Shown here piece by piece: positions 1-64,000 of a DNA stretch of 64,000 nt. The stretch's first letter is position 1. Each line of letters opens with the position of its first letter. The notes under the pieces were generated by a model that was not told the origin of the DNA, did not search any database, and saw only the letters and a list, made by a program, of their open reading frames with translations. Source of the stretch: Oscillospiraceae bacterium (GTDB lineage: Bacteria; Bacillota; Clostridia; Oscillospirales; Acutalibacteraceae); assembly GCA_902762875.1 (NCBI GenBank), contig CACWPS010000006.1, positions 48,665-112,664 on the forward strand, written 5' to 3'. The position numbers and the translations under genes are program-made.

Positions 1-93
1 GCGAGAGCCGATTTTTGATAGCCCCGAGACAGAGACTCCGCAAAGACCAAACAGCATTGTAAGAGTAAGCAAAATTACGAAAATGCGTTTCAT
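1..93 (-). CDS. N-terminus of an exported protein (truncated by window edge)
   Basis: The first 31 codons of a minus-strand gene run off the left edge. The peptide begins MKRIFVILLTLTMLFGLC, a short basic start followed by a hydrophobic stretch. This is a typical signal peptide, and the Cys near residue 18 could belong to a lipobox. An AAGGGTGG ribosome binding site lies 9 bases before the ATG. It is transcribed away from spoIIE, so the two genes diverge from the AT-rich region at 94-276. The rest of the protein is outside the window, so no function can be given. Confidence 0.6.
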   Translation of the reverse strand, partial: MKRIFVILLTLTMLFGLCGVSVSGLSKIGSR

Positions 94-177
94 TATTCCA
101 TTCCACCCTTTTAGATTTATTATCAATATCCTGCCCGAGGTTATAAAAAATATTCTTTTTTATGTAAAAAAATATTT

Positions 178-244
178 TTCGTCAAAAAAATTATTAATTC
201 CCTGCCCTGCTTTGACAAATTATATACACTCACCGCCGTATAAT
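178..244 (+). promoter_or_regulatory. spoIIE promoter with 21-bp spacing and Spo0A-box-like sites
   Basis: TTGACA at 212-217 and TATAAT at 239-244 are both perfect hexamers, but they are 21 bp apart rather than 17. In Bacillus subtilis the Spo0A-activated promoters of spoIIE and spoIIG have the same abnormal spacing (21-22 bp). Two sequences one base away from the 0A box (TTGTCGAA or its complement) are present: TTCGTCAA at 178-185, and TTTGACAA at 211-218 overlapping the -35. Promoter geometry is seen directly; Spo0A control is inferred. Confidence 0.7.
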
Positions 245-276
245 TAGTATGAATAAAAATACGGCGGTGATTTTAA

Positions 277-2586
277 TTGAAGGATATTGTAAAAATATCA
301 AAAAAAACGGAAAAATTTAATTACAGCGAGTTGATTGCGGCAATAGCTACCCATATTTTTGTGGCGGTGGCGGGCTTTATTGCCGCCCGTGCGACGGTTG
401 CGGACAAGCTTTTACCATTTGGGCTTTCCTTAGCGTCAGGAGCTTCCCTTACATACACCCCCGCAGCGGCAATAGGGGTATTTTTGGGATACTTTATTCC
501 GGCCCTTGATACGGGCGGTTTTCGGTATATAGCGGCAATGTTTGCCATAATCGCCATAAAGTTGTTATTAAGCGGATATAAAAGGCTGACGGAAAATCCT
601 GTATTTTTAAGCTTTATATGCCTACTTGCAAGCTTTTTAACCTCGGCGGTAACCCTTAGCGGGCTTAATTTCAGTTTTCTTAACATACTTGCAGAGTCGC
701 TGCTTGCGGCGGGCGGGACATATTTTATAAGCCGCTTATTTCATTCACTGCCAAAAGCAGTAAGCGGGCTTACCGGGGACGAGCTTGTTTCGCTTTTCGC
801 AACCCTTAGTATAATTATGACGGGCATTAACGGTATTAGCTTTAACGGTATTTCCCTCGGGCACATATTAGGCATTACACTTATTCTTACTGCGGCTAAA
901 TACGGGGGTACGCTTTCGGGCGCAGTTTGCGGCACAACCGTCGCATTATCACTTATTTTAAGCGGCACTGCGGGAGAAATAGCTGTGATTTACGCCTTTA
1001 TGGGGCTTATTGCAGGTGTATTTTCCTCATACGGTAAATATATTCAGGTGACAATACCGCTCATTTTCAGCCTTGTAGGGTCTGTAATCACAGGCAACCC
1101 GATACTAATTGCCGCCACCGTGATTGAAGCGGCGCTGGGCTCCGCCCTATTTTTGGCTTTACCGAGACGGCTATCGGTACACATAAGCCGTCTGTTTTCG
1201 GTTTATCCTAAGCTTGTAACCCCCGACGGCTTTAAAAGGTCACTCTCAATGAAGCTTAATGTTGCGGCAAGTGCGCTGTGCGATGTTTCCGAGACGGTAG
1301 ACCAGGTCTCCGCCGAGCTTTCCAAGATTAACTCCCCCGATTTCGGCACTGTTATTAACGCTATTGAGCAGGATGCCTGTGTAGGCTGTAAGCTTAGAAT
1401 TCATTGTTGGGAAAGCCGCCGTGACAGCACGGTTGAAGCGATACTCGGAATGACAAAGGCCATAAAGGAAGGCTCAAGAACACCCGAAAACGGTGCGCCC
1501 GAGGAGTTTCGGGGCAGATGCCTTAGGGTGTCACAGGTTGCTAATGCCGCCTATAAGCGTTATTCTGACTACACCTCCAGAATAGCCGCCGAAAATCGCA
1601 TTGATGAGGTGCGCTCGGTGGTGTCCGACCAGTTTGACGGAATATCCTATATGCTAACAGAGCTTGCAAACGACCTCGAAAAGGACGGAAAATTCGATAA
1701 TTCCACCGCCGCAAAGGCTTCGGCGGCGCTTAAAAACCTCGGGCTTAATACAGAGGAATGTACCTGCAAAATTGATAAATTCGGCAGAATGAGCCTTGAA
1801 ATGAAGGTGAAAAAACAGCCTGACACCGTAATAAATAAATTGCAGATGATGAAGCTATTATCGGTTGTATGCGAGCGTGATTTTGACCCACCCGCAATTA
1901 ATACGACCGGCGACAGTATATTCCTCACCCTTAACGAGCACGCCGCAATAAGGGTTGATGTGGGTGTAGAACAAAAATGCGCCTCCGACTCGGCAATGTG
2001 CGGCGACGCCTACAGATATTTTTTTGACGGCAAAGGGCATTTTATTATGATTCTTTCCGACGGTATGGGAACAGGCGGAAGGGCGGCGGTTGACGGCGCT
2101 ATGGCTTCGGGGCTTATGAGCCGTCTTATAAAGGCGGGCTTCGGCTATGACTGCTCCCTTAGAATACTTAATTCCTCAATGCTCTTTAAATCAACCGATG
2201 AATCCCTTGCTACCGTGGATATTGCAAGCATAGATTTATTCACAGGTCAGGTTGAGCTTTACAAGGCAGGTGCCGCACCAACCTTAATAAGGCGTTCAGG
2301 GCGAACGGGAAAGGCGGAAAGCACCTCCCTGCCGGCAGGCATTCTGCGTGAAATAAGCTTTGACAAGGCGGTTGTGAAGTGCAAAATCGGGGATATTGTG
2401 GTGCTTATGTCGGACGGAGCAACAGTAGAGGGAACCGACTGGATTAGAGAAGAAGTCGAAAACTGGAGCGACGGCACAGCCGAGGAGCTCGCAGAGCGCA
2501 TATGCGAGGGGGCTAAACGACGCCGAAGCGACAATCACCTTGATGATATTACGGTTATGACCGCAATTCTCAAAAAATCGGTATAA
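277..2586 (+). CDS. spoIIE: Stage II sporulation protein E, PP2C-type phosphatase
   Basis: SpoIIE is the membrane-bound serine phosphatase that dephosphorylates SpoIIAA, releasing sigma-F in the forespore; it also acts at the polar septum. The 769-aa protein has about ten hydrophobic segments in residues 20-310, a central region, and a C-terminal PP2C/SpoIIE domain from about residue 560. That domain carries the metal-binding motifs SDGMGTGG (near 593), LMSDGATVEG (near 709) and DDITVM (near 755). Length is close to the Bacillus protein (about 830 aa). The start is a TTG at 277, about 7 bases after GGTGA; no ATG nearby fits better. It is monocistronic and ends at a strong hairpin. Its presence implies a sporulating lineage. 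Confidence 0.95.
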   Translation: MKDIVKISKKTEKFNYSELIAAIATHIFVAVAGFIAARATVADKLLPFGLSLASGASLTYTPAAAIGVFLGYFIPALDTGGFRYIAAMFAIIAIKLLLSGYKRLTENPVFLSFICLLASFLTSAVTLSGLNFSFLNILAESLLAAGGTYFISRLFHSLPKAVSGLTGDELVSLFATLSIIMTGINGISFNGISLGHILGITLILTAAKYGGTLSGAVCGTTVALSLILSGTAGEIAVIYAFMGLIAGVFSSYGKYIQVTIPLIFSLVGSVITGNPILIAATVIEAALGSALFLALPRRLSVHISRLFSVYPKLVTPDGFKRSLSMKLNVAASALCDVSETVDQVSAELSKINSPDFGTVINAIEQDACVGCKLRIHCWESRRDSTVEAILGMTKAIKEGSRTPENGAPEEFRGRCLRVSQVANAAYKRYSDYTSRIAAENRIDEVRSVVSDQFDGISYMLTELANDLEKDGKFDNSTAAKASAALKNLGLNTEECTCKIDKFGRMSLEMKVKKQPDTVINKLQMMKLLSVVCERDFDPPAINTTGDSIFLTLNEHAAIRVDVGVEQKCASDSAMCGDAYRYFFDGKGHFIMILSDGMGTGGRAAVDGAMASGLMSRLIKAGFGYDCSLRILNSSMLFKSTDESLATVDIASIDLFTGQVELYKAGAAPTLIRRSGRTGKAESTSLPAGILREISFDKAVVKCKIGDIVVLMSDGATVEGTDWIREEVENWSDGTAEELAERICEGAKRRRSDNHLDDITVMTAILKKSV

Positions 2587-2588
2587 GA

Positions 2589-2624
2589 AAAGCCTCCGAA
2601 AAATTCGGAGGCTTTAGTTTTTAG
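2589..2624 (+). terminator. Intrinsic terminator of spoIIE, probably bidirectional
   Basis: A perfect 10-bp stem (AGCCTCCGAA at 2591-2600 with TTCGGAGGCT at 2604-2613) and an AAA loop, followed on the plus strand by a T-rich run. The minus-strand side also has TTTTC, so it may serve the convergent fucO gene too. Confidence 0.85.
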
Positions 2625-2633
2625 AGTGTATTA

Positions 2634-3779
2634 TTACATCAGGCTCTTATAAAGCTCGATAATATCCTCAACGCTGGTCTCTCTCGGGTTGCCGGGACGG
2701 CAAGCATCTGCATAAGCAGATTCAGCAAGAGCAGTAATATCCTCTTCCTTAACGATACCCTTTAAGGTGGTGGGGATTCCAACATCCTCAGCAAGCTGAC
2801 GGACAGCGTCAACAGCCGCCTTGCGGTACTCGTCCTGAGTCATAGAGTCAACGCCCTCAACGCCCATAGCCTTTGCAATATCCTTATACTTCTCGCCTGT
2901 GTACTCGGCATTGTAAGCCATAACAGTGGGAAGAAGGATAGCGCAAGCCTTACCGTGGGGTGTGTCATAATAAGCAGAAAGGGTATGAGCCATAGAGTGG
3001 TCAACACCGAGGCCTACATTGGAGAAGCCCATTCCCGCAACATACTGACCGAGAGCCATACCGTCACGGCCTTCCTTGCCGTTCTTAACAGCGTCACGGA
3101 GTGAACGGGCGATAATCTCAATAGCCTTAATGTGGAACATATCCGAAAGCTCCCAAGCACCCTTAGTTATGTAGCCCTCAATAGCGTGGGTAAGAGCGTC
3201 CATACCTGTAGCGGCGGTAAGAGCGGCGGGCATTGTAGCCATCATATCGGGGTCTACAACTGCAACAACGGGAATATCGTGAACATCAACGCATACGAAC
3301 TTACGCTTTTTCTCAACATCGGTGATAACATAGTTGATAGTAACCTCAGCGGCAGTACCTGCTGTGGTCGGAACAGCGATAATCGGAACGCACTTATTCT
3401 TTGTGGGAGCTACACCCTCAAGAGAACGGACATCCTCAAACTCGGGGTTGGTGATGATAATACCGATAGCCTTTGCGGTATCCATAGAAGAGCCGCCGCC
3501 GATTGCAACAATACAGTCAGCTCCGCAAGCCTTGAATTCCTCAACGCCGTGCTGAACATTTTCGATGGTGGGGTTAGCCTTAATATCGGTATAAAGCTTG
3601 TACTCTATTCCCGCATTATCGAGAATATCGGTAACCTTCTGTGCAACGCCGAATTTTACAAGGTCGGGATCGGAAGCAACAAAGGCTTTTTTAAAGCCGC
3701 GGCTTTTAATCTCGTCCGGAATGGCGTTAATTGCACCCGCACCGTGATAGGAGGTCTCATTCAACATAAATTTGTTCAT
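2634..3779 (-). CDS. fucO: Iron-containing alcohol dehydrogenase, lactaldehyde reductase FucO type
   Basis: This group III Fe-dependent alcohol dehydrogenase reduces L-lactaldehyde to 1,2-propanediol with NADH in fucose/rhamnose fermentation. The 381-aa sequence follows E. coli FucO (382 aa) almost end to end: the start FMLNET, the NAD-binding GGGSSMDT, PTTAGTAAEVT, and GMDALTHAIEGYIT. The four metal ligands appear as D and H of DALTH (about 195 and 199), the first H of VDHSMAH (about 262) and H of TPHG (about 276). The ribosome binding site is AAAGGTGA. It stands alone, with its own promoter and a shared terminator, and no fucose catabolic neighbours are present. The exact substrate (lactaldehyde or another short aldehyde) is inferred from similarity. 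Confidence 0.88.
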   Translation of the reverse strand: MNKFMLNETSYHGAGAINAIPDEIKSRGFKKAFVASDPDLVKFGVAQKVTDILDNAGIEYKLYTDIKANPTIENVQHGVEEFKACGADCIVAIGGGSSMDTAKAIGIIITNPEFEDVRSLEGVAPTKNKCVPIIAVPTTAGTAAEVTINYVITDVEKKRKFVCVDVHDIPVVAVVDPDMMATMPAALTAATGMDALTHAIEGYITKGAWELSDMFHIKAIEIIARSLRDAVKNGKEGRDGMALGQYVAGMGFSNVGLGVDHSMAHTLSAYYDTPHGKACAILLPTVMAYNAEYTGEKYKDIAKAMGVEGVDSMTQDEYRKAAVDAVRQLAEDVGIPTTLKGIVKEEDITALAESAYADACRPGNPRETSVEDIIELYKSLM

Positions 3780-3815
3780 AGGGAATCACCTTTCCTTTAT
3801 AAATTTTACCATTTA

Positions 3816-3844
3816 ATTATACAGCAATTTTTTTGTTAAATCAA
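3816..3844 (-). promoter_or_regulatory. Sigma-A promoter of fucO
   Basis: On the minus strand TTGATT (3839-3844), a 17-bp spacer and TATAAT (3816-3821) preceded by TG. It lies about 35 bases before the fucO start. Confidence 0.65.
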
Positions 3845-3900
3845 TAACAAAATAGTAAACAATATATTATTTTTTTATATAACTGTTATTAATTTAAGAC

Positions 3901-4635
3901 TTAAGAAGCGCTTTTAAGCTTTTCAAGAAGCTTCTTTGAACTCTCATAAGCCTTGGCGGCCTGCTTTTTATTTTGCATTGTGGTTTCGCTTATTCTGCGG
4001 CAGGATATTTGCAGACCCTCTGGCAATTTACCGAATTGCTCCGATTCGGTAGCGGTATAAAATTCCTCGCCGAATTTAAGGGGCTCGCCCTCTAAAAGAG
4101 CGCCGCTCTGCGGAAGCCCGTTTATATACTCATAGGTCTCACTGTCGGTAATATACAGCATTGCGTTTTCGTCACCTGCGAGCATCGCCTGAAGCTTTGA
4201 AAGCATAGTATACTTATACTGTGAATCACCAGTTGTATTTGAAAAGCTTACATTAACAACCTGAACATTTATCTCGCCGTCGCCGTTTGTATCCTCGGAA
4301 TATTTTTTAAGATAATCGGCTATTCCCTCCGTTTGTGCGTCAAGCGCAGTAGTATGTGTAAAGTAGACCACCTGAAGGTCGTATTCTGTCTTTGTGGCAC
4401 ATTGAGCTATTAAAACCGCTAAAACTGCAACGGACGCAACAATCGCCACTACACACCACTTATAATGAAACCAGAAATTATCACATTTTTCCTTGGGTGT
4501 TTTAGGAACTATTGCAACCTCGCTGGGTTTAGGCGGGGCTTTCATTTCCCCGCTCTGCATTTTTTTAAGCTCTAAAAATTCCTGACGGGCTCTTCTCTGC
4601 TCCTCTAATATTTCGTTAGTCTTTTTTTCAGCCAT
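3901..4635 (-). CDS. Single-pass membrane protein of unknown function
   Basis: The 244-aa product is not recognised. It has a charged, probably coiled N-terminus (residues 1-35, rich in E, R and Q), a Pro-rich linker, one hydrophobic helix (CVVAIVASVAVLAVLIAQCA, about 61-80), then a soluble extracytoplasmic domain of about 160 residues containing a DTNGDGEINV stretch that resembles a dockerin/EF-hand calcium loop. A Lys-rich helix closes it. The topology predicts type II insertion (N-in, C-out). It is preceded by AGGTGATA and is not linked to other genes in an obvious operon. Similar proteins of this architecture occur in Clostridia, but I cannot name a family. Confidence 0.7.
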   Translation of the reverse strand: MAEKKTNEILEEQRRARQEFLELKKMQSGEMKAPPKPSEVAIVPKTPKEKCDNFWFHYKWCVVAIVASVAVLAVLIAQCATKTEYDLQVVYFTHTTALDAQTEGIADYLKKYSEDTNGDGEINVQVVNVSFSNTTGDSQYKYTMLSKLQAMLAGDENAMLYITDSETYEYINGLPQSGALLEGEPLKFGEEFYTATESEQFGKLPEGLQISCRRISETTMQNKKQAAKAYESSKKLLEKLKSAS

Positions 4636-4740
4636 ATTATCACCTACTTTAATATACCACCAAAATCAAAGGTTTTCAAGCAGGCTATAGGTTATTTCTG
4701 TAAACATTTTTTTAACATATTTTATTAATCTGCTTCTAAA

Positions 4741-4779
4741 TTCAAAAATGCCGCCGAAGACTTGCATTTTCGGCGGCAT
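4741..4779 (-). terminator. Intrinsic terminator of the ECF sigma gene
   Basis: A perfect 11-bp GC-rich stem (ATGCCGCCGAA at 4748-4758 with its complement at 4769-4779) with a 10-nt loop. It is followed on the minus strand by TTTTT and lies 10 bases after the sigma gene stop. Confidence 0.85.
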
Positions 4780-4788
4780 CGGTTAAGC

Positions 4789-6342
4789 TTATTTGTATTG
4801 AATTAAAACATCACAATAACAATTCGGCGAGGGCATTTTAATCGCCCCTGTTCTTTGCACGTATTTGAGAACTACCTCATACATCCCGATAAATATATTA
4901 TGGCACATACGATCCGCATCATCGTTTAAGTGCTTGGGGAACAGCTTTTTATATCCCGAAATAAACTTATTTACTATTTCAGAATACTCAGGTATAAGGG
5001 GTGCAAAATATTTGTCTGCTATAGCTTCAAATTCTGCCTTTTGTTCTTTGGTGAAGAAGGGAGCCGTAACAAAAAAGCTTCCGTCTTCTCTTTTCACAAT
5101 ATAGCCGTCCCTGATCGCATCCGCTGCGGAATAGGTATCCTCCGTTGTACCGTTGCACAAAATATCCTCGCATACATTAATGTAATTAGCGTACATCATT
5201 TTTCGGAATTTAATACCCGAAACAAGATATGAGGTATGATTGCAACTCCCTCTACTTCCTAAATTAGCAGAATGCTGTCTGCTGATTCCTATTCTGTGAT
5301 GTTTGCCCGTTTCCATATTTCCGATGTAGCACCATTCGTTACCGTCATATCTTTTCTTAAAGGCAGGATACGGTAGACTGTTGTAACGCCAGCTTGCATA
5401 GGAAAACGCCATAACTCCGTAAAGATAAAATAAATCAGCTTCACTTTTTTCTGCCTTATAGAAATCGATAGCTGCCGCTTCCTCGGCTATACCGTCAAGA
5501 GCCTTGAGTAGCTTTTCCATAATAGGCATAAGCGCTTTTTCAGCGTTTTCTTCACAGTAAATACCGTATTTATCCGACCAAATTACAAAATCGGTTTGAT
5601 ATTTTCCATTGGAAACTTCAATAATTGCTTCCCGTTTTAATAGATTTTGGATTCGCTCCTCAATATAGTATGCGGGAACGCCGCATAGCTTTGCTAATTC
5701 TTCAATACTATTCGCCTGTTCGTAGCAATAATACAAAATATTTTGTGAGAGAGCATCGTCAATATATACGGTGGGGAAAGGAATGGTTTTGCCGTTATAA
5801 TTCCCGTTTCCGTATATATCGAGCCACATTTTCACAGGTCTTAAAGCAGTTTCTTTCATATCGGTACACTCCTTTTTCAGTTTCTTCCGAGCTTCGCTAA
5901 GGCGCCATCTTACGGTGCCTTCAGGAATTTTGAGCCTCTCGGAGATGGTTTTAGTTGAAAGACCGTCATAGTAGTAAAGAACGATGATGTCACGGTATAT
6001 TTCAGAGAGCATTGCGATTTTCGTTCGCAAAGAGTCGTAGATTTCTTCCTCTTCATCGAAATACTCATCCTCAAAAGGCAGTTTCTCAAGCGTGTCATAA
6101 GAATACATCGCGCGCTGTTTTCCCATATTACGCCTAAAGCTTTTTGTCACATTGTTGGCTATACTCCAAAGCCACGGCTCAAATTTGTTTTCATCTCTGA
6201 GCTTCGGCAATTCACGAACTACGGTAAATAATATTTCCTGTGCAAGCTCGTCTGCTTCTTCACGAGAGTATGTATGGTTAATAGCATAACCGTAGACCTT
6301 TTCAACATAGCTTTCAATGACTTCCTGTTTCACCGTTCTCAT
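4789..6342 (-). CDS. ECF-type RNA polymerase sigma factor with long C-terminal extension
   Basis: Residues about 10-75 match sigma-70 region 2 (ADELAQEILFTVVRELPKL, then FEPWLWSIANNVTKSFRR). Residues about 112-158 match region 4, with the helix-turn-helix LSTKTISERLKIPEGTVRWRL. An ECF factor normally ends there, at about 160-190 aa; this protein continues to 517 aa. The extension starts with what looks like a second winged helix (about 200-250: SIEELAKLCGVPAYYIEERIQNLLKR) and then about 260 residues I cannot assign. No anti-sigma gene is adjacent, so the extension may be the signal-sensing or autoinhibitory part. The ribosome binding site is AAAGGCAG and the gene is monocistronic. The sigma assignment is firm; function and targets are unknown. 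Confidence 0.85.
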   Translation of the reverse strand: MRTVKQEVIESYVEKVYGYAINHTYSREEADELAQEILFTVVRELPKLRDENKFEPWLWSIANNVTKSFRRNMGKQRAMYSYDTLEKLPFEDEYFDEEEEIYDSLRTKIAMLSEIYRDIIVLYYYDGLSTKTISERLKIPEGTVRWRLSEARKKLKKECTDMKETALRPVKMWLDIYGNGNYNGKTIPFPTVYIDDALSQNILYYCYEQANSIEELAKLCGVPAYYIEERIQNLLKREAIIEVSNGKYQTDFVIWSDKYGIYCEENAEKALMPIMEKLLKALDGIAEEAAAIDFYKAEKSEADLFYLYGVMAFSYASWRYNSLPYPAFKKRYDGNEWCYIGNMETGKHHRIGISRQHSANLGSRGSCNHTSYLVSGIKFRKMMYANYINVCEDILCNGTTEDTYSAADAIRDGYIVKREDGSFFVTAPFFTKEQKAEFEAIADKYFAPLIPEYSEIVNKFISGYKKLFPKHLNDDADRMCHNIFIGMYEVVLKYVQRTGAIKMPSPNCYCDVLIQYK

Positions 6343-6473
6343 CTGCCTTTCACTTATTAAGTGTCTGAAAAAGGAGTTTTGTTGGGTGGTTTTAAATAAT
6401 TTATATATTTAATTATAACATAGCGTGTCCGTTCGTCATATACTGTACTGCGAAAGTATACAAAAGACAAAAA

Positions 6474-6686
6474 GACTGTAGCATTAAGATTAAACTGCAC
6501 AAAATGAAAGCCTTAGTAAGCAAAAGGCCCCCTTGCCTAAGGGGGGCTGTCACGGCGAAGCCGTGACTGGGGGATATTTTTGTTTCGGTAAAAACCAATC
6601 ATATCCCTCCACCGCCGTTCGGCGGTCCCCCTCCCTTTAGGCAAGGGAGGCTTTAAATTGTGCAGAGTGTCTTCAATACGACAGTC
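6474..6686. repeat. MITE-like palindromic repeat with terminal inverted repeats
   Basis: This 213-bp element sits between the ECF sigma and gap genes. Its outer arms of about 38 bases (6474-6512 and 6649-6686) are imperfect inverted repeats; both share GACTGT at the outer edge and TGCACAA or its complement. Inside are stems built from CCCCTTGCCTAAGGGG-type and GTCACGGCGAAGCCGTGAC palindromes. The two halves pair, giving a hairpin of nearly the full length. On the minus strand the 6525-6546 stem followed by CCTTTT could end gap transcription. The inner core resembles the repeat at 33261-33388, and TTGTGCA-AGTG also follows that copy. No coding capacity; probably moved in trans. Confidence 0.75.
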
Positions 6687-6707
6687 CCTGTGTAAATTAG
6701 GTCTCGA

Positions 6708-7739
6708 TTAGATTTCAGCGAAATACTTAATGGTACGAACCATCTGGCTTGTATAGCTGTTCTCGTTGTCATACCAGGAAACAACCTGTACTTCATAAAG
6801 GTCGTCAGCAATCTTAGAAACCATTGTCTGAGTTGCATCGAAGAGTGAACCGTAACGCATACCGATAACATCGGAAGAAACGATTTGATCCTCGTTGTAA
6901 CCGAAGGATTCAGAAGCAGCAGCCTTCATAGCAGCGTTGATGCCTTCCTTAGTTACATCTGCTCCCTTAACAACAGCGGTAAGAATGGTGGTAGAGCCGG
7001 TCGGAACAGGAACACGCTGAGCAGAACCGATAAGCTTGCCGTTGAGCTCAGGAATTACAAGACCGATAGCCTTAGCAGCGCCTGTTGAGTTAGGAACGAT
7101 GTTTGCAGCGCCTGCGCGTGCACGGCGAAGGTCGCCCTTTCTGTGAGGACCGTCAAGAATCATCTGGTCGCCGGTGTAAGCGTGGATAGTGCTCATAATA
7201 CCACTCTGGATAGGAGCATAATCGTTAAGCGCCTTAGCCATAGGAGCCAAGCAGTTTGTGGTGCAGGAAGCAGCAGAAATGATGTTGTCTTCCTTAGTAA
7301 GGGTCTTTTCGTTAACGCTGTAAACGATAGTGGGAAGATCGTTGCCTGCAGGAGCAGAAATAACAACCTTCTTAGCACCGGCATCGATATGAGCCTGTGA
7401 CTTTTCTTTAGAGCAGTAGAAACCTGTGCACTCAAGAACAACATCTACGCCGATTTCGCCCCAAGGAAGATCCTTAGCGTCCTTCTCAGCATAAATCTTA
7501 AGTGTCTTGCCGTCAACAGTAATGGTGCCTGCCTCGTCATCAGCGGAAACGGTGTGAAGATTCTCACCGATGAAACCGCAGTAACCGCCCTGTGCTGTAT
7601 CATACTTTAAAAGATTAGCAAGCATAGAGGGCTTTGTAAGGTCGTTGATAGCTACTACATCGTAACCCTCAGCGCCGAACATCTGACGAAATGCGAGACG
7701 ACCGATACGGCCGAATCCGTTAATTGCAACTTTAACCAT
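6708..7739 (-). CDS. gap: Glyceraldehyde-3-phosphate dehydrogenase (type I)
   Basis: Catalyses NAD-dependent oxidation and phosphorylation of glyceraldehyde-3-phosphate to 1,3-bisphosphoglycerate in glycolysis. The 343-aa sequence opens with the Rossmann motif INGFGRIGR and has D33, which favours NAD. The catalytic Cys159 lies in [10 protein letters not shown] and His186 in [10 protein letters not shown]. The C-terminus [20 protein letters not shown] is typical. The ribosome binding site AAGGAGGT is near-perfect and the promoter is good, fitting a highly expressed gene. The other triose-phase genes pgk-tpiA-gpmI lie at 25-28.5 kb on the opposite strand rather than beside it. Confidence 0.97.
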
Positions 7740-7770
7740 TGGAATTACCTCCTTTATTTTTACATTTTCT

Positions 7771-7799
7771 ATTTTAACCTATTTCGCCGTTATTTTCAA
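7771..7799 (-). promoter_or_regulatory. Sigma-A promoter of gap
   Basis: Minus strand: TTGAAA (7794-7799), 17 bp, TAAAAT (7771-7776), followed about 30 bases later by the gap start. Confidence 0.65.
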
Positions 7800-7815
7800 G
7801 TGCTTTGTTTAAACT

Positions 7816-7843
7816 TTAACAATTTTTTTAATTTTTATATAAT
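7816..7843 (+). promoter_or_regulatory. Promoter of the small gene at 7878
   Basis: Plus strand: TTAACA (7816-7821), 16 bp, TATAAT (7838-7843), 35 bases before the start codon. It diverges from the gap promoter. Confidence 0.5.
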
Positions 7844-7877
7844 TTGGCATAATAACTCCATATGCGGAGGTCACATT

Positions 7878-8468
7878 ATGATATATTTGCCAAAAACTTT
7901 TGAACGGTATTTGTCTGCGCTGAGACTTTATGTTCAAATTTCCTGTTTAAAGGGCGGCGGATTGAAACAGCTGTCCCAGCTTAGAACAATAAGTCTTGCG
8001 GAGGCTTTTTATTATAAAGACCAACTAACCCCTATAGATATAATAAAGCTTTCAAACTCCCTCTTAGGTGCGGCGGTTATTGTTCTTATGCAAAGGGGCA
8101 TCAGGCTCTCGGCTGTTTTTTCGGGCGGCGGAGTGCACCTTATAAGCAGGCGGCTTTATACTGCCCTTTTATCGGAGCTATTTAAGGTTAGCAAAGACTG
8201 CTGTAAAATAAAAGTGAGTACAGATCCGCAAAAAATTATAATAAAAGCCGAGGGAATATGTATTTCCGACATTATCCCACGGCTTATTAAGGCATTAAAA
8301 GGGTTTTATTTTTTTGAAAGGGCAACAAATACCCTGCTCATAGTAATTCCAAGTGAAGAAACCAAGCTTAAATCACAGCCTGTGGAAAACGAATGGTGTT
8401 ATATTTTAGACCGATTTTCCCCTGTAAACATCTGGCTTTTAAACGAAAAAAGTGAGGGTATACCATAG
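7878..8468 (+). CDS. Conserved-looking protein of unknown function
   Basis: A 196-aa protein starting MIYLPKTFERY. I chose the ATG at 7878 because GCGGAGGT lies 6 bases before it; the same frame is open further upstream but without a ribosome binding site. It has alternating hydrophobic and charged segments, a Gly-rich turn (VFSGGGVHL), and no signal peptide. A faint likeness to GHKL-type ATPase folds (degenerate histidine kinase) is conceivable but unsupported by an N box. Its stop codon directly abuts the stop of the convergent FAD oxidoreductase gene (TAG/CTA at 8466-8471), so the two transcripts must overlap. Confidence 0.6.
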   Translation: MIYLPKTFERYLSALRLYVQISCLKGGGLKQLSQLRTISLAEAFYYKDQLTPIDIIKLSNSLLGAAVIVLMQRGIRLSAVFSGGGVHLISRRLYTALLSELFKVSKDCCKIKVSTDPQKIIIKAEGICISDIIPRLIKALKGFYFFERATNTLLIVIPSEETKLKSQPVENEWCYILDRFSPVNIWLLNEKSEGIP

Positions 8469-10037
8469 CTATATTCCCGCAAGGAGAGCCTCGGCGGTTT
8501 TAAGACCGTCGGTTGCGGCGGACATTATTCCCCCCGCATACCCCGCGCCCTCGCCGCAGGGGTAAATTCCGCTGTGGGTAAGGCTTTGTCCGTCCTCACC
8601 CCTTAGTATCCTTACAGGGGACGAGCTTCTCGTTTCGGGTGCAGTAAGCACAGCCGATTCGTCTGCAAAGCCCTTTATCTTTTTATCAAAGAGCAAAATC
8701 CCCTCTTTTAGGCTGTCACTAATAAACTTAGGGAAAATCTTTTCAAAATCAGCATACGCAAAGCTTGGTTTTATGGTAGGCTTAACCCTTGTAATTTCAA
8801 AGGGCTTGCCGAAAACAAAGCTTCCCACCGTGCTTACAGGCACCACGCCGCCGAAAAGTGCATATGCCGCCTGTTCGGTTTTTCTTTGCAATGCACAGCC
8901 CGCCAGCACATCATCGCCTATTAAATCGTCGGGCTCAACGCTTACAAGCAGAGCGCTGTTGGAGTTTTCGCCGTCTCGCCTGCTCCTGCTCATACCGTTT
9001 ACCGCAATACCGCCCGCCTCGCTTGAAGCGTTAATCACCTCGCCGCCCGGGCACATACAAAAGGTGTACACTCCCCTGCCGTTTTGAAGATGCACCGCCA
9101 ACTTATAGTCGGCGGCACCGAGTGCGGGGTGAGAGGCGAAATCACCGTACAGCGCCTTATTTATATCACTTTGCAGGTGCTCAATCCTAACCCCCATGGA
9201 AAAGGGCTTTCGTATCATCTTAACTCCCTTGTTTTTAAGCATCATAAAGGTATCCCGTGCGGAGTGACCCGTAGCTAAAATAAGGTGTTCACAGAGGATT
9301 TCCTGCGTTTCTGTTATGGCAGAAACAAGTATTCCATCCCTAAAGCACAAATCGCACAGCTTTGTTTCAAACCGCACCTCGCCACCTAAGGAAATGATTT
9401 CCTTTCTAATGTTTTTCACAACATCAACAAGTATATCCGTTCCGATATGGGGCTTTGCGTCGGTCAAAATATTTTCGGGTGCACCGTGCTTATAGAGCTC
9501 CTCTAAAACCGCACGGCAACGGAAATCTTTAATTCCTGTGTTTAGCTTTCCGTCTGAAAAGGTACCCGCACCGCCCTCGCCGAACTGTACATTTGATTCG
9601 GCATTAAGCTCTCCGCCCGCAAAAAATCGGTTTACATCTGCGGTTCTCGCATCAGCGTCCCGCCCACGCTCAAGCACTAAGGGCTTTAGCCCAGCACGGG
9701 CGAGAAAGAGGGCCGCAAACATTCCCGCAGGGCCAAAGCCGACAACAATCGGCCTTGTTTTAGGGTGTTTATCACTATTTTGCCACACATACTTGATTGG
9801 AGAATAAAGTGAAGCATTTTTGGCTTTTTTTAATACGGAATTTTCATTTACATTTAATTCCGCAAGCAAGGAACAGCAAAAATGCAATTCACTTTTCTTT
9901 CTTGCGTCAACCGATTTTCTGTAAAGCCGTACCGATTTAACGGCAGATCCATCAACTTTAAGAGACTTAGCGGCATAGGGTTTTAAGTCACTAAAATCAG
10001 CATCAAGGGGTATATTTACATTATTAACAAGCAGCAT
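8469..10037 (-). CDS. FAD-dependent oxidoreductase (COG2509-like family)
   Basis: A 522-aa flavoprotein of unknown substrate. An N-terminal domain of about 90 residues with a basic LYRKSVDARKK patch, as in this family, precedes the dinucleotide-binding motif IVVGFGPAGMFAAL (about 97-110), with LVLERG at the end of the second strand. A second motif (HLILATGHSARDTF) and the C-terminal FAD-contact GIYPCGEGAGYAGGI follow. The start is ATG 10037 with AGGAGGTG 5 bases upstream. The frame stays open upstream into the repeat at 10096-10235, but that stretch is repeat sequence and is not part of the gene. Monocistronic. Confidence 0.85.
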   Translation of the reverse strand: MLLVNNVNIPLDADFSDLKPYAAKSLKVDGSAVKSVRLYRKSVDARKKSELHFCCSLLAELNVNENSVLKKAKNASLYSPIKYVWQNSDKHPKTRPIVVGFGPAGMFAALFLARAGLKPLVLERGRDADARTADVNRFFAGGELNAESNVQFGEGGAGTFSDGKLNTGIKDFRCRAVLEELYKHGAPENILTDAKPHIGTDILVDVVKNIRKEIISLGGEVRFETKLCDLCFRDGILVSAITETQEILCEHLILATGHSARDTFMMLKNKGVKMIRKPFSMGVRIEHLQSDINKALYGDFASHPALGAADYKLAVHLQNGRGVYTFCMCPGGEVINASSEAGGIAVNGMSRSRRDGENSNSALLVSVEPDDLIGDDVLAGCALQRKTEQAAYALFGGVVPVSTVGSFVFGKPFEITRVKPTIKPSFAYADFEKIFPKFISDSLKEGILLFDKKIKGFADESAVLTAPETRSSSPVRILRGEDGQSLTHSGIYPCGEGAGYAGGIMSAATDGLKTAEALLAGI

Positions 10038-10095
10038 TTTGCACCTCCTGTTTCTTAACGGTTCTATTCCTAATGCTGGGGTTCTATGAGATTTC

Positions 10096-10409
10096 GCCTC
10101 CCTCTGACGAGGGTGCGGGTTGCCAGTGGCAACCTCTAAGCGTGAGCTTAGAAGCACCGACCGAGACGGGAGACGAGACGGTGGCACGGCAATGCGCCCC
10201 TTGCCTAAAGGGTGCGGGTTGCCTGTGGCAACCATTGGACAAAGTCCAATAGCACCGACCGAGGCGGCAGCCGAGACAGAGGGCCGACCGTTAGGTTGGC
10301 GAGGGGATTCCCGTGACGGAGGGAGAGAAAGGGTAAGATTGCGAGAAAACGCAACTTTTTCTCTCCCTCAGTCTCGCTTCACTCGACAGCTCCCTCGTCA
10401 GAGGGAGCC
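10096..10409. repeat. Nested palindromic dispersed repeat
   Basis: A composite non-coding repeat between the FAD oxidoreductase and ftsZ. The outer arms GCCTCCCTCTGACGAGG (10096-10112) and the complementary CCTCGTCAGAGGGAG (10393-10407) pair with each other. Inside are two similar direct units beginning GGTGCGGGTTGCC at 10112 and 10211, each with its own GTTGCC-GGCAAC hairpin and an AGCACCGACCGAG tail. This suggests one element inserted in another or a tandem duplication. GC content is clearly above that of the neighbouring intergenic DNA. Confidence 0.75.
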
Positions 10410-10449
10410 AAGCTAAACCCCAAAATTTACAAAAGAACCTTCTTAACAA

Positions 10450-10479
10450 ACAAGCAGCCGCCTGACAGCGACTGCTTGT
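10450..10479 (-). terminator. Probable terminator of ftsZ
   Basis: ACAAGCAG (10450-10457) pairs with CTGCTTGT (10472-10479), with an inner CGC/GCG. On the minus strand a TTGTTTG tail follows. The T run is weak. Confidence 0.55.
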
Positions 10480-10506
10480 ATTATATTTATTATCAAAAGC
10501 CTGTTA

Positions 10507-11568
10507 TTAGTTTTCCTTGTTGAAGAAGCTGATAACATCGGTGTAGCTCTCATCATCATCGGCAGCGCTACCGATAAGAGAAGCTAAATCGTCCTTCTTG
10601 TCATCCTTTTTATCATCGCCGAGGCCTGTAGCAACAACAGTTACACGGATAGTATCCTCGAGGGTATCATCAAGCTGAGCACCCCAAATGATGGTTGCAT
10701 CCGGATGAGCCATATCTGTGATGATAGAAGAAGCGAGCTCAACCTCTTCAAGGCCGATATCGTCAGAACCTGTAATGCTGATGATAATGCCGCGGGCATT
10801 CTCCATAGAGGTCTCGATAAGGGGACTGCTGATAGCCGCACGTGCCGCCTGCTCTGCCTTGTCACGGCCTGTAGCAACGCCAACGCCCATATGAGCATAG
10901 CCTGCGTCCGCCATAATAGACTTAACATCGGCAAAATCAAGGTTTACAAGAGCGGTTACATTGATAAGCTCGGAAATGCTCTGAACGCCCTGACGGAGAA
11001 CATCGTCCGCAATGTAGAAAGCATTTTTAAAGGTAATCTTCTGCTCCGAAACAAACTTAAGGCGCTCGTTGGGGATAACGACAAGGCTGTCCACCTGCTC
11101 ACGGAGAGCCGCAATGCCAGACTCAGCCTGTGTCATACGTTTTTTACCTTCAAAAGCGAAGGGCTTTGTAACGATACCTACAGTAAGGATACCAAGCTCC
11201 TTTGCGATAGACGCAACAACGGGAGCCGCACCTGTACCTGTACCGCCGCCCATGCCTGCGGTAATGAAAATCATATCCGCACTGCGGATAGCTGCGGTAA
11301 TCTCATCCCGTGATTCCTCAGCCGCCGCACGGCCGTTATCGGGGTTTCCGCCCGCACCCATACCAGAGGTGGTCTTGTCCCCAATCTGAATCTTCTGATT
11401 CGCCTTAGACTGAAGCAAAGCCGCCTTATCAGTATTAATAGCTATAAACTCGACGCCGCGTACGCCGGCCTCAACCATACGGTTTACAGCGTTTCCGCCG
11501 CCGCCGCCGACACCGACAACCTTAATCTGTACAACATTCTCTTGTTCTTCTGCTACTTCAAATGGCAT
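10507..11568 (-). CDS. ftsZ: Cell division protein FtsZ
   Basis: The tubulin-like GTPase that forms the cytokinetic ring. The 353-aa protein has the T1 loop [15 protein letters not shown], the tubulin signature [10 protein letters not shown], and the T7 loop [11 protein letters not shown]. The C-terminal linker is short (about 30 residues, KKDDKKDD). The end [14 protein letters not shown] replaces the usual DIPxFLR-type tail that binds FtsA and SepF, though the acidic-hydrophobic pattern remains. I chose the ATG at 11568: GGAGGA lies 8 bases before it, while the ATG six codons upstream has no ribosome binding site. It is separated from ftsQ by about 170 bases and has its own promoter. No ftsA is present. 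Confidence 0.97.
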
Positions 11569-11630
11569 TTCAAATTCCTCCGTCATTATGTAAAATAGAT
11601 ATTATTCGCATAATTACATATTATATAATG

Positions 11631-11659
11631 ATATTAACATATCCTTTTTTAAATTTCAA
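11631..11659 (-). promoter_or_regulatory. Sigma-A promoter of ftsZ
   Basis: Minus strand: TTGAAA (11654-11659), 17 bp ending in TG, then TAATAT (11631-11636). It is in the AT-rich gap between ftsQ and ftsZ. Confidence 0.6.
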
Positions 11660-11739
11660 CACTTTTTATTACATTTTTGTAATTTTTTTATTTTTTTCAA
11701 AAACTTATGGCTTTTTAAGCGTCTTATTTGCAATATTTT

Positions 11740-12525
11740 CTATTCAATACTGCCTGCTACGAAGGTGCCCTCGGTATTACTCTCGGTCCACATACTTAAA
11801 TTAATTTTACCCGTCTTTGTTTCCTCGATATTTTTTATCATTCCCGAAAGATGGGCAAATTTGTTTTGCAGAAAGTTTGATGTGCCGAGATTGACAATAA
11901 AGCGATTTTCGGTTTTAAGGGTAATATTAAGCTCGTCTGTTACATCTATGCAGTTAAGCGACACGCCGTATTCATCAGCCAATTTACCGATTTCGGTTAT
12001 TAATTCTTCAGATTTTTCAGACGAAAGGGAAACCTCCTTACCGAGGGTGCACTTAACACCGCCAGCCCGTACTTCAAGGAGAGACTCGGGCTTTTCTTCT
12101 GTGATTTCAAGCACATAGCCACTCCGGCTTACCGTGCAGTAGGCACCGTCCCCGTAATAACAGGCGTAAGGTAGGGCATCCTTTACGGTAATTGTAATAC
12201 TGTCGGGAAGAGTCCGCTTAATTTTAACGCTTTCAACATAGGGTAGTTTTTCCCTTAAGGCATCGGTCTTAACAGAGGAAACAAAAAGATTATCCCCAAG
12301 CTTGATACCGCTTGAAGAGATTATCTGCTCCGCCGTGTACCTTTCACTGCCCTTTGCGGTTATATTCTTTATCGGAAAAAACACCGTCAGCGACAAAATA
12401 ATGCCGACTACGGCGAGCAAAACGACAAACAGCGAAAAACCGATAATCATTCGCCGTTTTCTTATTCTGCGCTGGCGGGCTTTTCTTTTTTTCAAAAACT
12501 CGTCGTTTTCCACAGTCCTTTTCAA
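11740..12525 (-). CDS. ftsQ: Cell division protein FtsQ/DivIB
   Basis: A bitopic divisome protein that joins FtsL/DivIC and controls septal peptidoglycan synthesis. It has a strongly basic cytoplasmic tail (KKRKARQRRIRKRR), one membrane helix (IIGFSLFVVLLAVVGIILSL) and an extracellular POTRA domain (IKNITAKGSERYTAEQIISSSGI, YVESVKIKRTLPDSITITV), followed by the beta domain. I place the start at TTG 12525: AAGGA lies 8 bases before it and it begins 4 bases after the murA stop. An earlier in-frame TTG at 12561 has no ribosome binding site. Position right after murA is standard for this cluster. Confidence 0.88.
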   Translation of the reverse strand: MKRTVENDEFLKKRKARQRRIRKRRMIIGFSLFVVLLAVVGIILSLTVFFPIKNITAKGSERYTAEQIISSSGIKLGDNLFVSSVKTDALREKLPYVESVKIKRTLPDSITITVKDALPYACYYGDGAYCTVSRSGYVLEITEEKPESLLEVRAGGVKCTLGKEVSLSSEKSEELITEIGKLADEYGVSLNCIDVTDELNITLKTENRFIVNLGTSNFLQNKFAHLSGMIKNIEETKTGKINLSMWTESNTEGTFVAGSIE

Positions 12526-12529
12526 GCTA

Positions 12530-13789
12530 TCAATCCTTACTGTATTTAATATCAGCGCCAAGTGCGCTTAAAACCGATACAATATCGTCATAACCACGCT
12601 CTATGTGGTGAATATCACCTATCTTAGATTCCCCGTAAGCCGTAAGCGCCGCAATAACCAGCGCCGCACCGCCCCGTAAATCGGTGGATTTGCAGTCTGC
12701 GGCGGAAAGCTCCTCTACACCCTCGGTCACCGCAATTTTTCCCTCGGTTTTAATCTTAGCACCGAAGCGCTTAAGCTCATCAATATAACGAAAACGGTTT
12801 TCAAATATGTTTTCAACAAAAACCGATGTTCCCTCTGCGACGGTTAACATCGCAACTACAATAGGTCCTGCGTCGGTGGGAAAGCCGGGGTAAACAAGAC
12901 TTCTTACGGTGGGCACCCTTTTAAGTCGCTCTGGTGCCGACAGGGTAATACTCTTGCCCGAAAGCTCTACCTCGCACCCCGCCTCTCTAAACACCCAAAG
13001 GGTAGAAACCATATGGGACGGCATAATATTACACATTGTGATTTTTCCGCCGGTAACTGCGGCACAGGCCATATATGTTGCCGCCGCTATTCTGTCGGGG
13101 ATAATAGTATGCTCGGTACCGCCAAGCCTTTCTACTCCGTAGATTCTGATACAGTCCGACCCAGAACCGTAAATTCGGGCTCCCGCACTGTTAAGAAAAT
13201 CGGCAAGGTCGCTTATTTCCGGCTCCTTTGCCGCCCCGTGAATTGTTGTCACACCCTTTGCGGTAGCCGCCGCAAGGATAATATTTTCGGTAGCGCCCAC
13301 GCTCGGAAAACCAAGACTTATTTCCGCCCCTCTAAGTCCCTTTTCGGCGGTGCAGATTAGATAGCCGTGTTCCTCGTTTACGGTGACCCCCATTCGCTCG
13401 AGAGCAGAAAGGTGCAAATCAATAGGACGGGGGCCTAATTCACAGCCGCCGGGACTGCTTATTACAGCCCTGCCGCATCTGCCTATAACCGCACCTAAAA
13501 AAACTACGGAGGAACGCATTTCCCGCATTAGGTTATCGGGAATTTCGTATGCGTTTATTCCCTTACTGTTTACAGTCACGGTGTCGCCCTCGGCTTCACA
13601 GTCACAGCCGAGAGCCCTTAAAATTTTAATGGAAGTATTAACATCTGAAAGTGCGGGGCAGTTATGTATTACACATTCCTTTTCGCACAAAACGGTTGCC
13701 GCAAGCACGGGAAGAACGCTGTTTTTCGCCCCCTGAACAGTTATACCGCCGTATAGCTTTTTACCGCCGTTTACTATTATTTCGGACAT
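12530..13789 (-). CDS. murA: UDP-N-acetylglucosamine 1-carboxyvinyltransferase MurA
   Basis: Transfers enolpyruvate from PEP to UDP-GlcNAc, the first committed step of peptidoglycan synthesis and the target of fosfomycin. The 419-aa protein has the substrate residues K22-N23 in GAKNSVLPVLA and the catalytic Cys116 in SSPGGCELGPRPIDLHLSA. The Cys predicts fosfomycin sensitivity, whereas Asp at this place gives resistance. GFPTDAGPIVVAML also fits. The ribosome binding site is GAGGGTG. It is followed at once by ftsQ. A gap of about 90 bases, with no clear promoter, separates it from murG. Confidence 0.96.
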   Translation of the reverse strand: MSEIIVNGGKKLYGGITVQGAKNSVLPVLAATVLCEKECVIHNCPALSDVNTSIKILRALGCDCEAEGDTVTVNSKGINAYEIPDNLMREMRSSVVFLGAVIGRCGRAVISSPGGCELGPRPIDLHLSALERMGVTVNEEHGYLICTAEKGLRGAEISLGFPSVGATENIILAAATAKGVTTIHGAAKEPEISDLADFLNSAGARIYGSGSDCIRIYGVERLGGTEHTIIPDRIAAATYMACAAVTGGKITMCNIMPSHMVSTLWVFREAGCEVELSGKSITLSAPERLKRVPTVRSLVYPGFPTDAGPIVVAMLTVAEGTSVFVENIFENRFRYIDELKRFGAKIKTEGKIAVTEGVEELSAADCKSTDLRGGAALVIAALTAYGESKIGDIHHIERGYDDIVSVLSALGADIKYSKD

Positions 13790-13880
13790 TTACCGCACCC
13801 TCTCACAGTAGTCATTGGTAATACTTTTCAATGACAAAAAACTTTTTCACAGTTCATACTATGCGAAAGTACGGAAATTG

Positions 13881-14993
13881 TCACGCTCCCGTATATAATT
13901 GCATTAAAACATCGTAAATTCTTTTATTTGAGTCCAAAATTGCGTGTTTGACCGCCGCATTGCCCATCTTCTCTAAAAGGGGCTTATTTTCAATTATTTT
14001 TGAAACGGTACTAATAAGGCTTTCGCCGCTTAAATCCTTTTCCTCAAGGATTTCCGCCGCACCCGCCTTTTTAAGGGTCATAGCGTTATGGTACTGGTGA
14101 TTTTCCGCAACATAAGGTGAGGGAATCAGCACCGACGGCTTGCCTAAGCAACAAAGCTCGCTTAAGGTAATTGCTCCCGCACGGCATATCACAAGGTCGG
14201 CCGCCGCCATACATATATCCATATCGTTAATGTATTCTCTCACATCAATAAGCGGCGACAGCTCCACGCCCTCAAGCGAAGCCATCATAGCCTCATACCC
14301 TATTTTGCCTGTGCCGTGAATATGATAAAATTTATCGGTGCCGCTGTGCCATTTAATAAGACCGGTCACAGCCTCATTAATGCGTCTTGCCCCTAAAGAG
14401 CCGCCGAAGGAAAGTATCAGCGGGCGGTTATCAAGACCTAATTCAGCCCGTGCCTTCTCCCTTGTAATGTTCAAAAGCTCGCTCCTTACGGGGTTTCCCG
14501 TAATAATCGGCGGTTTTTTTAGGTTCAGTCGGTTTTGGGCCTCGGGCATTGCGAGCATTACCCTATCAGCCTTATCCGCAAGCATTTTTGTGGTTACGCC
14601 GGGAAAGGCATTTTGTTCGTGTATGGCCGTTTTAATGCCTGATTTTTGTGCCTCACGAAGCACCGGCCCGCTCACATAGCCGCCTGTGCCCACAACTATA
14701 TCCGGTGCTATCTCCTTTAAAAGCTTTTTTGAAGTATGTGAAGAGGATATGGCCTTTCCCACCGCCTCAATATTCTTCACTATACTTTTAGGGCTTAAAC
14801 TCCGCCTAAAGCCCGCAACATCAATTGTGTGAAAATCGTAGCCCTTCTCCGGCACAAGCTTCGCTTCAAGCTTATCCGCCGTGCCAATATAGGAAATTTC
14901 TGCATCGGGGTGGCGCTCCTTTATATATCCCGCTATTGCCAGTGCGGGATTAATATGCCCCGCAGTACCGCCGCCTGCAAAAAGAATTTTCAT
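13881..14993 (-). CDS. murG: UDP-GlcNAc:undecaprenyl-pyrophosphoryl-MurNAc-pentapeptide transferase MurG
   Basis: The membrane-associated GT28 enzyme that converts lipid I to lipid II. The 370-aa protein starts with the Gly-rich loop FAGGGTAGHINPALA. It has HEQNAFPG for membrane and acceptor contact, SFGGSLGARRINEAV as the second G loop, and RAGAITLSELCCLGKPSVLIPSP for UDP-GlcNAc binding. The ribosome binding site is AAAGGAGA. It follows ftsW by 14 bases, so the two are co-transcribed. Confidence 0.96.
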   Translation of the reverse strand: MKILFAGGGTAGHINPALAIAGYIKERHPDAEISYIGTADKLEAKLVPEKGYDFHTIDVAGFRRSLSPKSIVKNIEAVGKAISSSHTSKKLLKEIAPDIVVGTGGYVSGPVLREAQKSGIKTAIHEQNAFPGVTTKMLADKADRVMLAMPEAQNRLNLKKPPIITGNPVRSELLNITREKARAELGLDNRPLILSFGGSLGARRINEAVTGLIKWHSGTDKFYHIHGTGKIGYEAMMASLEGVELSPLIDVREYINDMDICMAAADLVICRAGAITLSELCCLGKPSVLIPSPYVAENHQYHNAMTLKKAGAAEILEEKDLSGESLISTVSKIIENKPLLEKMGNAAVKHAILDSNKRIYDVLMQLYTGA

Positions 14994-15007
14994 CGCTGTA
15001 CTCTCCT

Positions 15008-16144
15008 TTAAGATTTTTCAATGGTTGCTCCTCTTGATATCGAAAGCACTATACCCATTTCGGCAAGCAAGATTAGCAGTGAAGTTCCGCCGTAGCTGAA
15101 AAACGGAAGACTTATTCCCGTATTGGGAATGGTATTTGTTACAACCCAGATATTAAGCATAGCCTGAAGACCTACCTGAAAGGTAAGACCTATTGCTAAA
15201 AGGGAGCCGAATTTATCCTTGGCCCGCATTGCTATCGTAAATCCCCGCCAAACAAGCAGGCAGAAAAGCAAGATAATTACAAGGGCACCTATAAGTCCCA
15301 ATTCCTCGCATACTATTGCAAAAATAAAATCGTTGTGGGGTTCGGGCAGCCACAGATATTTCTGTCTCGACTGACCTATTCCCCTGCCCAAAATTCCCCC
15401 TGAGCCAATGGCCAAAAGGGACTGGATAGTTTGAAAGCCCTTACCCATAGCGTCCGCCCAGGGGTCGAGCCAATATTTAATACGGTCAGAGCCGTAGCCT
15501 ATAACTCCCGTAACCACCGCCAATACACCGAGCCCCACACCGGCGCCTACTCCGCCTAAAATATACCGTTTGGGAAGACCGCCCACAATGAGCAGTACTA
15601 TCCCTATTGCGAAAATAAGCACCGTGGCTGAAAGGTGAGGCTCCATTACGACAAGGCCGCATTGAAGGCCTAACAAAACTACTAAAAAGGCTATGAATTT
15701 AAAGCTTTTCATCTGCTTATAATTAGCCGCTATAAGTGAGGAAAAAAGCAGAATTACCGCAAATTTAGCAATCTCGGAAGGTTGAAAGTTGATAGGACCA
15801 ACCACAAACCAGCGTTTAACATCCTTGCCCTCTACCATAGGAGGAAGAATAAGCAAGAGTGCCAGCAAGGCGGTTGAAACAGCATATAAAATCCAAGCAA
15901 ACTTACGCCAAATATGATAGTCGATTCGTGAAACAATAAGCATTACAACCACTCCGACAGCGGCAAACATCGCCTGTCGGGATATAAACTTATAGCTGTT
16001 TCCGTAATGATTATAAGAAAATGCGTAGCTTGAGGAATAGAGCATAACAAGCCCTACGGTAAGCAGAATAAGAACAAAGGATAAAAAGGTTATATCAAGC
16101 TTTCCGACAGTACTAGTGCTTTTTTTCTTTTTAAGCTTTGCCAT
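15008..16144 (-). CDS. ftsW: SEDS peptidoglycan polymerase FtsW/SpoVE
   Basis: A polytopic SEDS glycosyltransferase that polymerises lipid II at the septum with its partner PBP2. The 378-aa protein has a Lys-rich cytoplasmic start (KLKKKKSTST), about ten membrane helices and the family motifs GPINFQPSEIAKFAVI, EPHLSATVLIFAIG, WLPEPHNDFIFAIVCEELG and PNTGISLPFFSYGGTSLL. Whether it is the vegetative FtsW or the sporulation SpoVE cannot be decided from sequence alone; the neighbouring SpoVD-like PBP fits both. The ribosome binding site is GGAGGT. Confidence 0.93.
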   Translation of the reverse strand: MAKLKKKKSTSTVGKLDITFLSFVLILLTVGLVMLYSSSYAFSYNHYGNSYKFISRQAMFAAVGVVVMLIVSRIDYHIWRKFAWILYAVSTALLALLLILPPMVEGKDVKRWFVVGPINFQPSEIAKFAVILLFSSLIAANYKQMKSFKFIAFLVVLLGLQCGLVVMEPHLSATVLIFAIGIVLLIVGGLPKRYILGGVGAGVGLGVLAVVTGVIGYGSDRIKYWLDPWADAMGKGFQTIQSLLAIGSGGILGRGIGQSRQKYLWLPEPHNDFIFAIVCEELGLIGALVIILLFCLLVWRGFTIAMRAKDKFGSLLAIGLTFQVGLQAMLNIWVVTNTIPNTGISLPFFSYGGTSLLILLAEMGIVLSISRGATIEKS

Positions 16145-16161
16145 ATTCCCTTACCTCCGTA

Positions 16162-17184
16162 TTACCAATTAAATATTATAGGCAATAACGCAACTGCGCA
16201 TCCGACAGCGGCTATTCCCGAAAAAACATATACAATTTTTTGCTCTGACCAACCGCACATCTCAAAATGATGGTGAAGAGGAGCCATTTTAAACAGCCGC
16301 TTTTTTGTTCGCTTATAGTAAGCGACCTGAATAATGTCCGAAAGCGCCTCAAGCAGATATGTTATTCCTGCAAATATAAGCAGTATGGGTCTGCCAATTC
16401 CGAAAGAAACAGCAACCACCATTCCGCCTAAGAACATTGAACCCGTATCTCCCATAAAGACCTTTGCGGGCTTTGCATTCCAGAAAACAAAGCCGACGCA
16501 CGCCCCCGCAAGAGCGGCAGACATAACATTAATGTTCATACTGTAAAGGAAGCCCGAGCCCAACATAAACGCACAGGCAACCACAAGGGTAACCGTAGAA
16601 GCCAAACCGTCTATACCGTCGGTAAGATTTACGGCGTTTGTAAAACCGTAGATAAACATAAGGGCTATAGGCCAGAAAATAAGACCTATTCCTCTTGACA
16701 CATCAACAGCACCTGCAAAAGGAATGTAAGTAGTTCTCATACCTGCAATCCAAAGAGTAGCAAGATACATTGCGGAAATAAAAAGCTGTAAAAAGGTTTT
16801 CTGCCTTGCGGTAAGACCTAAATTGCGCTTTTTAACAACCTTTATATAGTCGTCCATAAACCCGATTGCCGACATACAAAGCGCCATTACTAACCCTGCC
16901 AGAAACACCGTCAGACGGTAGGATGTTTTAAGTTCTGCGGCAAAGCGGCCGCCGGATATAGCAGAATAGGTGCAAGCTACAGCGAGGGACAAAAGCACTC
17001 CCGCAATCATCATAATTCCACCCATTGTCGGCGTTCCTTGCTTATCCTTATGCCATTTAGGCCCTATATCCAGTATAGTCTGCCCAAATTTAAGGCGTTT
17101 TAAATAAGGAATTATAATGTAACCGAGTCCTGCGGTCGTCACGAATGCCACAATAGCGGCTATCAAAGGTGTTAAATCTTTCAT
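16162..17184 (-). CDS. mraY: Phospho-N-acetylmuramoyl-pentapeptide transferase MraY
   Basis: Transfers phospho-MurNAc-pentapeptide to undecaprenyl phosphate, giving lipid I at the membrane. The 340-aa polytopic protein shows KWHKDKQGTPTMGGIM, the Asp pair FMDDYIKVVKKRNLGL, NAVNLTDGIDGLA, AKVFMGDTGSMFLGG and the His-rich FKMAPLHHHFEMCGWSE. All are the conserved cytoplasmic loops of the family. It lies between murE and ftsW. Confidence 0.97.
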   Translation of the reverse strand: MKDLTPLIAAIVAFVTTAGLGYIIIPYLKRLKFGQTILDIGPKWHKDKQGTPTMGGIMMIAGVLLSLAVACTYSAISGGRFAAELKTSYRLTVFLAGLVMALCMSAIGFMDDYIKVVKKRNLGLTARQKTFLQLFISAMYLATLWIAGMRTTYIPFAGAVDVSRGIGLIFWPIALMFIYGFTNAVNLTDGIDGLASTVTLVVACAFMLGSGFLYSMNINVMSAALAGACVGFVFWNAKPAKVFMGDTGSMFLGGMVVAVSFGIGRPILLIFAGITYLLEALSDIIQVAYYKRTKKRLFKMAPLHHHFEMCGWSEQKIVYVFSGIAAVGCAVALLPIIFNW

Positions 17185-17219
17185 TTTTACCCGTCTCCCC
17201 TTTTTAAAAAGCTGTTTTC

Positions 17220-18644
17220 TTAATTTAGTTCAGCAAGAGCCTCGGCTACGACCTCACGCTCATCAAGGTGAATAGTACCCGTATTTAAAATTTGATAGGT
17301 TTCGTGTCCCTTTCCCGCAAGTACTATTATATCATCCTTTTTCGCAATGGAAACAGCAAATTTTATAGCATCTATTCTGTTTTCAATTACCTTAACAGGT
17401 ATGGCGGCACCCTTCATTCCCTCTAAAATATCCTCAATAATTGCGGTCGGGTTTTCGGTTCTCGGGTTATCGCTTGTAACTATAGCGTAATCCGAAAAAT
17501 GTGCCGCAATATTTCCCATAATGGGGCGTTTGGTTTTATCCCTGTCACCGCCGCAGCCGAAAACCGAGATAAGGCGGTTTTTCTTACATTCACGGAAGGT
17601 GGTAAGTATGTTTTTAAGTCCGTCAGGTGTGTGGGCATAATCAATAATAACCGTAAAATCCCTGCCTGTAGGCACTACCTCTGCCCTGCCCTTAACACCC
17701 TTAAGCTCGGATAAAGCCGAAGCCACAGCAGAGAGGGGAATGCCTATTTCCACCGCACAGGCGGCGGCACAAAGGGAATTATAAACCGTGAATTTTCCCC
17801 CCGTGTTTACCTTTATGTGGCCTATTTCGCTGTCGCTTACAAACTCGTAATCAACGCCGGCAGGGCGGTAGTTAACCCCCTTTGCGCTGTAGGTAGAGCT
17901 ATCGCCCAAGGAATAGGTAATTATCTTACAGTCAAGTCCCTTAGTAAGCTCGCACGAATATTGGTCATCACTGTTGATAACCGCAGTTTTGCACATACCG
18001 AAAAGCTTTTTCTTAGCCGCAAGATAATTTTCCATAGTGATATGGTAATCAAGGTGGTCTTGGGTAAGATTTGTAAACATAGCCGCCTCAAAATTCAGCC
18101 TATAAACTCTTGACTGGTCGAGTGCGTGGGAGGAAACCTCCATAATAACATAGGTACAGCCCTTTGCCTTCATAAGGGCAAAAAGGGAGTTCAGCTCATA
18201 AGCGTTGGGGGTTGTGTTATGGGCGGCGATAATCTCATCGCCTATCATATTCTGTATTGTACCTATAAGACCTACCTTATAACCGGCATTTTCAAGTATT
18301 TTCTTCATCATATAGGTGACAGAGGTTTTCCCGTTTGTACCCGTCACTCCCAAAAGCTTAAGGCTTTCTGCAGGATTGCCGAACCATTTAGCGCACATAT
18401 CGGCATACGCCGCATGGGTATCGGGAACGACAATCTGAACTTCAAGTCCCAAATCACGCTCGGCAATAATTGCCGCCGCACCGTTTTCAAGGGCTTTTTC
18501 GGCATAATCGTGGCCGTCCGATTTAGCGCCGTTTATACAAACAAATACAAACCCTGATTTAACCTGTCTTGAGTCACAGGTTATTCCCGTAATATCAGTC
18601 TCAGCAAGAGCTTTACTGCATTCAATTAAATTTATAAGCTTCAT
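17220..18644 (-). CDS. murE: UDP-MurNAc-tripeptide synthetase MurE, probably meso-DAP adding
   Basis: The ATP-dependent ligase adding the third amino acid of the stem peptide. The 474-aa protein has the P-loop VTGTNGKTSVTYM (about 100-112), the carbamylated-Lys region and the central HNTTPNAYELN and SSHALDQSRV motifs. The specificity loop reads DNPRTENP (near 391); DNPR is the signature of meso-diaminopimelate ligases, whereas Lys-adding enzymes have another sequence there. This points to an A1-gamma type wall. The ribosome binding site is GAGGGAG. Confidence 0.95.
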   Translation of the reverse strand: MKLINLIECSKALAETDITGITCDSRQVKSGFVFVCINGAKSDGHDYAEKALENGAAAIIAERDLGLEVQIVVPDTHAAYADMCAKWFGNPAESLKLLGVTGTNGKTSVTYMMKKILENAGYKVGLIGTIQNMIGDEIIAAHNTTPNAYELNSLFALMKAKGCTYVIMEVSSHALDQSRVYRLNFEAAMFTNLTQDHLDYHITMENYLAAKKKLFGMCKTAVINSDDQYSCELTKGLDCKIITYSLGDSSTYSAKGVNYRPAGVDYEFVSDSEIGHIKVNTGGKFTVYNSLCAAACAVEIGIPLSAVASALSELKGVKGRAEVVPTGRDFTVIIDYAHTPDGLKNILTTFRECKKNRLISVFGCGGDRDKTKRPIMGNIAAHFSDYAIVTSDNPRTENPTAIIEDILEGMKGAAIPVKVIENRIDAIKFAVSIAKKDDIIVLAGKGHETYQILNTGTIHLDEREVVAEALAELN

Positions 18645-18672
18645 TTTTTCTCCCTCTTAAGATGGTAAAATT

Positions 18673-20913
18673 TTAACCGTCAACAACCTCTTCGTCTCTG
18701 AAATAAACCGTAATTATCGTGCCTGCATCGACTGACTGACCCGCCTCAATGCTTTGCTTATAGGATTTAAGTCCACCCGACTCGGTATTGCCCGAAAACT
18801 CCACATTAACATTGGAGCTTGCGGCAATTTCATTAACCTCGGTAGCGGTAAGGCCCACAAGATTCGGAACGGTTACCTTTTCGGAGCCGCCTTCCTCTGT
18901 ATATACTATAACCACTCCGCCGGAAATTACCTTACTTCCCGCTTCGGGCAGCTGGCGCACAACATTTTCACCCGAGCCTACAACCTTATATTGAAGCTTC
19001 GCAGAAGTTATTTTTGACTTAGCGTCTTCTACAGTCGCTCCTACCGTATCGGGAACTGTAAGGGTAAGGCTCTTAAGCTCCTCCTCGGAATAACTCGGCT
19101 CGTACCCGAGATATGGCAGAACATCCGCCATAATTTGGGAGTTGACCGGAGCCGAAATAACGCCGCCGTAGTATTTATCGCCCTTAGGCTCGTCAAGAAG
19201 CACCAACACCGCAATTTCGGGATTTTCAATAGGAGCTACGGTTACACAGGAGCCTATATACAGGTAATGGTCGCCCGTCGCCTGAATTTTAGCAACCTTT
19301 TGAGATGTACCTGTTTTAGCACCTATATTATATCCCGCAACCAAGGAGTTCTTGGCGCCGTTTTCCGAAACATACTGCATAAGCTCACGGATAGTAGCCG
19401 AGGTGGTCTCGGAAATTACCTGACGCTTATAAGAGGTTGACACAGTTTCAACAGTCTTTCCGTTCTCGTCAAGCTTTTTTTCAACCAAATGGGGCTGAAC
19501 AAGGTATCCCCCGTTTACCGCTGCAGCTATCGCTGTGATAAGCTGTATCGGCGTTACATTAAAGGTTTGACCGAATGAGCTTGAGGAAAGCTCTACGGGA
19601 CCCATATTTTCTTCCTTGTGGTAGGTAGAGGTGGCCTCTCCGGGCAAATCTATTCCGGTTTTTTCGGTAAGCCCAAAGGCCTTAAAGTATTTTGAAAAGG
19701 TGGATACACCTATAAACTGTCCTATCGTGATAAATGCGGGGTTGCAGGAGTTTGAAATCGCCTGCATTAGATTTTGCGAGCCGTGGCCTGTACGCTTATG
19801 ACAGCTGTAGCGCTGACCCGCAACGGTGGCATGACCGTTGCAGTAAAAGCTGGAGTTTTTATTGACAAGGTTTTCTTCAATGGCAATCGATGCAGTTACC
19901 ACCTTAAAAACCGATCCCGGCTCGTATGTGTCCGAAACCGCCTTGTTTCGCCATTGGCGGTTCAGAAGCTCTGATTTAAGGGTCTTTTTCTCCTCCTCGT
20001 CGGTTACCGCATCTACCTTTTCCTGATCGGCAGAGGAAAGTGTAAATGGATCGTTCGGGTCAAAGTCCCCCTTTACCGCCATAGCCAGTATCGCACCCGT
20101 ATTTACATTCATAACAACCGCCGCACCGCGCTCGGCAATTTGGTTTGCTTCAATGGCATTTTCCAAATATTTTTCCGCCGTATACTGCACATAGGAATCA
20201 AGTGTCAGCACAAGGGACTTGCCCTGTGTAGCCTCCTCAACCTTTTCGTATGAGAAAGGCATATTGGTTCCTGCGGCATTCTTTGCGGCAACAACTCGGC
20301 CCGCAATACCCGTTAAATCATTATCATAATAGCTTTCAATTCCCGAAAGACCTTGATCATCCGAGCCTACAAAGCCCAGCACTACCGAGGCTAAATTTTC
20401 ATTGGGATAATATCTTTTTGTGGTTTCGTCAAGACCGACATACTGGGTAAGCTCCAAATCCTTATTATCAATTAAAAACTGCCTTATCTCATCGGCGACC
20501 GTTTTTTCGATCTTCTTCTTTACTATAACATAATAAGAATTCTTTTCACAATAGCTGTAAACCGTCTCGTAATCGAGCTCTAATATCTCTGAAAGTCCCT
20601 CGGCTATTTTTTCCTTTACTTTGGTTGCCTCATCTGCCTTAAGCTTTTTTATTCCGTTCGGTGTTATGTAAACCGTCCAAGCGGGCGAGCTTGTGGCAAG
20701 CTTTTGCATATTGCGGTCATAAATATCGCCCCTCGGGGCGGTAACAAGGCTGTCGTAAAGCTGTTGCTCGGAAGCATCATTCTGATATTTTTCGCCGTTG
20801 ATTACCATTATGTTTACAAGGCTTGCTCCTGATACTATAGAAAGCGCAAGAATAAGCGCAGTCATAACTATGATTGCTCTTGTAACCATCATTTTACCCG
20901 GTTTTACAGCCAC
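18673..20913 (-). CDS. Class B penicillin-binding protein (FtsI/SpoVD type) with two PASTA domains
   Basis: The septal D,D-transpeptidase partner of FtsW. An N-terminal membrane helix (AIIVMTALILALSIVSGASL) leads to the dimerisation domain (APRGDIYDRNMQKLAT), then the transpeptidase with the SVFK tetrad (YEPGSVFKVVTAS), SNSCNPAF as the SxN motif and KTGTSQK as the KTG motif. Two PASTA domains follow (VPDTVGATVEDAK and VPNLVGLTATEVNE). Two PASTA domains at this length resemble PBP2 and SpoVD of Clostridia. I chose the GTG at 20913 because GAAAGGA precedes it by 10 bases; an upstream in-frame TTG at 20955 lies in a hairpin and lacks a ribosome binding site. It gives 746 aa. Confidence 0.93.
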   Translation of the reverse strand: MAVKPGKMMVTRAIIVMTALILALSIVSGASLVNIMVINGEKYQNDASEQQLYDSLVTAPRGDIYDRNMQKLATSSPAWTVYITPNGIKKLKADEATKVKEKIAEGLSEILELDYETVYSYCEKNSYYVIVKKKIEKTVADEIRQFLIDNKDLELTQYVGLDETTKRYYPNENLASVVLGFVGSDDQGLSGIESYYDNDLTGIAGRVVAAKNAAGTNMPFSYEKVEEATQGKSLVLTLDSYVQYTAEKYLENAIEANQIAERGAAVVMNVNTGAILAMAVKGDFDPNDPFTLSSADQEKVDAVTDEEEKKTLKSELLNRQWRNKAVSDTYEPGSVFKVVTASIAIEENLVNKNSSFYCNGHATVAGQRYSCHKRTGHGSQNLMQAISNSCNPAFITIGQFIGVSTFSKYFKAFGLTEKTGIDLPGEATSTYHKEENMGPVELSSSSFGQTFNVTPIQLITAIAAAVNGGYLVQPHLVEKKLDENGKTVETVSTSYKRQVISETTSATIRELMQYVSENGAKNSLVAGYNIGAKTGTSQKVAKIQATGDHYLYIGSCVTVAPIENPEIAVLVLLDEPKGDKYYGGVISAPVNSQIMADVLPYLGYEPSYSEEELKSLTLTVPDTVGATVEDAKSKITSAKLQYKVVGSGENVVRQLPEAGSKVISGGVVIVYTEEGGSEKVTVPNLVGLTATEVNEIAASSNVNVEFSGNTESGGLKSYKQSIEAGQSVDAGTIITVYFRDEEVVDG

Positions 20914-20940
20914 GGCACCTGCTTCCTTTCTAAACCCGAA

Positions 20941-20968
20941 TACGAGAGTCGGCAAAACAACTCTCGTA
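20941..20968 (-). promoter_or_regulatory. Hairpin between ftsL and the PBP gene
   Basis: A perfect 9-bp inverted repeat, TACGAGAGT (20941-20949) with ACTCTCGTA (20960-20968), and a 10-nt loop. There is no T run, so it is not a terminator. It lies about 28 bases before the PBP start and might protect or process the polycistronic mRNA. Confidence 0.45.
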
Positions 20969-21014
20969 TCTTGTTATTACTACAGATAATATATTATTAA
21001 CACTTGTACTATTA

Positions 21015-21485
21015 TTACTCTGCGGTTACGGTCTCCCCATTAGCCGTTACTGCTTTATCCTTATCGTTTACCCTTATATATTTTACATTTTCCTTTTCCA
21101 TCTTTCTCATTCCCAGCTGGGTTGCCTCAAGTTCCAAATTCGAATATGAAATCCTGCGTTGCATTTCTACCTCGAGGCTTGTCTTAACGCTGTCAAGCTC
21201 GTTTATAGAGGACTTCATTTCATTGATTTCGGAATTAACCTCGTTTATCTGAATTCTGAGTGCGATATTTCCGCAAAGTCCCGCAAGAATGAAAACTACC
21301 GTCATAATAAGAAGCATTGGCGAAGAAAGCTTTTTAGCCGCCGCACGGGTACGCTTTTTTGTACGCTCGGCGGTTTTGGGCATTACAACAATATTATCCC
21401 GTGTATTCTCACGCTCGGCAGTTTTGGGCATAAACATTTCAAAATCGTATGCCAAGCTGTCGTTATAATACTTCATATTATTCAT
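21015..21485 (-). CDS. ftsL: FtsL-like cell division protein
   Basis: A small bitopic protein whose coiled coil pairs with DivIC and FtsQ to regulate septal synthesis. The 156-aa protein has a long cytoplasmic part, one membrane helix (SSPMLLIMTVVFILAGLCGNIAL) and a coiled coil (QINEVNSEINEMKSSINELDSVKTSLEVEMQRR). It ends in the typical LELEATQLGMRKMEKENVKYI. The motif MPKTAER occurs twice in the tail (about residues 19-25 and 35-41). Start: ATG 21485 with AAGGAGAA. An earlier open stretch overlaps rsmH and lacks a ribosome binding site. Identity rests on position, size and topology, because FtsL sequences are poorly conserved. Confidence 0.85.
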   Translation of the reverse strand: MNNMKYYNDSLAYDFEMFMPKTAERENTRDNIVVMPKTAERTKKRTRAAAKKLSSPMLLIMTVVFILAGLCGNIALRIQINEVNSEINEMKSSINELDSVKTSLEVEMQRRISYSNLELEATQLGMRKMEKENVKYIRVNDKDKAVTANGETVTAE

Positions 21486-21496
21486 AACCGTTCTCC

Positions 21497-22417
21497 TTAA
21501 TTCTTTATTATCACCCTTAATTTTGCACTTCTGCTCCTTGGGTTTTCGTTTAATTCTTCTCCGCTTGCCTCTATGGGCTTTTTGAAGGCCAAACGGCCCT
21601 CGGGGGTTCTGCCGCACACGCAAACAGGAAGGTCGGGCGGGCAGATACAGCCGGTGCAGTACTCCTTAAATTTCTGCTTTACAATTCTGTCTTCAAGGGA
21701 GTGGAAGGTTATAACCGCAAGCACGCCGTCCTTTTTAAGAAATCGGAAGGCGCTGTCCAGCGCACCGCCTAAAATCTCAAGCTCGCCGTTCACGGCAATC
21801 CTTATCGCCTGAAAGCATTTGCGTGCAGGGTGTCCGTCCCTTCTTGCGGCGGCAGGGACAGAGGAAGCTATTATATCCGCAAGCCTTAAGGTGTTTAAAA
21901 TAGGCTCCTTTTCCCTCTCACTCACTATTCTGTTTGCTATTTTATAGGCGAATTTCTCCTCGCCGTAATTCCTGAAAATATCGGTCAACTGCTGTACGGA
22001 ATAAGTATTGACAATGTCTGCGGCAGATAATCCGCTTTTGCTCATTCTCATATCAAGGGGAGCATCCGCACGGTAGGAAAATCCCCGCTCGGCGCTGTCA
22101 AGCTGATAAGAGGAAACCCCGAGGTCTAACAGAACCCCGTCAACACTCTCTACTCCCTCGTTAGCTAAAACCGACGCCATATCGCAAAAGTTGCTTTCAA
22201 TCACCTTTGCCGGGTAATCCTTTAGCCTTTCGGTGGCGGTCTTTACAGCATCGGGGTCTCGGTCAAGAGCGTACAAAAATCCACCCTTAAGCCTTTTAGC
22301 TATTTCCGACGAGTGTCCCGCACCGCCGGCAGTACCGTCAACATAAATTCCGTCTGACTTTATATCAAGGGCCGCAATAGTTTCATTAAGCAGCACCGAC
22401 TTGTGCACAAATTCCAT
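21497..22417 (-). CDS. rsmH: 16S rRNA (cytosine1402-N4)-methyltransferase RsmH (MraW)
   Basis: Methylates N4 of C1402 in the decoding centre of 16S rRNA. The 306-aa protein contains the SAM-binding motif YVDGTAGGAGHSSEI, DGVLLDLGVSSYQLDSAERGFSYR, PLDMRM, ARKCFQAIRIAVNGEL and the end SRSAKLRVI. The start ATG overlaps the mraZ stop as TGATG, so the two genes are translationally coupled. Confidence 0.96.
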   Translation of the reverse strand: MEFVHKSVLLNETIAALDIKSDGIYVDGTAGGAGHSSEIAKRLKGGFLYALDRDPDAVKTATERLKDYPAKVIESNFCDMASVLANEGVESVDGVLLDLGVSSYQLDSAERGFSYRADAPLDMRMSKSGLSAADIVNTYSVQQLTDIFRNYGEEKFAYKIANRIVSEREKEPILNTLRLADIIASSVPAAARRDGHPARKCFQAIRIAVNGELEILGGALDSAFRFLKKDGVLAVITFHSLEDRIVKQKFKEYCTGCICPPDLPVCVCGRTPEGRLAFKKPIEASGEELNENPRSRSAKLRVIIKN

Positions 22418-22842
22418 CAGAAGTTAAGCTCTTCCATAATATCGGCAATAGATTCGGGAGTGTACTTCGCATTCTCCTCGTTCCAAAGCTCGGTATTCCA
22501 GATTTCAAGGTTGGTGTCCATTCCTATAATGTGTGCCTCGCCCTCAAGCTGTGCATATTCCCGCAAAACGGGGGGAATAAGTATTCTTCCCTGAGAGTCG
22601 AAATCAACATTAAATGCACCGTCATACAAAAAACGCTTAACCGCACTTGATTTTGTGCTGGGCAAAGTGCCGATTTTTTCAACAAGCCTGTCCCACTGCT
22701 CTGCCGAATAAACGCACAGACAGCGTTTGCCGTAAATGCCACGGCAAATCATAAAACCACTGCCAAGCTCTTCACGAAGCTTTGCGGGAATAAAAACCCT
22801 GCCCTTTTTATCGATATTATGCTGATAACCACCAAAAAGCAC
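22417..22842 (-). CDS. mraZ: Transcriptional regulator MraZ
   Basis: A ring-forming AbrB-fold DNA-binding protein that controls its own dcw operon. The 141-aa protein (starting LFGGYQHNIDKKGRVFIPAK after the initiator) carries two copies of the DxKGR motif region: DKKGRVFIPAKLR and DSQGRILIPPVLR. I chose the GTG at 22842: AAAGGAG lies 8 bases upstream and the resulting N-terminus matches known MraZ proteins. A GTG eight codons earlier has no ribosome binding site. Phased MraZ boxes lie just upstream. Confidence 0.94.
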   Translation of the reverse strand: MLFGGYQHNIDKKGRVFIPAKLREELGSGFMICRGIYGKRCLCVYSAEQWDRLVEKIGTLPSTKSSAVKRFLYDGAFNVDFDSQGRILIPPVLREYAQLEGEAHIIGMDTNLEIWNTELWNEENAKYTPESIADIMEELNF

Positions 22843-22862
22843 GGTTTTCACTCCTTTCTGCT

Positions 22863-22910
22863 CCACTTTAATACACTTTTGTGGTTTTTATCTCCACTTT
22901 GCACCACCAT
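22863..22910 (-). promoter_or_regulatory. MraZ operator: phased repeats upstream of mraZ
   Basis: On the minus strand AAAGTGG (22863-22869), AAAGTGT (22873-22879), AAAGTGG (22894-22900) and the weaker ATGGTGG (22904-22910). They start 10, 21 and 10 bp apart, all on one face of the helix. AAAGTG[T/G] repeats every 10 bp are the MraZ box reported in Mollicutes, and GTGG-type repeats are known in other bacteria. They lie directly downstream of the -10, so binding should affect initiation. Confidence 0.75.
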
Positions 22911-22916
22911 AGTTGT

Positions 22917-22945
22917 ATTATAAGTCCCCTAAACAGAAAAATCAA
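22917..22945 (-). promoter_or_regulatory. Promoter of the dcw operon
   Basis: Minus strand: TTGATT (22940-22945), 17 bp, TATAAT (22917-22922), immediately upstream of the MraZ boxes. Confidence 0.7.
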
Positions 22946-23028
22946 GTATTTTTTTCAGTTTACATAAAATTTTTATAATTATTTTTGTAAATAGGCATAT
23001 ATTGTGTTTTTTAAAGCTATGAATACAC

Positions 23029-23067
23029 AAAAAGAAGCGGCAATTTTCTTGCGAAAATTGCCGCTTC
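23029..23067 (-). terminator. Strong intrinsic terminator of the ppa operon
   Basis: A perfect 15-bp stem (23034-23048 with 23053-23067) and a TTGC loop, followed on the minus strand by TTTTT. It lies 17 bases after the stop of the membrane protein gene. Confidence 0.9.
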
Positions 23068-23083
23068 TCTGTTGTTGTTATTC

Positions 23084-23704
23084 TTAATTGTTTTCCGCCT
23101 GAAAAAGAATTTTGTAATCGGCTGGGTCGTAATTCGCTAAAAATTCCTCCCATTGTTCGTCTGAAAGATCCGCTCCGCTTTCCTTATATTGCTTATAAAG
23201 GTTGTCAGTAACCTTTTTGTATTGCTTTTCGGTTTTCACTTTTGCCCTAACGGCGATAACGGTTGTTGCTGTCATAAGTATTATAAGAATTGCAAGGGGG
23301 GCTAAGTGCCGCCAGTAAAAGGAGGTTTTAAAGCCCATAAAGCCGAGGCTGTCCCTCAATTCAACTCCGAAAACGGGTATTAAGAAAATTTCGGGAACTA
23401 CGCTTATTATGCCCGCCACAAGTTTAAACCGAAAAAAGCTCAAAACAAATCCCGCAATCATAAGCGCAGTGCATATGCAAACCGAAATAAAGCTGTTTGC
23501 TATATCCTTAAAACCATCGGTTCCGCCGTACACAAAAGCCATACCCGCAATATAAAGCAGATTTATAACCATTGTGTATGCAAAAACAATGATATAAAAC
23601 ACCCTTAAGGTTTTATACAGCCTTCCGTCTGTTTTGGCATATTTAATTCCGTTTTTTTCTTCAATCATTCTTACCCGCCGTAAAATACTTTCCTGCATTT
23701 TCAT
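23084..23704 (-). CDS. Four-helix integral membrane protein, function unknown
   Basis: A 206-aa protein with four hydrophobic segments (VFYIIVFAYTMVINLLYIAG, FISVCICTALMIAGFVLSFF, LVAGIISVVPEIFLIPVFGV, LAPLAILIILMTATTVIAV). The cytoplasmic C-tail is about 55 residues, with charged and aromatic residues (YKQYKESGADLSDEQWEEFLANYDP). It starts ten bases after ppa, with AGGTG before the ATG at 23704, so it is co-transcribed with ppa; whether it has any role with pyrophosphatase is unknown. I do not recognise a family. Confidence 0.75.
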   Translation of the reverse strand: MKMQESILRRVRMIEEKNGIKYAKTDGRLYKTLRVFYIIVFAYTMVINLLYIAGMAFVYGGTDGFKDIANSFISVCICTALMIAGFVLSFFRFKLVAGIISVVPEIFLIPVFGVELRDSLGFMGFKTSFYWRHLAPLAILIILMTATTVIAVRAKVKTEKQYKKVTDNLYKQYKESGADLSDEQWEEFLANYDPADYKILFQAENN

Positions 23705-23713
23705 ATAAAACAC

Positions 23714-24247
23714 CTATTTATTAAAATGAACTTTATAATTTTCAATAGCCGACTCTATTATTTTTATAGCGTCTTCCCTGCCCTTTACATCATCAACGGC
23801 GGTCTTTTTATGCTCCAGGTTTTTATAAACCTCAAAAAAGTGACGCATTTCATCAAAAACGTGCTTCGGCAGGTCGTCTATGTCATTATACTCATTATAA
23901 GAAGGATCATTAAAAGGAATGGCTATTACCTTTTCATCGTTGCTGTCGCCGTCTATCATATTGATTACCCCTATCGGATAGGCTCGCACAAGGCTTAAAG
24001 GCTCCAATTTTTCGGCGCAAAGAAGCAGCACATCAAGGGGGTCGTTATCGTCCCCGTAGGTACGAGGAATAAAGCCGTAATTTGCGGGATAGTGGGTAGA
24101 GGTGTAAAGAATACGGTCAAGAATTATCAGTCCTGTTTCCTTATCCAGCTCGTATTTCTTTTTACTTCCCTTTGGAATTTCGATTACACAGATAAAATCC
24201 TCGGGCGTTATCCGTGAGGGAGAAATATCGTGCCAAATGTTATTCAT
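23714..24247 (-). CDS. ppa: Inorganic pyrophosphatase, family I
   Basis: A soluble Mg-dependent enzyme hydrolysing PPi to drive biosynthesis. The 178-aa protein has the family I signature region GDDNDPLDVLLL with the metal-binding Asp residues, KKYELDKETGLIILDRILYTSTHYPANYGFIPRT-type N-terminal strands, and the late Asp/Lys-rich helix. Family I is less usual in Clostridia than the family II (DHH) enzyme. I chose ATG 24247; the upstream in-frame GTG sits only two bases after the AAGGA site. Confidence 0.93.
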   Translation of the reverse strand: MNNIWHDISPSRITPEDFICVIEIPKGSKKKYELDKETGLIILDRILYTSTHYPANYGFIPRTYGDDNDPLDVLLLCAEKLEPLSLVRAYPIGVINMIDGDSNDEKVIAIPFNDPSYNEYNDIDDLPKHVFDEMRHFFEVYKNLEHKKTAVDDVKGREDAIKIIESAIENYKVHFNK

Positions 24248-24279
24248 ATTGAAACCCACTTTCCTTTTATTATAAACAT

Positions 24280-24308
24280 ATTATAATACAAATTTATCTG
24301 CTTGACAA
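24280..24308 (-). promoter_or_regulatory. Promoter of ppa
   Basis: Minus strand: TTGTCA (24303-24308), 17 bp, TATAAT (24280-24285). Its -35 overlaps the -35 of the divergent trmL promoter. Confidence 0.7.
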
Positions 24309-24331
24309 CCTTAATTTGACAACTGTATAAT
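24302..24331 (+). promoter_or_regulatory. Promoter of trmL
   Basis: Plus strand: TTGACA (24302-24307), 18 bp, TATAAT (24326-24331). It shares five bases of -35 sequence with the ppa promoter on the other strand. Confidence 0.7.
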
Positions 24332-24352
24332 AAAAATAAAAACGGTGATAAA

Positions 24353-24859
24353 ATGGCTAAGATTAATATTGTAATGGTAGAGCCCGAAATCCCCCAAAAC
24401 ACGGGCAATATCGCCCGCACCTGCGCCGCTACGGGAGCGAGGCTTCATATTGTAAAACCGATGGGATTTAATATTGACGATAAAAGGCTCAAGCGTGCGG
24501 GGCTCGATTACTGGCACTATCTTGACATAACCTACTATGAAAATTTAGAGGATTTCTTTTCAAAGAATGAGGGTGCCTTTTTCTATTTTACAACAAAGGG
24601 CAGAAAAGCCCACTCAGATGTCTCCTACCCCGACAACTGCTATCTGCTTTTCGGCAAGGAAACAAAGGGTTTGCCCGAGGAGCTGCTCATTAAAAATCCC
24701 GAACGGTGCGTAAGAATACCTATGCAGGGAGAAATAAGAAGCTTAAACCTCTCAAACTCTGTAGCAATAGCGGTTTACGAAGCTTTACGACAATGGGATT
24801 ACCCAAAACTTGAAAACTTCGGTCAGTTGCACAATTATAAATGGGAAGATATTTGCTAA
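24353..24859 (+). CDS. trmL: tRNA (cytidine(34)-2'-O)-methyltransferase TrmL
   Basis: A SPOUT-family enzyme that methylates the wobble ribose of tRNA-Leu species. The 168-aa protein shows the N-terminal PEIPQNTGNIARTCAATGA, the knot motifs LLFGKETKGLPEELL and RIPMQGEIRSLNLSNSVAIA, and YEALRQ at the end. Length is typical. The ribosome binding site is CGGTGATAAA. It ends about 30 bases before the pgk promoter region. Confidence 0.94.
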   Translation: MAKINIVMVEPEIPQNTGNIARTCAATGARLHIVKPMGFNIDDKRLKRAGLDYWHYLDITYYENLEDFFSKNEGAFFYFTTKGRKAHSDVSYPDNCYLLFGKETKGLPEELLIKNPERCVRIPMQGEIRSLNLSNSVAIAVYEALRQWDYPKLENFGQLHNYKWEDIC

Positions 24860-24886
24860 TTTTTACACTCTTAATTAAAATAAATA

Positions 24887-24914
24887 TTGAAAAAATAATA
24901 ATTTGTGGTAAAAT
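24887..24914 (+). promoter_or_regulatory. Promoter of the pgk-tpiA-gpmI genes
   Basis: Plus strand: TTGAAA (24887-24892), 16 bp ending in TGG, TAAAAT (24909-24914), 43 bases before the pgk start. Confidence 0.6.
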
Positions 24915-24956
24915 AGTATTGTAAAAAATTTAACAATGTTGAAAGGATGTATCTCA

Positions 24957-26168
24957 ATGAACGCTCTTAACAAAAAGACCGTTGACGACATTAATGTAAA
25001 AGGTCAAAAGGTTCTCGTTCGCTGTGACTTTAATGTTCCGCTTAAAAACGGCGTTATCACCGACGAAAACCGCATCATCGCAGCCCTCCCCACCATTAAA
25101 AAGCTCATTGCCGACGGCGGCAAGGTTATCCTCTGCTCCCACCTTGGCAAGCCGAAGGGCGAGCCCAAGCCCGAGCTTTCTTTAGCTCCCGTTGCAAAGC
25201 GCCTTTCCGAGCTTTTAGGCAAAGAGGTTGTTTTTGCGGCTGACGCTAATGTTGTAGGCGAAAACGCTAAAAAGGCTGTTGAGGCTATGCAGGACGGCGA
25301 TGTTGTTCTTCTTGAAAACACCCGTTACCGTGCTGAAGAAACCAAGAACGGCGAAGCTTTCTCGGCAGAGCTGGGCTCCTTGGCTGATATTTTTGTAAAC
25401 GATGCATTCGGCACCGCTCACAGAGCACACTGCTCAACCGTAGGCGTTGTTTCCTATGTAAAAGAGGCTGTTGCAGGCTACCTTATCGGCAAAGAGCTTA
25501 AGTATCTCGGCAACGCTGTTGATACCCCCGTTCGTCCTTTCGTTACCATTTTGGGCGGCGCAAAGGTTGCAGACAAGCTTACAGTTATAGAAAATCTTCT
25601 TAACAAGGCTGATACTCTTATTATCGGCGGCGGTATGGCTTACACTTTCCTTGCGGCCAAGGGCTACAGCGTAGGTCAGTCACTCCTTGATACCGAGAAG
25701 ATTGACTACTGCAAGGATATGCTTAAAAAGGCAGAGGAAAAGGGCGTTAAGATTCTTCTTCCTATCGACTGCACAATAGCTAAGAACTTCCCCGACCCGA
25801 TTGACGGACCGATTGAGGTTGAGGTTGTTGATGCAGACAAGATTCCCGACGATTATCAGGGTCTTGACATCGGCACTAAAACCGCCGAGCTTTTCGCAGA
25901 TGCTGTTAAGTCTGCTAAGACCGTTGTTTGGAACGGACCTATGGGCGTATTTGAGAACCCCACCCTTGCAAAGGGCACTATTGCAGTTGCTAAGAGCCTT
26001 GCAGAGACCGATGCCGTTACCGTTATCGGCGGCGGTGATTCAGCGGCGGCTGTCAACACCTTAGGCTACGGCGACAAGATGACCCACATTTCAACTGGCG
26101 GCGGCGCTTCTCTCGAATTCTTAGAGGGTAAGGAACTTCCCGGCATTGCCGCACTTAACGATAAGTAA
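24957..26168 (+). CDS. pgk: Phosphoglycerate kinase
   Basis: Makes ATP from 1,3-bisphosphoglycerate in glycolysis. The 403-aa monomer has the signature [12 protein letters not shown], the basic-patch loop [10 protein letters not shown], the hinge region [20 protein letters not shown], the nucleotide site [13 protein letters not shown], and the C-terminal [10 protein letters not shown] and [16 protein letters not shown] chose ATG 24957 since GAAAGGATG precedes it; the frame is open seven codons upstream. Codon use is strongly biased (GTT, CTT, GGC), fitting high expression. Confidence 0.97.
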
Positions 26169-26179
26169 TTAAAAATTTT

Positions 26180-26204
26180 AAGGGTTGCCGAAAAAGCAAC
26201 CCTT
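26180..26204 (+). terminator. Hairpin between pgk and tpiA, weak terminator or mRNA stabiliser
   Basis: AAGGGTTGC (26180-26188) pairs with GCAACCCTT (26196-26204). The following ACTTGTGTTATTAT is poor in T, so read-through to tpiA is expected; it may set the pgk to tpiA ratio. Confidence 0.5.
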
Positions 26205-26234
26205 ACTTGTGTTATTATAAAAGGAGTTTTTACA

Positions 26235-27002
26235 ATGAATAAAGCTAAAAGAGCCGCTGTAATCGCAGGCAACTGGAAAATGAATAAGACCCCCTCCGAA
26301 ACAACCGCACTCATAAACGAAATGAAGCCCCTTGTAGCGGGAGCTGACTGCAAGGTAGTGCTTTGCGTTCCATTTATCGACATTCCTGCGGCTGTAGCGG
26401 CGGCAGAGGGCTCAAATATTGAAATCGGCGCTGAAAATGTGCATTTTAAGGAGAGCGGCGCCTACACAGGCGAGGTTTCCGCACAGATGCTTGTTGAATC
26501 GGGCGTTAAGTATGTAGTTATCGGTCACAGCGAGAGAAGACAGTACTTCGGCGAGACCGACCAGACCGTAAACTTACGCACACTTGCCGCTTTAAATGCA
26601 GGTCTTACCGCTATTGTATGCGTCGGCGAAACCCTTGAGCAGAGAGAGCTTGGCTACACCGAGACTTTACTCAAATATCAGACCAAAATGGCACTTACCA
26701 ATGTAACTGCCGACCAATTAAAGAATGTTATTATCGCTTACGAGCCCGTATGGGCAATCGGAACAGGCGTTACCGCTACTGCCGAGCAGGCTGACGAGGG
26801 CAACGGCTATGTTCGTGCCGCTATTGCAGAGGCCTACGGCGCAGAGGTTGCAGAAACCGTTACAATCCAGTACGGCGGTTCTATGAACGCTAAGAATGCC
26901 GAGGAGCTTGTTGCAAAGATTAATGTTGACGGCGGACTTATCGGCGGCGCTTCCCTTAAGGCTGAGGATTTCTCGGTTATTGTTAAAGCCGCAAGCAAAT
27001 AA
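26235..27002 (+). CDS. tpiA: Triosephosphate isomerase
   Basis: Interconverts dihydroxyacetone phosphate and glyceraldehyde-3-phosphate. The 255-aa TIM barrel has the N-terminal AGNWKMNKTPSE with the catalytic Lys, the electrophilic His in YVVIGHSERRQYFGE, the catalytic Glu in IAYEPVWAIGTG and the phosphate-binding QYGGSMNAKNA and DGGLIGGASLK. The ribosome binding site is AAAGGAG. It is followed 18 bases later by gpmI. Confidence 0.97.
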   Translation: MNKAKRAAVIAGNWKMNKTPSETTALINEMKPLVAGADCKVVLCVPFIDIPAAVAAAEGSNIEIGAENVHFKESGAYTGEVSAQMLVESGVKYVVIGHSERRQYFGETDQTVNLRTLAALNAGLTAIVCVGETLEQRELGYTETLLKYQTKMALTNVTADQLKNVIIAYEPVWAIGTGVTATAEQADEGNGYVRAAIAEAYGAEVAETVTIQYGGSMNAKNAEELVAKINVDGGLIGGASLKAEDFSVIVKAASK

Positions 27003-27020
27003 TTTCAAGGTGATTAAATA

Positions 27021-28535
27021 ATGAAAAAACCTGTTGTTTTATGTATTATGGACGGTTTCGGCATAAGGGATACCGATGAAGGTAACGCAATCCATGCCGC
27101 TAAAACCCCCAATCTTACTAAATTTTTTAATGAAAACCCCTTCACTACCATTGGCGCTTCCGGACTTGATGTAGGACTCCCCGACGGACAAATGGGCAAC
27201 AGCGAGGTAGGTCACACCAACATCGGGGCCGGCCGTGTTGTTTACCAGATGCTCGTTAAAATCACAAAGTCTATTGAGGACGGCGACTTTTTTGATATTG
27301 AAGCTTTAAAGAATGCCGTTCAAAACTGCAAGGATAACGGCTCGGCGCTTCATCTTATCGGACTTCTTTCCGACGGCGGAGTTCACAGCCATATCGAGCA
27401 CCTCTATGGGCTTTTAGAGCTTGCAAAAAAGAACGGACTTAAAAAGGTATATGTTCACTGCCTTATGGACGGCAGAGATGTTTCCACCACCTCGGGCGTC
27501 GGCTTTATAAAAGACCTTCAGGCTAAAATGAAGGAGTTAGGTGTGGGAGAAATCGCATCTGTTATGGGCAGATACTATGCTATGGACCGTGATTTTGCTT
27601 GGGATAGAGTTGAAAAGGCATATGCCGCTTTTGTTTACGGCGAGGGCATCCAAAATTCCGATCCTGTAAAGGCAATGGAAGAATCCTATGCAAAGGATGT
27701 TACCGACGAGTTTATAGTTCCAACAGTTGTTAATAAAGACGGTATGATAAAGGCGGGCGACAGCGTTGTTTCCTTTAACTTCCGCCCCGACCGTGCAAGA
27801 CAGTTCACAAGAACATTGGTTGATCCCGATTTCGACGGCTTTGAGAGAAAGAACGGCTTCTTCCCCCTCACCTATGTTTGTATGACCCAGTACGACGAAA
27901 CTATGCCTAATGTTTCGGTTGCTTTCCCGCCCGAAGAGCTTAAAATGACCTTCGGTGAATATTTGGCAAGCAAAAACATGACACAGCTTAGAATCGCCGA
28001 AACTCAGAAGTACGCTCATGTTACCTTCTTCTTCAACGGCGGTGAAGAAAAGACCTTCGAGGGCGAAGACAGAATCCTTATTCAATCCCCCGATGTTCCA
28101 ACCTTTGATTTACAGCCTGAAATGAGCGCATACCCTGTTTGCGACGCTGTTTGCGAGCAGATAGAATCGGGCAAATACGATGCAGTTGTTCTCAACTTCG
28201 CCAACTGCGATATGGTAGGCCACACAGGCGTGTTTGATGCGGCTGTAAAGGCGGTTGAAGCGGTTGACGAATGCGTGGGCAGAGTTGTCCGTTCCACCCT
28301 TAAAATGGGCGGTGCGGTTATTATAACTGCCGACCACGGAAATGCCGACTGTATGGTTGGAGAGGACGGTCAGCCCTTTACTCCCCACACCACAAATCCC
28401 GTTCCTTTCTGCGTTGTAGGTTATCCCTGTGAATTAAAGGAGGGCGGCAGACTTGCCGACATTGTCCCCTCAATCCTTAAGATTATGGGACTGCCCCAGC
28501 CGACCGAAATGACCGGCGAATCCCTTATTAAATAG
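27021..28535 (+). CDS. gpmI: 2,3-bisphosphoglycerate-independent phosphoglycerate mutase
   Basis: A Mn-dependent mutase converting 3- to 2-phosphoglycerate, of the alkaline-phosphatase superfamily. The 504-aa protein has the first metal site CIMDGFGIRD, the phosphoryl-accepting Ser in GQMGNSEVGHTNIGAGRVV, the substrate loop HCLMDGRDVSTTSG, and the second metal cluster NFANCDMVGHTG and ITADHGNADCM. The use of iPGM rather than dPGM is usual in endospore formers. It is the last gene of the unit and ends at a terminator; no enolase gene follows. Confidence 0.97.
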   Translation: MKKPVVLCIMDGFGIRDTDEGNAIHAAKTPNLTKFFNENPFTTIGASGLDVGLPDGQMGNSEVGHTNIGAGRVVYQMLVKITKSIEDGDFFDIEALKNAVQNCKDNGSALHLIGLLSDGGVHSHIEHLYGLLELAKKNGLKKVYVHCLMDGRDVSTTSGVGFIKDLQAKMKELGVGEIASVMGRYYAMDRDFAWDRVEKAYAAFVYGEGIQNSDPVKAMEESYAKDVTDEFIVPTVVNKDGMIKAGDSVVSFNFRPDRARQFTRTLVDPDFDGFERKNGFFPLTYVCMTQYDETMPNVSVAFPPEELKMTFGEYLASKNMTQLRIAETQKYAHVTFFFNGGEEKTFEGEDRILIQSPDVPTFDLQPEMSAYPVCDAVCEQIESGKYDAVVLNFANCDMVGHTGVFDAAVKAVEAVDECVGRVVRSTLKMGGAVIITADHGNADCMVGEDGQPFTPHTTNPVPFCVVGYPCELKEGGRLADIVPSILKIMGLPQPTEMTGESLIK

Positions 28536-28549
28536 GCTATATAAAACTT

Positions 28550-28584
28550 AAAGCAGGTTGTTTTATAATAACCTGCTTTTTATT
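28550..28584 (+). terminator. Terminator of the glycolytic operon
   Basis: AAAGCAGGTT (28550-28559) pairs with AACCTGCTTT (28570-28579), followed by a T-rich run. It lies between two convergent genes and could work both ways. Confidence 0.8.
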
Positions 28585-29507
28585 TATATATATTTCCTTT
28601 TAGCGGCACACACGGCGGTGATGAAGGCGTTGTCAAGCTCTGTAAGCTTATATCCGTTACGGTAGATAAGCACATCCATATAAACCTTTTGAGTATCTAC
28701 ACACTCCCTTGCAACAAGTCCGTATTTTTCACACAAATCACTCGGAATTGGAGAAACCCACATAAACGAGTTCTCAACCTCATGCAAAATTTCAAACTGA
28801 CTTCCCCGCTCAAACACATAAATATGCTTGTCCACATACTTGGAGAGTTCTTCTTTTTTTACATCAATAAGGGGAAGTGACGGAACATACGGGTCGGCGT
28901 GGGTAACCTCTATATAGGGGGCTAAATCCTTGCAGTAAATTTCCTCTTTTTCCGCCAGCGGGTGATGCTTAGACATTAAAAGCACATATTTAAAATCGGT
29001 AATAATCTCAGCATTTAAACGCTTTTCCTCGAACAGGGTTTTAAAATAGCGTTCAAAGGTGTTTTGAAAACGGACTATTCCTAAATTATATTCACCCTTT
29101 ATCACATTGCTGATTGTTCTTGAGGAATTGGTTTCCTTGTAAAAAACATCGGCGGGAATATCGGTTTTAATGCTTTTTGCAAACTCGGCAAAGGCGTAGG
29201 AAATATAGCTTGCCCTGGGCACGCAAACAGAAAAATTTTGCTTAGATTTGCGGCCGCTTTTATACATTTCCTCGACCTCGTCAACCTGATTTACAATGCG
29301 CCTTGCGTACTGTAAAAACTCCTCACCCTCTGGGGTTACGGTTATTCCTTTTGGCGTACGGTTGAAAATAGTTATATTGAGGCTTTCCTCAAGCTCCTTA
29401 ATGGCTCTCGATAAATTCGGCTGACCCATATATAAATTTTCCGCCGCACGGCTTATTGATTTTGTATTTGCAATTTCAACAGCATATTTCAAATGGAGTA
29501 TATTCAC
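28584..29507 (-). CDS. LysR-family transcriptional regulator
   Basis: A 307-aa regulator with the N-terminal winged helix-turn-helix (LHLKYAVEIANTKSISRAAENLYMGQ followed by PNLSRAIKELEESLNITIFNR) and a C-terminal periplasmic-binding-like effector domain (from about residue 90). LysR proteins usually control a divergent gene; here that is the DUF421 gene at 29653, with about 145 bases between the starts. The inducer cannot be read from the sequence. Confidence 0.88.
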   Translation of the reverse strand: MNILHLKYAVEIANTKSISRAAENLYMGQPNLSRAIKELEESLNITIFNRTPKGITVTPEGEEFLQYARRIVNQVDEVEEMYKSGRKSKQNFSVCVPRASYISYAFAEFAKSIKTDIPADVFYKETNSSRTISNVIKGEYNLGIVRFQNTFERYFKTLFEEKRLNAEIITDFKYVLLMSKHHPLAEKEEIYCKDLAPYIEVTHADPYVPSLPLIDVKKEELSKYVDKHIYVFERGSQFEILHEVENSFMWVSPIPSDLCEKYGLVARECVDTQKVYMDVLIYRNGYKLTELDNAFITAVCAAKRKYI

Positions 29508-29539
29508 AGTATCACCTCACGCATAATAGATATATAAAT

Positions 29540-29568
29540 ATTGTATAACAAAATAGTAATTTTGTCAA
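29540..29568 (-). promoter_or_regulatory. Promoter of the LysR gene
   Basis: Minus strand: TTGACA (29563-29568), 17 bp, TACAAT (29540-29545). Beyond it towards DUF421 lies an inverted repeat TGGTAAA (29585-29591) / TTTACCA (29617-29623), a possible regulator site. Confidence 0.65.
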
Positions 29569-29652
29569 GTAAGCCAACCTTATTTGGTAAAAATTTACAC
29601 ATATAACTTAAATAAATTTACCATATTTGCAAATAATAACAGCGGTGATACA

Positions 29653-30330
29653 ATGATTATTACAATAACCCGCACGATTATACTGTATATTTTCGTAACC
29701 TTGGGAATAAGGCTTATGGGAAAACGACAGGTGGGAGAAATGCAGCCCAACGAGCTTGTAGTCACCCTGCTTATCTCGGAAATCGCAGCCATTCCCCTAC
29801 AGGACACCTCTCAACCCATTTTAGACGGTGTTGTGGCAATATTTATGCTGGTAATTTTAGAGATAATTGTATCGGTGCTGGCAATGAAAAGTATGACGGT
29901 CAGAAAGCTTATGAACGGAAAATCGGCGGTGATAATCAAAAACGGCGTTATAGACCAGAACGCCATGCGGCAGGTGCGTATGACGGTGCTTGACTTAGTG
30001 GAGCTTTTGCGGGGGCAGAATGTGTTTGACATTTCCACCGTTGCCTTTGCGGTGCTTGAGGTAAACGGCAACCTGAGCGTGCTTTTAAAATCCTCCGAAC
30101 AGACCGTCACAGCGGGCGACCTTAATATAGATAACGGCAAAGCCGCCCTTCCCCTGCCTGTTATAAGCGACGGAAAAATAATCAAAGAATCGCTTAGGGC
30201 TCTTGAAACAGATGAATCAAAAATCAAAGAAAAGGTTGCCGCCAATAAAACCGATATAAAACAAGTCTTTTTAATGACTATGGACAGGTACGGAAATTTC
30301 AGCCTTATAAAAATGAGGGATAAGCAATGA
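29653..30330 (+). CDS. DUF421 (YetF-like) membrane protein
   Basis: The 225-aa protein has three N-terminal hydrophobic helices (IITITRTIILYIFVTLGIRL, VTLLISEIAAIPLQ, GVVAIFMLVILEIIVSVLA) and a cytoplasmic DUF421 domain with GKRQVGEMQPNELVVTLLISE, KLMNGKSAVIIKNGVID and LDLVELLRGQNVFDISTVAFAVLE-like motifs. The family is widespread in spore formers and linked there to spore membranes (YetF/YrbG type), but its biochemical role is unclear. The start is ATG 29653 with GCGGTGATA; the frame is open 23 codons further upstream without a site. Its stop overlaps the next gene by four bases (ATGA), so it is coupled to the DUF4363 gene. Confidence 0.85.
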   Translation: MIITITRTIILYIFVTLGIRLMGKRQVGEMQPNELVVTLLISEIAAIPLQDTSQPILDGVVAIFMLVILEIIVSVLAMKSMTVRKLMNGKSAVIIKNGVIDQNAMRQVRMTVLDLVELLRGQNVFDISTVAFAVLEVNGNLSVLLKSSEQTVTAGDLNIDNGKAALPLPVISDGKIIKESLRALETDESKIKEKVAANKTDIKQVFLMTMDRYGNFSLIKMRDKQ

Positions 30331-30698
30331 AAAGACTTATAGCCGCAGGAATACTGCTGGCGGCAGTTATCACTGCATATATCATGAGCTTTGCGTATAT
30401 CACCAAAACCTGTGACGAAACAAAGGAGCTTATACTTCGCTGTGAAGACGCCTACAATAAGGGTGAAGCGTACGAATATGCCGAAAAACTAAGCAATCTT
30501 TGGGACGAAAAAGAAAGCGCACTTTCCTTTTTTATGAATCATAACCGAATTGACGATATAGAGCTTGAAATATCTTCCCTTTTGCTTTACAGCGAAACCA
30601 AGGACGAAATATTATTCTACGAGCATATCGAAACCCTTAAAATGCTCTTGCACCAGGTAAAAGAGGATACAAGAATCAGCATTCACAGTATTTTCTAA
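30327..30698 (+). CDS. DUF4363-type small exported protein
   Basis: A 123-aa protein with one N-terminal hydrophobic helix (LIAAGILLAAVITAYIMSFAY), either signal peptide or anchor, followed by a helical acidic domain (CDETKELILRCEDAYNKGEAYEYAEKL...LWDEKESALSFFMNH). This matches DUF4363, a family often found next to DUF421 genes in Clostridia. Translational overlap with DUF421 suggests the two proteins act together at a membrane. Function unknown. Confidence 0.75.
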   Translation: MKRLIAAGILLAAVITAYIMSFAYITKTCDETKELILRCEDAYNKGEAYEYAEKLSNLWDEKESALSFFMNHNRIDDIELEISSLLLYSETKDEILFYEHIETLKMLLHQVKEDTRISIHSIF

Positions 30699-30741
30699 TG
30701 AATAAATATTCATAAAAACGAATATTGTGTATAATTATTCA
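30699..30741 (+). promoter_or_regulatory. ARG-box-like operators (ArgR/AhrC)
   Basis: TGAATAAATATTCA (30699-30712) matches the ARG box consensus TGAATwwwwATTCA fully. TGTATAATTATTCA (30728-30741) has one mismatch. Weaker versions lie closer to the promoter at 30788-30801 and 30809-30822. They suggest arginine-responsive control of the transporter downstream. Confidence 0.6.
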
Positions 30742-30830
30742 TTCTGCATAAACAAACCGCCTTTCACCCGCCTTGATATGCACAAAATCGAAAAATATTC
30801 AAAAAATTATCATAAATATGCAAAAAAGTG

Positions 30831-30859
30831 TTGACAAGTCGGCTTTGCGGTGATATAAT
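30831..30859 (+). promoter_or_regulatory. Consensus sigma-A promoter of the amino-acid ABC transporter
   Basis: TTGACA (30831-30836), exactly 17 bp, TATAAT (30854-30859). Both hexamers are perfect. Confidence 0.85.
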
Positions 30860-30902
30860 CCCTTATATAATTTAAAATTTATTTTTAAAGGGGATTTTCC
30901 AA

Positions 30903-31673
30903 ATGAAAAAAATCACAAAAATCGTAAGCGTTTTAGCCGCTTTGGCTATCGCTGTTCTCTGCTGCGGCTGCGGCAGTAAGTCTATGACCGCTCAAGAGGG
31001 CAAACTTATTATGGCTACCAATGCCGAGTTCCCGCCCTATGAGTACAAAGAGGGCGACGCTATCGTAGGTATCGACGCAGAGGTTGCAAAGCTTATTGCT
31101 GAAAAGTTAAACCTTGAGCTTGATAGGAATCGGAGAAGTTGACCTTTTCCTTTCTCTCATCGGTAACGGTCATACCCGCCATACCCATATCGTATTTACC
31201 TGACTGAACGCCCGGAATGATAGAGTCGAAATCAACATCGGCGCTATGCTACAGGCGTTCAGGTTGTAATCGTTAAGGAAGACAGCGATATTAAATCTAT
31301 TGACGATTTAGAGGGTAAGAAAATCGGCGCTCAGCAGGGTACAACAGGTTACATTTATGCTTCCGACTCTGTTGAAAACGGCGGCTATGGTGAAGAAAAT
31401 GTAACAGGTTATCAGAACGGCGCACTCGCTGTTGAGGCTTTAAAGGGCGGCAAGGTTGACTGCGTTATTATTGATAACGAGCCCGCAAAGGCTTATGTTG
31501 CCGCAAACGAGGGTCTTAAGATTCTTGACACCGAATATGTAACCGAGGATTACGCAATCTGCTTCGCAAAGGAAAACACCGAGCTTCAGACCAAGGTAAA
31601 CGATGCGCTTAAGGCACTTATTGAAGACGGTTCTGTTAAAAAGGTTGTTGACAAATACATTAAAGCTGACTAA
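30903..31673 (+). pseudogene. Amino-acid ABC transporter substrate-binding lipoprotein, interrupted by an internal inversion
   Basis: The frame starts MKKITKIVSVLAALAIAVLC with a lipobox-like Cys and continues with KLIMATNAEFPPYEYKEG and IVGIDAEVAKLIAEKLNLELD, the lobe-1 start of a family 3 solute-binding protein. It breaks at about 31127. The end, from VQVVIVKEDSDIKSIDDLEGKK (about 31255) to VVDKYIKAD (stop 31671-31673), is intact and in the same frame. The missing middle (DVDFDSIIPGVQSGKYDMG, AGMTVTDERKEKVNFSDSY) is present on the opposite strand. Flipping 31123-31247 back restores an uninterrupted 256-aa protein without any other change. As read, only 79 residues are made. A hairpin and permease and ATPase genes follow. 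Confidence 0.85.
31123..31247. other. Inverted 125-bp segment inside the binding-protein gene
   Basis: The segment is bounded by ATAG (31123-31126) and its complement CTAT (31244-31247). The core at 31127-31243 is 117 bp, a multiple of three. Reverse-complementing it rebuilds codons for LDSADVDFDSIIPG at the left junction and NFSDSYATGVQVV at the right. No longer inverted repeat is visible at the borders. Confidence 0.85.
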
Positions 31674-31687
31674 TTTAAAAATAATTA

Positions 31688-31716
31688 GGGGCGGTTTTAC
31701 AACCGCCCTGTTTTTT
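31688..31716 (+). terminator. Hairpin terminator/attenuator between binding protein and permease genes
   Basis: GGGCGGTT (31689-31696), loop TTAC, AACCGCCC (31701-31708), then TGTTTTTT. Such leaky terminators after the binding-protein gene commonly make its mRNA more abundant than that of the membrane parts. Confidence 0.8.
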
Positions 31717-31738
31717 AGCATAGAAAGGAGTTTATGTA

Positions 31739-32494
31739 TTGACTGGCATAATTAACGCTGTTTCAGGCTGGTTCAGCTCCCTTGCGGACGAGTTCAAGTT
31801 CGTCTTTATCGAGGGCAACCGCTACGAACAACTGATAACCGGCTTTGTAAATACACTTAAGATTACCTTCGGCGCATTGCTTATAGGTATTGCAATAGGT
31901 ATAATCGTTGCCGCCGTGCGCTCTACATACGATAAAAACCGTGACAAAATGCGCCAGCACAAGGGTATAGGATATTTTATACTCTCGTTTTTAAATGCAG
32001 TTTGCAAGCTCTATTTAACGGTTATCCGAGGCACCCCTGTTGTCGTTCAGCTTATGATTTCATATTTCCTTATCTTTGTCTCGGTAAGGGACGGCGTACC
32101 CATAGGCATTTTCGCTTTCGGTATAAATTCGGGCGCATATGTTGCGGAAATCTTCCGAGGCGGAATTATGGCGGTGGATAACGGACAGTTTGAGGCGGGG
32201 CGTTCTTTGGGACTTAACTATGTTCAGACTATGATACATATTGTTATTCCCCAAATGTTTAAAACCGTACTCCCCACCCTCTGCAACGAGTTTATAGCCC
32301 TTTTAAAGGAAACCTCGGTTGCGGGCTATGTAGGCGTTGTAGACCTTACCAAGGCGGGCAACTCCATAGCGGGCCGCACCTACTCCTACTTCCTGCCCCT
32401 TATCACCGTAGCGGCTATTTATCTTGTAATAGTTATGGTTTTAACCTGGCTTGTAGGAAAGCTTGAAAGGAGGCTGCGTACCAGTGACCACTAA
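31739..32494 (+). CDS. Polar amino-acid ABC transporter permease
   Basis: A 251-aa inner membrane subunit of the HisM/GlnP type. It has about five helices, [17 protein letters not shown], and the cytoplasmic EAA loop [23 protein letters not shown] through to [16 protein letters not shown], which docks on the ATPase. It starts at TTG 31739, eight bases after AAAGGAG; the ATG just upstream is out of frame and stops at once. ARG-type boxes upstream point to arginine or another basic amino acid as substrate (inference). Confidence 0.92.
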
Positions 32495-33224
32495 TGAAGT
32501 GCTTATAAAAACCGAAAATTTGCAAAAAGCTTTTGGCAAAATTGAGGTTTTAAAGGGTATTGATACCGAGATTAAAAAGGGCGAGGTTGTGGTTATAATC
32601 GGACCCTCCGGCTCGGGAAAATCCACCTTTTTGCGCACCCTCAATCTCCTTGAAGAGCCCACAGGCGGGCATATTTATTTTGAGGGAACGGATATTACCG
32701 ACCCTAAAGTAAACATAAATGTTCACCGCCAAAAGATGGGAATGGTTTTCCAGCAGTTCAACCTTTTTCCCAATATGACGGTGCTTAAGAATATGACAAT
32801 AGCTCCCGTAAAGCTTAAAAAAGCCACCAAGGCCGAGGCCGAGGAACGAGCACTCTCATTACTTGACCGTGTAGGTCTTAAGGACAGGGCTAATGCCTAT
32901 CCCTCACAGCTGTCAGGCGGTCAAAAGCAGAGGGTCGCAATAGTCCGTGCACTTTGTATGCAACCCGATGTAATGCTTTTTGACGAGCCCACATCTGCCC
33001 TCGACCCCGAAATGGTAGGCGAGGTGCTTGATGTTATGAAAGCCCTTGCAAACGAAGGTATGACAATGGCGGTTGTAACCCACGAAATGGGATTTGCAAA
33101 AGAGGTTGCAGACCGAGTGCTCTTTATCGACCAAGGTATTATTATGGAAGAGGGCACACCCGAAGAAGTCTTCGGCAATCCCAAAAGCCCGAGACTTCAG
33201 GACTTCTTAAGCAAGGTTATATAA
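32484..33224 (+). CDS. Polar amino-acid ABC transporter ATP-binding protein
   Basis: The 246-aa ATPase that powers the transporter. Walker A is [12 protein letters not shown], the Q loop [13 protein letters not shown], the signature [15 protein letters not shown], Walker [14 protein letters not shown] and the H loop [15 protein letters not shown], as in GlnQ/ArtP/HisP. I chose GTG 32484, about ten bases after AAAGGAGG; it overlaps the permease end by eleven bases. The gene is intact although the binding-protein gene is broken, so the complex would lack its receptor in the orientation seen here. Confidence 0.93.
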
Positions 33225-33260
33225 AATAAAAATCTGTTGATTTAAAGGTAGATAAATATA

Positions 33261-33388
33261 AAAGGCTCCCTTGTGTAAAGGGAGCTGTCAGCGAAGCTGA
33301 CTGAGGGATTGTGAGAAAAGGCTTATTAAAGCATTTTCAATCCCTCCGCCTCGTTCCTCGGCACCTCCCTTTACACAAGGGAGGCTTT
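33261..33388. repeat. Palindromic dispersed repeat
   Basis: About 128 bp with paired ends: AAAGGCTCCCTTGTGTAAAG at the left and its near complement CTTTACACAAGGGAGGCTTT at the right. Inside are CTGTCAGCGAAGCTGACTGAGGG and TCAATCCCTCCGCCTCG-type segments. Same architecture as the copies at 6474-6686 and 10096-10409. Non-coding. Confidence 0.75.
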
Positions 33389-33391
33389 TTT
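33364..33391 (+). terminator. Terminator supplied by the repeat
   Basis: CCTCCCTT (33364-33371), loop, AAGGGAGG (33377-33384), then CTTTTTT on the plus strand. It could end the transporter operon. Confidence 0.7.
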
Positions 33392-33421
33392 GTGCAAAGT
33401 GCTTTCAACATTACAGCATTT

Positions 33422-33952
33422 TCATATTTTAAGCAGTTTTTTTACCTTTGGGTGTATACGCAGCATATATGTTCCCGAAAGTCTTGAAACCGTAATATCA
33501 TAAAGAACGAAAACTCCGTTTCCAAAGGCTAAAAAGATATATGCGCCGTATTTTCCGAGAGTGTTAAAATCTTCGGTAGATATACCGAACATTTCAGCAA
33601 ATACCACATAAATCAGTAAAGCGGCGGCGTTAAATACCGCAAGCTTTAAAACCCATTCAATTACAGGCTTGTTTACCCTTTCAATCAGCGCCTTAACTAT
33701 CGGATAATATCCAAACAGGCAGATATACATAAGCTTGCTTTCGGGCTCGGCAAAAATAAACACCAGTACCGAGGCGGCAAGATAACCCGCAAATGCCCAT
33801 TTCACATTTATCTCGATAACAAGCATCATTGTAAGCAGACCCGTTATCGCAGGAACGGCGTAGGTAAAGTACGGAAAATAGGACAGTAGCATAAAAACCA
33901 CCGAAAGTGCAACCGTTATTCCGCACAATGTTATTTTAATGTTTCGTTTCAC
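33422..33952 (-). CDS. Small integral membrane protein, unknown function
   Basis: A 176-aa protein with about five hydrophobic helices beginning right after MKRNIKITLCG (ITVALSVVFMLLSYFPYFTYAVPAITGLLTMML, WAFAGYLAASVLVFIFA, and three more). It ends in the basic tail HPKVKKLLKI. Size and topology recall ECF-transporter S components, but no defining motif is seen. It lies 13 bases after the DnaJ gene on the same strand, so the three genes 35416-33422 look like one unit. Confidence 0.7.
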   Translation of the reverse strand: MKRNIKITLCGITVALSVVFMLLSYFPYFTYAVPAITGLLTMMLVIEINVKWAFAGYLAASVLVFIFAEPESKLMYICLFGYYPIVKALIERVNKPVIEWVLKLAVFNAAALLIYVVFAEMFGISTEDFNTLGKYGAYIFLAFGNGVFVLYDITVSRLSGTYMLRIHPKVKKLLKI

Positions 33953-33965
33953 ACTACCGCTTCCC

Positions 33966-34577
33966 TTAACAGCAAGGAATTAAATCTCCGCCCATACACT
34001 CACAGCAGGAATCACAGCACCAAAGATTTATGCACAAATCACAGCCGTCACAGCCGCCTGTGCCACCACCGTAGGTGCGGTAAGGGTTACCCTGTCTTCC
34101 CTGCTGACGCTGTGCATTGTTTACGGCGTTGCGGTATTCCATATTTGTCGGGTCCATTCTTGAGGCTGTAGCAAAGCTTGTAAAGGCCTGATCAAACCAA
34201 CCTCTGCGGTAAAGCACCGTTCCGTTAAGAAAGTACCACTCCGCATTGCGGGACTGCGGCGGAACGCCGTCCAGTATCTCCTGCGCCTGCTCAAGTCTGC
34301 CCTGATTAATAAGGCTTCTGACCTCGGGGAATGAGGAAGCCGCATTGGCGTTAAAACCGCCTGCATAGCTGTTATTATTCTTACCCGAACGGCGTGAGTT
34401 CATAATCCGGTCGTACGCCTCATTAATCTCCTTCATCTTTTCACCCGCAAGGTCGGAAAGGGGATTATCGGTGTAATTATCGGGGTGATACTTGCGTGCA
34501 AGCTCCCTATAAGCGTTTTTAATTTCTTCGTCGCTGGCGTTACTTGAAACGCCCAATACCGCATACGGATCTTTCAT
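33966..34577 (-). CDS. DnaJ-domain protein with TPR-like middle and Cys-rich tail
   Basis: A 203-aa co-chaperone-like protein. Residues 1-60 form a J domain ([21 protein letters not shown], the HPD motif in ARKYHPDNY). Residues about 85-150 look like one or two TPR helices ([33 protein letters not shown]). The end carries nine Cys in about 30 residues ([21 protein letters not shown]), a possible metal site. A J domain stimulates an Hsp70; the Cys tail differs from the zinc fingers of DnaJ proper. Its start overlaps the DUF5685 stop (ATGA). Confidence 0.85.
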
Positions 34578-35416
34578 ATATTTAACTCCTTTTTGAATGT
34601 ATCCTCAAGTCCTAAATAAATAATGTTGCCGAGAATTGTCCTGTATTTTTTTATGTCCAGCAGTTCAAAGGCTCTGCCCGCCTCGTTAGCGCAAAAATAA
34701 AGCTGTGGGGTTGCCCTGTCTTTAGCATATTTTTGAGGTTCTCCCTCTACCGAAGCCTTTAAGCAGTTATATGAGCCGCTCTTTATGTCTTCAGGTAGGT
34801 CACATGCCGCATCAAGAATATAAATATATCTTCCAAGACAATAGCCCAAGCGGTCAAGCACCCTTTTTTGCACTGCATCTTCACTGCAAAGCTGTAAAAG
34901 CGAGGAAAGGGCTTTTGCCGTTGGGTCGGCGGCTTTATCAAGCTCGGTGCAGTTGTCATTCTCAAGGGCCGACTGCTCCGCAATATATTCCCTTATAATT
35001 TCCTCAACCTGAGGGTAAAGCCGTGCCGCCTTTTTGTGGGCGTGAGAAAAGAGCGGTTTAAGTGCTGAATAGCCTAATTTTTTTATGCCCTTTTCGTCCG
35101 CTATATTATCAAGCAGCTTGTAATAAACCATTATCATAGCCGCTGCCGCAGGCATTTTAATCTTTTCATCGCTCTTGCAGTAATTGCATTTTTTAAGCGG
35201 GTTGCAGGTGCATATCTTGCGCTCGGACTCATCGCACCCGTCCGACAGGGACATATTTAAGAGACTCAAAAAGGTGAAGTCATAGCTTAGGGTAAAGCGG
35301 GTCCAGATACCGTACTCCTTACCGAGAGTTCGGCAAAGGGTGCAGTAGACCGCCTTATAGGTCTCGTACTCCTTAATTTTAAGCTCGGGCTTTGCAATTC
35401 TTATATATCCGAACAC
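34574..35416 (-). CDS. DUF5685 family protein
   Basis: A 280-aa cytoplasmic protein starting [24 protein letters not shown] after a GTG start, with a CxxC ([13 protein letters not shown]) and further Cys in [12 protein letters not shown], suggesting a metal site. The C-terminal half is helical ([26 protein letters not shown]). This matches DUF5685, usually found with a DnaJ-type gene in Clostridia as here. Role unknown. AAGGGGTGA precedes the GTG start. Confidence 0.8.
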
Positions 35417-35485
35417 CTCTAAGACTCACCCCTTACACTATATTTTAATCGTCACATCTGTTCTATTGGTGAATAATGTGTAAAT

Positions 35486-38323
35486 TTAAAGCATTTTCTT
35501 TAAGAATTTACCCGTGTAGGAGTTATCACAAGCGGCGATTTTTTCGGGAGTGCCTGTGCAAACCACCGTACCGCCCTTATCTCCCCCCTCGGGGCCTAAG
35601 TCGATAATATAATCGGCGGTTTTAATAACATCAAGGTTATGCTCGATTACAAGCACGGTGTTGCCCGCATCTACAAACCGCTGTAAAACCTCAATAAGCT
35701 TGTGAACATCAGCGGTGTGAAGACCTGTTGTGGGCTCGTCCAAAATATAAATAGTCTTGCCCGTGCCCCGCTTTGAAAGCTCGGCGGCAAGCTTTACACG
35801 CTGTGCCTCGCCCCCCGAAAGGGTTGTTGCGGGTTGACCGATTTTAATATAACCGAGCCCCACATCAAATAAGGTTTTAAGCTTGCGGTGGATTTTAGGT
35901 ATGCTTTCAAAAAAGGTCATACCCTCCTCTACCGTCATTTCAAGCACATCATAAATGCTCTTGCCCTTGTACTTTACATTAAGGGTCTCACGGTTGTAGC
36001 GTTTGCCGCCGCAGACCTCGCAGGGCACATAAATATCGGGCAAGAAGTGCATTTCAATCTTTAAAATACCGTCGCCCTGACAAGCCTCGCACCGCCCGCC
36101 CTTAACATTAAAGGAGAATCTTCCTGCGGTGTAGCCCTGCATTTTCGCATCCTTTGTAGAGGCAAAAAGCTCACGAATATCCCCGAAAACCCCCGTATAG
36201 GTAGCGGGATTGGAGCGGGGAGTTCTGCCTATAGGCGCTTGGTCTATATTAATGACCTTATCGAGATTTTCTATTCCCTCAAATGATTTATAGGCACCGG
36301 GTACGGTTTTCGCCTTGTTAAGCTTGTTTGCCAGAACCTTATATACAATATCGTTTACAAATGAGGACTTACCGCTCCCCGAAACTCCTGTTACGCAGGC
36401 AAAGGTGCCAAGGGGAATTTTAACATTAATCTTTTTAAGGTTGTTTTCCGCCGCCCCCTTAATTTCAAGGAATGAGCCGTTACCCTTGCGCCTAATTTCG
36501 GGCACGGGAATCTTTTTTCTGCCTGTAAGATAATCCGAGGTTATGGACTCGGTGCATTTTTCGAGCTCAGGCACACTTCCCGAAAACACAATATTACCGC
36601 CGTGTATACCCGCCCCCGGGCCCACATCTACAATATAATCTGCGGCACGCATTGTGTCCTCGTCGTGCTCTACTACAATAACAGTATTGCCCAGGTCTCG
36701 CAAACGCTTTAGTGTAGCGATAAGGCGGTCGTTATCCCGCTGGTGAAGACCAATGCTGGGCTCGTCAAGGATATAAAGTACACCCATAAGAGAAGAACCA
36801 ATTTGGGTTGCAAGGCGTATTCTCTGGCTTTCTCCTCCCGAAAGCGTACCTGAGGAGCGGGACAGATTAAGGTATTCAAGCCCCACACTTTTAAGGAAGG
36901 TAAGCCTTTCCCTGATTTCCTTTAAAATAGGCTTTGAAATCATAGAATCCCTTGTGCCGAACTCGAGGGAGTTTATAAATTCAAGCTCGTCGGTAACCGA
37001 CATATCGCAAAATTCCATAATGTTCTTGCCGCCGACAGTAACCGCCAAATACTCAGGCTTTAATCTTCTGCCGTGGCAGTCGGGACAGGGGCGCTCGGTC
37101 ATATAGCTTTCAATCTCGGCACGGGCGTAATCGCTTGAGGTTTCCTTATAACGGCGTTCAAGGTTATTAATAATACCCTCAAAGGGTGCTTCATAACTGC
37201 CGCCGCCTAAGGTGTTGCCCCTTTTAAGCTTAAGCTTAGTACTGCCTGTTCCGTAAAGAACAGCCTCTTTTACCTCATCGGACAAATCCTTGTACGGCGT
37301 ATTAATATCAAAGCCGTAATGCTCTGCAAGACCGTTATAATACATTGTGGCTATTGTGCCCGCATCGGGGTAAAACCAAGAGTTGACTCCCCAGCCCGAG
37401 GCTCTGATAGCCCCGTCAATAAGGGACTTGCTTTCATCGTTAATAACAAGCCTTGGGTCAACCTTCATAAAAATTCCAAGCCCCGTACAGGTAGGACAAG
37501 CACCAAAGGGGCTGTTAAAGGAAAACATTGTGGGTGTAAGCTCGGGTATGCTTATGCCGTGCTCGTCACAGGCAAAGCTCTGGGAAAACTGCAGCTCTTC
37601 CCCGCCTATCACATCAACCGCAATAAGACCCCCCGAAATACCTGCGGCGGTTTCGATACTTCCCGCAAGTCTGGAACGGATTTCGTCCTTAACCACAAGG
37701 CGGTCAACCACAATTTCTATCATATGCTTTTTATTTTTTTCAAGCTTTATTTCCTCTGATAGGTCGTACATATTGCCGTCTATACGAACCCTTACATAGC
37801 CCTGCTTTCTTGCGTGCTCAAGCTCCTTTGTGTGCTCCCCCTTTCTGCCCTTTACAACAGGGGACAGAACCTGAATTTTACTGCCCGCAGGAAGCGCCAT
37901 TACCCTGTCCACAATCTGGTCGGTGGTCTGCTGGCTTATCTCCTTACCGCAAACAGGACAATGGGGAACCCCCACCCTTGCGTAAAGCAGACGCAGATAA
38001 TCGTATATTTCTGTGACAGTTCCCACTGTAGACCTTGGGTTTTTAGAGGTGGTTTTCTGGTCAATGGAGATTGCGGGTGAAAGTCCTTCTATTGTCTCCA
38101 CATTTGGCTTTTCCATCTGCCCCAAGAACTGCCTTGCATAGGAAGAAAGGGACTCCACATACCGCCTCTGCCCCTCGGCATATATGGTATCAAAAGCAAG
38201 GGAAGATTTTCCGCTACCCGAAAGACCTGTAAATACAATCAGCTTGTCCCTTGGTATTTCAACATCTATATTTTTCAGATTATGCTCGCAAGCACCCTTG
38301 ATTATAATTTTATCGTTTGCCAT
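35486..38323 (-). CDS. uvrA: Excinuclease ABC subunit A
   Basis: The damage-recognition ATPase of nucleotide excision repair. The 945-aa protein has two ABC modules: Walker [15 protein letters not shown] with signature [15 protein letters not shown], and [16 protein letters not shown] with [14 protein letters not shown]. Zinc fingers are CPVCG...CDEH/CPTC in the first half and CEACQGDG...[10 protein letters not shown] in the second. Its ATG overlaps the uvrB stop by one base (TAATG). Length is typical. Confidence 0.97.
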
Positions 38324-40284
38324 TATTTACCTTCTCTAAGTTTATTGATTTTATCACGCAGGTAAGCGGCGTGCTCAAATTCAAGTATCTTCGCCGCCTG
38401 CTTCATTTCATTTGTAAGGCGTTTAATTTCCGCCTCACGCTCTAATTTAGACATCTTGGAAACAGGCTTATCACCCTTCACCTTAGTGCCTATTTCTATA
38501 ATATCACGAACATCCTTAATAACCGTTTTAGGTGTGATTCCGTGCTCCTCGTTATAGCGGTTTTGTATACCTCTGCGGCGCTCGGTCTCGGTAATTGCCC
38601 GCTCCATTGAGGGGGTAATACTGTCAGCGTACATTATAACCTCGCCGTCGGCATTTCTTGCGGCTCTGCCCACGGTTTGCACAAGCGAAGTCTCACTTCT
38701 AAGGAAGCCTTCTTTGTCAGCGTCCAAAATCGCAACAAGCGACACCTCGGGAATATCCAAGCCCTCCCTTAACAGGTTAATGCCCACAAGCACATCAAAC
38801 TCACCTAAGCGCAAATCACGGATAATCTCCATTCGCTCCATCGTATCAATATCATAGTGCATATACCGCACCTTAATCGACAGGTCATTTAAATAATCGG
38901 TCAAGTCCTCCGCCATTTTCTTTGTAAGGGTGGTAATAAGCACCCTTTCCTTGCGGTCAACACGGATATTGATTTCGGAGATTAAATCATCAATCTGCCC
39001 GTCACTTGGCCGAACGGTTATCTTCGGGTCTAAAAGTCCTGTCGGGCGGATAACCTGCTCGACAATCTGTGCAGAGTGGTCTTTTTCAAATTCACCCGGT
39101 GTTGCCGAAACGAAAACCGCCTGATTTACATGGCTGTAAAATTCCTCAAAATTAAGGGGTCGGTTATCAAAAGCCGAGGGAAGCCTGAAGCCGTACTGCA
39201 CAAGGTTTTCCTTTCTTGCCCTGTCACCGCCGTACATACCCCGCACCTGCGGCAGCGTCACATGAGACTCGTCCACAAAAAGCAGATAATCGTCGGGGAA
39301 ATAGTCAAGAAGTGTTGAGGGAACGCTCCCCGGTTTTCTTCTTGAGAGCACACGGGAGTAGTTTTCAACCCCCTTGCAGGTGCCTATTTCCTTTAGCATT
39401 TCCATATCGTACTCGGTGCGCTGTCTTATCCTCTGCGCCTCGATAAGCTGACCGTTTTCGGTAAAGAATTTTACCCTTTCTTCAAGCTCGTCCTTAATTT
39501 CTTTGAGGGCGTCCTCAAGCTTTTCGTTTGAGACAATATAATGCGAAGCGGGGTAAATCGCCGCATGGGACAAATGCGCCTTAACCTCCCCCGTAACGGT
39601 GTTAATTTCGCTTATTCGGTCAATCTCATCCCCGAAAAATTCCACTCTTATGGCATTTTCATAGGCGTTTGCGGGGTAAATCTCCACCGTATCTCCCCTG
39701 ACCCTGAATTTATTGCGCACAAAATTAATATCGTTGCGCTCGTACTGCAAATCCACAAGCTTGTGCAGAAGCTCGTCACGGTTTTTCTCCATTCCCACTC
39801 TAAGGGAAATTACCATATTTTTATAATCGATAGGGTCGCCCAAAGAATAAATGCAGGAAACCGAAGCCACAATAATAACATCCCGCCGCTCGGAAAGGGC
39901 GCAGGTGGCGGAATGGCGGAGCTTATCTATCTCGTCATTAATAGAGGAATCCTTTTCAATATAGGTATCGCTCCCCGGAATATACGCCTCGGGTTGGTAA
40001 TAATCATAGTAGGAAACAAAATATTCAACCGCGTTTTCGGGGAAGAATTCTCTGAACTCACTGCAAAGTTGTGCGGCGAGGGTTTTGTTGTGGGCTAAAA
40101 CGAGGGTCGGGCGGTTGACATTAGCGATAACATTCGCCATAGTAAAGGTTTTTCCCGAACCCGTAACACCAAGCAAAACCTGCTCTGTTAAGCCATTTTC
40201 GACCCCTTCGGTAAGCTTTGCTATAGCCTCCGGCTGGTCGCCTGTGGGCTTGTAATTTGAATGTAAAATAAACTTATCAGGCAC
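38323..40284 (-). CDS. uvrB: Excinuclease ABC subunit B
   Basis: The helicase-like subunit that verifies damage and recruits UvrC. The 653-aa protein has Walker [18 protein letters not shown], the beta-hairpin [18 protein letters not shown], the DEAD-like [13 protein letters not shown], motif [11 protein letters not shown], and the C-terminal UVR domain ([24 protein letters not shown]). The start is a GTG after AGGGAGA. A sigma-A promoter lies 190 bases upstream, leaving a long leader with an inverted repeat. No LexA box was found there. Confidence 0.97.
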
Positions 40285-40331
40285 ATTCTCATCTCCCTCA
40301 ATATGATTAATATAGGCCGGACCCGCAGTAA

Positions 40332-40397
40332 AAATTCGTGTAATAATTTCTTTAAAATAACTAAAAAAATGTGTCCTATATGGAATTACACGAATTT
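40332..40397. repeat. 13-bp inverted repeat in the uvrB leader
   Basis: AAATTCGTGTAAT (40332-40344) and its exact complement (40385-40397) are 40 bases apart. On the minus strand the second arm is followed by a short T run, so it could fold as a weak terminator or attenuator in the uvrB leader. Alternatively it could be a recombinase site, since two recombinase genes lie next to it. Confidence 0.55.
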
Positions 40398-40473
40398 AGG
40401 TCACAAATTTATTATTTTAGGGAAAAATAAAACTCCGTAACACATCGTAAAAAGCCATAAAGAATTACAATAT

Positions 40474-40502
40474 ATTATAACACCAAAAGCTTAAAATGTA
40501 AA
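40474..40502 (-). promoter_or_regulatory. Probable uvrBA promoter
   Basis: Minus strand: TTTACA (40497-40502), 17 bp ending in TGT, TATAAT (40474-40479). Confidence 0.55.
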
Positions 40503-40505
40503 CAC

Positions 40506-40538
40506 TTAATGGGCAGCGTTCAACACACTGCCCATTAA
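40506..40538 (-). terminator. Terminator of the integrase operon
   Basis: An 11-bp perfect stem, TTAATGGGCAG (40506-40516) with CTGCCCATTAA (40528-40538), just after the last integrase gene. The T tail is weak on the minus strand. Confidence 0.6.
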
Positions 40539-40545
40539 TATATCT

Positions 40546-41832
40546 TTATGCTGTTAAACTGCAAAACACGGCGGTTATATCAACATCACTATGGTCGAAT
40601 ACCTTTTCCGTCTCATTAAAATTAACCGGCTTTTCCGGTATCACTTCTTCCATATATTCTTTCAGCTCGGCAACTCCGTCCGTAATGATTTCCCGGTTAT
40701 CAACATAAATATCTGCCGTAACGATTTCTTTTGCGTGACCGAGTATTTTTGAAATTGCCTTTAAGTTGAAATCGTTTTTCATAAGAAGCGTTGCATAACT
40801 GTGTCGCAAATCGTGCCATCTTATATTAGGCAAACCGCTTTTTTTCAGAACTTCTTTAAAAGGTTCAAAATGGTATTGCATACTGCGCGGTCGACCGTAG
40901 CTCGAACAGCATATATAATTCAGGTCTTGAAATTTTTTGCTTCTTCTGTTTTTATTTTTCTCATATTGGTTTCGGGACCTTAATATCTCCTCAAAAACAA
41001 AATCCGGTATATCAAGCACTCTGTCGCTGGATTGTGTTTTCAGTTTAATCTCCTGTTTAGTCTTTGTTTTAGGAGCAAATATAACATCATCTGAATTTGC
41101 CGCTCTGCCCAATTGCCTTGCAACATGAAGCTTTTGTCGCACAAAATCAACATCGCTGTATTTCAGCCCATTAATTTCACCTCTTCTCAAGCCCATAAGC
41201 ACCGCGAAAAGCACCTGCATATAAATCCCGGTACCTCGGCTTGCATTTATCAGTATAACGATTTGCTCTAAATTCAGCGTGTTGCTTTCCTTTATCAATC
41301 TTGTATGATAAGCATTTTTCGCCACATTTTTAGGCAATGGGATGTCCGCCGCAGGGCTTTCGGAAATCAACCCTTTGTTTACTGCATATCTCATAGATGT
41401 GTTCATTATATTTTTGACGATTTGTGCCATCCTGTGCGACTTTTCCGCAATAGCAATATACATATTTTTTATGTGTACTCGCATAAGGTCTGTCAAGTAC
41501 ATTTTGCCTAAAATCGGCAGAATATGATTTTTTATTGCATTTTTATAGGAAGAATAGGTGTTGGCTGTTGTCCTAGGCTTTATATCTGTTTCAAGCCATT
41601 CCGTTAGAAAGCTTGATACCGATTGCTTTTTCTGAACGATAAATGTCTTCGTAACAAGCTGTGCGATTATCTTTTCTTTTTCGCTGTTTGCGTCTTTTTT
41701 AGAGTCAAAGCCTGAAAACTGCCGTATTTCTTCTGTCCCGTCATCAAAACGCAACAACACTCGAAAACCATACTTGTTTTTAACCTTTATTATATTATAG
41801 ACATTATGTTCGGCTATGTTTTTCATCTCCAT
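40546..41832 (-). CDS. Tyrosine recombinase/integrase (second of a tandem pair)
   Basis: A 428-aa phage-type integrase. It has an N-terminal arm-binding-like domain (about 15-55), a SAM-like core-binding domain (about 70-170: VSSFLTEWLETDIKPRTTANTY) and the catalytic domain with Arg in LMGLRRGEINGL, HxxR in WHDLRHSYATLLM, His in KILGHAKEIVTADIY, where the Y is the nucleophile. A C-terminal extension of about 50 residues (VIPEKPVNFNETEKVF) follows. Its ATG overlaps the stop of the upstream integrase by one base, so both are made together. The two proteins are related in layout but clearly different in sequence. Confidence 0.93.
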   Translation of the reverse strand: MEMKNIAEHNVYNIIKVKNKYGFRVLLRFDDGTEEIRQFSGFDSKKDANSEKEKIIAQLVTKTFIVQKKQSVSSFLTEWLETDIKPRTTANTYSSYKNAIKNHILPILGKMYLTDLMRVHIKNMYIAIAEKSHRMAQIVKNIMNTSMRYAVNKGLISESPAADIPLPKNVAKNAYHTRLIKESNTLNLEQIVILINASRGTGIYMQVLFAVLMGLRRGEINGLKYSDVDFVRQKLHVARQLGRAANSDDVIFAPKTKTKQEIKLKTQSSDRVLDIPDFVFEEILRSRNQYEKNKNRRSKKFQDLNYICCSSYGRPRSMQYHFEPFKEVLKKSGLPNIRWHDLRHSYATLLMKNDFNLKAISKILGHAKEIVTADIYVDNREIITDGVAELKEYMEEVIPEKPVNFNETEKVFDHSDVDITAVFCSLTA

Positions 41833-43058
41833 CAGTCAGCTTCCTCCTCGGGAATAAATGTGTTATCCATGAACGCTTTAATGTTATTGCTTTCATCGGA
41901 TATGTCGCAATAGTATTCAAAGGTCGTGTTTATTGAACTATGCCCCAATAATGCAGATATTTTTGATAGGCTCGCACCATTTTCAATCAGTATAGTAGCA
42001 TACATATGTCGCAATCCATGAACTGTTATCGAAGGAAGAGCGGATTTTTTGCAGAGTTTATTCAACGCAATATTAAAAGCACTCATACTGTGCGGATTTC
42101 CGTTTTCCTGGCAGCTTATATAATCAAAATCATTATACTTGTCCTTAAACTTCGCCTTGTTATTTTCTATCCGTTCTTTTCGGTATTTCAGCTCGTCGAT
42201 GATCACTTTCGGGACTCGTAGCTTACGAAGACTGTTAGGAGTTTTCGGAGGTCTTTCGGTCAATTCATATTTCAAGATTTTACTTCCGCTGCCGGAAGGG
42301 ATTATCGGATTTGCGGTAAGCTGACGTTTGATTGTAACTGTTTCATCTTCTAAATTAAAATCCTCGAACTTTAATCCTAAAATTTCACCTTTTCTAAGTC
42401 CGCAAAACAGAGCCAGCAAAATTTCCAAATACCATGAATTCTCTTTGGCATACAGTAGGAATTGCTTAACCTGCGCCTTGTTATATATAGTGATATTCGG
42501 CTTGTTTCGCTTATAAGGTTTTGTTGAGGGCATCGGATTAGATTTAATATATCCCTCTACAAGCGCATGATTAAAAGCAATACTTAATACTTCGCGGCAT
42601 TTGTTGCCGGCTGTCGGCGAACTAAGGGAGCACTGACGCAGTAGAGCGTCCAGATAATCAACATTTACAAGCGTAAGCTTTATCTCATTTTGAATGTTTG
42701 GCAGAATAATATCATATATCATATGCGCCATAACCATTCTTGTTGTGTTTTGAACATTCGGAGAAAATTCATCTTCAAACCAAACTTTTAGATAATCGCC
42801 AAGAGTAATCGTACCGTAGTTTTTAACTTCTCTTGACATACGGCTTTTTTCAAATGCTTCAAGGCATTTCCAGTAGTTTTCCTCAGCTTCTTTTTGCGAG
42901 GCAAATCCGCCTTTCTTGCCATATTTTATTTTTCCTGTATCATCAAGCGTTTTTGTCCGGTGATACCATGAACCGCGTTCAAAAAAAGCCACGCTGTGCT
43001 TCTTGGGTTTGCGATTGGAAATGCTTTCTTTAAGTTTGTAATTCTCGTAAGACTTCAT
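41832..43058 (-). CDS. Tyrosine recombinase/integrase (first of a tandem pair)
   Basis: A 408-aa integrase. It opens with the AP2-like arm domain (SVAFFERGSWYHRTKTLDDTGK, GGFASQKEAEENYWKC), followed by a SAM-like domain (TLGDYLKVWFEDEFSP) and a catalytic domain with Arg in FCGLRKGEILGL, HxxR in VHGLRHMYATILI, His in ALLGHSSINTTFEYY and Tyr there. It overlaps the excisionase-like gene by four bases. Such integrase-excisionase pairs move integrative elements; here a second integrase gene follows directly. Confidence 0.93.
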   Translation of the reverse strand: MKSYENYKLKESISNRKPKKHSVAFFERGSWYHRTKTLDDTGKIKYGKKGGFASQKEAEENYWKCLEAFEKSRMSREVKNYGTITLGDYLKVWFEDEFSPNVQNTTRMVMAHMIYDIILPNIQNEIKLTLVNVDYLDALLRQCSLSSPTAGNKCREVLSIAFNHALVEGYIKSNPMPSTKPYKRNKPNITIYNKAQVKQFLLYAKENSWYLEILLALFCGLRKGEILGLKFEDFNLEDETVTIKRQLTANPIIPSGSGSKILKYELTERPPKTPNSLRKLRVPKVIIDELKYRKERIENNKAKFKDKYNDFDYISCQENGNPHSMSAFNIALNKLCKKSALPSITVHGLRHMYATILIENGASLSKISALLGHSSINTTFEYYCDISDESNNIKAFMDNTFIPEEEAD

Positions 43059-43285
43059 ATATCTTCACCTCTTCCGTTTAACCAATTGTCAAAAGATACT
43101 TTCGGTACTCTAATCACTTTTCCAAATTTCAGAACCCTAAAAGGTTTTCGTTCCTTATATACTTTGTCAAGAAAAGAATAGGTGCTGTTTCTTCCGAGTG
43201 ACAACATCATTTGAATATCTTCGACATTATAAACCATTTTTTCGGTTTCGCTATTTAACGAAGCCTCTTCGTTGAACACATTCAT
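43055..43285 (-). CDS. Excisionase-like helix-turn-helix protein
   Basis: A 76-aa protein with an HTH_17/excisionase-type winged helix: VYNVEDIQMMLSLGRNSTYSFL, then FRVLKFGKVIRVPKVSFDNWLNG. Small basic proteins of this type bend attachment-site DNA and steer the integrase to excision. Start at ATG 43285 with GGGTGG upstream. An in-frame TTG nine codons earlier has no site. The stop overlaps the integrase start (ATGA). Confidence 0.8.
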   Translation of the reverse strand: MNVFNEEASLNSETEKMVYNVEDIQMMLSLGRNSTYSFLDKVYKERKPFRVLKFGKVIRVPKVSFDNWLNGRGEDI

Positions 43286-43308
43286 CTTATTACACCCCAC
43301 CCTTTTCT

Positions 43309-43497
43309 TCAATTATGTGATTTTTTAATTCGCACACTTGACAAATCATTTTCTTCTATCTCATAATCATAACCAAGCCGAACCTGACAATAACAACAGG
43401 GTTCTTTTGTAATTTGAGAATAGTTGGCTCGACGAACTTTTATATGAGATTTATTGCTAAAATCGCTTAAACATTTATAACATAGCGTCAACATCAT
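43309..43497 (-). CDS. Small Cys-rich protein of a mobile element
   Basis: A 62-aa protein with CYKC near the start and CCYC in the middle (LCYKCLSDF ... EPCCYCQVRLGYDYEI), probably a zinc ribbon. It starts with tandem ATGs after a distant AAAGGA. It overlaps the open frame before the excisionase gene. Function unknown. Confidence 0.6.
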   Translation of the reverse strand: MMLTLCYKCLSDFSNKSHIKVRRANYSQITKEPCCYCQVRLGYDYEIEENDLSSVRIKKSHN

Positions 43498-43526
43498 ATT
43501 GATTTTTCATTCCTTTCAACAGTTCT

Positions 43527-44072
43527 CTATATAACGTCAAAAATTCCGTGTTTTATGCATAGTTTTCTGATAATTTTCTTGATTTTATTTTCGGCACCGG
43601 ATATTGAACGTGAAATTGTACTCTGACAGACTCCTTCTTCTTTTGCAATATCCTCTTCCTTTTTACCGTCAATATAGTGACTTAAGAATCTTCTTAATTG
43701 AATGTCTGAAAGTTCCTCCCGCGCTATGCGCAAAATGAATTGAGCGCTCATTATTTCCATCTTGAAAATGTCTTCTTCACTTATCGACTGAACAAACTCC
43801 GTTTCTGCCGACTCCACCGATACAAGCTGCGTTTCTTCTATATCGCCGATCGAAACATTCATACGCGTGATTTCGTTGGATTTTCTGTCTTCCTCCTTAT
43901 AAAGCTCGTCCGACAGTGATTTCCAATAATCAAAGTCTGCTTCAGTCATATTTGGATTCTCCTGTAAAAACCCTTCCACGGTGATTTCGTAATTACCGTC
44001 TACCCCTCTGTATACAATTCCTTTTCTGTACTTATTTATTGCATAGTGTTCTTTTGTGTAGTTTTTAGACAT
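43527..44072 (-). CDS. Sigma-70 region 4-like regulator of a mobile element
   Basis: A 181-aa protein whose C-terminal 70 residues form a sigma region 4-like helix-turn-helix (LSDIQLRRFLSHYIDGKKEE followed by DIAKEEGVCQSTISRSI). The acidic N-terminal part has YRKGIVYRGVDGNYEITVEGFL. Proteins of this kind are common in Tn916/Tn1549-like elements, where they are thought to regulate excision or transfer genes. I chose the ATG at 44072, because AAGGAGATT precedes it. That site is sequestered in a hairpin (44078-44134) and lies downstream of a leader peptide, so translation is probably conditional. It is the likely activator of the excisionase and integrase genes that follow (inference). Confidence 0.8.
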   Translation of the reverse strand: MSKNYTKEHYAINKYRKGIVYRGVDGNYEITVEGFLQENPNMTEADFDYWKSLSDELYKEEDRKSNEITRMNVSIGDIEETQLVSVESAETEFVQSISEEDIFKMEIMSAQFILRIAREELSDIQLRRFLSHYIDGKKEEDIAKEEGVCQSTISRSISGAENKIKKIIRKLCIKHGIFDVI

Positions 44073-44077
44073 AATTG

Positions 44078-44134
44078 TAATCTCCTTAAAATTGAATTTT
44101 TGAATATGATTTGAAATCAAAAATTCGGAGATTA
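44078..44134 (-). promoter_or_regulatory. Translational attenuator: hairpin sequestering the SD of the sigma-like gene
   Basis: On the minus strand TAATCTCC and GAATTTTTGA (44134-44117) pair perfectly with TCAAAAATTC (44103-44094) and GGAGATTA (44085-44078): 18 bp in total, with an 8-nt bulge on one side and a 13-nt loop. GGAG is the ribosome binding site of the sigma-like gene. The first arm starts with the leader-peptide stop codon TAA, so a ribosome at that stop would open the hairpin. Confidence 0.75.
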
Positions 44135-44167
44135 CGGGTATCGTGCAACGGCTTCATTCCATTTCAT
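44132..44167 (-). CDS. 11-codon leader peptide
   Basis: ATG at 44167, eleven codons (MKWNEAVARYP), TAA at 44134-44132. GGAAAGGAAG stands 7 bases before the ATG. The stop overlaps the first arm of the SD-sequestering hairpin, as in erm-type translational attenuators. Too short to have another clear role. Confidence 0.65.
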   Translation of the reverse strand: MKWNEAVARYP

Positions 44168-44194
44168 TTGTTTGCTTCCTTTCCGGCAGCAGAC

Positions 44195-44307
44195 AAAAAA
44201 ATAACCGGACATGAATTATAACAAGAGCTTCTGTCTTGCTAAATCCACGTCCGGCCATTTGGTGACTCGATAGGCAAACCTACGGTCCCGTTGCTCGGTA
44301 CTCTGGG
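44195..44307 (-). ncRNA. Structured leader RNA with intrinsic terminator, riboswitch candidate
   Basis: Between the zinc-ribbon gene and the leader peptide. The 3' part is a terminator: CCGGACGTG (minus, 44254-44246) pairs with CATGTCCGG (44213-44205), containing an inner CAAGA/TCTTG stem (44222-44238), followed by TTATTTTTTT. The 5' part (44307-44258), reading CCCAGAGTACC, ACGGGACCGT and GTAGGTTTGCCTATCGAGTC, is GC-richer than its surroundings and has several small stems. Its composition and position suggest an aptamer or antitermination domain, but I do not recognise a named class. Confidence 0.5.
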
Positions 44308-44335
44308 TTATTATTTTGTTTTAACTGCTATATTC

Positions 44336-44512
44336 TTATTGTGCTTTTCTGTATTTGATAACTCTTCTCAGTGATAGATCAATCGTAACAATATTACTGC
44401 AATGAGGACATTTTATTTCAATTGTTCCTGTAGCAGGAGTGAGTTTATCAAAAATCCTTTTTCTACAATGAGGACATATTTTTACTATTCGTATTTCATC
44501 TTTCGTTGTCAT
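44336..44512 (-). CDS. Com-like zinc-ribbon protein
   Basis: A 58-aa protein with two CxxC pairs: VKICPHCRKRIFDKL and TIEIKCPHCSNIVTI. Spacing and the IEIKCPHC strand resemble the phage Mu Com-type zinc finger that binds mRNA or DNA. The ATG at 44512 overlaps the end of the peptidase gene by 17 bases and follows GTGGGGG. It is probably co-expressed with the peptidase. Confidence 0.7.
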   Translation of the reverse strand: MTTKDEIRIVKICPHCRKRIFDKLTPATGTIEIKCPHCSNIVTIDLSLRRVIKYRKAQ

Positions 44513-45236
44513 GTTTTTCCCCCACAATTTCTATTATTCCGTCCGGATTATTCAAATAATTGTTATTTAGTAATCCGAGTTGTTTCATTCTAATTGCTAA
44601 AGCTTGCCTTGATACTCCCAAAAATTGAGCTAACCCGCTGAATTGCTCGTAGACTTTGTGAAAATAGATTTTGTTTAATACCTCTATCTTGTCCCCGAGT
44701 GAAAACCGGAACATTCCTTTTTCAACTAATTCCCTTGGTAGCAGAATTGCTGATGCCAAAGCATTAGCTTGCCATTCTTCCCAGTCGGTAATTGTTTTTT
44801 TATGCTCGTTATTGACTTTGTTAAAATGAACAGGCGATCGTTCTCTTGACGGTATTCCGTAATCATTCGGAAAAAGCATTTTATATATTTGGTGAGACGC
44901 TTCGTGCATAAGACTGAAATTATATCTTCCGACTTTTGTTATGTCCTCTTTCAAAGATTTTTCGACTAAAATTGTTTTCCCATCAAGAAAGTATATAAAA
45001 GGTTCGTCTGCTTCATCATATACTTCAACTCCCATTTCACGAAATGTAGTGAGACCAAGAGTATCACCGGAAAGCGATAAATGTTCTATCCCTATGTTTA
45101 ATCCCAATACTTCCAAAATCAGTTTTTCAGGTTCAACCCGGTAGCATTCGCTGTTTTTGATGTCCGGTAGCGCTTTATAAGCCTTGAATACTCTATTTGC
45201 AATGATTTCTATATTATCTCTTGATAAATGCTTCAT
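44496..45236 (-). CDS. ImmA/IrrE-type metallopeptidase
   Basis: A 246-aa protein with the zinc-peptidase motif FSLMHEASHQIY (HExxH) and a downstream EEWQANALASAILLP, where the Glu is the likely third ligand; both are standard in the ImmA/IrrE family. ImmA of ICEBs1 cleaves the element repressor ImmR after DNA damage. Here no ImmR-like Xre repressor gene is adjacent. The C-terminus has an apparent helix-turn-helix (FSGLAQFLGVSRQALAIRM), so the protein may itself bind DNA. The ribosome binding site is AGGAGGAAT. It is the first gene of the element operon. Confidence 0.9.
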   Translation of the reverse strand: MKHLSRDNIEIIANRVFKAYKALPDIKNSECYRVEPEKLILEVLGLNIGIEHLSLSGDTLGLTTFREMGVEVYDEADEPFIYFLDGKTILVEKSLKEDITKVGRYNFSLMHEASHQIYKMLFPNDYGIPSRERSPVHFNKVNNEHKKTITDWEEWQANALASAILLPRELVEKGMFRFSLGDKIEVLNKIYFHKVYEQFSGLAQFLGVSRQALAIRMKQLGLLNNNYLNNPDGIIEIVGEKHDNER

Positions 45237-45347
45237 TCAATTCCTCCTGCTCCTATTATTGATTCTTCGCTTCAAAAAAACAAAGTCATTAATCCTCCCA
45301 TAATTGGGTCCCTTTCCAATTCGATAACTTGTAAAGTCGTTATTACG

Positions 45348-45376
45348 ATTATAACAGAACATTTGTTCTTTGTCAA
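45348..45376 (-). promoter_or_regulatory. Element promoter with LexA-like operator
   Basis: Minus strand: TTGACA (45371-45376), 17 bp, TATAAT (45348-45353), both perfect. The spacer holds the 14-bp palindrome AGAACAAATGTTCT (45356-45369). It differs from the Gram-positive LexA box CGAACRNRYGTTYC only at its first and last base. A repressor bound there would block RNA polymerase. Confidence 0.75.
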
Positions 45377-45391
45377 TTCTTTTTGTAAATG

Positions 45392-45426
45392 CAAAAATGA
45401 GTTGGGCGTTTTTTTACCCAACTCAT
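45392..45426 (-). terminator. Terminator at the end of the polysaccharide locus
   Basis: ATGAGTTGGG (45397-45406) and CCCAACTCAT (45417-45426) form a 10-bp stem. TTTTTGC follows on the minus strand. Confidence 0.8.
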
Positions 45427-45449
45427 TCATATGCTTTCCCTTTTGCTTT

Positions 45450-45533
45450 CTATTTTAATGCACTTTCAAGCATCTCACGATATTTCAACCCTACCGAATC
45501 CGGTAAGGAATCGGGAGAGAATATTGATTTCTT
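45450..45533 (-). other. Short open remnant before the terminator
   Basis: The stretch 45427-45572 has no full gene. One frame (28 codons, reading SIFSPDSLPDSVGLKYREML and ending at TAG 45450-45452) looks like a protein C-terminus without a beginning. It may be debris of a deleted polysaccharide gene; identity unknown. Confidence 0.25.
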
Positions 45534-45572
45534 TCATTCAATCTACCCATTATGTAGAAAATAAGCAAGTAC

Positions 45573-45770
45573 TCATTTCCTCCACACCATTTTATCTACA
45601 ACGCCTGTGTAGGACTGGATTATTTTTATCACCTTGGTGCTGAGATTTTCTTCGGGCAGGCACTCATCCTTACAGCGGTTGCCCGCCTCCATATGAAAAA
45701 TCGGGATATGCAGTCTCTTAGCCGAGATTGCGGAAAGACAGGAGTTGGTATGAATATAATAATAAATCAT
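45573..45770 (-). pseudogene. UDP-N-acetylglucosamine 2-epimerase remnant with internal deletion
   Basis: The N-terminal half of the 65-codon frame, NSCLSAISAKRLHIPIFHME followed by AGNRCKDECLPEE, is the typical active-site region of non-hydrolysing UDP-GlcNAc 2-epimerases. Directly after LPEEN it changes to STKVIKIIQSYTGVVDKMVW, which matches the extreme C-terminus of capsule-type epimerases. About 200 residues between and 80-90 residues before are missing. The fusion is in frame but cannot be active. It probably belonged to the polysaccharide locus. Confidence 0.7.
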
Positions 45771-45802
45771 ATGGGCTAATCAAGTATTTTGTCCTTATTT
45801 TT

Positions 45803-46951
45803 TCATAGGCCTATGCTTAATAATAAATCTTTTGTTGCGTCTGCCTCATCTGCTGATATGCTTTGGTTGTATCTTAATTCTCTTATGGTTCGTTCTGCAT
45901 GACCGCAGAATATCAGCCTACACCATCTGCGGACTTCCATAAATGGAGTCAACCATCGATGCTTTTGCAGAATGGGATAATAGAACTTAATGACCTCATA
46001 CGGAATAAATATTTTTGACAAAGCATAACCAATTCGTCCGCCTTTTTTCTGTTGCTGAACAGTTATACGGTTTTCGCTATTGCCGTAAACTCCGCCACGC
46101 AAAATATAATCTTCCAACTGTTTAGAAATTAAATCATACTGCTCATATGACAGCCATATCTGACTTAATTTACGAGCCGCTTTTGCAAACTTTAATAGAT
46201 TTCCTTGATTTAGCAGCTTATCGCGCTTTTCTTTATCAGCTTCTTGGATATTATCTAAAATCCAAAGATCAATAAACGGTCTTATGCCGCAACCGCCATT
46301 CTCAAAATGCTTTGCCATATGAGCAATATGGTAGAAATAATAGTATTCGTCCGGCATTTCATACCAAAAATCATATCCATCCCTGACCACCGCCATATCC
46401 CAAACATTTTTTAGAACCTCCGATGACTCATTGGCAATTCCCTCCTCAACAAGATCATAATGCAATTCGATGTGAGTATGCATAGATGTAAAAAGAGATA
46501 TATCATGTGACCCTTTTCCATGATACTCATATCCATATTGCTCTGTAAGCACGGCTACAGCTTTGTCAGCATCTTTTTCATGTACCAAAATGTCGATATC
46601 ACAGCTCGTTCGCATCCACGGCTTGGGGTAATAGTTTCGAATAACCGAGCCTTTCAGCGGAATAAACGGAATTCGTGATTGTTCCAAAGCTTCGCAAAGT
46701 CGTTTCAGCTCATAGCTTTGTGTTTCATAGCGGTAAACCGCTTTGAACATCTCGTTTTCAAGTTTTTTGCTATTCTCGTCAAGCAGACCGTTGTTCTTTA
46801 ATCCCAACGAAAGCAGATGCGACACATCATGCTTTTTAGCAAGCAACACAAGTTTCGGTAGTATTTTGGCGTTGTACAGTTCTCTTTCCTTATCAGTCAG
46901 AGCTTCGCCGCAAAGTGCAGAGCGTAGCAAAGCAAACAGCATACCGCTCAT
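45803..46951 (-). CDS. Nucleotidyltransferase-fold protein (PF14907-like)
   Basis: A 382-aa protein with RIPFIPLKGSVIRNYYPKPW and the metal motif RTSCDIDILVHEKDADKA, typical of the uncharacterised nucleotidyltransferase family (NTP_transf_5) often found in capsule and lantipeptide loci. The rest is helical, with HIAHMAKHFENGGCGIRPFIDL. It overlaps the flippase stop by four bases (ATGA). Substrate unknown; it may modify the sugar repeat or a nucleotide-sugar. Confidence 0.8.
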   Translation of the reverse strand: MSGMLFALLRSALCGEALTDKERELYNAKILPKLVLLAKKHDVSHLLSLGLKNNGLLDENSKKLENEMFKAVYRYETQSYELKRLCEALEQSRIPFIPLKGSVIRNYYPKPWMRTSCDIDILVHEKDADKAVAVLTEQYGYEYHGKGSHDISLFTSMHTHIELHYDLVEEGIANESSEVLKNVWDMAVVRDGYDFWYEMPDEYYYFYHIAHMAKHFENGGCGIRPFIDLWILDNIQEADKEKRDKLLNQGNLLKFAKAARKLSQIWLSYEQYDLISKQLEDYILRGGVYGNSENRITVQQQKKGGRIGYALSKIFIPYEVIKFYYPILQKHRWLTPFMEVRRWCRLIFCGHAERTIRELRYNQSISADEADATKDLLLSIGL

Positions 46952-48489
46952 CTCCTAATTCTTTTGATTGTTATTTTGTTAAAAAGTGTCTTTATGGCAT
47001 CTTTATAAAATATTCCATATATAATAATTGCTGTTAAAAGAGTTATTAATGCTGTTGGTATTGCCATAATAATCCAATGCACAAATGAATTTATACTATC
47101 ATAGTTAAAGATCCATTTACACAAAGCAATGGACCACACCGAAATCAAAGAACTGATAAATAACATCTTAAAGGCTTTTATCATAGGACGGTTGATTATG
47201 TTTTTTGATAAAAACCACACATCATAAAAATACCTCAAAAGTACTGCAACAAGTGTACCGATGGCTACACCGAGAATGCCCATATCAAATACTAAAACAA
47301 GTACAAGTGAAAGTATAAAATTTGTTAAACATTCTAAAATTGCACCCAACTGCGTTTCCTTGTATTTATTAGCATTCATTGAAATGGTACTGTAAATAAA
47401 TCTAAAGCAATAAATTACTTCAGCCAGGATAAGCGCATACCCGAATAAGGGTTGAATATAATTTGCATCAAGCATGTCGACTGTATAAACCCTCACAAAA
47501 GGAATAATTAATATCGCGGTAACCGTATAAAGAACCGTTGCCATTCCACCTTGCACGAATTCAAAAAGGTTAACTGTACGTTGTATAGATGCATTATCAC
47601 CAGTGGTAAGCAGGTTTCCCAGTCCTGCGGCAACACCGTTTGATATAGATATAACGAGATTCATAATCCCAAAAATTACCGCACCATATACATTATAAAC
47701 AGAAACCATAACAGTACCGATAAAAATTGTAAGTATAGCCGAATCCGTATTCATATGTATATAATAAGCCAAGTGGTGCACCATACCGTTCCATCTTTGA
47801 TTCAAAGCCGCTTTATTACAAGCTACTTTTTTATTCAAGGCATAATGCCTTTTCACATACAATGTATAAAACAGAGGGCGTAGCAGTCCCAACAGACACA
47901 TTGACAAATAAATCAATCTGATATCCGCCTTCAGCGAAACCCAAAATAGCGACACCGCGATGTTAGCCAATGTGTATACTATGCTCACTATGTGGCTTAT
48001 TCTTATTTTTTGGTCTGCCGACAGCAATGATACATAAGGTAACGAAAAAAAGTATTCTGAAAAGGTACTTATGCTTAAAATCAAAATACAGGTGATAATA
48101 TAAAACTTATCTATATCTGTTTTGGCAATCAACGGATAAATGAAGCATAATGCTATCACATAAAAAACGAACGCAACACCAATTTTTCTGTAAAAGCGTT
48201 TTTGCTCATTGATAATTCCGGAAACACCATACATATCGCCGTTTGCAAGCGGTTTATACAGCGATGTCCTAAAAATACTTCCAACACCGGCTTCCAGTAG
48301 TGAGATATATGCTAAAAACTGCGTAATTGACGAAATTAGTCCGTTAACATCAGAGCCGTAGGCAGGAATTATAATACGAGGTAATATCAGCCCACGAAAA
48401 AAAGTAACAACTTGAAGCAGTACTGCAAATACAATGTTTAATGTTGCGTTCTTTGTTCGACTGTTAGACAATGATTTAATTCCTTTCAA
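46948..48489 (-). CDS. Wzx-like polysaccharide flippase
   Basis: A 513-aa integral membrane protein with about 12-14 helices of the MATE/PST superfamily. It moves undecaprenyl-linked repeat units across the membrane. The N-terminus SNSRTKNATLNIVFAVLLQVVTF, with RIIIPAYGSDVNGLISSITQFLAYISLLEAG-type helices, is typical of oligosaccharide translocases. It overlaps its upstream and downstream neighbours by four bases each. Confidence 0.9.
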   Translation of the reverse strand: MKGIKSLSNSRTKNATLNIVFAVLLQVVTFFRGLILPRIIIPAYGSDVNGLISSITQFLAYISLLEAGVGSIFRTSLYKPLANGDMYGVSGIINEQKRFYRKIGVAFVFYVIALCFIYPLIAKTDIDKFYIITCILILSISTFSEYFFSLPYVSLLSADQKIRISHIVSIVYTLANIAVSLFWVSLKADIRLIYLSMCLLGLLRPLFYTLYVKRHYALNKKVACNKAALNQRWNGMVHHLAYYIHMNTDSAILTIFIGTVMVSVYNVYGAVIFGIMNLVISISNGVAAGLGNLLTTGDNASIQRTVNLFEFVQGGMATVLYTVTAILIIPFVRVYTVDMLDANYIQPLFGYALILAEVIYCFRFIYSTISMNANKYKETQLGAILECLTNFILSLVLVLVFDMGILGVAIGTLVAVLLRYFYDVWFLSKNIINRPMIKAFKMLFISSLISVWSIALCKWIFNYDSINSFVHWIIMAIPTALITLLTAIIIYGIFYKDAIKTLFNKITIKRIRR

Positions 48490-49520
48490 TTATTAATCCA
48501 CCGCTTTTTAAAAAATTTCAAAATCACGGTTAGCTTTGCTTTAGCGGCTTTAATCAAGAATTTATCCTTAAACGGTAGGTGCATTTTCAATGCCTGTTTA
48601 ATAAGCTCGTTTTGAAACAGCGGCCTGAATTTACTTAAATCGCGGCGATAATTATCGCTTTCCCTAACCAAAAGAATAAGAATATTCTTCAACATATTAA
48701 TTCCGTATAAAGATAATTGGGTTTCAATACCATACGATTTGTAATCTGCGGTTTTTTCATTTAAAAAGCAAAGCAAAGTATTCATTCTTTCGGGGGAAGA
48801 AGTATCGAAAGTGTGGGTTATGGAGCTTGAAATTTGGCGGTAATAATAACCGCATATTTCGCTGAAATACACCGTATTTGCTTTAAGCATACATGGTAAT
48901 GTCACGGCCAAATCTTCTCCGAGAGATATGTCTTCCGGTTCCTCCGGCAAAAACATAGCTACCAACTCACGCCGTATAACCTTGCTCCACAACGACGGTG
49001 TAAATCCAAAGTCAAACGGGGGTGCCGAAGCACAAATCAGTTTTTTAAATACTTGGTTTTCTAAAGCATTTCGGTCATACAAGCCGATGTAATTTTCAAC
49101 CGTAACACGCTCTACAGTGTTTTCTTTCGCTTTAAAAAAGCTTGTTGCCGCAAAAATATCCGGATGGATTTTTTCTAAAACCTCTGTAACTTTTTCGTAA
49201 AAATCAGTTTCTACCCAATCATCACCGTCAACAAAGGAAATATACTGTCCACAAGAGGCGGCAAATCCGGCTTTTCTGGCCGAAACCAAACCACCGTTTG
49301 GCTTATGAATAACTCTTATATTTTTATTTTTCAAGGCGAATTCATCACAAATAGCCGGGCAACTGTCAGGGGAACCGTCATCAACAAGAATGATTTCAAT
49401 ATTTTGATAGGTTTGATTGATTAAAGACCCTATACACTGCCTTATATATGGTTCAACCTTGTATATCGGTACAATAACACTCAGTAAAAAACGGCGGCTT
49501 GGATTTTCCATTTGATTCAT
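48486..49520 (-). CDS. Family 2 glycosyltransferase
   Basis: A 344-aa GT-A fold enzyme. It has the N-terminal LLSVIVPIYKVEPYIRQCIGSL, the nucleotide-sugar site IILVDDGSPDSCPAICDEFA, and the DxD-like VDGDDWVETDFYEK. A C-terminal helical part follows. I chose the ATG at 49520 behind GGAGAAG; the frame is open further upstream. Sugar specificity cannot be predicted. It overlaps the flippase gene. Confidence 0.9.
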   Translation of the reverse strand: MNQMENPSRRFLLSVIVPIYKVEPYIRQCIGSLINQTYQNIEIILVDDGSPDSCPAICDEFALKNKNIRVIHKPNGGLVSARKAGFAASCGQYISFVDGDDWVETDFYEKVTEVLEKIHPDIFAATSFFKAKENTVERVTVENYIGLYDRNALENQVFKKLICASAPPFDFGFTPSLWSKVIRRELVAMFLPEEPEDISLGEDLAVTLPCMLKANTVYFSEICGYYYRQISSSITHTFDTSSPERMNTLLCFLNEKTADYKSYGIETQLSLYGINMLKNILILLVRESDNYRRDLSKFRPLFQNELIKQALKMHLPFKDKFLIKAAKAKLTVILKFFKKRWINN

Positions 49521-49561
49521 TACATCTTCTCCACTTAAAGTATAGCACCACAACAAATCAC

Positions 49562-50452
49562 TTATTTTATATTAAGCTCTTTTTCACGGGTAGAATTTGA
49601 AAGTTTGTGCTTTAAAGTGTATAACCAGCGTGAAAGCTTAACCCACACCACCGAGGTGTGAACAAAGTCTGCTATTTCGCTGTCGGTTGCCGGTTTGTTC
49701 CTTGCGGTGTAGGCGTATACTCCTAAATTTCTTATTTTTTCTTTTAGCGCAGCTTGGGGATAAGAAAGCAGCTCTTTAACAGAAAGGGTATACCCCTCAA
49801 AGTTTTTCAGGCCACTGGCGTTCATACTTAAACCGTCACTGCGGTATTCGCAAAGGTAGACGGCTTTATTATACCAACGAATTTTATGACCTGAGGCAGC
49901 AATTCTGTTCCACACAACTGCTTCGCCCAAAAAGCGTTCACCCTCGAATACGGGAAAAGGATATTTCCGCAATATTTCGGTGAAAAAGCACTCTGCTTTG
50001 TCTCCGTATATATTGAACTTGGGCCGTTCTAATGATGTGCAGTCAACATATTCGCCTGCGAAGGTAGAACCAATGAGTTTGCCATTTTTAAAAGATTTGT
50101 TAAAGGATATTCCCGCAAAGCTTTCCGGTATACCGATAAATCCCGATATAATCGAATCAACTGCATCCTCCGTTAAAATATCATCAGAGTCTACTATCAT
50201 AAAATACTCGCCCTCTGCCGCTTCAATGCCCTTATTTACCGCCGTGTGCTTTCCACCGTTTTCTTTGAAAATATACTTTAAAGGAAAGCTTTCGGCATTA
50301 AAACCTTCGACAAGCTGTTTTGTATTATCGGTTGAACCGTCGTCTACTATTATCCATTCAAAATTCTTGCAAGTTTGCCGACACAATGACATGTAAAGCT
50401 CGTCTAGACAATAGGCGCGATTATAAGTAGGGGTACATATTGTCAGCTTCAT
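49562..50452 (-). CDS. Family 2 glycosyltransferase
   Basis: A 296-aa enzyme beginning MKLTICTPTYNRAYCLDELY. It has the UDP site EWIIVDDGSTDNTKQLVEGF and the metal motif MIVDSDDILTEDAVDS. It closely resembles the gene at 53421 in its layout (KENGGKHTAVNKG against KENGGKHTACNLG), so the two are probably paralogues. ATG 50452 with AAAGGA; overlaps the upstream GT4 gene end by four bases. Confidence 0.9.
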   Translation of the reverse strand: MKLTICTPTYNRAYCLDELYMSLCRQTCKNFEWIIVDDGSTDNTKQLVEGFNAESFPLKYIFKENGGKHTAVNKGIEAAEGEYFMIVDSDDILTEDAVDSIISGFIGIPESFAGISFNKSFKNGKLIGSTFAGEYVDCTSLERPKFNIYGDKAECFFTEILRKYPFPVFEGERFLGEAVVWNRIAASGHKIRWYNKAVYLCEYRSDGLSMNASGLKNFEGYTLSVKELLSYPQAALKEKIRNLGVYAYTARNKPATDSEIADFVHTSVVWVKLSRWLYTLKHKLSNSTREKELNIK

Positions 50453-51534
50453 TTGCCGTTTTCCTTTCTGTAGCATTCTTCGTATATTTCCCAATAAGCT
50501 TTGGCACATTTTACGGCATCGAACTGCTTTGCAATTTCGAAGCCGTTATTTCCGAATAGAGTACGCTTTTCCCCATCGGTTGCCAAATCTGTCATAGCGG
50601 CGATCAATTGGGTCGGATTATTGTCATCAATCAATATACCGCTATTTTTTATAAGATCGGGCACGCCACCTACATTTGTTGAAATAACAGGAAGTCTTGA
50701 GGCCATAGCTTCAAGCATTGAAAGCGGAAGACCTTCTCTGTGTGATACGGAAACATAAATATCGGCTTTCGATAAATAATCTGCGACATTTTCCTTGAGT
50801 CCCGGAAGTTCTACACATCCTTTCAATTTAAGTCTTTCGACCTCTTTTTTTATAATATCATGCTGATTTCCGTCACCTAAAAGTATAAGCTTGGCATTCG
50901 GAACTGTCATCAATACCTCGGGCATAGCCCTTACAATCGCAATTTGATTTTTGTTTACATCCTGTCGGCTAACATTTATAAAAACGAGGTTTTTATTATC
51001 GCGATTTTCGTCTTTATTATACTTTTCGATTTCTACAGGATTGTTGACATATTTAATTTTATCGTCGCCTACTGCATAGTACTCCTTAGCTATTTTGTGG
51101 TTTTCCTCGGAAACCGCAACCAAGGTCAGTTTATTTAATTTTATTAAGAATTTTAAAACTCTTCTGATTTTCGGTGAAAACTCGATATCAGGCTTTGTGT
51201 GTATCGTATGTATCAAACAGCATTTATGAAGCAAAACATACGGTATAGCAAACAAGGTTGCACTTATATGGCCGTGTATTACATCCGGATTTATTTCTGA
51301 AAGGACTTTTGCAGTTCTTAATATTTCAGTAGTCTTACTTGCTTTTCCGGAATAAATATAGTGTATTTTAATTCCGGCGCTTTCAATCTTTAGCTCATTC
51401 GGTGTATCGAGCTTTGGCGAGAAAGCCACGACCTCAACTTCGTTTCCACATTTTTTAATTCCGGTAGCAAGCCTTGCCACCATTGTTTCGGCACCGCCGG
51501 TAATTAGTGCCGGTGTAAGAATAACAGCTTTCAT
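50449..51534 (-). CDS. Family 4 glycosyltransferase
   Basis: A 361-aa GT-B enzyme. It starts MKAVILTPALITGGAETMVARLA and has NVSRQDVNKNQIAIVRAM at the interdomain strand. The nucleotide-sugar motif region is VSVSHREGLPLSMLEAMASRLPVISTNVGGVPDLI, with the EX7E Glu residues present. It adds one retaining linkage to the repeat unit, sugar unknown. Confidence 0.9.
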   Translation of the reverse strand: MKAVILTPALITGGAETMVARLATGIKKCGNEVEVVAFSPKLDTPNELKIESAGIKIHYIYSGKASKTTEILRTAKVLSEINPDVIHGHISATLFAIPYVLLHKCCLIHTIHTKPDIEFSPKIRRVLKFLIKLNKLTLVAVSEENHKIAKEYYAVGDDKIKYVNNPVEIEKYNKDENRDNKNLVFINVSRQDVNKNQIAIVRAMPEVLMTVPNAKLILLGDGNQHDIIKKEVERLKLKGCVELPGLKENVADYLSKADIYVSVSHREGLPLSMLEAMASRLPVISTNVGGVPDLIKNSGILIDDNNPTQLIAAMTDLATDGEKRTLFGNNGFEIAKQFDAVKCAKAYWEIYEECYRKENGK

Positions 51535-51572
51535 TTTCTTATCTCCTCATATTAAGCAACGATTTCCTGTCG

Positions 51573-52142
51573 CTATTCAACTGTGTTCTTGATATAGTGT
51601 TCGGTAGCGTTTTCTTTTGAATGTATTTCCGCTTTTGAGCCAATAACAACCGAGTGTGCAGGAACATCAAAATTAACAAAGGTGTTTGGTGCTATTATAA
51701 CATCATCACCTACGGTAATGCCACCGACAATTACAGAATTGGCACCTATCCAAACATTATTGCCTATTTTTGGAACTCCGCTGTGAACCCCGCCGTTTGC
51801 GATTCCGATAGTTACACCCTGCGAAATATTCACATTTTTGCCGATCTTCGCCGCCGAGTTGATAACGACATTTCCCATATGACCGATATAAAATCCCCTA
51901 CCTATTTCGGTAGCATAGCTTATTTGGAAACCGTATTTTACAGACATTTTTGCTAATCTTATGCGGTTAAAGAGATACAGAAATCTATTACGGTTGGCTT
52001 TATAATACTTACATTTCCTAAGTGATTTCGTAAACCTATACCCGTACATTTCCCTCTTTGTTATAAAAGGGATGTCCCTTTCGGATTCAAATCCATATCT
52101 TTTAAGATCGGATTTTAAAATATCAGAAAGTTTGCAATTCAT
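51573..52142 (-). CDS. Serine O-acetyltransferase-like hexapeptide acetyltransferase
   Basis: A 189-aa left-handed beta-helix protein with repeating hexapeptides (IGRGFYIGHMGNVVINSAAKIGKNVNISQGVTIG, WIGANSVIVGGITVGDDVIIAPNTFVNF). It has the catalytic His of the LbH_SAT family in YIGHMG. The position among glycosyltransferases points to O-acetylation of the polysaccharide rather than cysteine synthesis. It overlaps the polymerase gene end by 20 bases. Confidence 0.88.
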   Translation of the reverse strand: MNCKLSDILKSDLKRYGFESERDIPFITKREMYGYRFTKSLRKCKYYKANRNRFLYLFNRIRLAKMSVKYGFQISYATEIGRGFYIGHMGNVVINSAAKIGKNVNISQGVTIGIANGGVHSGVPKIGNNVWIGANSVIVGGITVGDDVIIAPNTFVNFDVPAHSVVIGSKAEIHSKENATEHYIKNTVE

Positions 52143-53430
52143 ATTTGTCTTTATCCTCCGATGTTAAAGTTATCGAAACCATGGAAATCAGCATAACAAA
52201 TAAGTAATTAAACATCGTAAAAAGTTGTATCGTCATAATAAACAGCCAAAATGCAACAAGCGGTAATGCGCGCAATATTTTATTGTTTTTTTGCGCTTGT
52301 GGCATTTTAAACATCTGTCTATACAGAATTATTAACCACGAGACGGCAAAGACAAAGCCTATCATACCCCAACAAACCAGAATTTCCTGAAAACCATTGT
52401 GTGCGGCGGTGGTGCTTCCGCTTGTTGTAGTGTATCCAGTCGAAAAGCCGAAAAGAACAGACCAAAGACTTGAAAACAATAGATTAAAATAGAGTGCTAT
52501 AATATCCGTTCTTCCGCCCATACCATCAGTTTTTGCGGCATCGGCTCTTTCAAATAAAAAGTTCATCGCCCATTCAGACAATTCAGGTACAAAACGGTGC
52601 AACGCCGCAATTCCCAAAGCAAAGATTATTAAAATTGAAAATATCGATTTTATCTTAATACCGCTAAAAAGAAAATAGTAAAGCCAAACCGCAACGATGA
52701 CGACTAAATAAGAACGCGATATTGACAAAAAGCCAATCATAGATATCGAAACAGCCAAAATCAAGGACAATATTCTCGACCGAACAGAAAACAAGACCAA
52801 TAGCAACGCAACCGCAACGGCACAGTAAAGCCCCATTTCGTTGGAATTGAAATTAGTCACCGGTGAATTTTGCTCGGTGTTGTTTCCAAAACGAACACCG
52901 TAGGTGATAATATAGTCAAGACCCAAAGTATTAATTTCTCGAATTGCAACTGACAAGACCGCAAAAAGAGTACCGAATGAATATGCCAAGATAAAATTTT
53001 CCTCCGAACCTATAAAGACCTTGTTTGCAACTGCATAACAAACGAAAAACATATACGCAGCCAAATAAAGAATATTGTTTTTGAAGGAATTGTAATACAA
53101 ATAATCAAGCATTTCTATTATAACGACTGCGACAAACGGAATAATACCGATAATATTGAATGATGTATTTTTAGGCAGTTCAAAAAAAATGTCAAAAGCA
53201 AGAACAATCAGCACGATTTCAGAATAAGGTATTCCTCTGCAAAACGGCAACAAAGCCAAAGCGTATATGAATCTGCCGTTTCGGTTAAGCACTAATGAGG
53301 AAGCCGCACATAAAGTACTAAAAACAACAAACGGGATATTTATACCAATAAGATCCCTTACGAAAATAACCGCAAATGTAACAGCAATACAAATAATAGT
53401 AATGCTTTTTTTATTTTTAATCATAAACAT
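52123..53430 (-). CDS. O-antigen ligase/polymerase (Wzy-like) membrane protein
   Basis: A 435-aa polytopic protein with about 11 helices and a large extracytoplasmic loop (FGNNTEQNSPVTNFNSNEMGLY, then STGYTTTSGSTTAAHNGFQEI). The latter is the Wzy/WaaL-type loop with its conserved HNGF. It should polymerise repeat units outside the membrane. Low sequence conservation is normal for the family; assignment rests on topology, loop motif and context. Confidence 0.82.
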   Translation of the reverse strand: MFMIKNKKSITIICIAVTFAVIFVRDLIGINIPFVVFSTLCAASSLVLNRNGRFIYALALLPFCRGIPYSEIVLIVLAFDIFFELPKNTSFNIIGIIPFVAVVIIEMLDYLYYNSFKNNILYLAAYMFFVCYAVANKVFIGSEENFILAYSFGTLFAVLSVAIREINTLGLDYIITYGVRFGNNTEQNSPVTNFNSNEMGLYCAVAVALLLVLFSVRSRILSLILAVSISMIGFLSISRSYLVVIVAVWLYYFLFSGIKIKSIFSILIIFALGIAALHRFVPELSEWAMNFLFERADAAKTDGMGGRTDIIALYFNLLFSSLWSVLFGFSTGYTTTSGSTTAAHNGFQEILVCWGMIGFVFAVSWLIILYRQMFKMPQAQKNNKILRALPLVAFWLFIMTIQLFTMFNYLFVMLISMVSITLTSEDKDKYELQTF

Positions 53431-54335
53431 TCATTCCCTGATTTACTTTCAGCATTAAACTTCTTCCATATCAAATTCAAAACCATAGCCGGTAAAAACT
53501 CTGTGATAAATAAAATTTTATTATTACATTCATCAAATGCTTTATTGTAAGAAATATTTGCAAATTTTGCTATGGCAATGTACATCAACATGTATTTAAT
53601 GCGTATTGAAATTTTTACCTTTTTCGATAAATATGATTTTGCATGAAGAAATGTTCCTTTAGGGTTTTGGATCTGTTTTAGTCGTCCCTGCGAAGTTAGC
53701 CCACCTTCTAAATATTTGCAGTAGTATATCCCTTTGGAAATATATGCTAATTTATAGCCATAATCTGCAATCCTGTTCCAAAGTACCGCTTCTGACAAAA
53801 ACTTTTCACCGTCTATTTCAGGAAAACGGAATTTATTTAATATTTCGGTTTTGTATATTTCGGCGCTGTCACCTTTTATATTTCCGTTTACACGCATATC
53901 TATAAACGATTGAACTACTGTTTCCCCGCCAGTATAGGCATCTCCGATAATTTCACCATTTTTGTTCATTTTGTGATAACTTAATCCCACTATATTTTTA
54001 CTTTTGCGGTACTCTTTCCAGTCCTCAACAATTGTTTCAACAGCGGTTTCAGTTAAAAAATCATCTGAATCTACTATAAAAGTAAGTTCCTCTTGAATAA
54101 TAGAAAAACCCAGATTACATGCAGTATGTTTACCGCCATTTTCTTTTTTGCAATAGTAAATTTCAAATTTTTCGGCACAAAAGCCCTGAACAACAGTTTC
54201 TGTATCATCAACCGAACCGTCATCTATAATATACCATTTAAAATCAAAGCAAGTTTGTCGCACCAAGCTCTGGTACAGCCGAGGCAATAGGTTTGCTCTA
54301 TTATATGTTGGAGTTAAAATCGCAACTGATTTCAT
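53421..54335 (-). CDS. Family 2 glycosyltransferase
   Basis: A 304-aa enzyme beginning MKSVAILTPTYNRANLLPRLY, with YIIDDGSVDDTETVVQGF and FIVDSDDFLTETAVE. It is paralogous to the gene at 49562. ATG 54335 is chosen with GAGGTG upstream; the in-frame GTG four codons earlier lies inside that site. It overlaps the polymerase start by ten bases. Confidence 0.9.
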   Translation of the reverse strand: MKSVAILTPTYNRANLLPRLYQSLVRQTCFDFKWYIIDDGSVDDTETVVQGFCAEKFEIYYCKKENGGKHTACNLGFSIIQEELTFIVDSDDFLTETAVETIVEDWKEYRKSKNIVGLSYHKMNKNGEIIGDAYTGGETVVQSFIDMRVNGNIKGDSAEIYKTEILNKFRFPEIDGEKFLSEAVLWNRIADYGYKLAYISKGIYYCKYLEGGLTSQGRLKQIQNPKGTFLHAKSYLSKKVKISIRIKYMLMYIAIAKFANISYNKAFDECNNKILFITEFLPAMVLNLIWKKFNAESKSGNECL

Positions 54336-54352
54336 TATTTTAAGCACCTCAT

Positions 54353-55387
54353 TTAAGTATATATTTCAACAATTGCCTTTTTATATTTTTCAACATTGTT
54401 TATTTTCAATGCCTGATTCTTAATAAAAGTAGAATACCTCTCGTGAAGCTTTTCATCATTCACAATTTCAACTATTTTTTCGGCAAGCTCATAATCATCA
54501 TCGCTCAAACAGCCGTTTTTGCCGTTTATGACCAAATCTTTAAGCCCGTCAACGGGAGTGCTTACGATTGGTACACCGAGTGCCATAGCCTCCAACGCAC
54601 ACATTGGTGTCCCCTCCCAGCGAGAGGTCATAACCATAACCTTGCTGTCATGTAAAATTTTCAGTGGGTTTGACTTAAATCCGAGAAATTGAATATTGTC
54701 AAGCAGTCCGTATTCTTCCGCAAGTCTTTTTGTCTTGTTCTGTAAATCTCCCGTGCCGACAACGGCGATTTTAACATCGGACTTTTTTTCGCTTACAAGC
54801 TTAAGCACACTCATAAGCCGCTCCGGATTTTTAGGAGCTGTTAATCTTCCGATATATGTAACCTCATAGTTGTACTTATTGCTGTCGTGATTCATTTTTT
54901 CGTAAAGAGCATCGATATCTATGATATTATATAGAACAGAACTCTTTTTTGCGAAAAGCATGTGAAATGCGTAGCCGTTAAACGCGCTCTGCGAAACCCA
55001 GAAAATGTGTTTAGCCTTTTTTGCCGCAAGCATATATGCTATTGATTTCATCGAAATGCCTCTTGAGTCGAACGCATTATTGTGAATATGCGAAATCAAC
55101 GATATTTTACCGCAGCTCCTAGCCGCATAAAAGCTCGCACGCATATCGTGGGCATGAATAATGTCAGGCTTTTGCTCATCTATCACACGCCCTATTTCTT
55201 TTATCGAAAACTCTTTCAGCGGAACAAATGTAATATTGCGCTCTGCTAAAGCCTCTCTGATCTGTCCATCAGAGCTGCAATACACCATTTCTATATCCGG
55301 ATCATTACGAAACATACCAATTATTTGGCATACCACATTTTCGGCACCCGAAAATCGGTTGCTTTGAAGTAAATGCAATACTTTCAC
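54353..55387 (-). CDS. Family 4 glycosyltransferase
   Basis: A 344-aa GT-B enzyme starting MKVLHLLQSNRFSGAENVVCQ. It has YIGRLTAPKNPERLMSVLKL at the domain joint, and MTSRWEGTPMCALEAMALGVPIVSTPVDGLKDLV with the EX7E pattern. It shares a four-base overlap with the next upstream gene. Confidence 0.9.
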   Translation of the reverse strand: MKVLHLLQSNRFSGAENVVCQIIGMFRNDPDIEMVYCSSDGQIREALAERNITFVPLKEFSIKEIGRVIDEQKPDIIHAHDMRASFYAARSCGKISLISHIHNNAFDSRGISMKSIAYMLAAKKAKHIFWVSQSAFNGYAFHMLFAKKSSVLYNIIDIDALYEKMNHDSNKYNYEVTYIGRLTAPKNPERLMSVLKLVSEKKSDVKIAVVGTGDLQNKTKRLAEEYGLLDNIQFLGFKSNPLKILHDSKVMVMTSRWEGTPMCALEAMALGVPIVSTPVDGLKDLVINGKNGCLSDDDYELAEKIVEIVNDEKLHERYSTFIKNQALKINNVEKYKKAIVEIYT

Positions 55388-56523
55388 TTTTTCTCCCTAA
55401 TTTCAGCGTAGATACTTTTTAGTTTTTCTACTACAACCAAAACATCAAATGCTTTGATCTTGCCCTTATTATACTCGCCCATACTGTTGCGTATTACGAT
55501 ATTTGCGGCGATGTTTTCTATCGCCGTTGCAAATTCTTCGGCGCTTTTAGGATGGCAGAGGATTCCGCCTTTGCCTTCATCAACTAAATCAACGTTGCCG
55601 CGAATCCTACTCACTACACAGGGTAATCCGCTTGCCATTGCCTCCATAATTGATCTCGGAAGTCCCTCTCGGAAAGACGGCATCACAAAGCAATCTGCAA
55701 TTTCGTACAATTCCTTAACATCGTTTCTGTATCCGAGGAAATGCACATTGTCATGCAATCCGGCATTATCAGCCTGTCTTCTCAGTTCAGTCTCTAATTC
55801 TCCGACTCCGCACATTACATAATGAATATCATTTCGTTTAAGCTGTTTAAGCGCAGAAATGATAACACTATTGTTTTTATTGGAATTCAGCTCTCCCACA
55901 GAAATAATCACAAAAGCATTAAGCGGAATGTTCAATTCAATTCGCTTCTCATCGCGAGACTTGGCTTTGAGGTTATATTGAGAAGTATCAATGCCTACAC
56001 CGGGAACATAATACACTTTGCCGGCATTGCGCAGTTTAAGTTTGCTTTTAGCAAGCTCATAATCCTCTTGATTGATCGTGATAAGCGCATCGGTATAGTG
56101 AGCTAACCATTTCTCTATCGGATAGTACAATAGCCAATTTTTCTTTGGTGCGCCCTTATAAAAGTGGAAGCCGTGTGCTTGATATATTACCTTTTTTACC
56201 TTACACTTTCTCCCGGCAAACCTGCCAAGAATGCCACCAACAGGAGTATTACAGTGTATACAATCTATCTTCTCATCACGAATGATTTTAACAAGTTGTT
56301 TTAATGCTTTATAATTGCGAAATGAATACGGTGAACGAACCAAATCTATGTGATGCAATTTTACATCAAAATCATTTTGGAGTTCATTCATATTTTCTCT
56401 TGTCAAATTCCAATATGCAGCCATTTGAAATTCCAAGTTCGCATCGTGTGCCGCAGTAATACTCGCTATAGAAAACGACCCTATTTCATTTGTTATGTTT
56501 GTAATAAATAATAGTTTATTCAT
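55384..56523 (-). CDS. Family 4 glycosyltransferase
   Basis: A 379-aa GT-B enzyme starting MNKLLFITNITNEIGSFSIAS. It has IYQAHGFHFYKGAPKKNWLLYY, a segment seen in EpsD/CapM-like transferases, then VSVGELNSNKNNSVIISAL and MPSFREGLPRSIMEAMASGLPCVVSRIRGNVDLV. It probably adds the second sugar to the lipid carrier (inference from likeness to EpsD). Confidence 0.9.
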   Translation of the reverse strand: MNKLLFITNITNEIGSFSIASITAAHDANLEFQMAAYWNLTRENMNELQNDFDVKLHHIDLVRSPYSFRNYKALKQLVKIIRDEKIDCIHCNTPVGGILGRFAGRKCKVKKVIYQAHGFHFYKGAPKKNWLLYYPIEKWLAHYTDALITINQEDYELAKSKLKLRNAGKVYYVPGVGIDTSQYNLKAKSRDEKRIELNIPLNAFVIISVGELNSNKNNSVIISALKQLKRNDIHYVMCGVGELETELRRQADNAGLHDNVHFLGYRNDVKELYEIADCFVMPSFREGLPRSIMEAMASGLPCVVSRIRGNVDLVDEGKGGILCHPKSAEEFATAIENIAANIVIRNSMGEYNKGKIKAFDVLVVVEKLKSIYAEIREKK

Positions 56524-56555
56524 ATTATTTACTCACTTTCTCATATTCGCTTCAA

Positions 56556-56810
56556 TCAGAATAGCCTCACCTTTTCACCAATAGCAATATCCCATGAAAC
56601 TAATCTGAAGTGTGCAATAGTAGGGTGCGCCTTCGTCACAAGCTCTACTGCATTATCATAAAAAGGCACTGTATATCCAGCAAAAATCAATCCTTGCGGA
56701 TGCTTGTCGAATTTTTTGCCGGTATTGTACCCATATGCATATTCTAAGCACAGAGCTAAGAATATGAACACCGCCCAATATAGAGCCCTTGCTTTTTTGC
56801 TGACTGCCAT
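56556..56810 (-). CDS. Small membrane-anchored protein, unknown
   Basis: An 84-aa protein with a basic start, one hydrophobic helix (ALYWAVFIFLALCLEYAYGY) and an outer tail (KFDKHPQGLIFAGYTVPFYDNAVELV). It lies one base after the sugar-transferase gene, in the same direction. It resembles no family known to me. It could be a small accessory of the transferase or a degraded gene end. Confidence 0.5.
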   Translation of the reverse strand: MAVSKKARALYWAVFIFLALCLEYAYGYNTGKKFDKHPQGLIFAGYTVPFYDNAVELVTKAHPTIAHFRLVSWDIAIGEKVRLF

Positions 56811-56811
56811 A

Positions 56812-57546
56812 TCATTTTACCTCTATTTTTTCTTTTTCAATTTGTTCTTGTTTTGTTATTGATTCTTGATTTGCATCATTTGTATACAAATTTTCTTTTT
56901 TCAAAACCGTTGCAACAGTCTTGAACAAAATTTTTATGTCAAGCCATATGGATACATTATGCGCATACCAAGCATCATATAATCTCTTTTCTCTTACGCC
57001 AAGATTATTGCGATAATATGCCTGTGTATATCCCGTAATTCCGGGACGAACAAGCATTTTATCTTTTTCGTCTTCCTCATATGTATCTCTGGATTCAACA
57101 TCACCCGCCCTAGGTCCAACCAGGCTCATATGTCCTAACATCACGTTGAAGCATTGAGGCAACTCGTCAAGACTGGTTTCACGGATAATGCGACCTATGC
57201 ATGTCACTCGATTATCTGTCTTTGAATTATAAGTGCTGCCGTCATCATTTCTTAAATCCGGGGCATTGACACGCATGGAACGGAATTTCAGCATATTGAA
57301 TTCTTTGAATCCCTTTCCAAGTCGATGTGACTTGTAGAAAATCGGACCGCCATCTTCAATTTTGATTGTTATAGCTATCGGAATAGAAATTAACAAAATG
57401 AGGGGAAGAATTAACAAACATAAGAGTACGTCAATTATCCTTTTTACAACAAGCTGATAAATCCCTTTATACCTTTGTTTGTTTTTTCCGCTTTCATAGA
57501 GTTTTTCTACATCGTCACCTATGCTATTTTCCTTTAATTGCTCCAT
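56812..57546 (-). CDS. Undecaprenyl-phosphate sugar-1-phosphate transferase (initiating transferase)
   Basis: A 244-aa bacterial sugar transferase (WcaJ/EpsL type). It has one membrane hairpin (IIDVLLCLLILPLILLISIPIAI) followed by the catalytic core: KRIIDV, GPIFYKSHRLGKGFKEFNMLKFRSM, TSLDELPQCFNVMLGHMSLVGPR and RPGITGYTQAYYRNN. It starts assembly by loading the first sugar phosphate on undecaprenyl phosphate. The Lys/Glu-rich C-tail (ITKQEQIEKEKIEVK) is an addition. Confidence 0.93.
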   Translation of the reverse strand: MEQLKENSIGDDVEKLYESGKNKQRYKGIYQLVVKRIIDVLLCLLILPLILLISIPIAITIKIEDGGPIFYKSHRLGKGFKEFNMLKFRSMRVNAPDLRNDDGSTYNSKTDNRVTCIGRIIRETSLDELPQCFNVMLGHMSLVGPRAGDVESRDTYEEDEKDKMLVRPGITGYTQAYYRNNLGVREKRLYDAWYAHNVSIWLDIKILFKTVATVLKKENLYTNDANQESITKQEQIEKEKIEVK

Positions 57547-57567
57547 TTATATTCTCCCCATACTGTC

Positions 57568-58752
57568 TTAGAATACCGTTTCCTTGATAATCGTTAATAC
57601 TGCTTCTGCACTCCTTATTGCATTCTCAATCATCGAAGATTTTGCAATAATATATCCACACCCATCTAAATTCGTATGATATTCGTTAATCGATTGCCCA
57701 ACTTCCATATGGTGATATATTTCCACTCCATACTCTTGCTCAAGAGCATTAAAATCGGGAAGTTGTTTTACAATTCCACCATCAAACGCAAGTAATCTTG
57801 TTGCAACAGTACTATGTTCATTGGGTTTAAAATCAATTTCATCACCGACAGCATTTCCAATCATGTTTGCCATATAATCAATTCCCGTTCCATACGGAAT
57901 CACACAAGGACCGATCATATTACCACCCATTCTTGCACCAATATCAATAATATGGATTTTCCCTTCGGAAGTAATGAGCATATCCATATTGACAGATCCA
58001 AAATTGATGCCAAGTGCTTTAATTGCATTTTGTACGCATTGTATAGCACGCTCTTCAAATACATACGGCAAGTCTGTAGGAATAGCATGACCCAACTCCG
58101 CATAATACGGCGGTTCAGTCATCCATTTACGCATAATACCAAGCACATGAACTTCACCATTCACAACAAGGCTTTCCGCACCATATTCTTTTCCGAAAAT
58201 GAAGGTCTCAACTGTTGCCCGATGTGTGATGGATGCTTCCATCGCACATCTGCAAGCCTCTTCAAATAAATCGGCAGAATCAACTCTTGATGCACCCCGG
58301 CTTCCGGAACCGTCGCAGGGTTTGACCATAACCGGAAAAACAATTTTTTCAGAAAGCGCACTCAGATCAGTATCCTTATCCACTTCGTATGCTTGTTCAG
58401 TATCATCCACTTGATGTTCATATAAACATTTGCGAACCCGATACTTGTTCTTTATCAGTTTTGCAACCTCATAATTTAGTCCGGGAAGTCCCATTTCCCG
58501 TGCAATATATGCTGTGGTCAACACACCATAATCCGTTGCGGCTGTCAAAACACCGTCTACCTTTTCTGCTTTTGCATATTCAAGGCAAGCCTTTTCATCA
58601 ACTATATTGACAACTTTGTATTTATCCGCATGCTTAAATCCGACTGCATCGGGATCAGCATCTACTGCTAAAGTCTCATAACCCATACGCTTTGCTTTCT
58701 GAATCACGAAGCTTTGCAGAAAACCTGCTCCAATAACTAATAATTTCTTCAC
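57568..58752 (-). CDS. ATP-grasp ligase
   Basis: A 394-aa ATP-grasp enzyme. It has an N-terminal Rossmann-like preATP domain (KLLVIGAGFLQSFVIQKAKR), the phosphate loop VMVKPCDGSGSRGAS, ATP ligands in ETFIFGKEYGAESLVV, and the metal site VNMDMLITSEGKIHIIDIGARMGGNM. The family is carboxylate-amine ligases. In a polysaccharide locus it may join an amino acid to an amino sugar made by the DegT enzyme (inference). I chose GTG 58752, as GAGG precedes it; the earlier TTG overlaps that site. Confidence 0.85.
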   Translation of the reverse strand: MKKLLVIGAGFLQSFVIQKAKRMGYETLAVDADPDAVGFKHADKYKVVNIVDEKACLEYAKAEKVDGVLTAATDYGVLTTAYIAREMGLPGLNYEVAKLIKNKYRVRKCLYEHQVDDTEQAYEVDKDTDLSALSEKIVFPVMVKPCDGSGSRGASRVDSADLFEEACRCAMEASITHRATVETFIFGKEYGAESLVVNGEVHVLGIMRKWMTEPPYYAELGHAIPTDLPYVFEERAIQCVQNAIKALGINFGSVNMDMLITSEGKIHIIDIGARMGGNMIGPCVIPYGTGIDYMANMIGNAVGDEIDFKPNEHSTVATRLLAFDGGIVKQLPDFNALEQEYGVEIYHHMEVGQSINEYHTNLDGCGYIIAKSSMIENAIRSAEAVLTIIKETVF

Positions 58753-58760
58753 AATACACC

Positions 58761-59230
58761 TCAAAGTTTTTTTATCATCTTTAACTCGTTGTATTTCAAT
58801 GTTTCGACCGTTCCGTATACAGTATAGCCTTTATGTTCATAAAATCGGATTGCATGATTGCTTTGGTCATATACCTCACATACAATCTCCGAGCAGGCAT
58901 TCTCACATCCAATACGTTCAATTTCATTCAAGCAAAATGAGCCAACGCCTTTGCCTGCAAAATCGGGAGCTGTGGCAAGCTTTTGGAAAAGAAGTGAACT
59001 TCCATTTTTTGTATTCGAAAAGTAGCCACAGGCGTTTCATTATCAAAAATCAAATAAATATCGTTTTTTACTGCACACAAAAGAACGATTAGCCAATTTT
59101 TAGGGTGTGAATTATCCCAGTGGTGCAAATCGTATTTAATTGCCATATCTTTGCCGCACTTATACAGAATATCAGCAACTTGATACAGCTTGCCAACATT
59201 CCATATTTTCAATTTTATAGCAGAATACAA
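58761..59230 (-). pseudogene. GNAT N-acetyltransferase with a frameshift at an A tract
   Basis: The first frame (59230-59032) gives LKIWNVGKLYQVADILYKCG and PVATFRIQK, a GNAT start. The second frame continues NGSSLLFQKLATAPDFAGKGVGSFCL, the acetyl-CoA binding motif, then VCEVYDQSNHAIRFYEHKGY and TLKYNELKMIKKL, ending at TGA 58761-58763. The frames join if the run of six A (minus strand, 59025-59030) has seven. As read, a 100-residue protein lacking the acetyl-CoA site is made. It would acetylate the amino sugar made by the DegT enzyme. The start is probably TTG 59230 with GGGGG upstream. Confidence 0.8.
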
Positions 59231-59250
59231 GCATTATCCCCCGCTCCACA

Positions 59251-60474
59251 TTATTTTTTTATACACTCTCTTACAATATCCGCATACTGCTCAATCACAT
59301 ATTTTACATCCTCATCGGTCAGGCAGGTATGAAGCGGGAGGGAAATCTCATTTTCGTAGTGAGCATATGCATTGGGATAATCTTTAATATCAAAGCCCAA
59401 GTTTCTGTATGCCGTATGCATAGGCAACGGCTTATAATGAACATTGGAAGCAACTCCCCGTTCCGCCATTTTGAAAATTATTTCATTGCGCTGCTCAAGC
59501 GTGATACTGGGAATTCGTGTCAGATACAAATGACCCGAAGATTCCCACTCATCGGTATAATGGTCAAGCGTTTCAACGCCAAGTTGATTAAACGCCGCAT
59601 CGTACTTTTCAATAATCTCTTTTCTGCGCTTCAGCATATTGGGATATCGCTCGAATTGCTTGAGTCCGATTGCAGCAACCACATCGGTCATATTGCACTT
59701 GTAATATGTACCGACAATATCGTACTCCCAGGCACCCAGTTTTGTCTTGGCAAGAGCATCTTTTGACTGCCCATGCAAGCTGAGTAATTGCAACTTTTTA
59801 TAAATATCCTCATTACTGATTCCCGGAATCGTTCTCCATGTCAGAGCACCGCCTTCTGCTGTAGTGATGTTCTTGACCGCATGGAAGCTGAAGCTAGAAA
59901 AATCAGCAACAGAACCAATCATCTTATCGTGCCATTTAGCACCAAAGGCATGAGCCGTGTCAGCCATAATTGCCACTCTACCAAGCGCAGATTGAATTTC
60001 ATTGTTTGGCTTGAATAACTGTTTCTTGCGCTCAACAATTTCAAATATTCTGTCATAATCGCATGGGATACCTGCCAGATCAATGGGAATGATAGCTTTT
60101 GTATTTTCGTTGATTGCCGCTTCAAGGGCATCATAGTCCATTTCAAGACTATCTTTCTGCGTATCAATCAGCACGATTTTTGCACCGACATGAGCAATTA
60201 CTGAAGCAGAAGCTGTGTAAGTGTATGCACAAGTGATAACTTCGTCACCTGCCCCAATACCCATAACACGGAGCGCCATTTCAGCACAGGCAGTCTGGGA
60301 ATTAAGACATACACATTTGTCCGTGCCTACCCATTCGGCAATATTCTTTTCAAGTTGCTTTGTTCTCGGCCCCGTTGTAATCCATCCGGATTTTAGAGCT
60401 TCAACCACTTCAGCGATTTCAAGCTCGCTGATGTCCGGGGGACTAAACGGAATCATTCTTTTGTTTTCCGTCAT
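59251..60474 (-). CDS. DegT/DnrJ/EryC1/StrS-family sugar aminotransferase
   Basis: A 407-aa PLP enzyme that aminates a nucleotide-linked keto sugar. It has the N-terminal IPFSPPDISELEIAEVVEAL, LNSQTACAEMALRVMGIGAGDEVI, the cofactor Asp in MADTAHAFGA, and the PLP-binding Lys in FSFHAVKNITTAEGGAL. The C-terminal NVHYKPLPMH and SLPLHTCLTDEDVKYVIE also fit. The start ATG 60474 follows GAGGAAAT. With the GNAT and ATP-grasp genes downstream it makes a plausible amino-sugar module. Confidence 0.93.
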   Translation of the reverse strand: MTENKRMIPFSPPDISELEIAEVVEALKSGWITTGPRTKQLEKNIAEWVGTDKCVCLNSQTACAEMALRVMGIGAGDEVITCAYTYTASASVIAHVGAKIVLIDTQKDSLEMDYDALEAAINENTKAIIPIDLAGIPCDYDRIFEIVERKKQLFKPNNEIQSALGRVAIMADTAHAFGAKWHDKMIGSVADFSSFSFHAVKNITTAEGGALTWRTIPGISNEDIYKKLQLLSLHGQSKDALAKTKLGAWEYDIVGTYYKCNMTDVVAAIGLKQFERYPNMLKRRKEIIEKYDAAFNQLGVETLDHYTDEWESSGHLYLTRIPSITLEQRNEIIFKMAERGVASNVHYKPLPMHTAYRNLGFDIKDYPNAYAHYENEISLPLHTCLTDEDVKYVIEQYADIVRECIKK

Positions 60475-60506
60475 TGTGTTATTTCCTCTTCGCAAGCGTG
60501 TATATT

Positions 60507-60770
60507 TTAGAAAAAGCTCGGTTCAGAACCGTTTAATGCCTTGTGTTCCTTGACCCAATCAGCATCCATATCTGTAACGGGCGGTTGCCAAGCCTGTAAT
60601 TCAAGAACAAGTGAGTTGTCCTTTGATTTGATAGAGGTGACCACATATTTTTTATAAAGATCACTATCCTTAAATTCATCTTTGGATGCAAATCCATACT
60701 GCTTACCATCGGCAATACAAATAAAATTTCCACAAACAACCTTTATAACATCTTCAAATCTCATCATCAT
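60507..60770 (-). CDS. Small protein of unknown function
   Basis: An 87-aa soluble protein (RFEDVIKVVCGNFICIADGKQYGFASKDEF, ending WVKEHKALNGSEPSFF) without motifs that I recognise. It begins with three ATGs after AAAGGTGA and sits between the helicase and the aminotransferase gene, all in the same direction. A TATAAT at 60803-60808 might be the -10 of a promoter in front of it; no convincing -35 was found. Confidence 0.6.
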   Translation of the reverse strand: MMMRFEDVIKVVCGNFICIADGKQYGFASKDEFKDSDLYKKYVVTSIKSKDNSLVLELQAWQPPVTDMDADWVKEHKALNGSEPSFF

Positions 60771-60812
60771 TCTTATCTCACCTTTAAGTTATTTGTTTAA
60801 GGATTATAAGAA

Positions 60813-63800
60813 CTAATCCCATATCATATTAATTGCGTCTAATTTATCAATCTGCTGTGGGGTCAATTTTTCCTTATTTTTTCGCTGACCTCTTATCCAT
60901 ACTCCGAGCATAAATCCGTTTTCACATTTGAATGCAGCAGGTACCATTAAATTTCCGTATTCATTCAGGTAATTATTTGCTAATGAAAAAGCGTTTTCCC
61001 ATGCTCGCTGCTTAGGCAATAACCAATCTATTTTCAACTCGTTGAGCAGAGCTGTTTTTTCGGGGCTGAGTTTTCCGTCCCTAAAAGCGCATTTCTGACT
61101 TTCTAACCAAGCAAATAAATCCTGTCCGTCGCTCGTTTTGTACGCACGCGGCATAGAGGAAATATCATTATTCTTTTTATAATATTTTTTGGCTTCTTCG
61201 AAATTCTGATACCATTTAGCGTCTGCAATGCTCCAAATCATCCTGATTGAGTTCAAACGGTCAATTTTATCTTGCGACAATTTTCTCTGTTTGTCCTTTG
61301 TGATTAAATTAGTCCGTTGATTGGTTAACCACGCGCCCAATTTATACCCGTCCGGACAAATGTATCTTATCGGAACGAGAAGATTACCAAATGAATCATA
61401 ATATTCCTTTGCATGGCGAAATCCAATTTCCCAAGGCGGCTCGTTATCCCATACAATACCCAATTCATTTAATTTATCGGCTTTTTCTCGGCTGAGCTTA
61501 CCCTTGCGCTTGTTTTCCTTCTGATGCTCAAGCCAAATATGAATGTTTTTACCGTTTTTCGATAGAAGATTTTTCGGAACATTTAAATTGCCATGCTCCG
61601 AATAGTATTTTTTCGCTTCTGAATACTGTTCTTCCCAAGCAATATCAAGCCTCGACTTGTTTTTAACAACGCCTACGGATTTAAGCATTTTAGACTGTTC
61701 GGCTGTTAATTCTTTACCCTTAACTTTCCCGTTAAAACGCGCAATTTGCTCTGAGAGCCATCTTGCCACCCATACGCCCTCATCGACATAATCCGCAGGC
61801 ATATTAATATTTCCGAATTTATCGTAGTACTTTTTCACAAGCTTGAATTTTTGTTCCCAAGAATCTTCTGACCGCCATATCATTCCTATAGCTTCAAGCC
61901 TTTTGATTTTTTCTTTTGAGAGCGAGTTCGGATATTTATCGCGCTGACTATGTATCCACCGTCCTAATCTACAGCCCGTATCCGTAATAAATCCTGCAGG
62001 AACCTTAAGATTTCCCTTCGTTTTATAATACCTGCAGGCTTCTTGATAGAATTTTTCCCAATTCAACTCAGTTTTTCCATCCCAAAGCATTCCAAGCTCA
62101 TCCAATTTTGCAATCTGCAAATTTGTAAGCTCTGCCCTTTTGGTATTTTTATTTTTTCTTGCCGATCGAAGCGCAGAAATCCAAGCACCTAATTTAATTC
62201 CGCTTTTATCCACATAGTAAGACGGTACATCTAAATTCCCGTGTTCCCTATGATATAAAACTGCGGAATTATAGTATTTTTCCCAAAGATAATCGGGGAC
62301 ATCCCAAATCATACCTATCTTATCCAAATCTGAGATTCTTTCCGGCGTTAGTGTCGCGGTATGAGTCCCGTTCTTCCTGTAATTGCGCAGCTGAGAAATC
62401 CATCTGGCAAGATTTACGCCGTCATATTCCTCTTCAGTAACAGGAACGCGCAAATTCCCGTGTTCTTCATAGTACTTTTGCGCGGCTTTGTAATAGGTAT
62501 GCCATTTAATATCATTCATATTTTCCCAACGCATACCTATTGCTTCTAATTTTTGAATTTGTGCGTCGGACAGATTTCCTTTTACTCTTCCCGAATACAC
62601 CGATCTTTGAGTGTTGAGCCAAGAACCGAGGGTGTAACCGTCAGAAGTTATATATCGTTTCGGAACATTTAAATTACCGTTTTCACGGTAATATTCCTCT
62701 GCGCAGGTATACATAATGTCCCAAGAAGACGACAGTACCCCTTCAAGCTTATCAAAGAGCTTTTTACATTCCTTGACCTCATCGATTATTTTGAAATGCT
62801 CGTTAACAACCGCATTATCCTCGCCGTGAAAACGGTAATAGGCGGTTGCAACCTGCATTTCCTCCTCTATTGCGTCAACGCTGTAAAGATTTTCAATGTT
62901 AAGCACAATATCAAAGATAACCGCATCATTATCCTTGCTTGCAGACAAAGCACGCCCGATTTGCTGTTTGTAAATAATCGGGGAGACGGTGGGGCGCAGT
63001 AAAATAACCCCGCTAACATTTTCAATATGTATTCCTTCATTTAGCATATCAATGCAATATAACAGCTTTAAATGCTCGCTGTTATCCGCCTTGAAATCAC
63101 TAAATTCTCTGCTTGTTTCGGGATCGTTTGAATATGCAGAATAAATATGAGGATTTTGATCGATTCTTTTAAACCAGTCGGAGGAAAGCTCAATCATTTC
63201 ACGCATATGATCAATATTAGAACAGAAGACAATATATTTTCCCGCGCGGTCCGGTATATGCTTATTAAAAATTTCGTCAATACCCTCCGCTTTTTCCAAG
63301 GCGCGCTTTAATGCCTCAAGATACTTTTCTCCGGCGTCCCGCGCCGCCTTGCTTTTAGCCTTGCTAATTCGCTTCTGATATTTTTCGAGACTGTTTTGAT
63401 ACGAAAAAACCGAAAGGACATATTTAGGCGGATTTAATATTCCTCTTACTATCGCCTCTCCGAGGGTCATTTCGGAGGCTACATTGCCGTCGAACAGCTC
63501 GTCTGCCATATCCCGCCTATTATCAAGATAACGGATATTTGTTGCGGTAAGCCCCAAAATAGGAACGGAGGAATAAACGCCTAAAAGCCTCTGCACTCCC
63601 TCTCCCCACATTTCAGCTCCGCAGCGGTGAAATTCGTCGAGAATTATAAAGTCGGGCTTAATTTCTGCTATTTCTTCTACGCTCATATTAATAAGCTTTG
63701 CATATGTAAAAAATTTTATGTTGCGAGGCTCGTATCCGTCCGAAGCCTTTTTTAGATTTTCAAGCTGCGTTTTAAAAATATAGTCGGAGGGCGACAGCCA

Positions 63801-63959
63801 GCAAACTGTGTTATCGGGGAAATTTTCGCATAATTTAAAACCGATAAAGGATTTACCCGTACCGGTTGGATGAATAACGGCAGCTTTGCCCTTCGTATTC
63901 AGCATTTTAAGGGCAGAATCATAGGCGTTTTCATTGTGCTTATACAAATTAACAGCCAT
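60813..63959 (-). CDS. SF2 helicase with nine helicase-associated (HA) repeats
   Basis: A 1048-aa protein. Residues 1-400 are an SF2 DNA helicase/translocase core: Walker A VIHPTGTGKSFIGF, motif II ILDEFHRCG, motif III LGLTATNIRYLD, and the C-terminal motor with DMLNEGIHIENVSGVILLRPT and QQIGRALSAS. From about residue 410 come nine consecutive HA domains of about 70 residues. Each has the pattern W..Y..A..YY.E.GNL.VP......G..LG.WI...R, then L...I..L...GM.W. HA domains are thought to bind nucleic acid. The start ATG follows GGGGGAAG. Its role at the head of a polysaccharide locus is unknown; defence or mobile-element function is possible. Confidence 0.88.
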   Translation of the reverse strand: MAVNLYKHNENAYDSALKMLNTKGKAAVIHPTGTGKSFIGFKLCENFPDNTVCWLSPSDYIFKTQLENLKKASDGYEPRNIKFFTYAKLINMSVEEIAEIKPDFIILDEFHRCGAEMWGEGVQRLLGVYSSVPILGLTATNIRYLDNRRDMADELFDGNVASEMTLGEAIVRGILNPPKYVLSVFSYQNSLEKYQKRISKAKSKAARDAGEKYLEALKRALEKAEGIDEIFNKHIPDRAGKYIVFCSNIDHMREMIELSSDWFKRIDQNPHIYSAYSNDPETSREFSDFKADNSEHLKLLYCIDMLNEGIHIENVSGVILLRPTVSPIIYKQQIGRALSASKDNDAVIFDIVLNIENLYSVDAIEEEMQVATAYYRFHGEDNAVVNEHFKIIDEVKECKKLFDKLEGVLSSSWDIMYTCAEEYYRENGNLNVPKRYITSDGYTLGSWLNTQRSVYSGRVKGNLSDAQIQKLEAIGMRWENMNDIKWHTYYKAAQKYYEEHGNLRVPVTEEEYDGVNLARWISQLRNYRKNGTHTATLTPERISDLDKIGMIWDVPDYLWEKYYNSAVLYHREHGNLDVPSYYVDKSGIKLGAWISALRSARKNKNTKRAELTNLQIAKLDELGMLWDGKTELNWEKFYQEACRYYKTKGNLKVPAGFITDTGCRLGRWIHSQRDKYPNSLSKEKIKRLEAIGMIWRSEDSWEQKFKLVKKYYDKFGNINMPADYVDEGVWVARWLSEQIARFNGKVKGKELTAEQSKMLKSVGVVKNKSRLDIAWEEQYSEAKKYYSEHGNLNVPKNLLSKNGKNIHIWLEHQKENKRKGKLSREKADKLNELGIVWDNEPPWEIGFRHAKEYYDSFGNLLVPIRYICPDGYKLGAWLTNQRTNLITKDKQRKLSQDKIDRLNSIRMIWSIADAKWYQNFEEAKKYYKKNNDISSMPRAYKTSDGQDLFAWLESQKCAFRDGKLSPEKTALLNELKIDWLLPKQRAWENAFSLANNYLNEYGNLMVPAAFKCENGFMLGVWIRGQRKNKEKLTPQQIDKLDAINMIWD

Positions 63960-64000
63960 ATAATCTTCCCCCTACTCTTTCTTAGATTTGTAAAATCTAA

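Follow-up and report, generated by a model that had tools for sequence, protein, structure and literature searches.

A recent 125-bp inversion within the amino-acid binding-protein gene of an Oscillospiraceae bacterium, possibly a product of crosswise rejoined staggered breaks

In the Oscillospiraceae bacterium studied here, an uncultured one from the gut, a segment of 125 bases in the middle of the gene for an amino-acid receptor is reversed and breaks this gene. We give even chances to the reading that a single recent illegitimate microinversion, in which staggered breaks were rejoined crosswise, destroyed this binding-protein gene of an ABC transporter.

The broken gene and its transporter

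The gene was found in a stretch of 64,000 nucleotides (the window, to which positions refer) that corresponds to contig 6, bases 48665-112664, in a draft genome (1.69 Mb in 22 contigs, 97.55% complete). Position 64000 of the window coincides exactly with the end of contig 6.

The gene encoding the solute-binding protein (SBP_bac_3) of an amino-acid ABC transporter lies at 30903..31673 on the forward strand. Unflipped, it contains four in-frame stops (codons 80, 88, 106 and 107), and the predicted product is a stump of 79 residues. Reverse complementation of 31123..31247 yields 256 codons free of stops, encoding an amino-acid binding protein. This segment carries codons 74-115 on the reverse strand and includes both 4-bp arms, i.e. 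ATAG at the left end (31123..31126, forward strand) and CTAT at the right end (31244..31247, forward strand), which enclose an inverted core of 117 bp (31127..31243, reverse strand). Furthermore, the PF00497 (SBP_bac_3) profile matched three pieces of the gene, each above the cut-off, with the middle piece on the minus strand. The intragenic inversion described in the initial annotation is thereby confirmed. It is precise, as claimed there, and also length-neutral, the gene having the same length as in the nearest relative seen (771 nt in both).

The permease (BPD_transp_1; 31739..32494) and the GlnQ-like ATP-binding subunit (32463..33224; under the equivalog cut-off) of the same transporter are encoded on the forward strand and are both intact. 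The flip thus leaves a transporter that is intact except for its receptor, as had been proposed. By our own reading, the stump starts like a signal sequence and contains a cysteine, as a lipoprotein does. The expected consequence would be a truncated lipoprotein of 79 amino acids and a transporter without its receptor. One other SBP_bac_3 gene is present in the genome (C9:61876-62526), so that some amino-acid uptake may remain.

Orientation in relatives and age of the inversion

The relatives compared are uncultured gut Clostridia belonging to other species than the host. Any match to the gene was obtained in 46 of 70 genomes of the genus, the host's own included. The N-terminal, middle and C-terminal pieces of the protein were each located in the 82 homologous loci fetched, a number that includes the same records fetched twice as well as distant homologues. 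The segment had the normal orientation in 77 of them (52 distinct segment sequences) and the inverted orientation in none, and five loci were uninformative as they were without an informative middle piece. At DNA level (blastn), relatives with matches to both the segment and the flank showed them on opposite strands; where only the segment matched, e.g. in G073, G027 and G063, the orientation is not judgeable. The inverted left junction had no match in viral contigs. The inverted state is thus common to none of the relatives in which the orientation was compared, and judged by every informative locus fetched, all of which have the other orientation, the orientation in the host is the derived one.

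The nearest relative seen is G090 (locus L061, corresponding to L021, CAMCIX010000097.1), with 85% DNA identity to the host over 2.4 kb and 92.6% protein identity in the binding-protein gene. With the segment set in its normal direction, 16 of its 125 sites differ from G090; 0, 1 and 15 of these differences fall on codon positions 1, 2 and 3, respectively. The corresponding values for the flanks are 9, 3 and 21 over 220 bases and 4, 4 and 43 over 426 bases. The differences within the segment were accepted during the time when it was still coding, which places the flip after almost all of the divergence from G090. Judged by this predominance of third codon positions, the inversion is recent, in line with the initial annotation.

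Origin of the 4-bp repeat

Only two amino-acid replacements distinguish the 42 codons of the segment from G090. They fall on codons 74 and 75, both overlapped by ATAG (GAT AGC in the flipped host gene, GAA ATT in G090); the chance of both replacements hitting these two codons is 1 in 861 (hand arithmetic). The left copy encodes Asp-Ser at a place where 15 of 16 close relatives have Glu-Ile. All 51 distinct homologous stretches have I, V or M as residue 75, and none has D as residue 74. The left four bases read AAAT in 29 and AGAT in 12 of 55 distinct homologues, but ATAG in none. Distinctness was counted by protein stretch for the 51 and by DNA stretch for the 55, and matches not spanning residues 60-125 were left out. 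Of the 17 homologues with an identity of 70% or more, 16 have GAA AT(C/T/A) and one has GTT ATT. Two loci (L066 and L068) read GAG CTT GAA ATC GCC GAT, from which the flipped gene differs at 2 of 18 bases, both within the left four. The right site is CTAT in G090 and in 12 of the 55 homologues (TTAT in 18), and the CTAT of the host ends in codon 115, which is Tyr in all 51 homologous stretches.

These comparisons modify two statements of the initial annotation. The sequence had been described as typical of the family across both joints, which does not hold for the left one: it reads LDSADVDF where a sequence like LEIADVDF is expected. Furthermore, no other mutation was said to have accumulated, whereas two of the four bases of the left ATAG (positions 31124 and 31126) differ from the ancestral AAAT, as inferred from other species and not from the host species itself.

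We strongly infer from the homologues, as the simplest history, that the ancestor carried AAAT at the left end of the segment and CTAT at its right end, without any 4-bp inverted repeat. As ATAG occurs at the left site in none of the distinct homologues, the ATAG/CTAT repeat was probably absent before the flip and is a product of the event, CTAT having been copied backwards over AAAT. The right CTAT would then be the ancestral site and the left ATAG its inverted copy.

Possible mechanisms and their meaning

The exchanged block comprises 3-4 bp. It would not be shorter than 3, given the changes at positions 31124 and 31126, nor longer than 4, since the adjoining bases differ; both limits depend on AAAT as the inferred ancestral state. 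The inferred microhomology between the two sites is 0-1 bp. Such a pattern would be expected from a pair of double-strand cuts, both staggered by 4 nt (or 3 nt) and separated by about 121 bp, that were rejoined crosswise with inversion of the segment. Equal staggers rejoined in this way leave the same overhang at both ends in opposite orientation and keep the length. The next round of replication would copy the strand with its 5' tails ATAG and CTAT and thereby produce a new, perfect 4-bp inverted repeat. Only two of the four bases changed, which allows a stagger of 3 or 4, the former needing one coincidence fewer, and one event cannot prove a mechanism.

Gyrase and topoisomerase IV are the bacterial enzymes that make reversible staggered breaks of 4 nt. 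The likeliest agent would be an exchange of subunits between two adjacent cleavage complexes of gyrase or topoisomerase IV, a suggestion that we make tentatively and with clearly less confidence than the crosswise rejoining itself. The cuts that gyrase makes in the two strands are offset by 4 bp inside a 130-bp motif (PMC6379681), and topoisomerase IV of pneumococci leaves a 4-bp overhang (PMC12217528). The distance of 121 bp between the two sites is about that of one gyrase footprint. Gyrase-mediated illegitimate recombination by interface swapping (PMC11164529) resembles the present case in that DNA is joined without homology and that 4-nt staggered cuts would leave exactly such a block at the ends. 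In the same text, micro-inversions by gyrase are a speculation and not an observation, and they are tied to fluoroquinolones. Quinolone-trapped cuts are described as favouring a G after the cut (PMC6379681). The bases after the inferred cuts are A on the left, C on the right and A on both bottom strands; with no G at these four positions nothing points to a drug, which bears on the drug-linked form only. Genome reports of a micro-inversion made by a topoisomerase were not found in open-access literature listings. The whole, a micro-inversion of 121 bp between two adjacent gyrase or topoisomerase IV breaks that is recognisable by a perfect 4-bp inverted repeat of its own making, might be a footprint that subunit exchange of type II topoisomerases left in nature, which we consider possible but marginally more doubtful than the choice of the agent.

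Alternatively, replication might have switched its template, or microhomology-mediated break-induced replication might have taken place; this is the main rival, although we regard it as rather unlikely. The polymerase would leave the left site, copy 120-121 bases of the opposite strand backwards from within CTAT and return at CTAT. This accounts for CTAT in both orientations as well as for the loss of AAAT, and one arm is indeed rewritten as a copy of the other, as template switching predicts. In yeast genes, template switching homogenises the arms of repeats and inverts the spacers between them (PMC8604942), and the host gene likewise has its spacer inverted and one arm turned into the reverse of the other. 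The yeast spacer inversions of that study occurred only with arms of more than 9 bp and changed 2-5 bases, whereas the present spacer measures 117 bp, pre-existing pairing arms are absent and the length is exactly kept. The comparison of spacers is weak, because selection in proteins favours short spacers according to the authors of the yeast study (PMC8604942). No imperfect inverted repeat that could have paired the two sites beforehand was found, as the inferred AAAT matches ATAG at two of four bases and the flanks do not match by eye. Microinversions between human and chimpanzee, for which microhomology break repair was proposed (PMC8755829), are length-neutral and have very short flanking repeats, too. 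They span 17-33 nt, and their repeats of 3-75 nt are taken as the cause, whereas the repeat described here looks like a consequence. Furthermore, the copied and the skipped lengths must match to the base, yet with so little inferred microhomology nothing seems to align the sites.

An artefact of assembly or library preparation, with the sample DNA being in normal orientation, is improbable. It would fit a draft in 22 contigs that is apparently a metagenome bin, and the complete lack of inverted loci among those fetched. The two junctions are clean, however, and there was no ancestral repeat to mis-join; by our reasoning, ATAG beside GAATC needs a real molecule. Mis-assembly through the repeat was therefore rejected. 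Besides the binding-protein gene, interior stops occurred in only 2 of the 435 proteins surveyed and a match broken into two pieces in 2 of 435, so the draft does not have the appearance of an error-ridden one. Interior stops were counted if they lay more than 60 residues into the protein and more than 15 from its end, and the binding-protein gene was one of three among the 435 well-matched proteins that exhibited them. A value of 40 interrupted genes out of 435 was discarded as too high, because stop-to-stop ORFs extend upstream of the genes. Two further genes in pieces of G000 (L185:12995-13354 and L146:8320-8643) have interior stops compared to their counterparts in the relative G025 and showed no inversion in the DNA and protein scans.

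In the DNA scan, in which 93 pieces of G000 and the window were compared with 60 pieces of G025 (1.06 Mb of G025; 491 kb of query aligned, i.e. about 0.49 Mb, overlaps included), the segment of the binding-protein gene was the sole candidate. Planted inversions were recovered in 50 of 293 cases at 50 bp, 150 of 304 at 125 bp (49%) and 173 of 305 at 300 bp, so that about half of the events of similar size would be missed. The protein scan of 888 ORFs of G025 yielded three candidates, the binding-protein gene and two others that we took as chance matches (37-38% identity, E 0.9-2.8). An all-against-all comparison of 84 loci and part of the window gave 116 matches of 25-51 bp not involving the binding-protein locus and none of at least 55 bp among them; they are taken as self-complementary hairpins such as terminators. 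As the DNA scan, at its 49% sensitivity for this size, yielded the binding-protein segment alone and the protein scan added nothing convincing, the idea of many such inversions throughout the genome was rejected. Together with the count of interior stops, the scans indicate neither a flipping system nor poor assembly. The initial annotation had argued from the shortness of the repeat for a one-off event or an artefact. The first part agrees with these scans; the second is unlikely in the light of the repeat that was not there to be mis-joined.

Recombinase-driven invertons have inverted repeats of about 10 bp or more for site recognition, and the crossover block measures 2 bp for serine and 6-8 bp for tyrosine recombinases. 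Intragenic invertons, in which part of a single gene is reversed and the product altered as it is here, were reportedly described by Chanin et al. in 2024. That a site-specific recombinase flips the segment and switches the receptor on and off, the reversible state considered in the initial annotation, is very improbable and was rejected, even with 9 resolvase-type and 11 integrase-type matches in the genome: the repeat is exactly 4 bp long at the ends and its left arm is not ancestral, the exchanged block (given the inferred AAAT) fits neither class of recombinase, no inverted locus was among the 82 fetched (five of them uninformative), and the two recombinases of the window score far below all listed NCBIfam cut-offs, also those that apply to DNA invertases. 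Flipping back at a useful rate would not be expected.

The two recombinases just mentioned (40546-43058, reverse strand) are tandem tyrosine recombinases of the phage-integrase type, one with SAM-like and central domains, the other with an arm-binding domain as well as a SAM-like match slightly below the cut-off. Together they suggest that a mobile element is integrated 9 kb downstream. The inverted repeats of at least 14 bp listed around them comprise 14 pairs with a spacing of up to 3 kb, all of them imperfect, and beside them lies an ORF of 197 codons (43527-44120, reverse strand) that appears sigma-factor-like by eye. Elsewhere, at G000:C1:13095-21290, four resolvase-domain matches in long ORFs lie within about 8 kb, perhaps a nest of integrated elements.

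A switch and an accident can be distinguished by comparing the end repeats with those of relatives. In the present case this comparison indicates that a repeat suggesting a recombination site was made by the event. If the topoisomerase footprint is real, part of the very short repeats at bacterial microinversions would be consequences and not causes, and this class of topoisomerase mutation would become measurable by searching whole genomes for 4-bp repeats that such events made. If the footprint is general, it would provide a sequence signature for the mutations that topoisomerases have been proposed to make.
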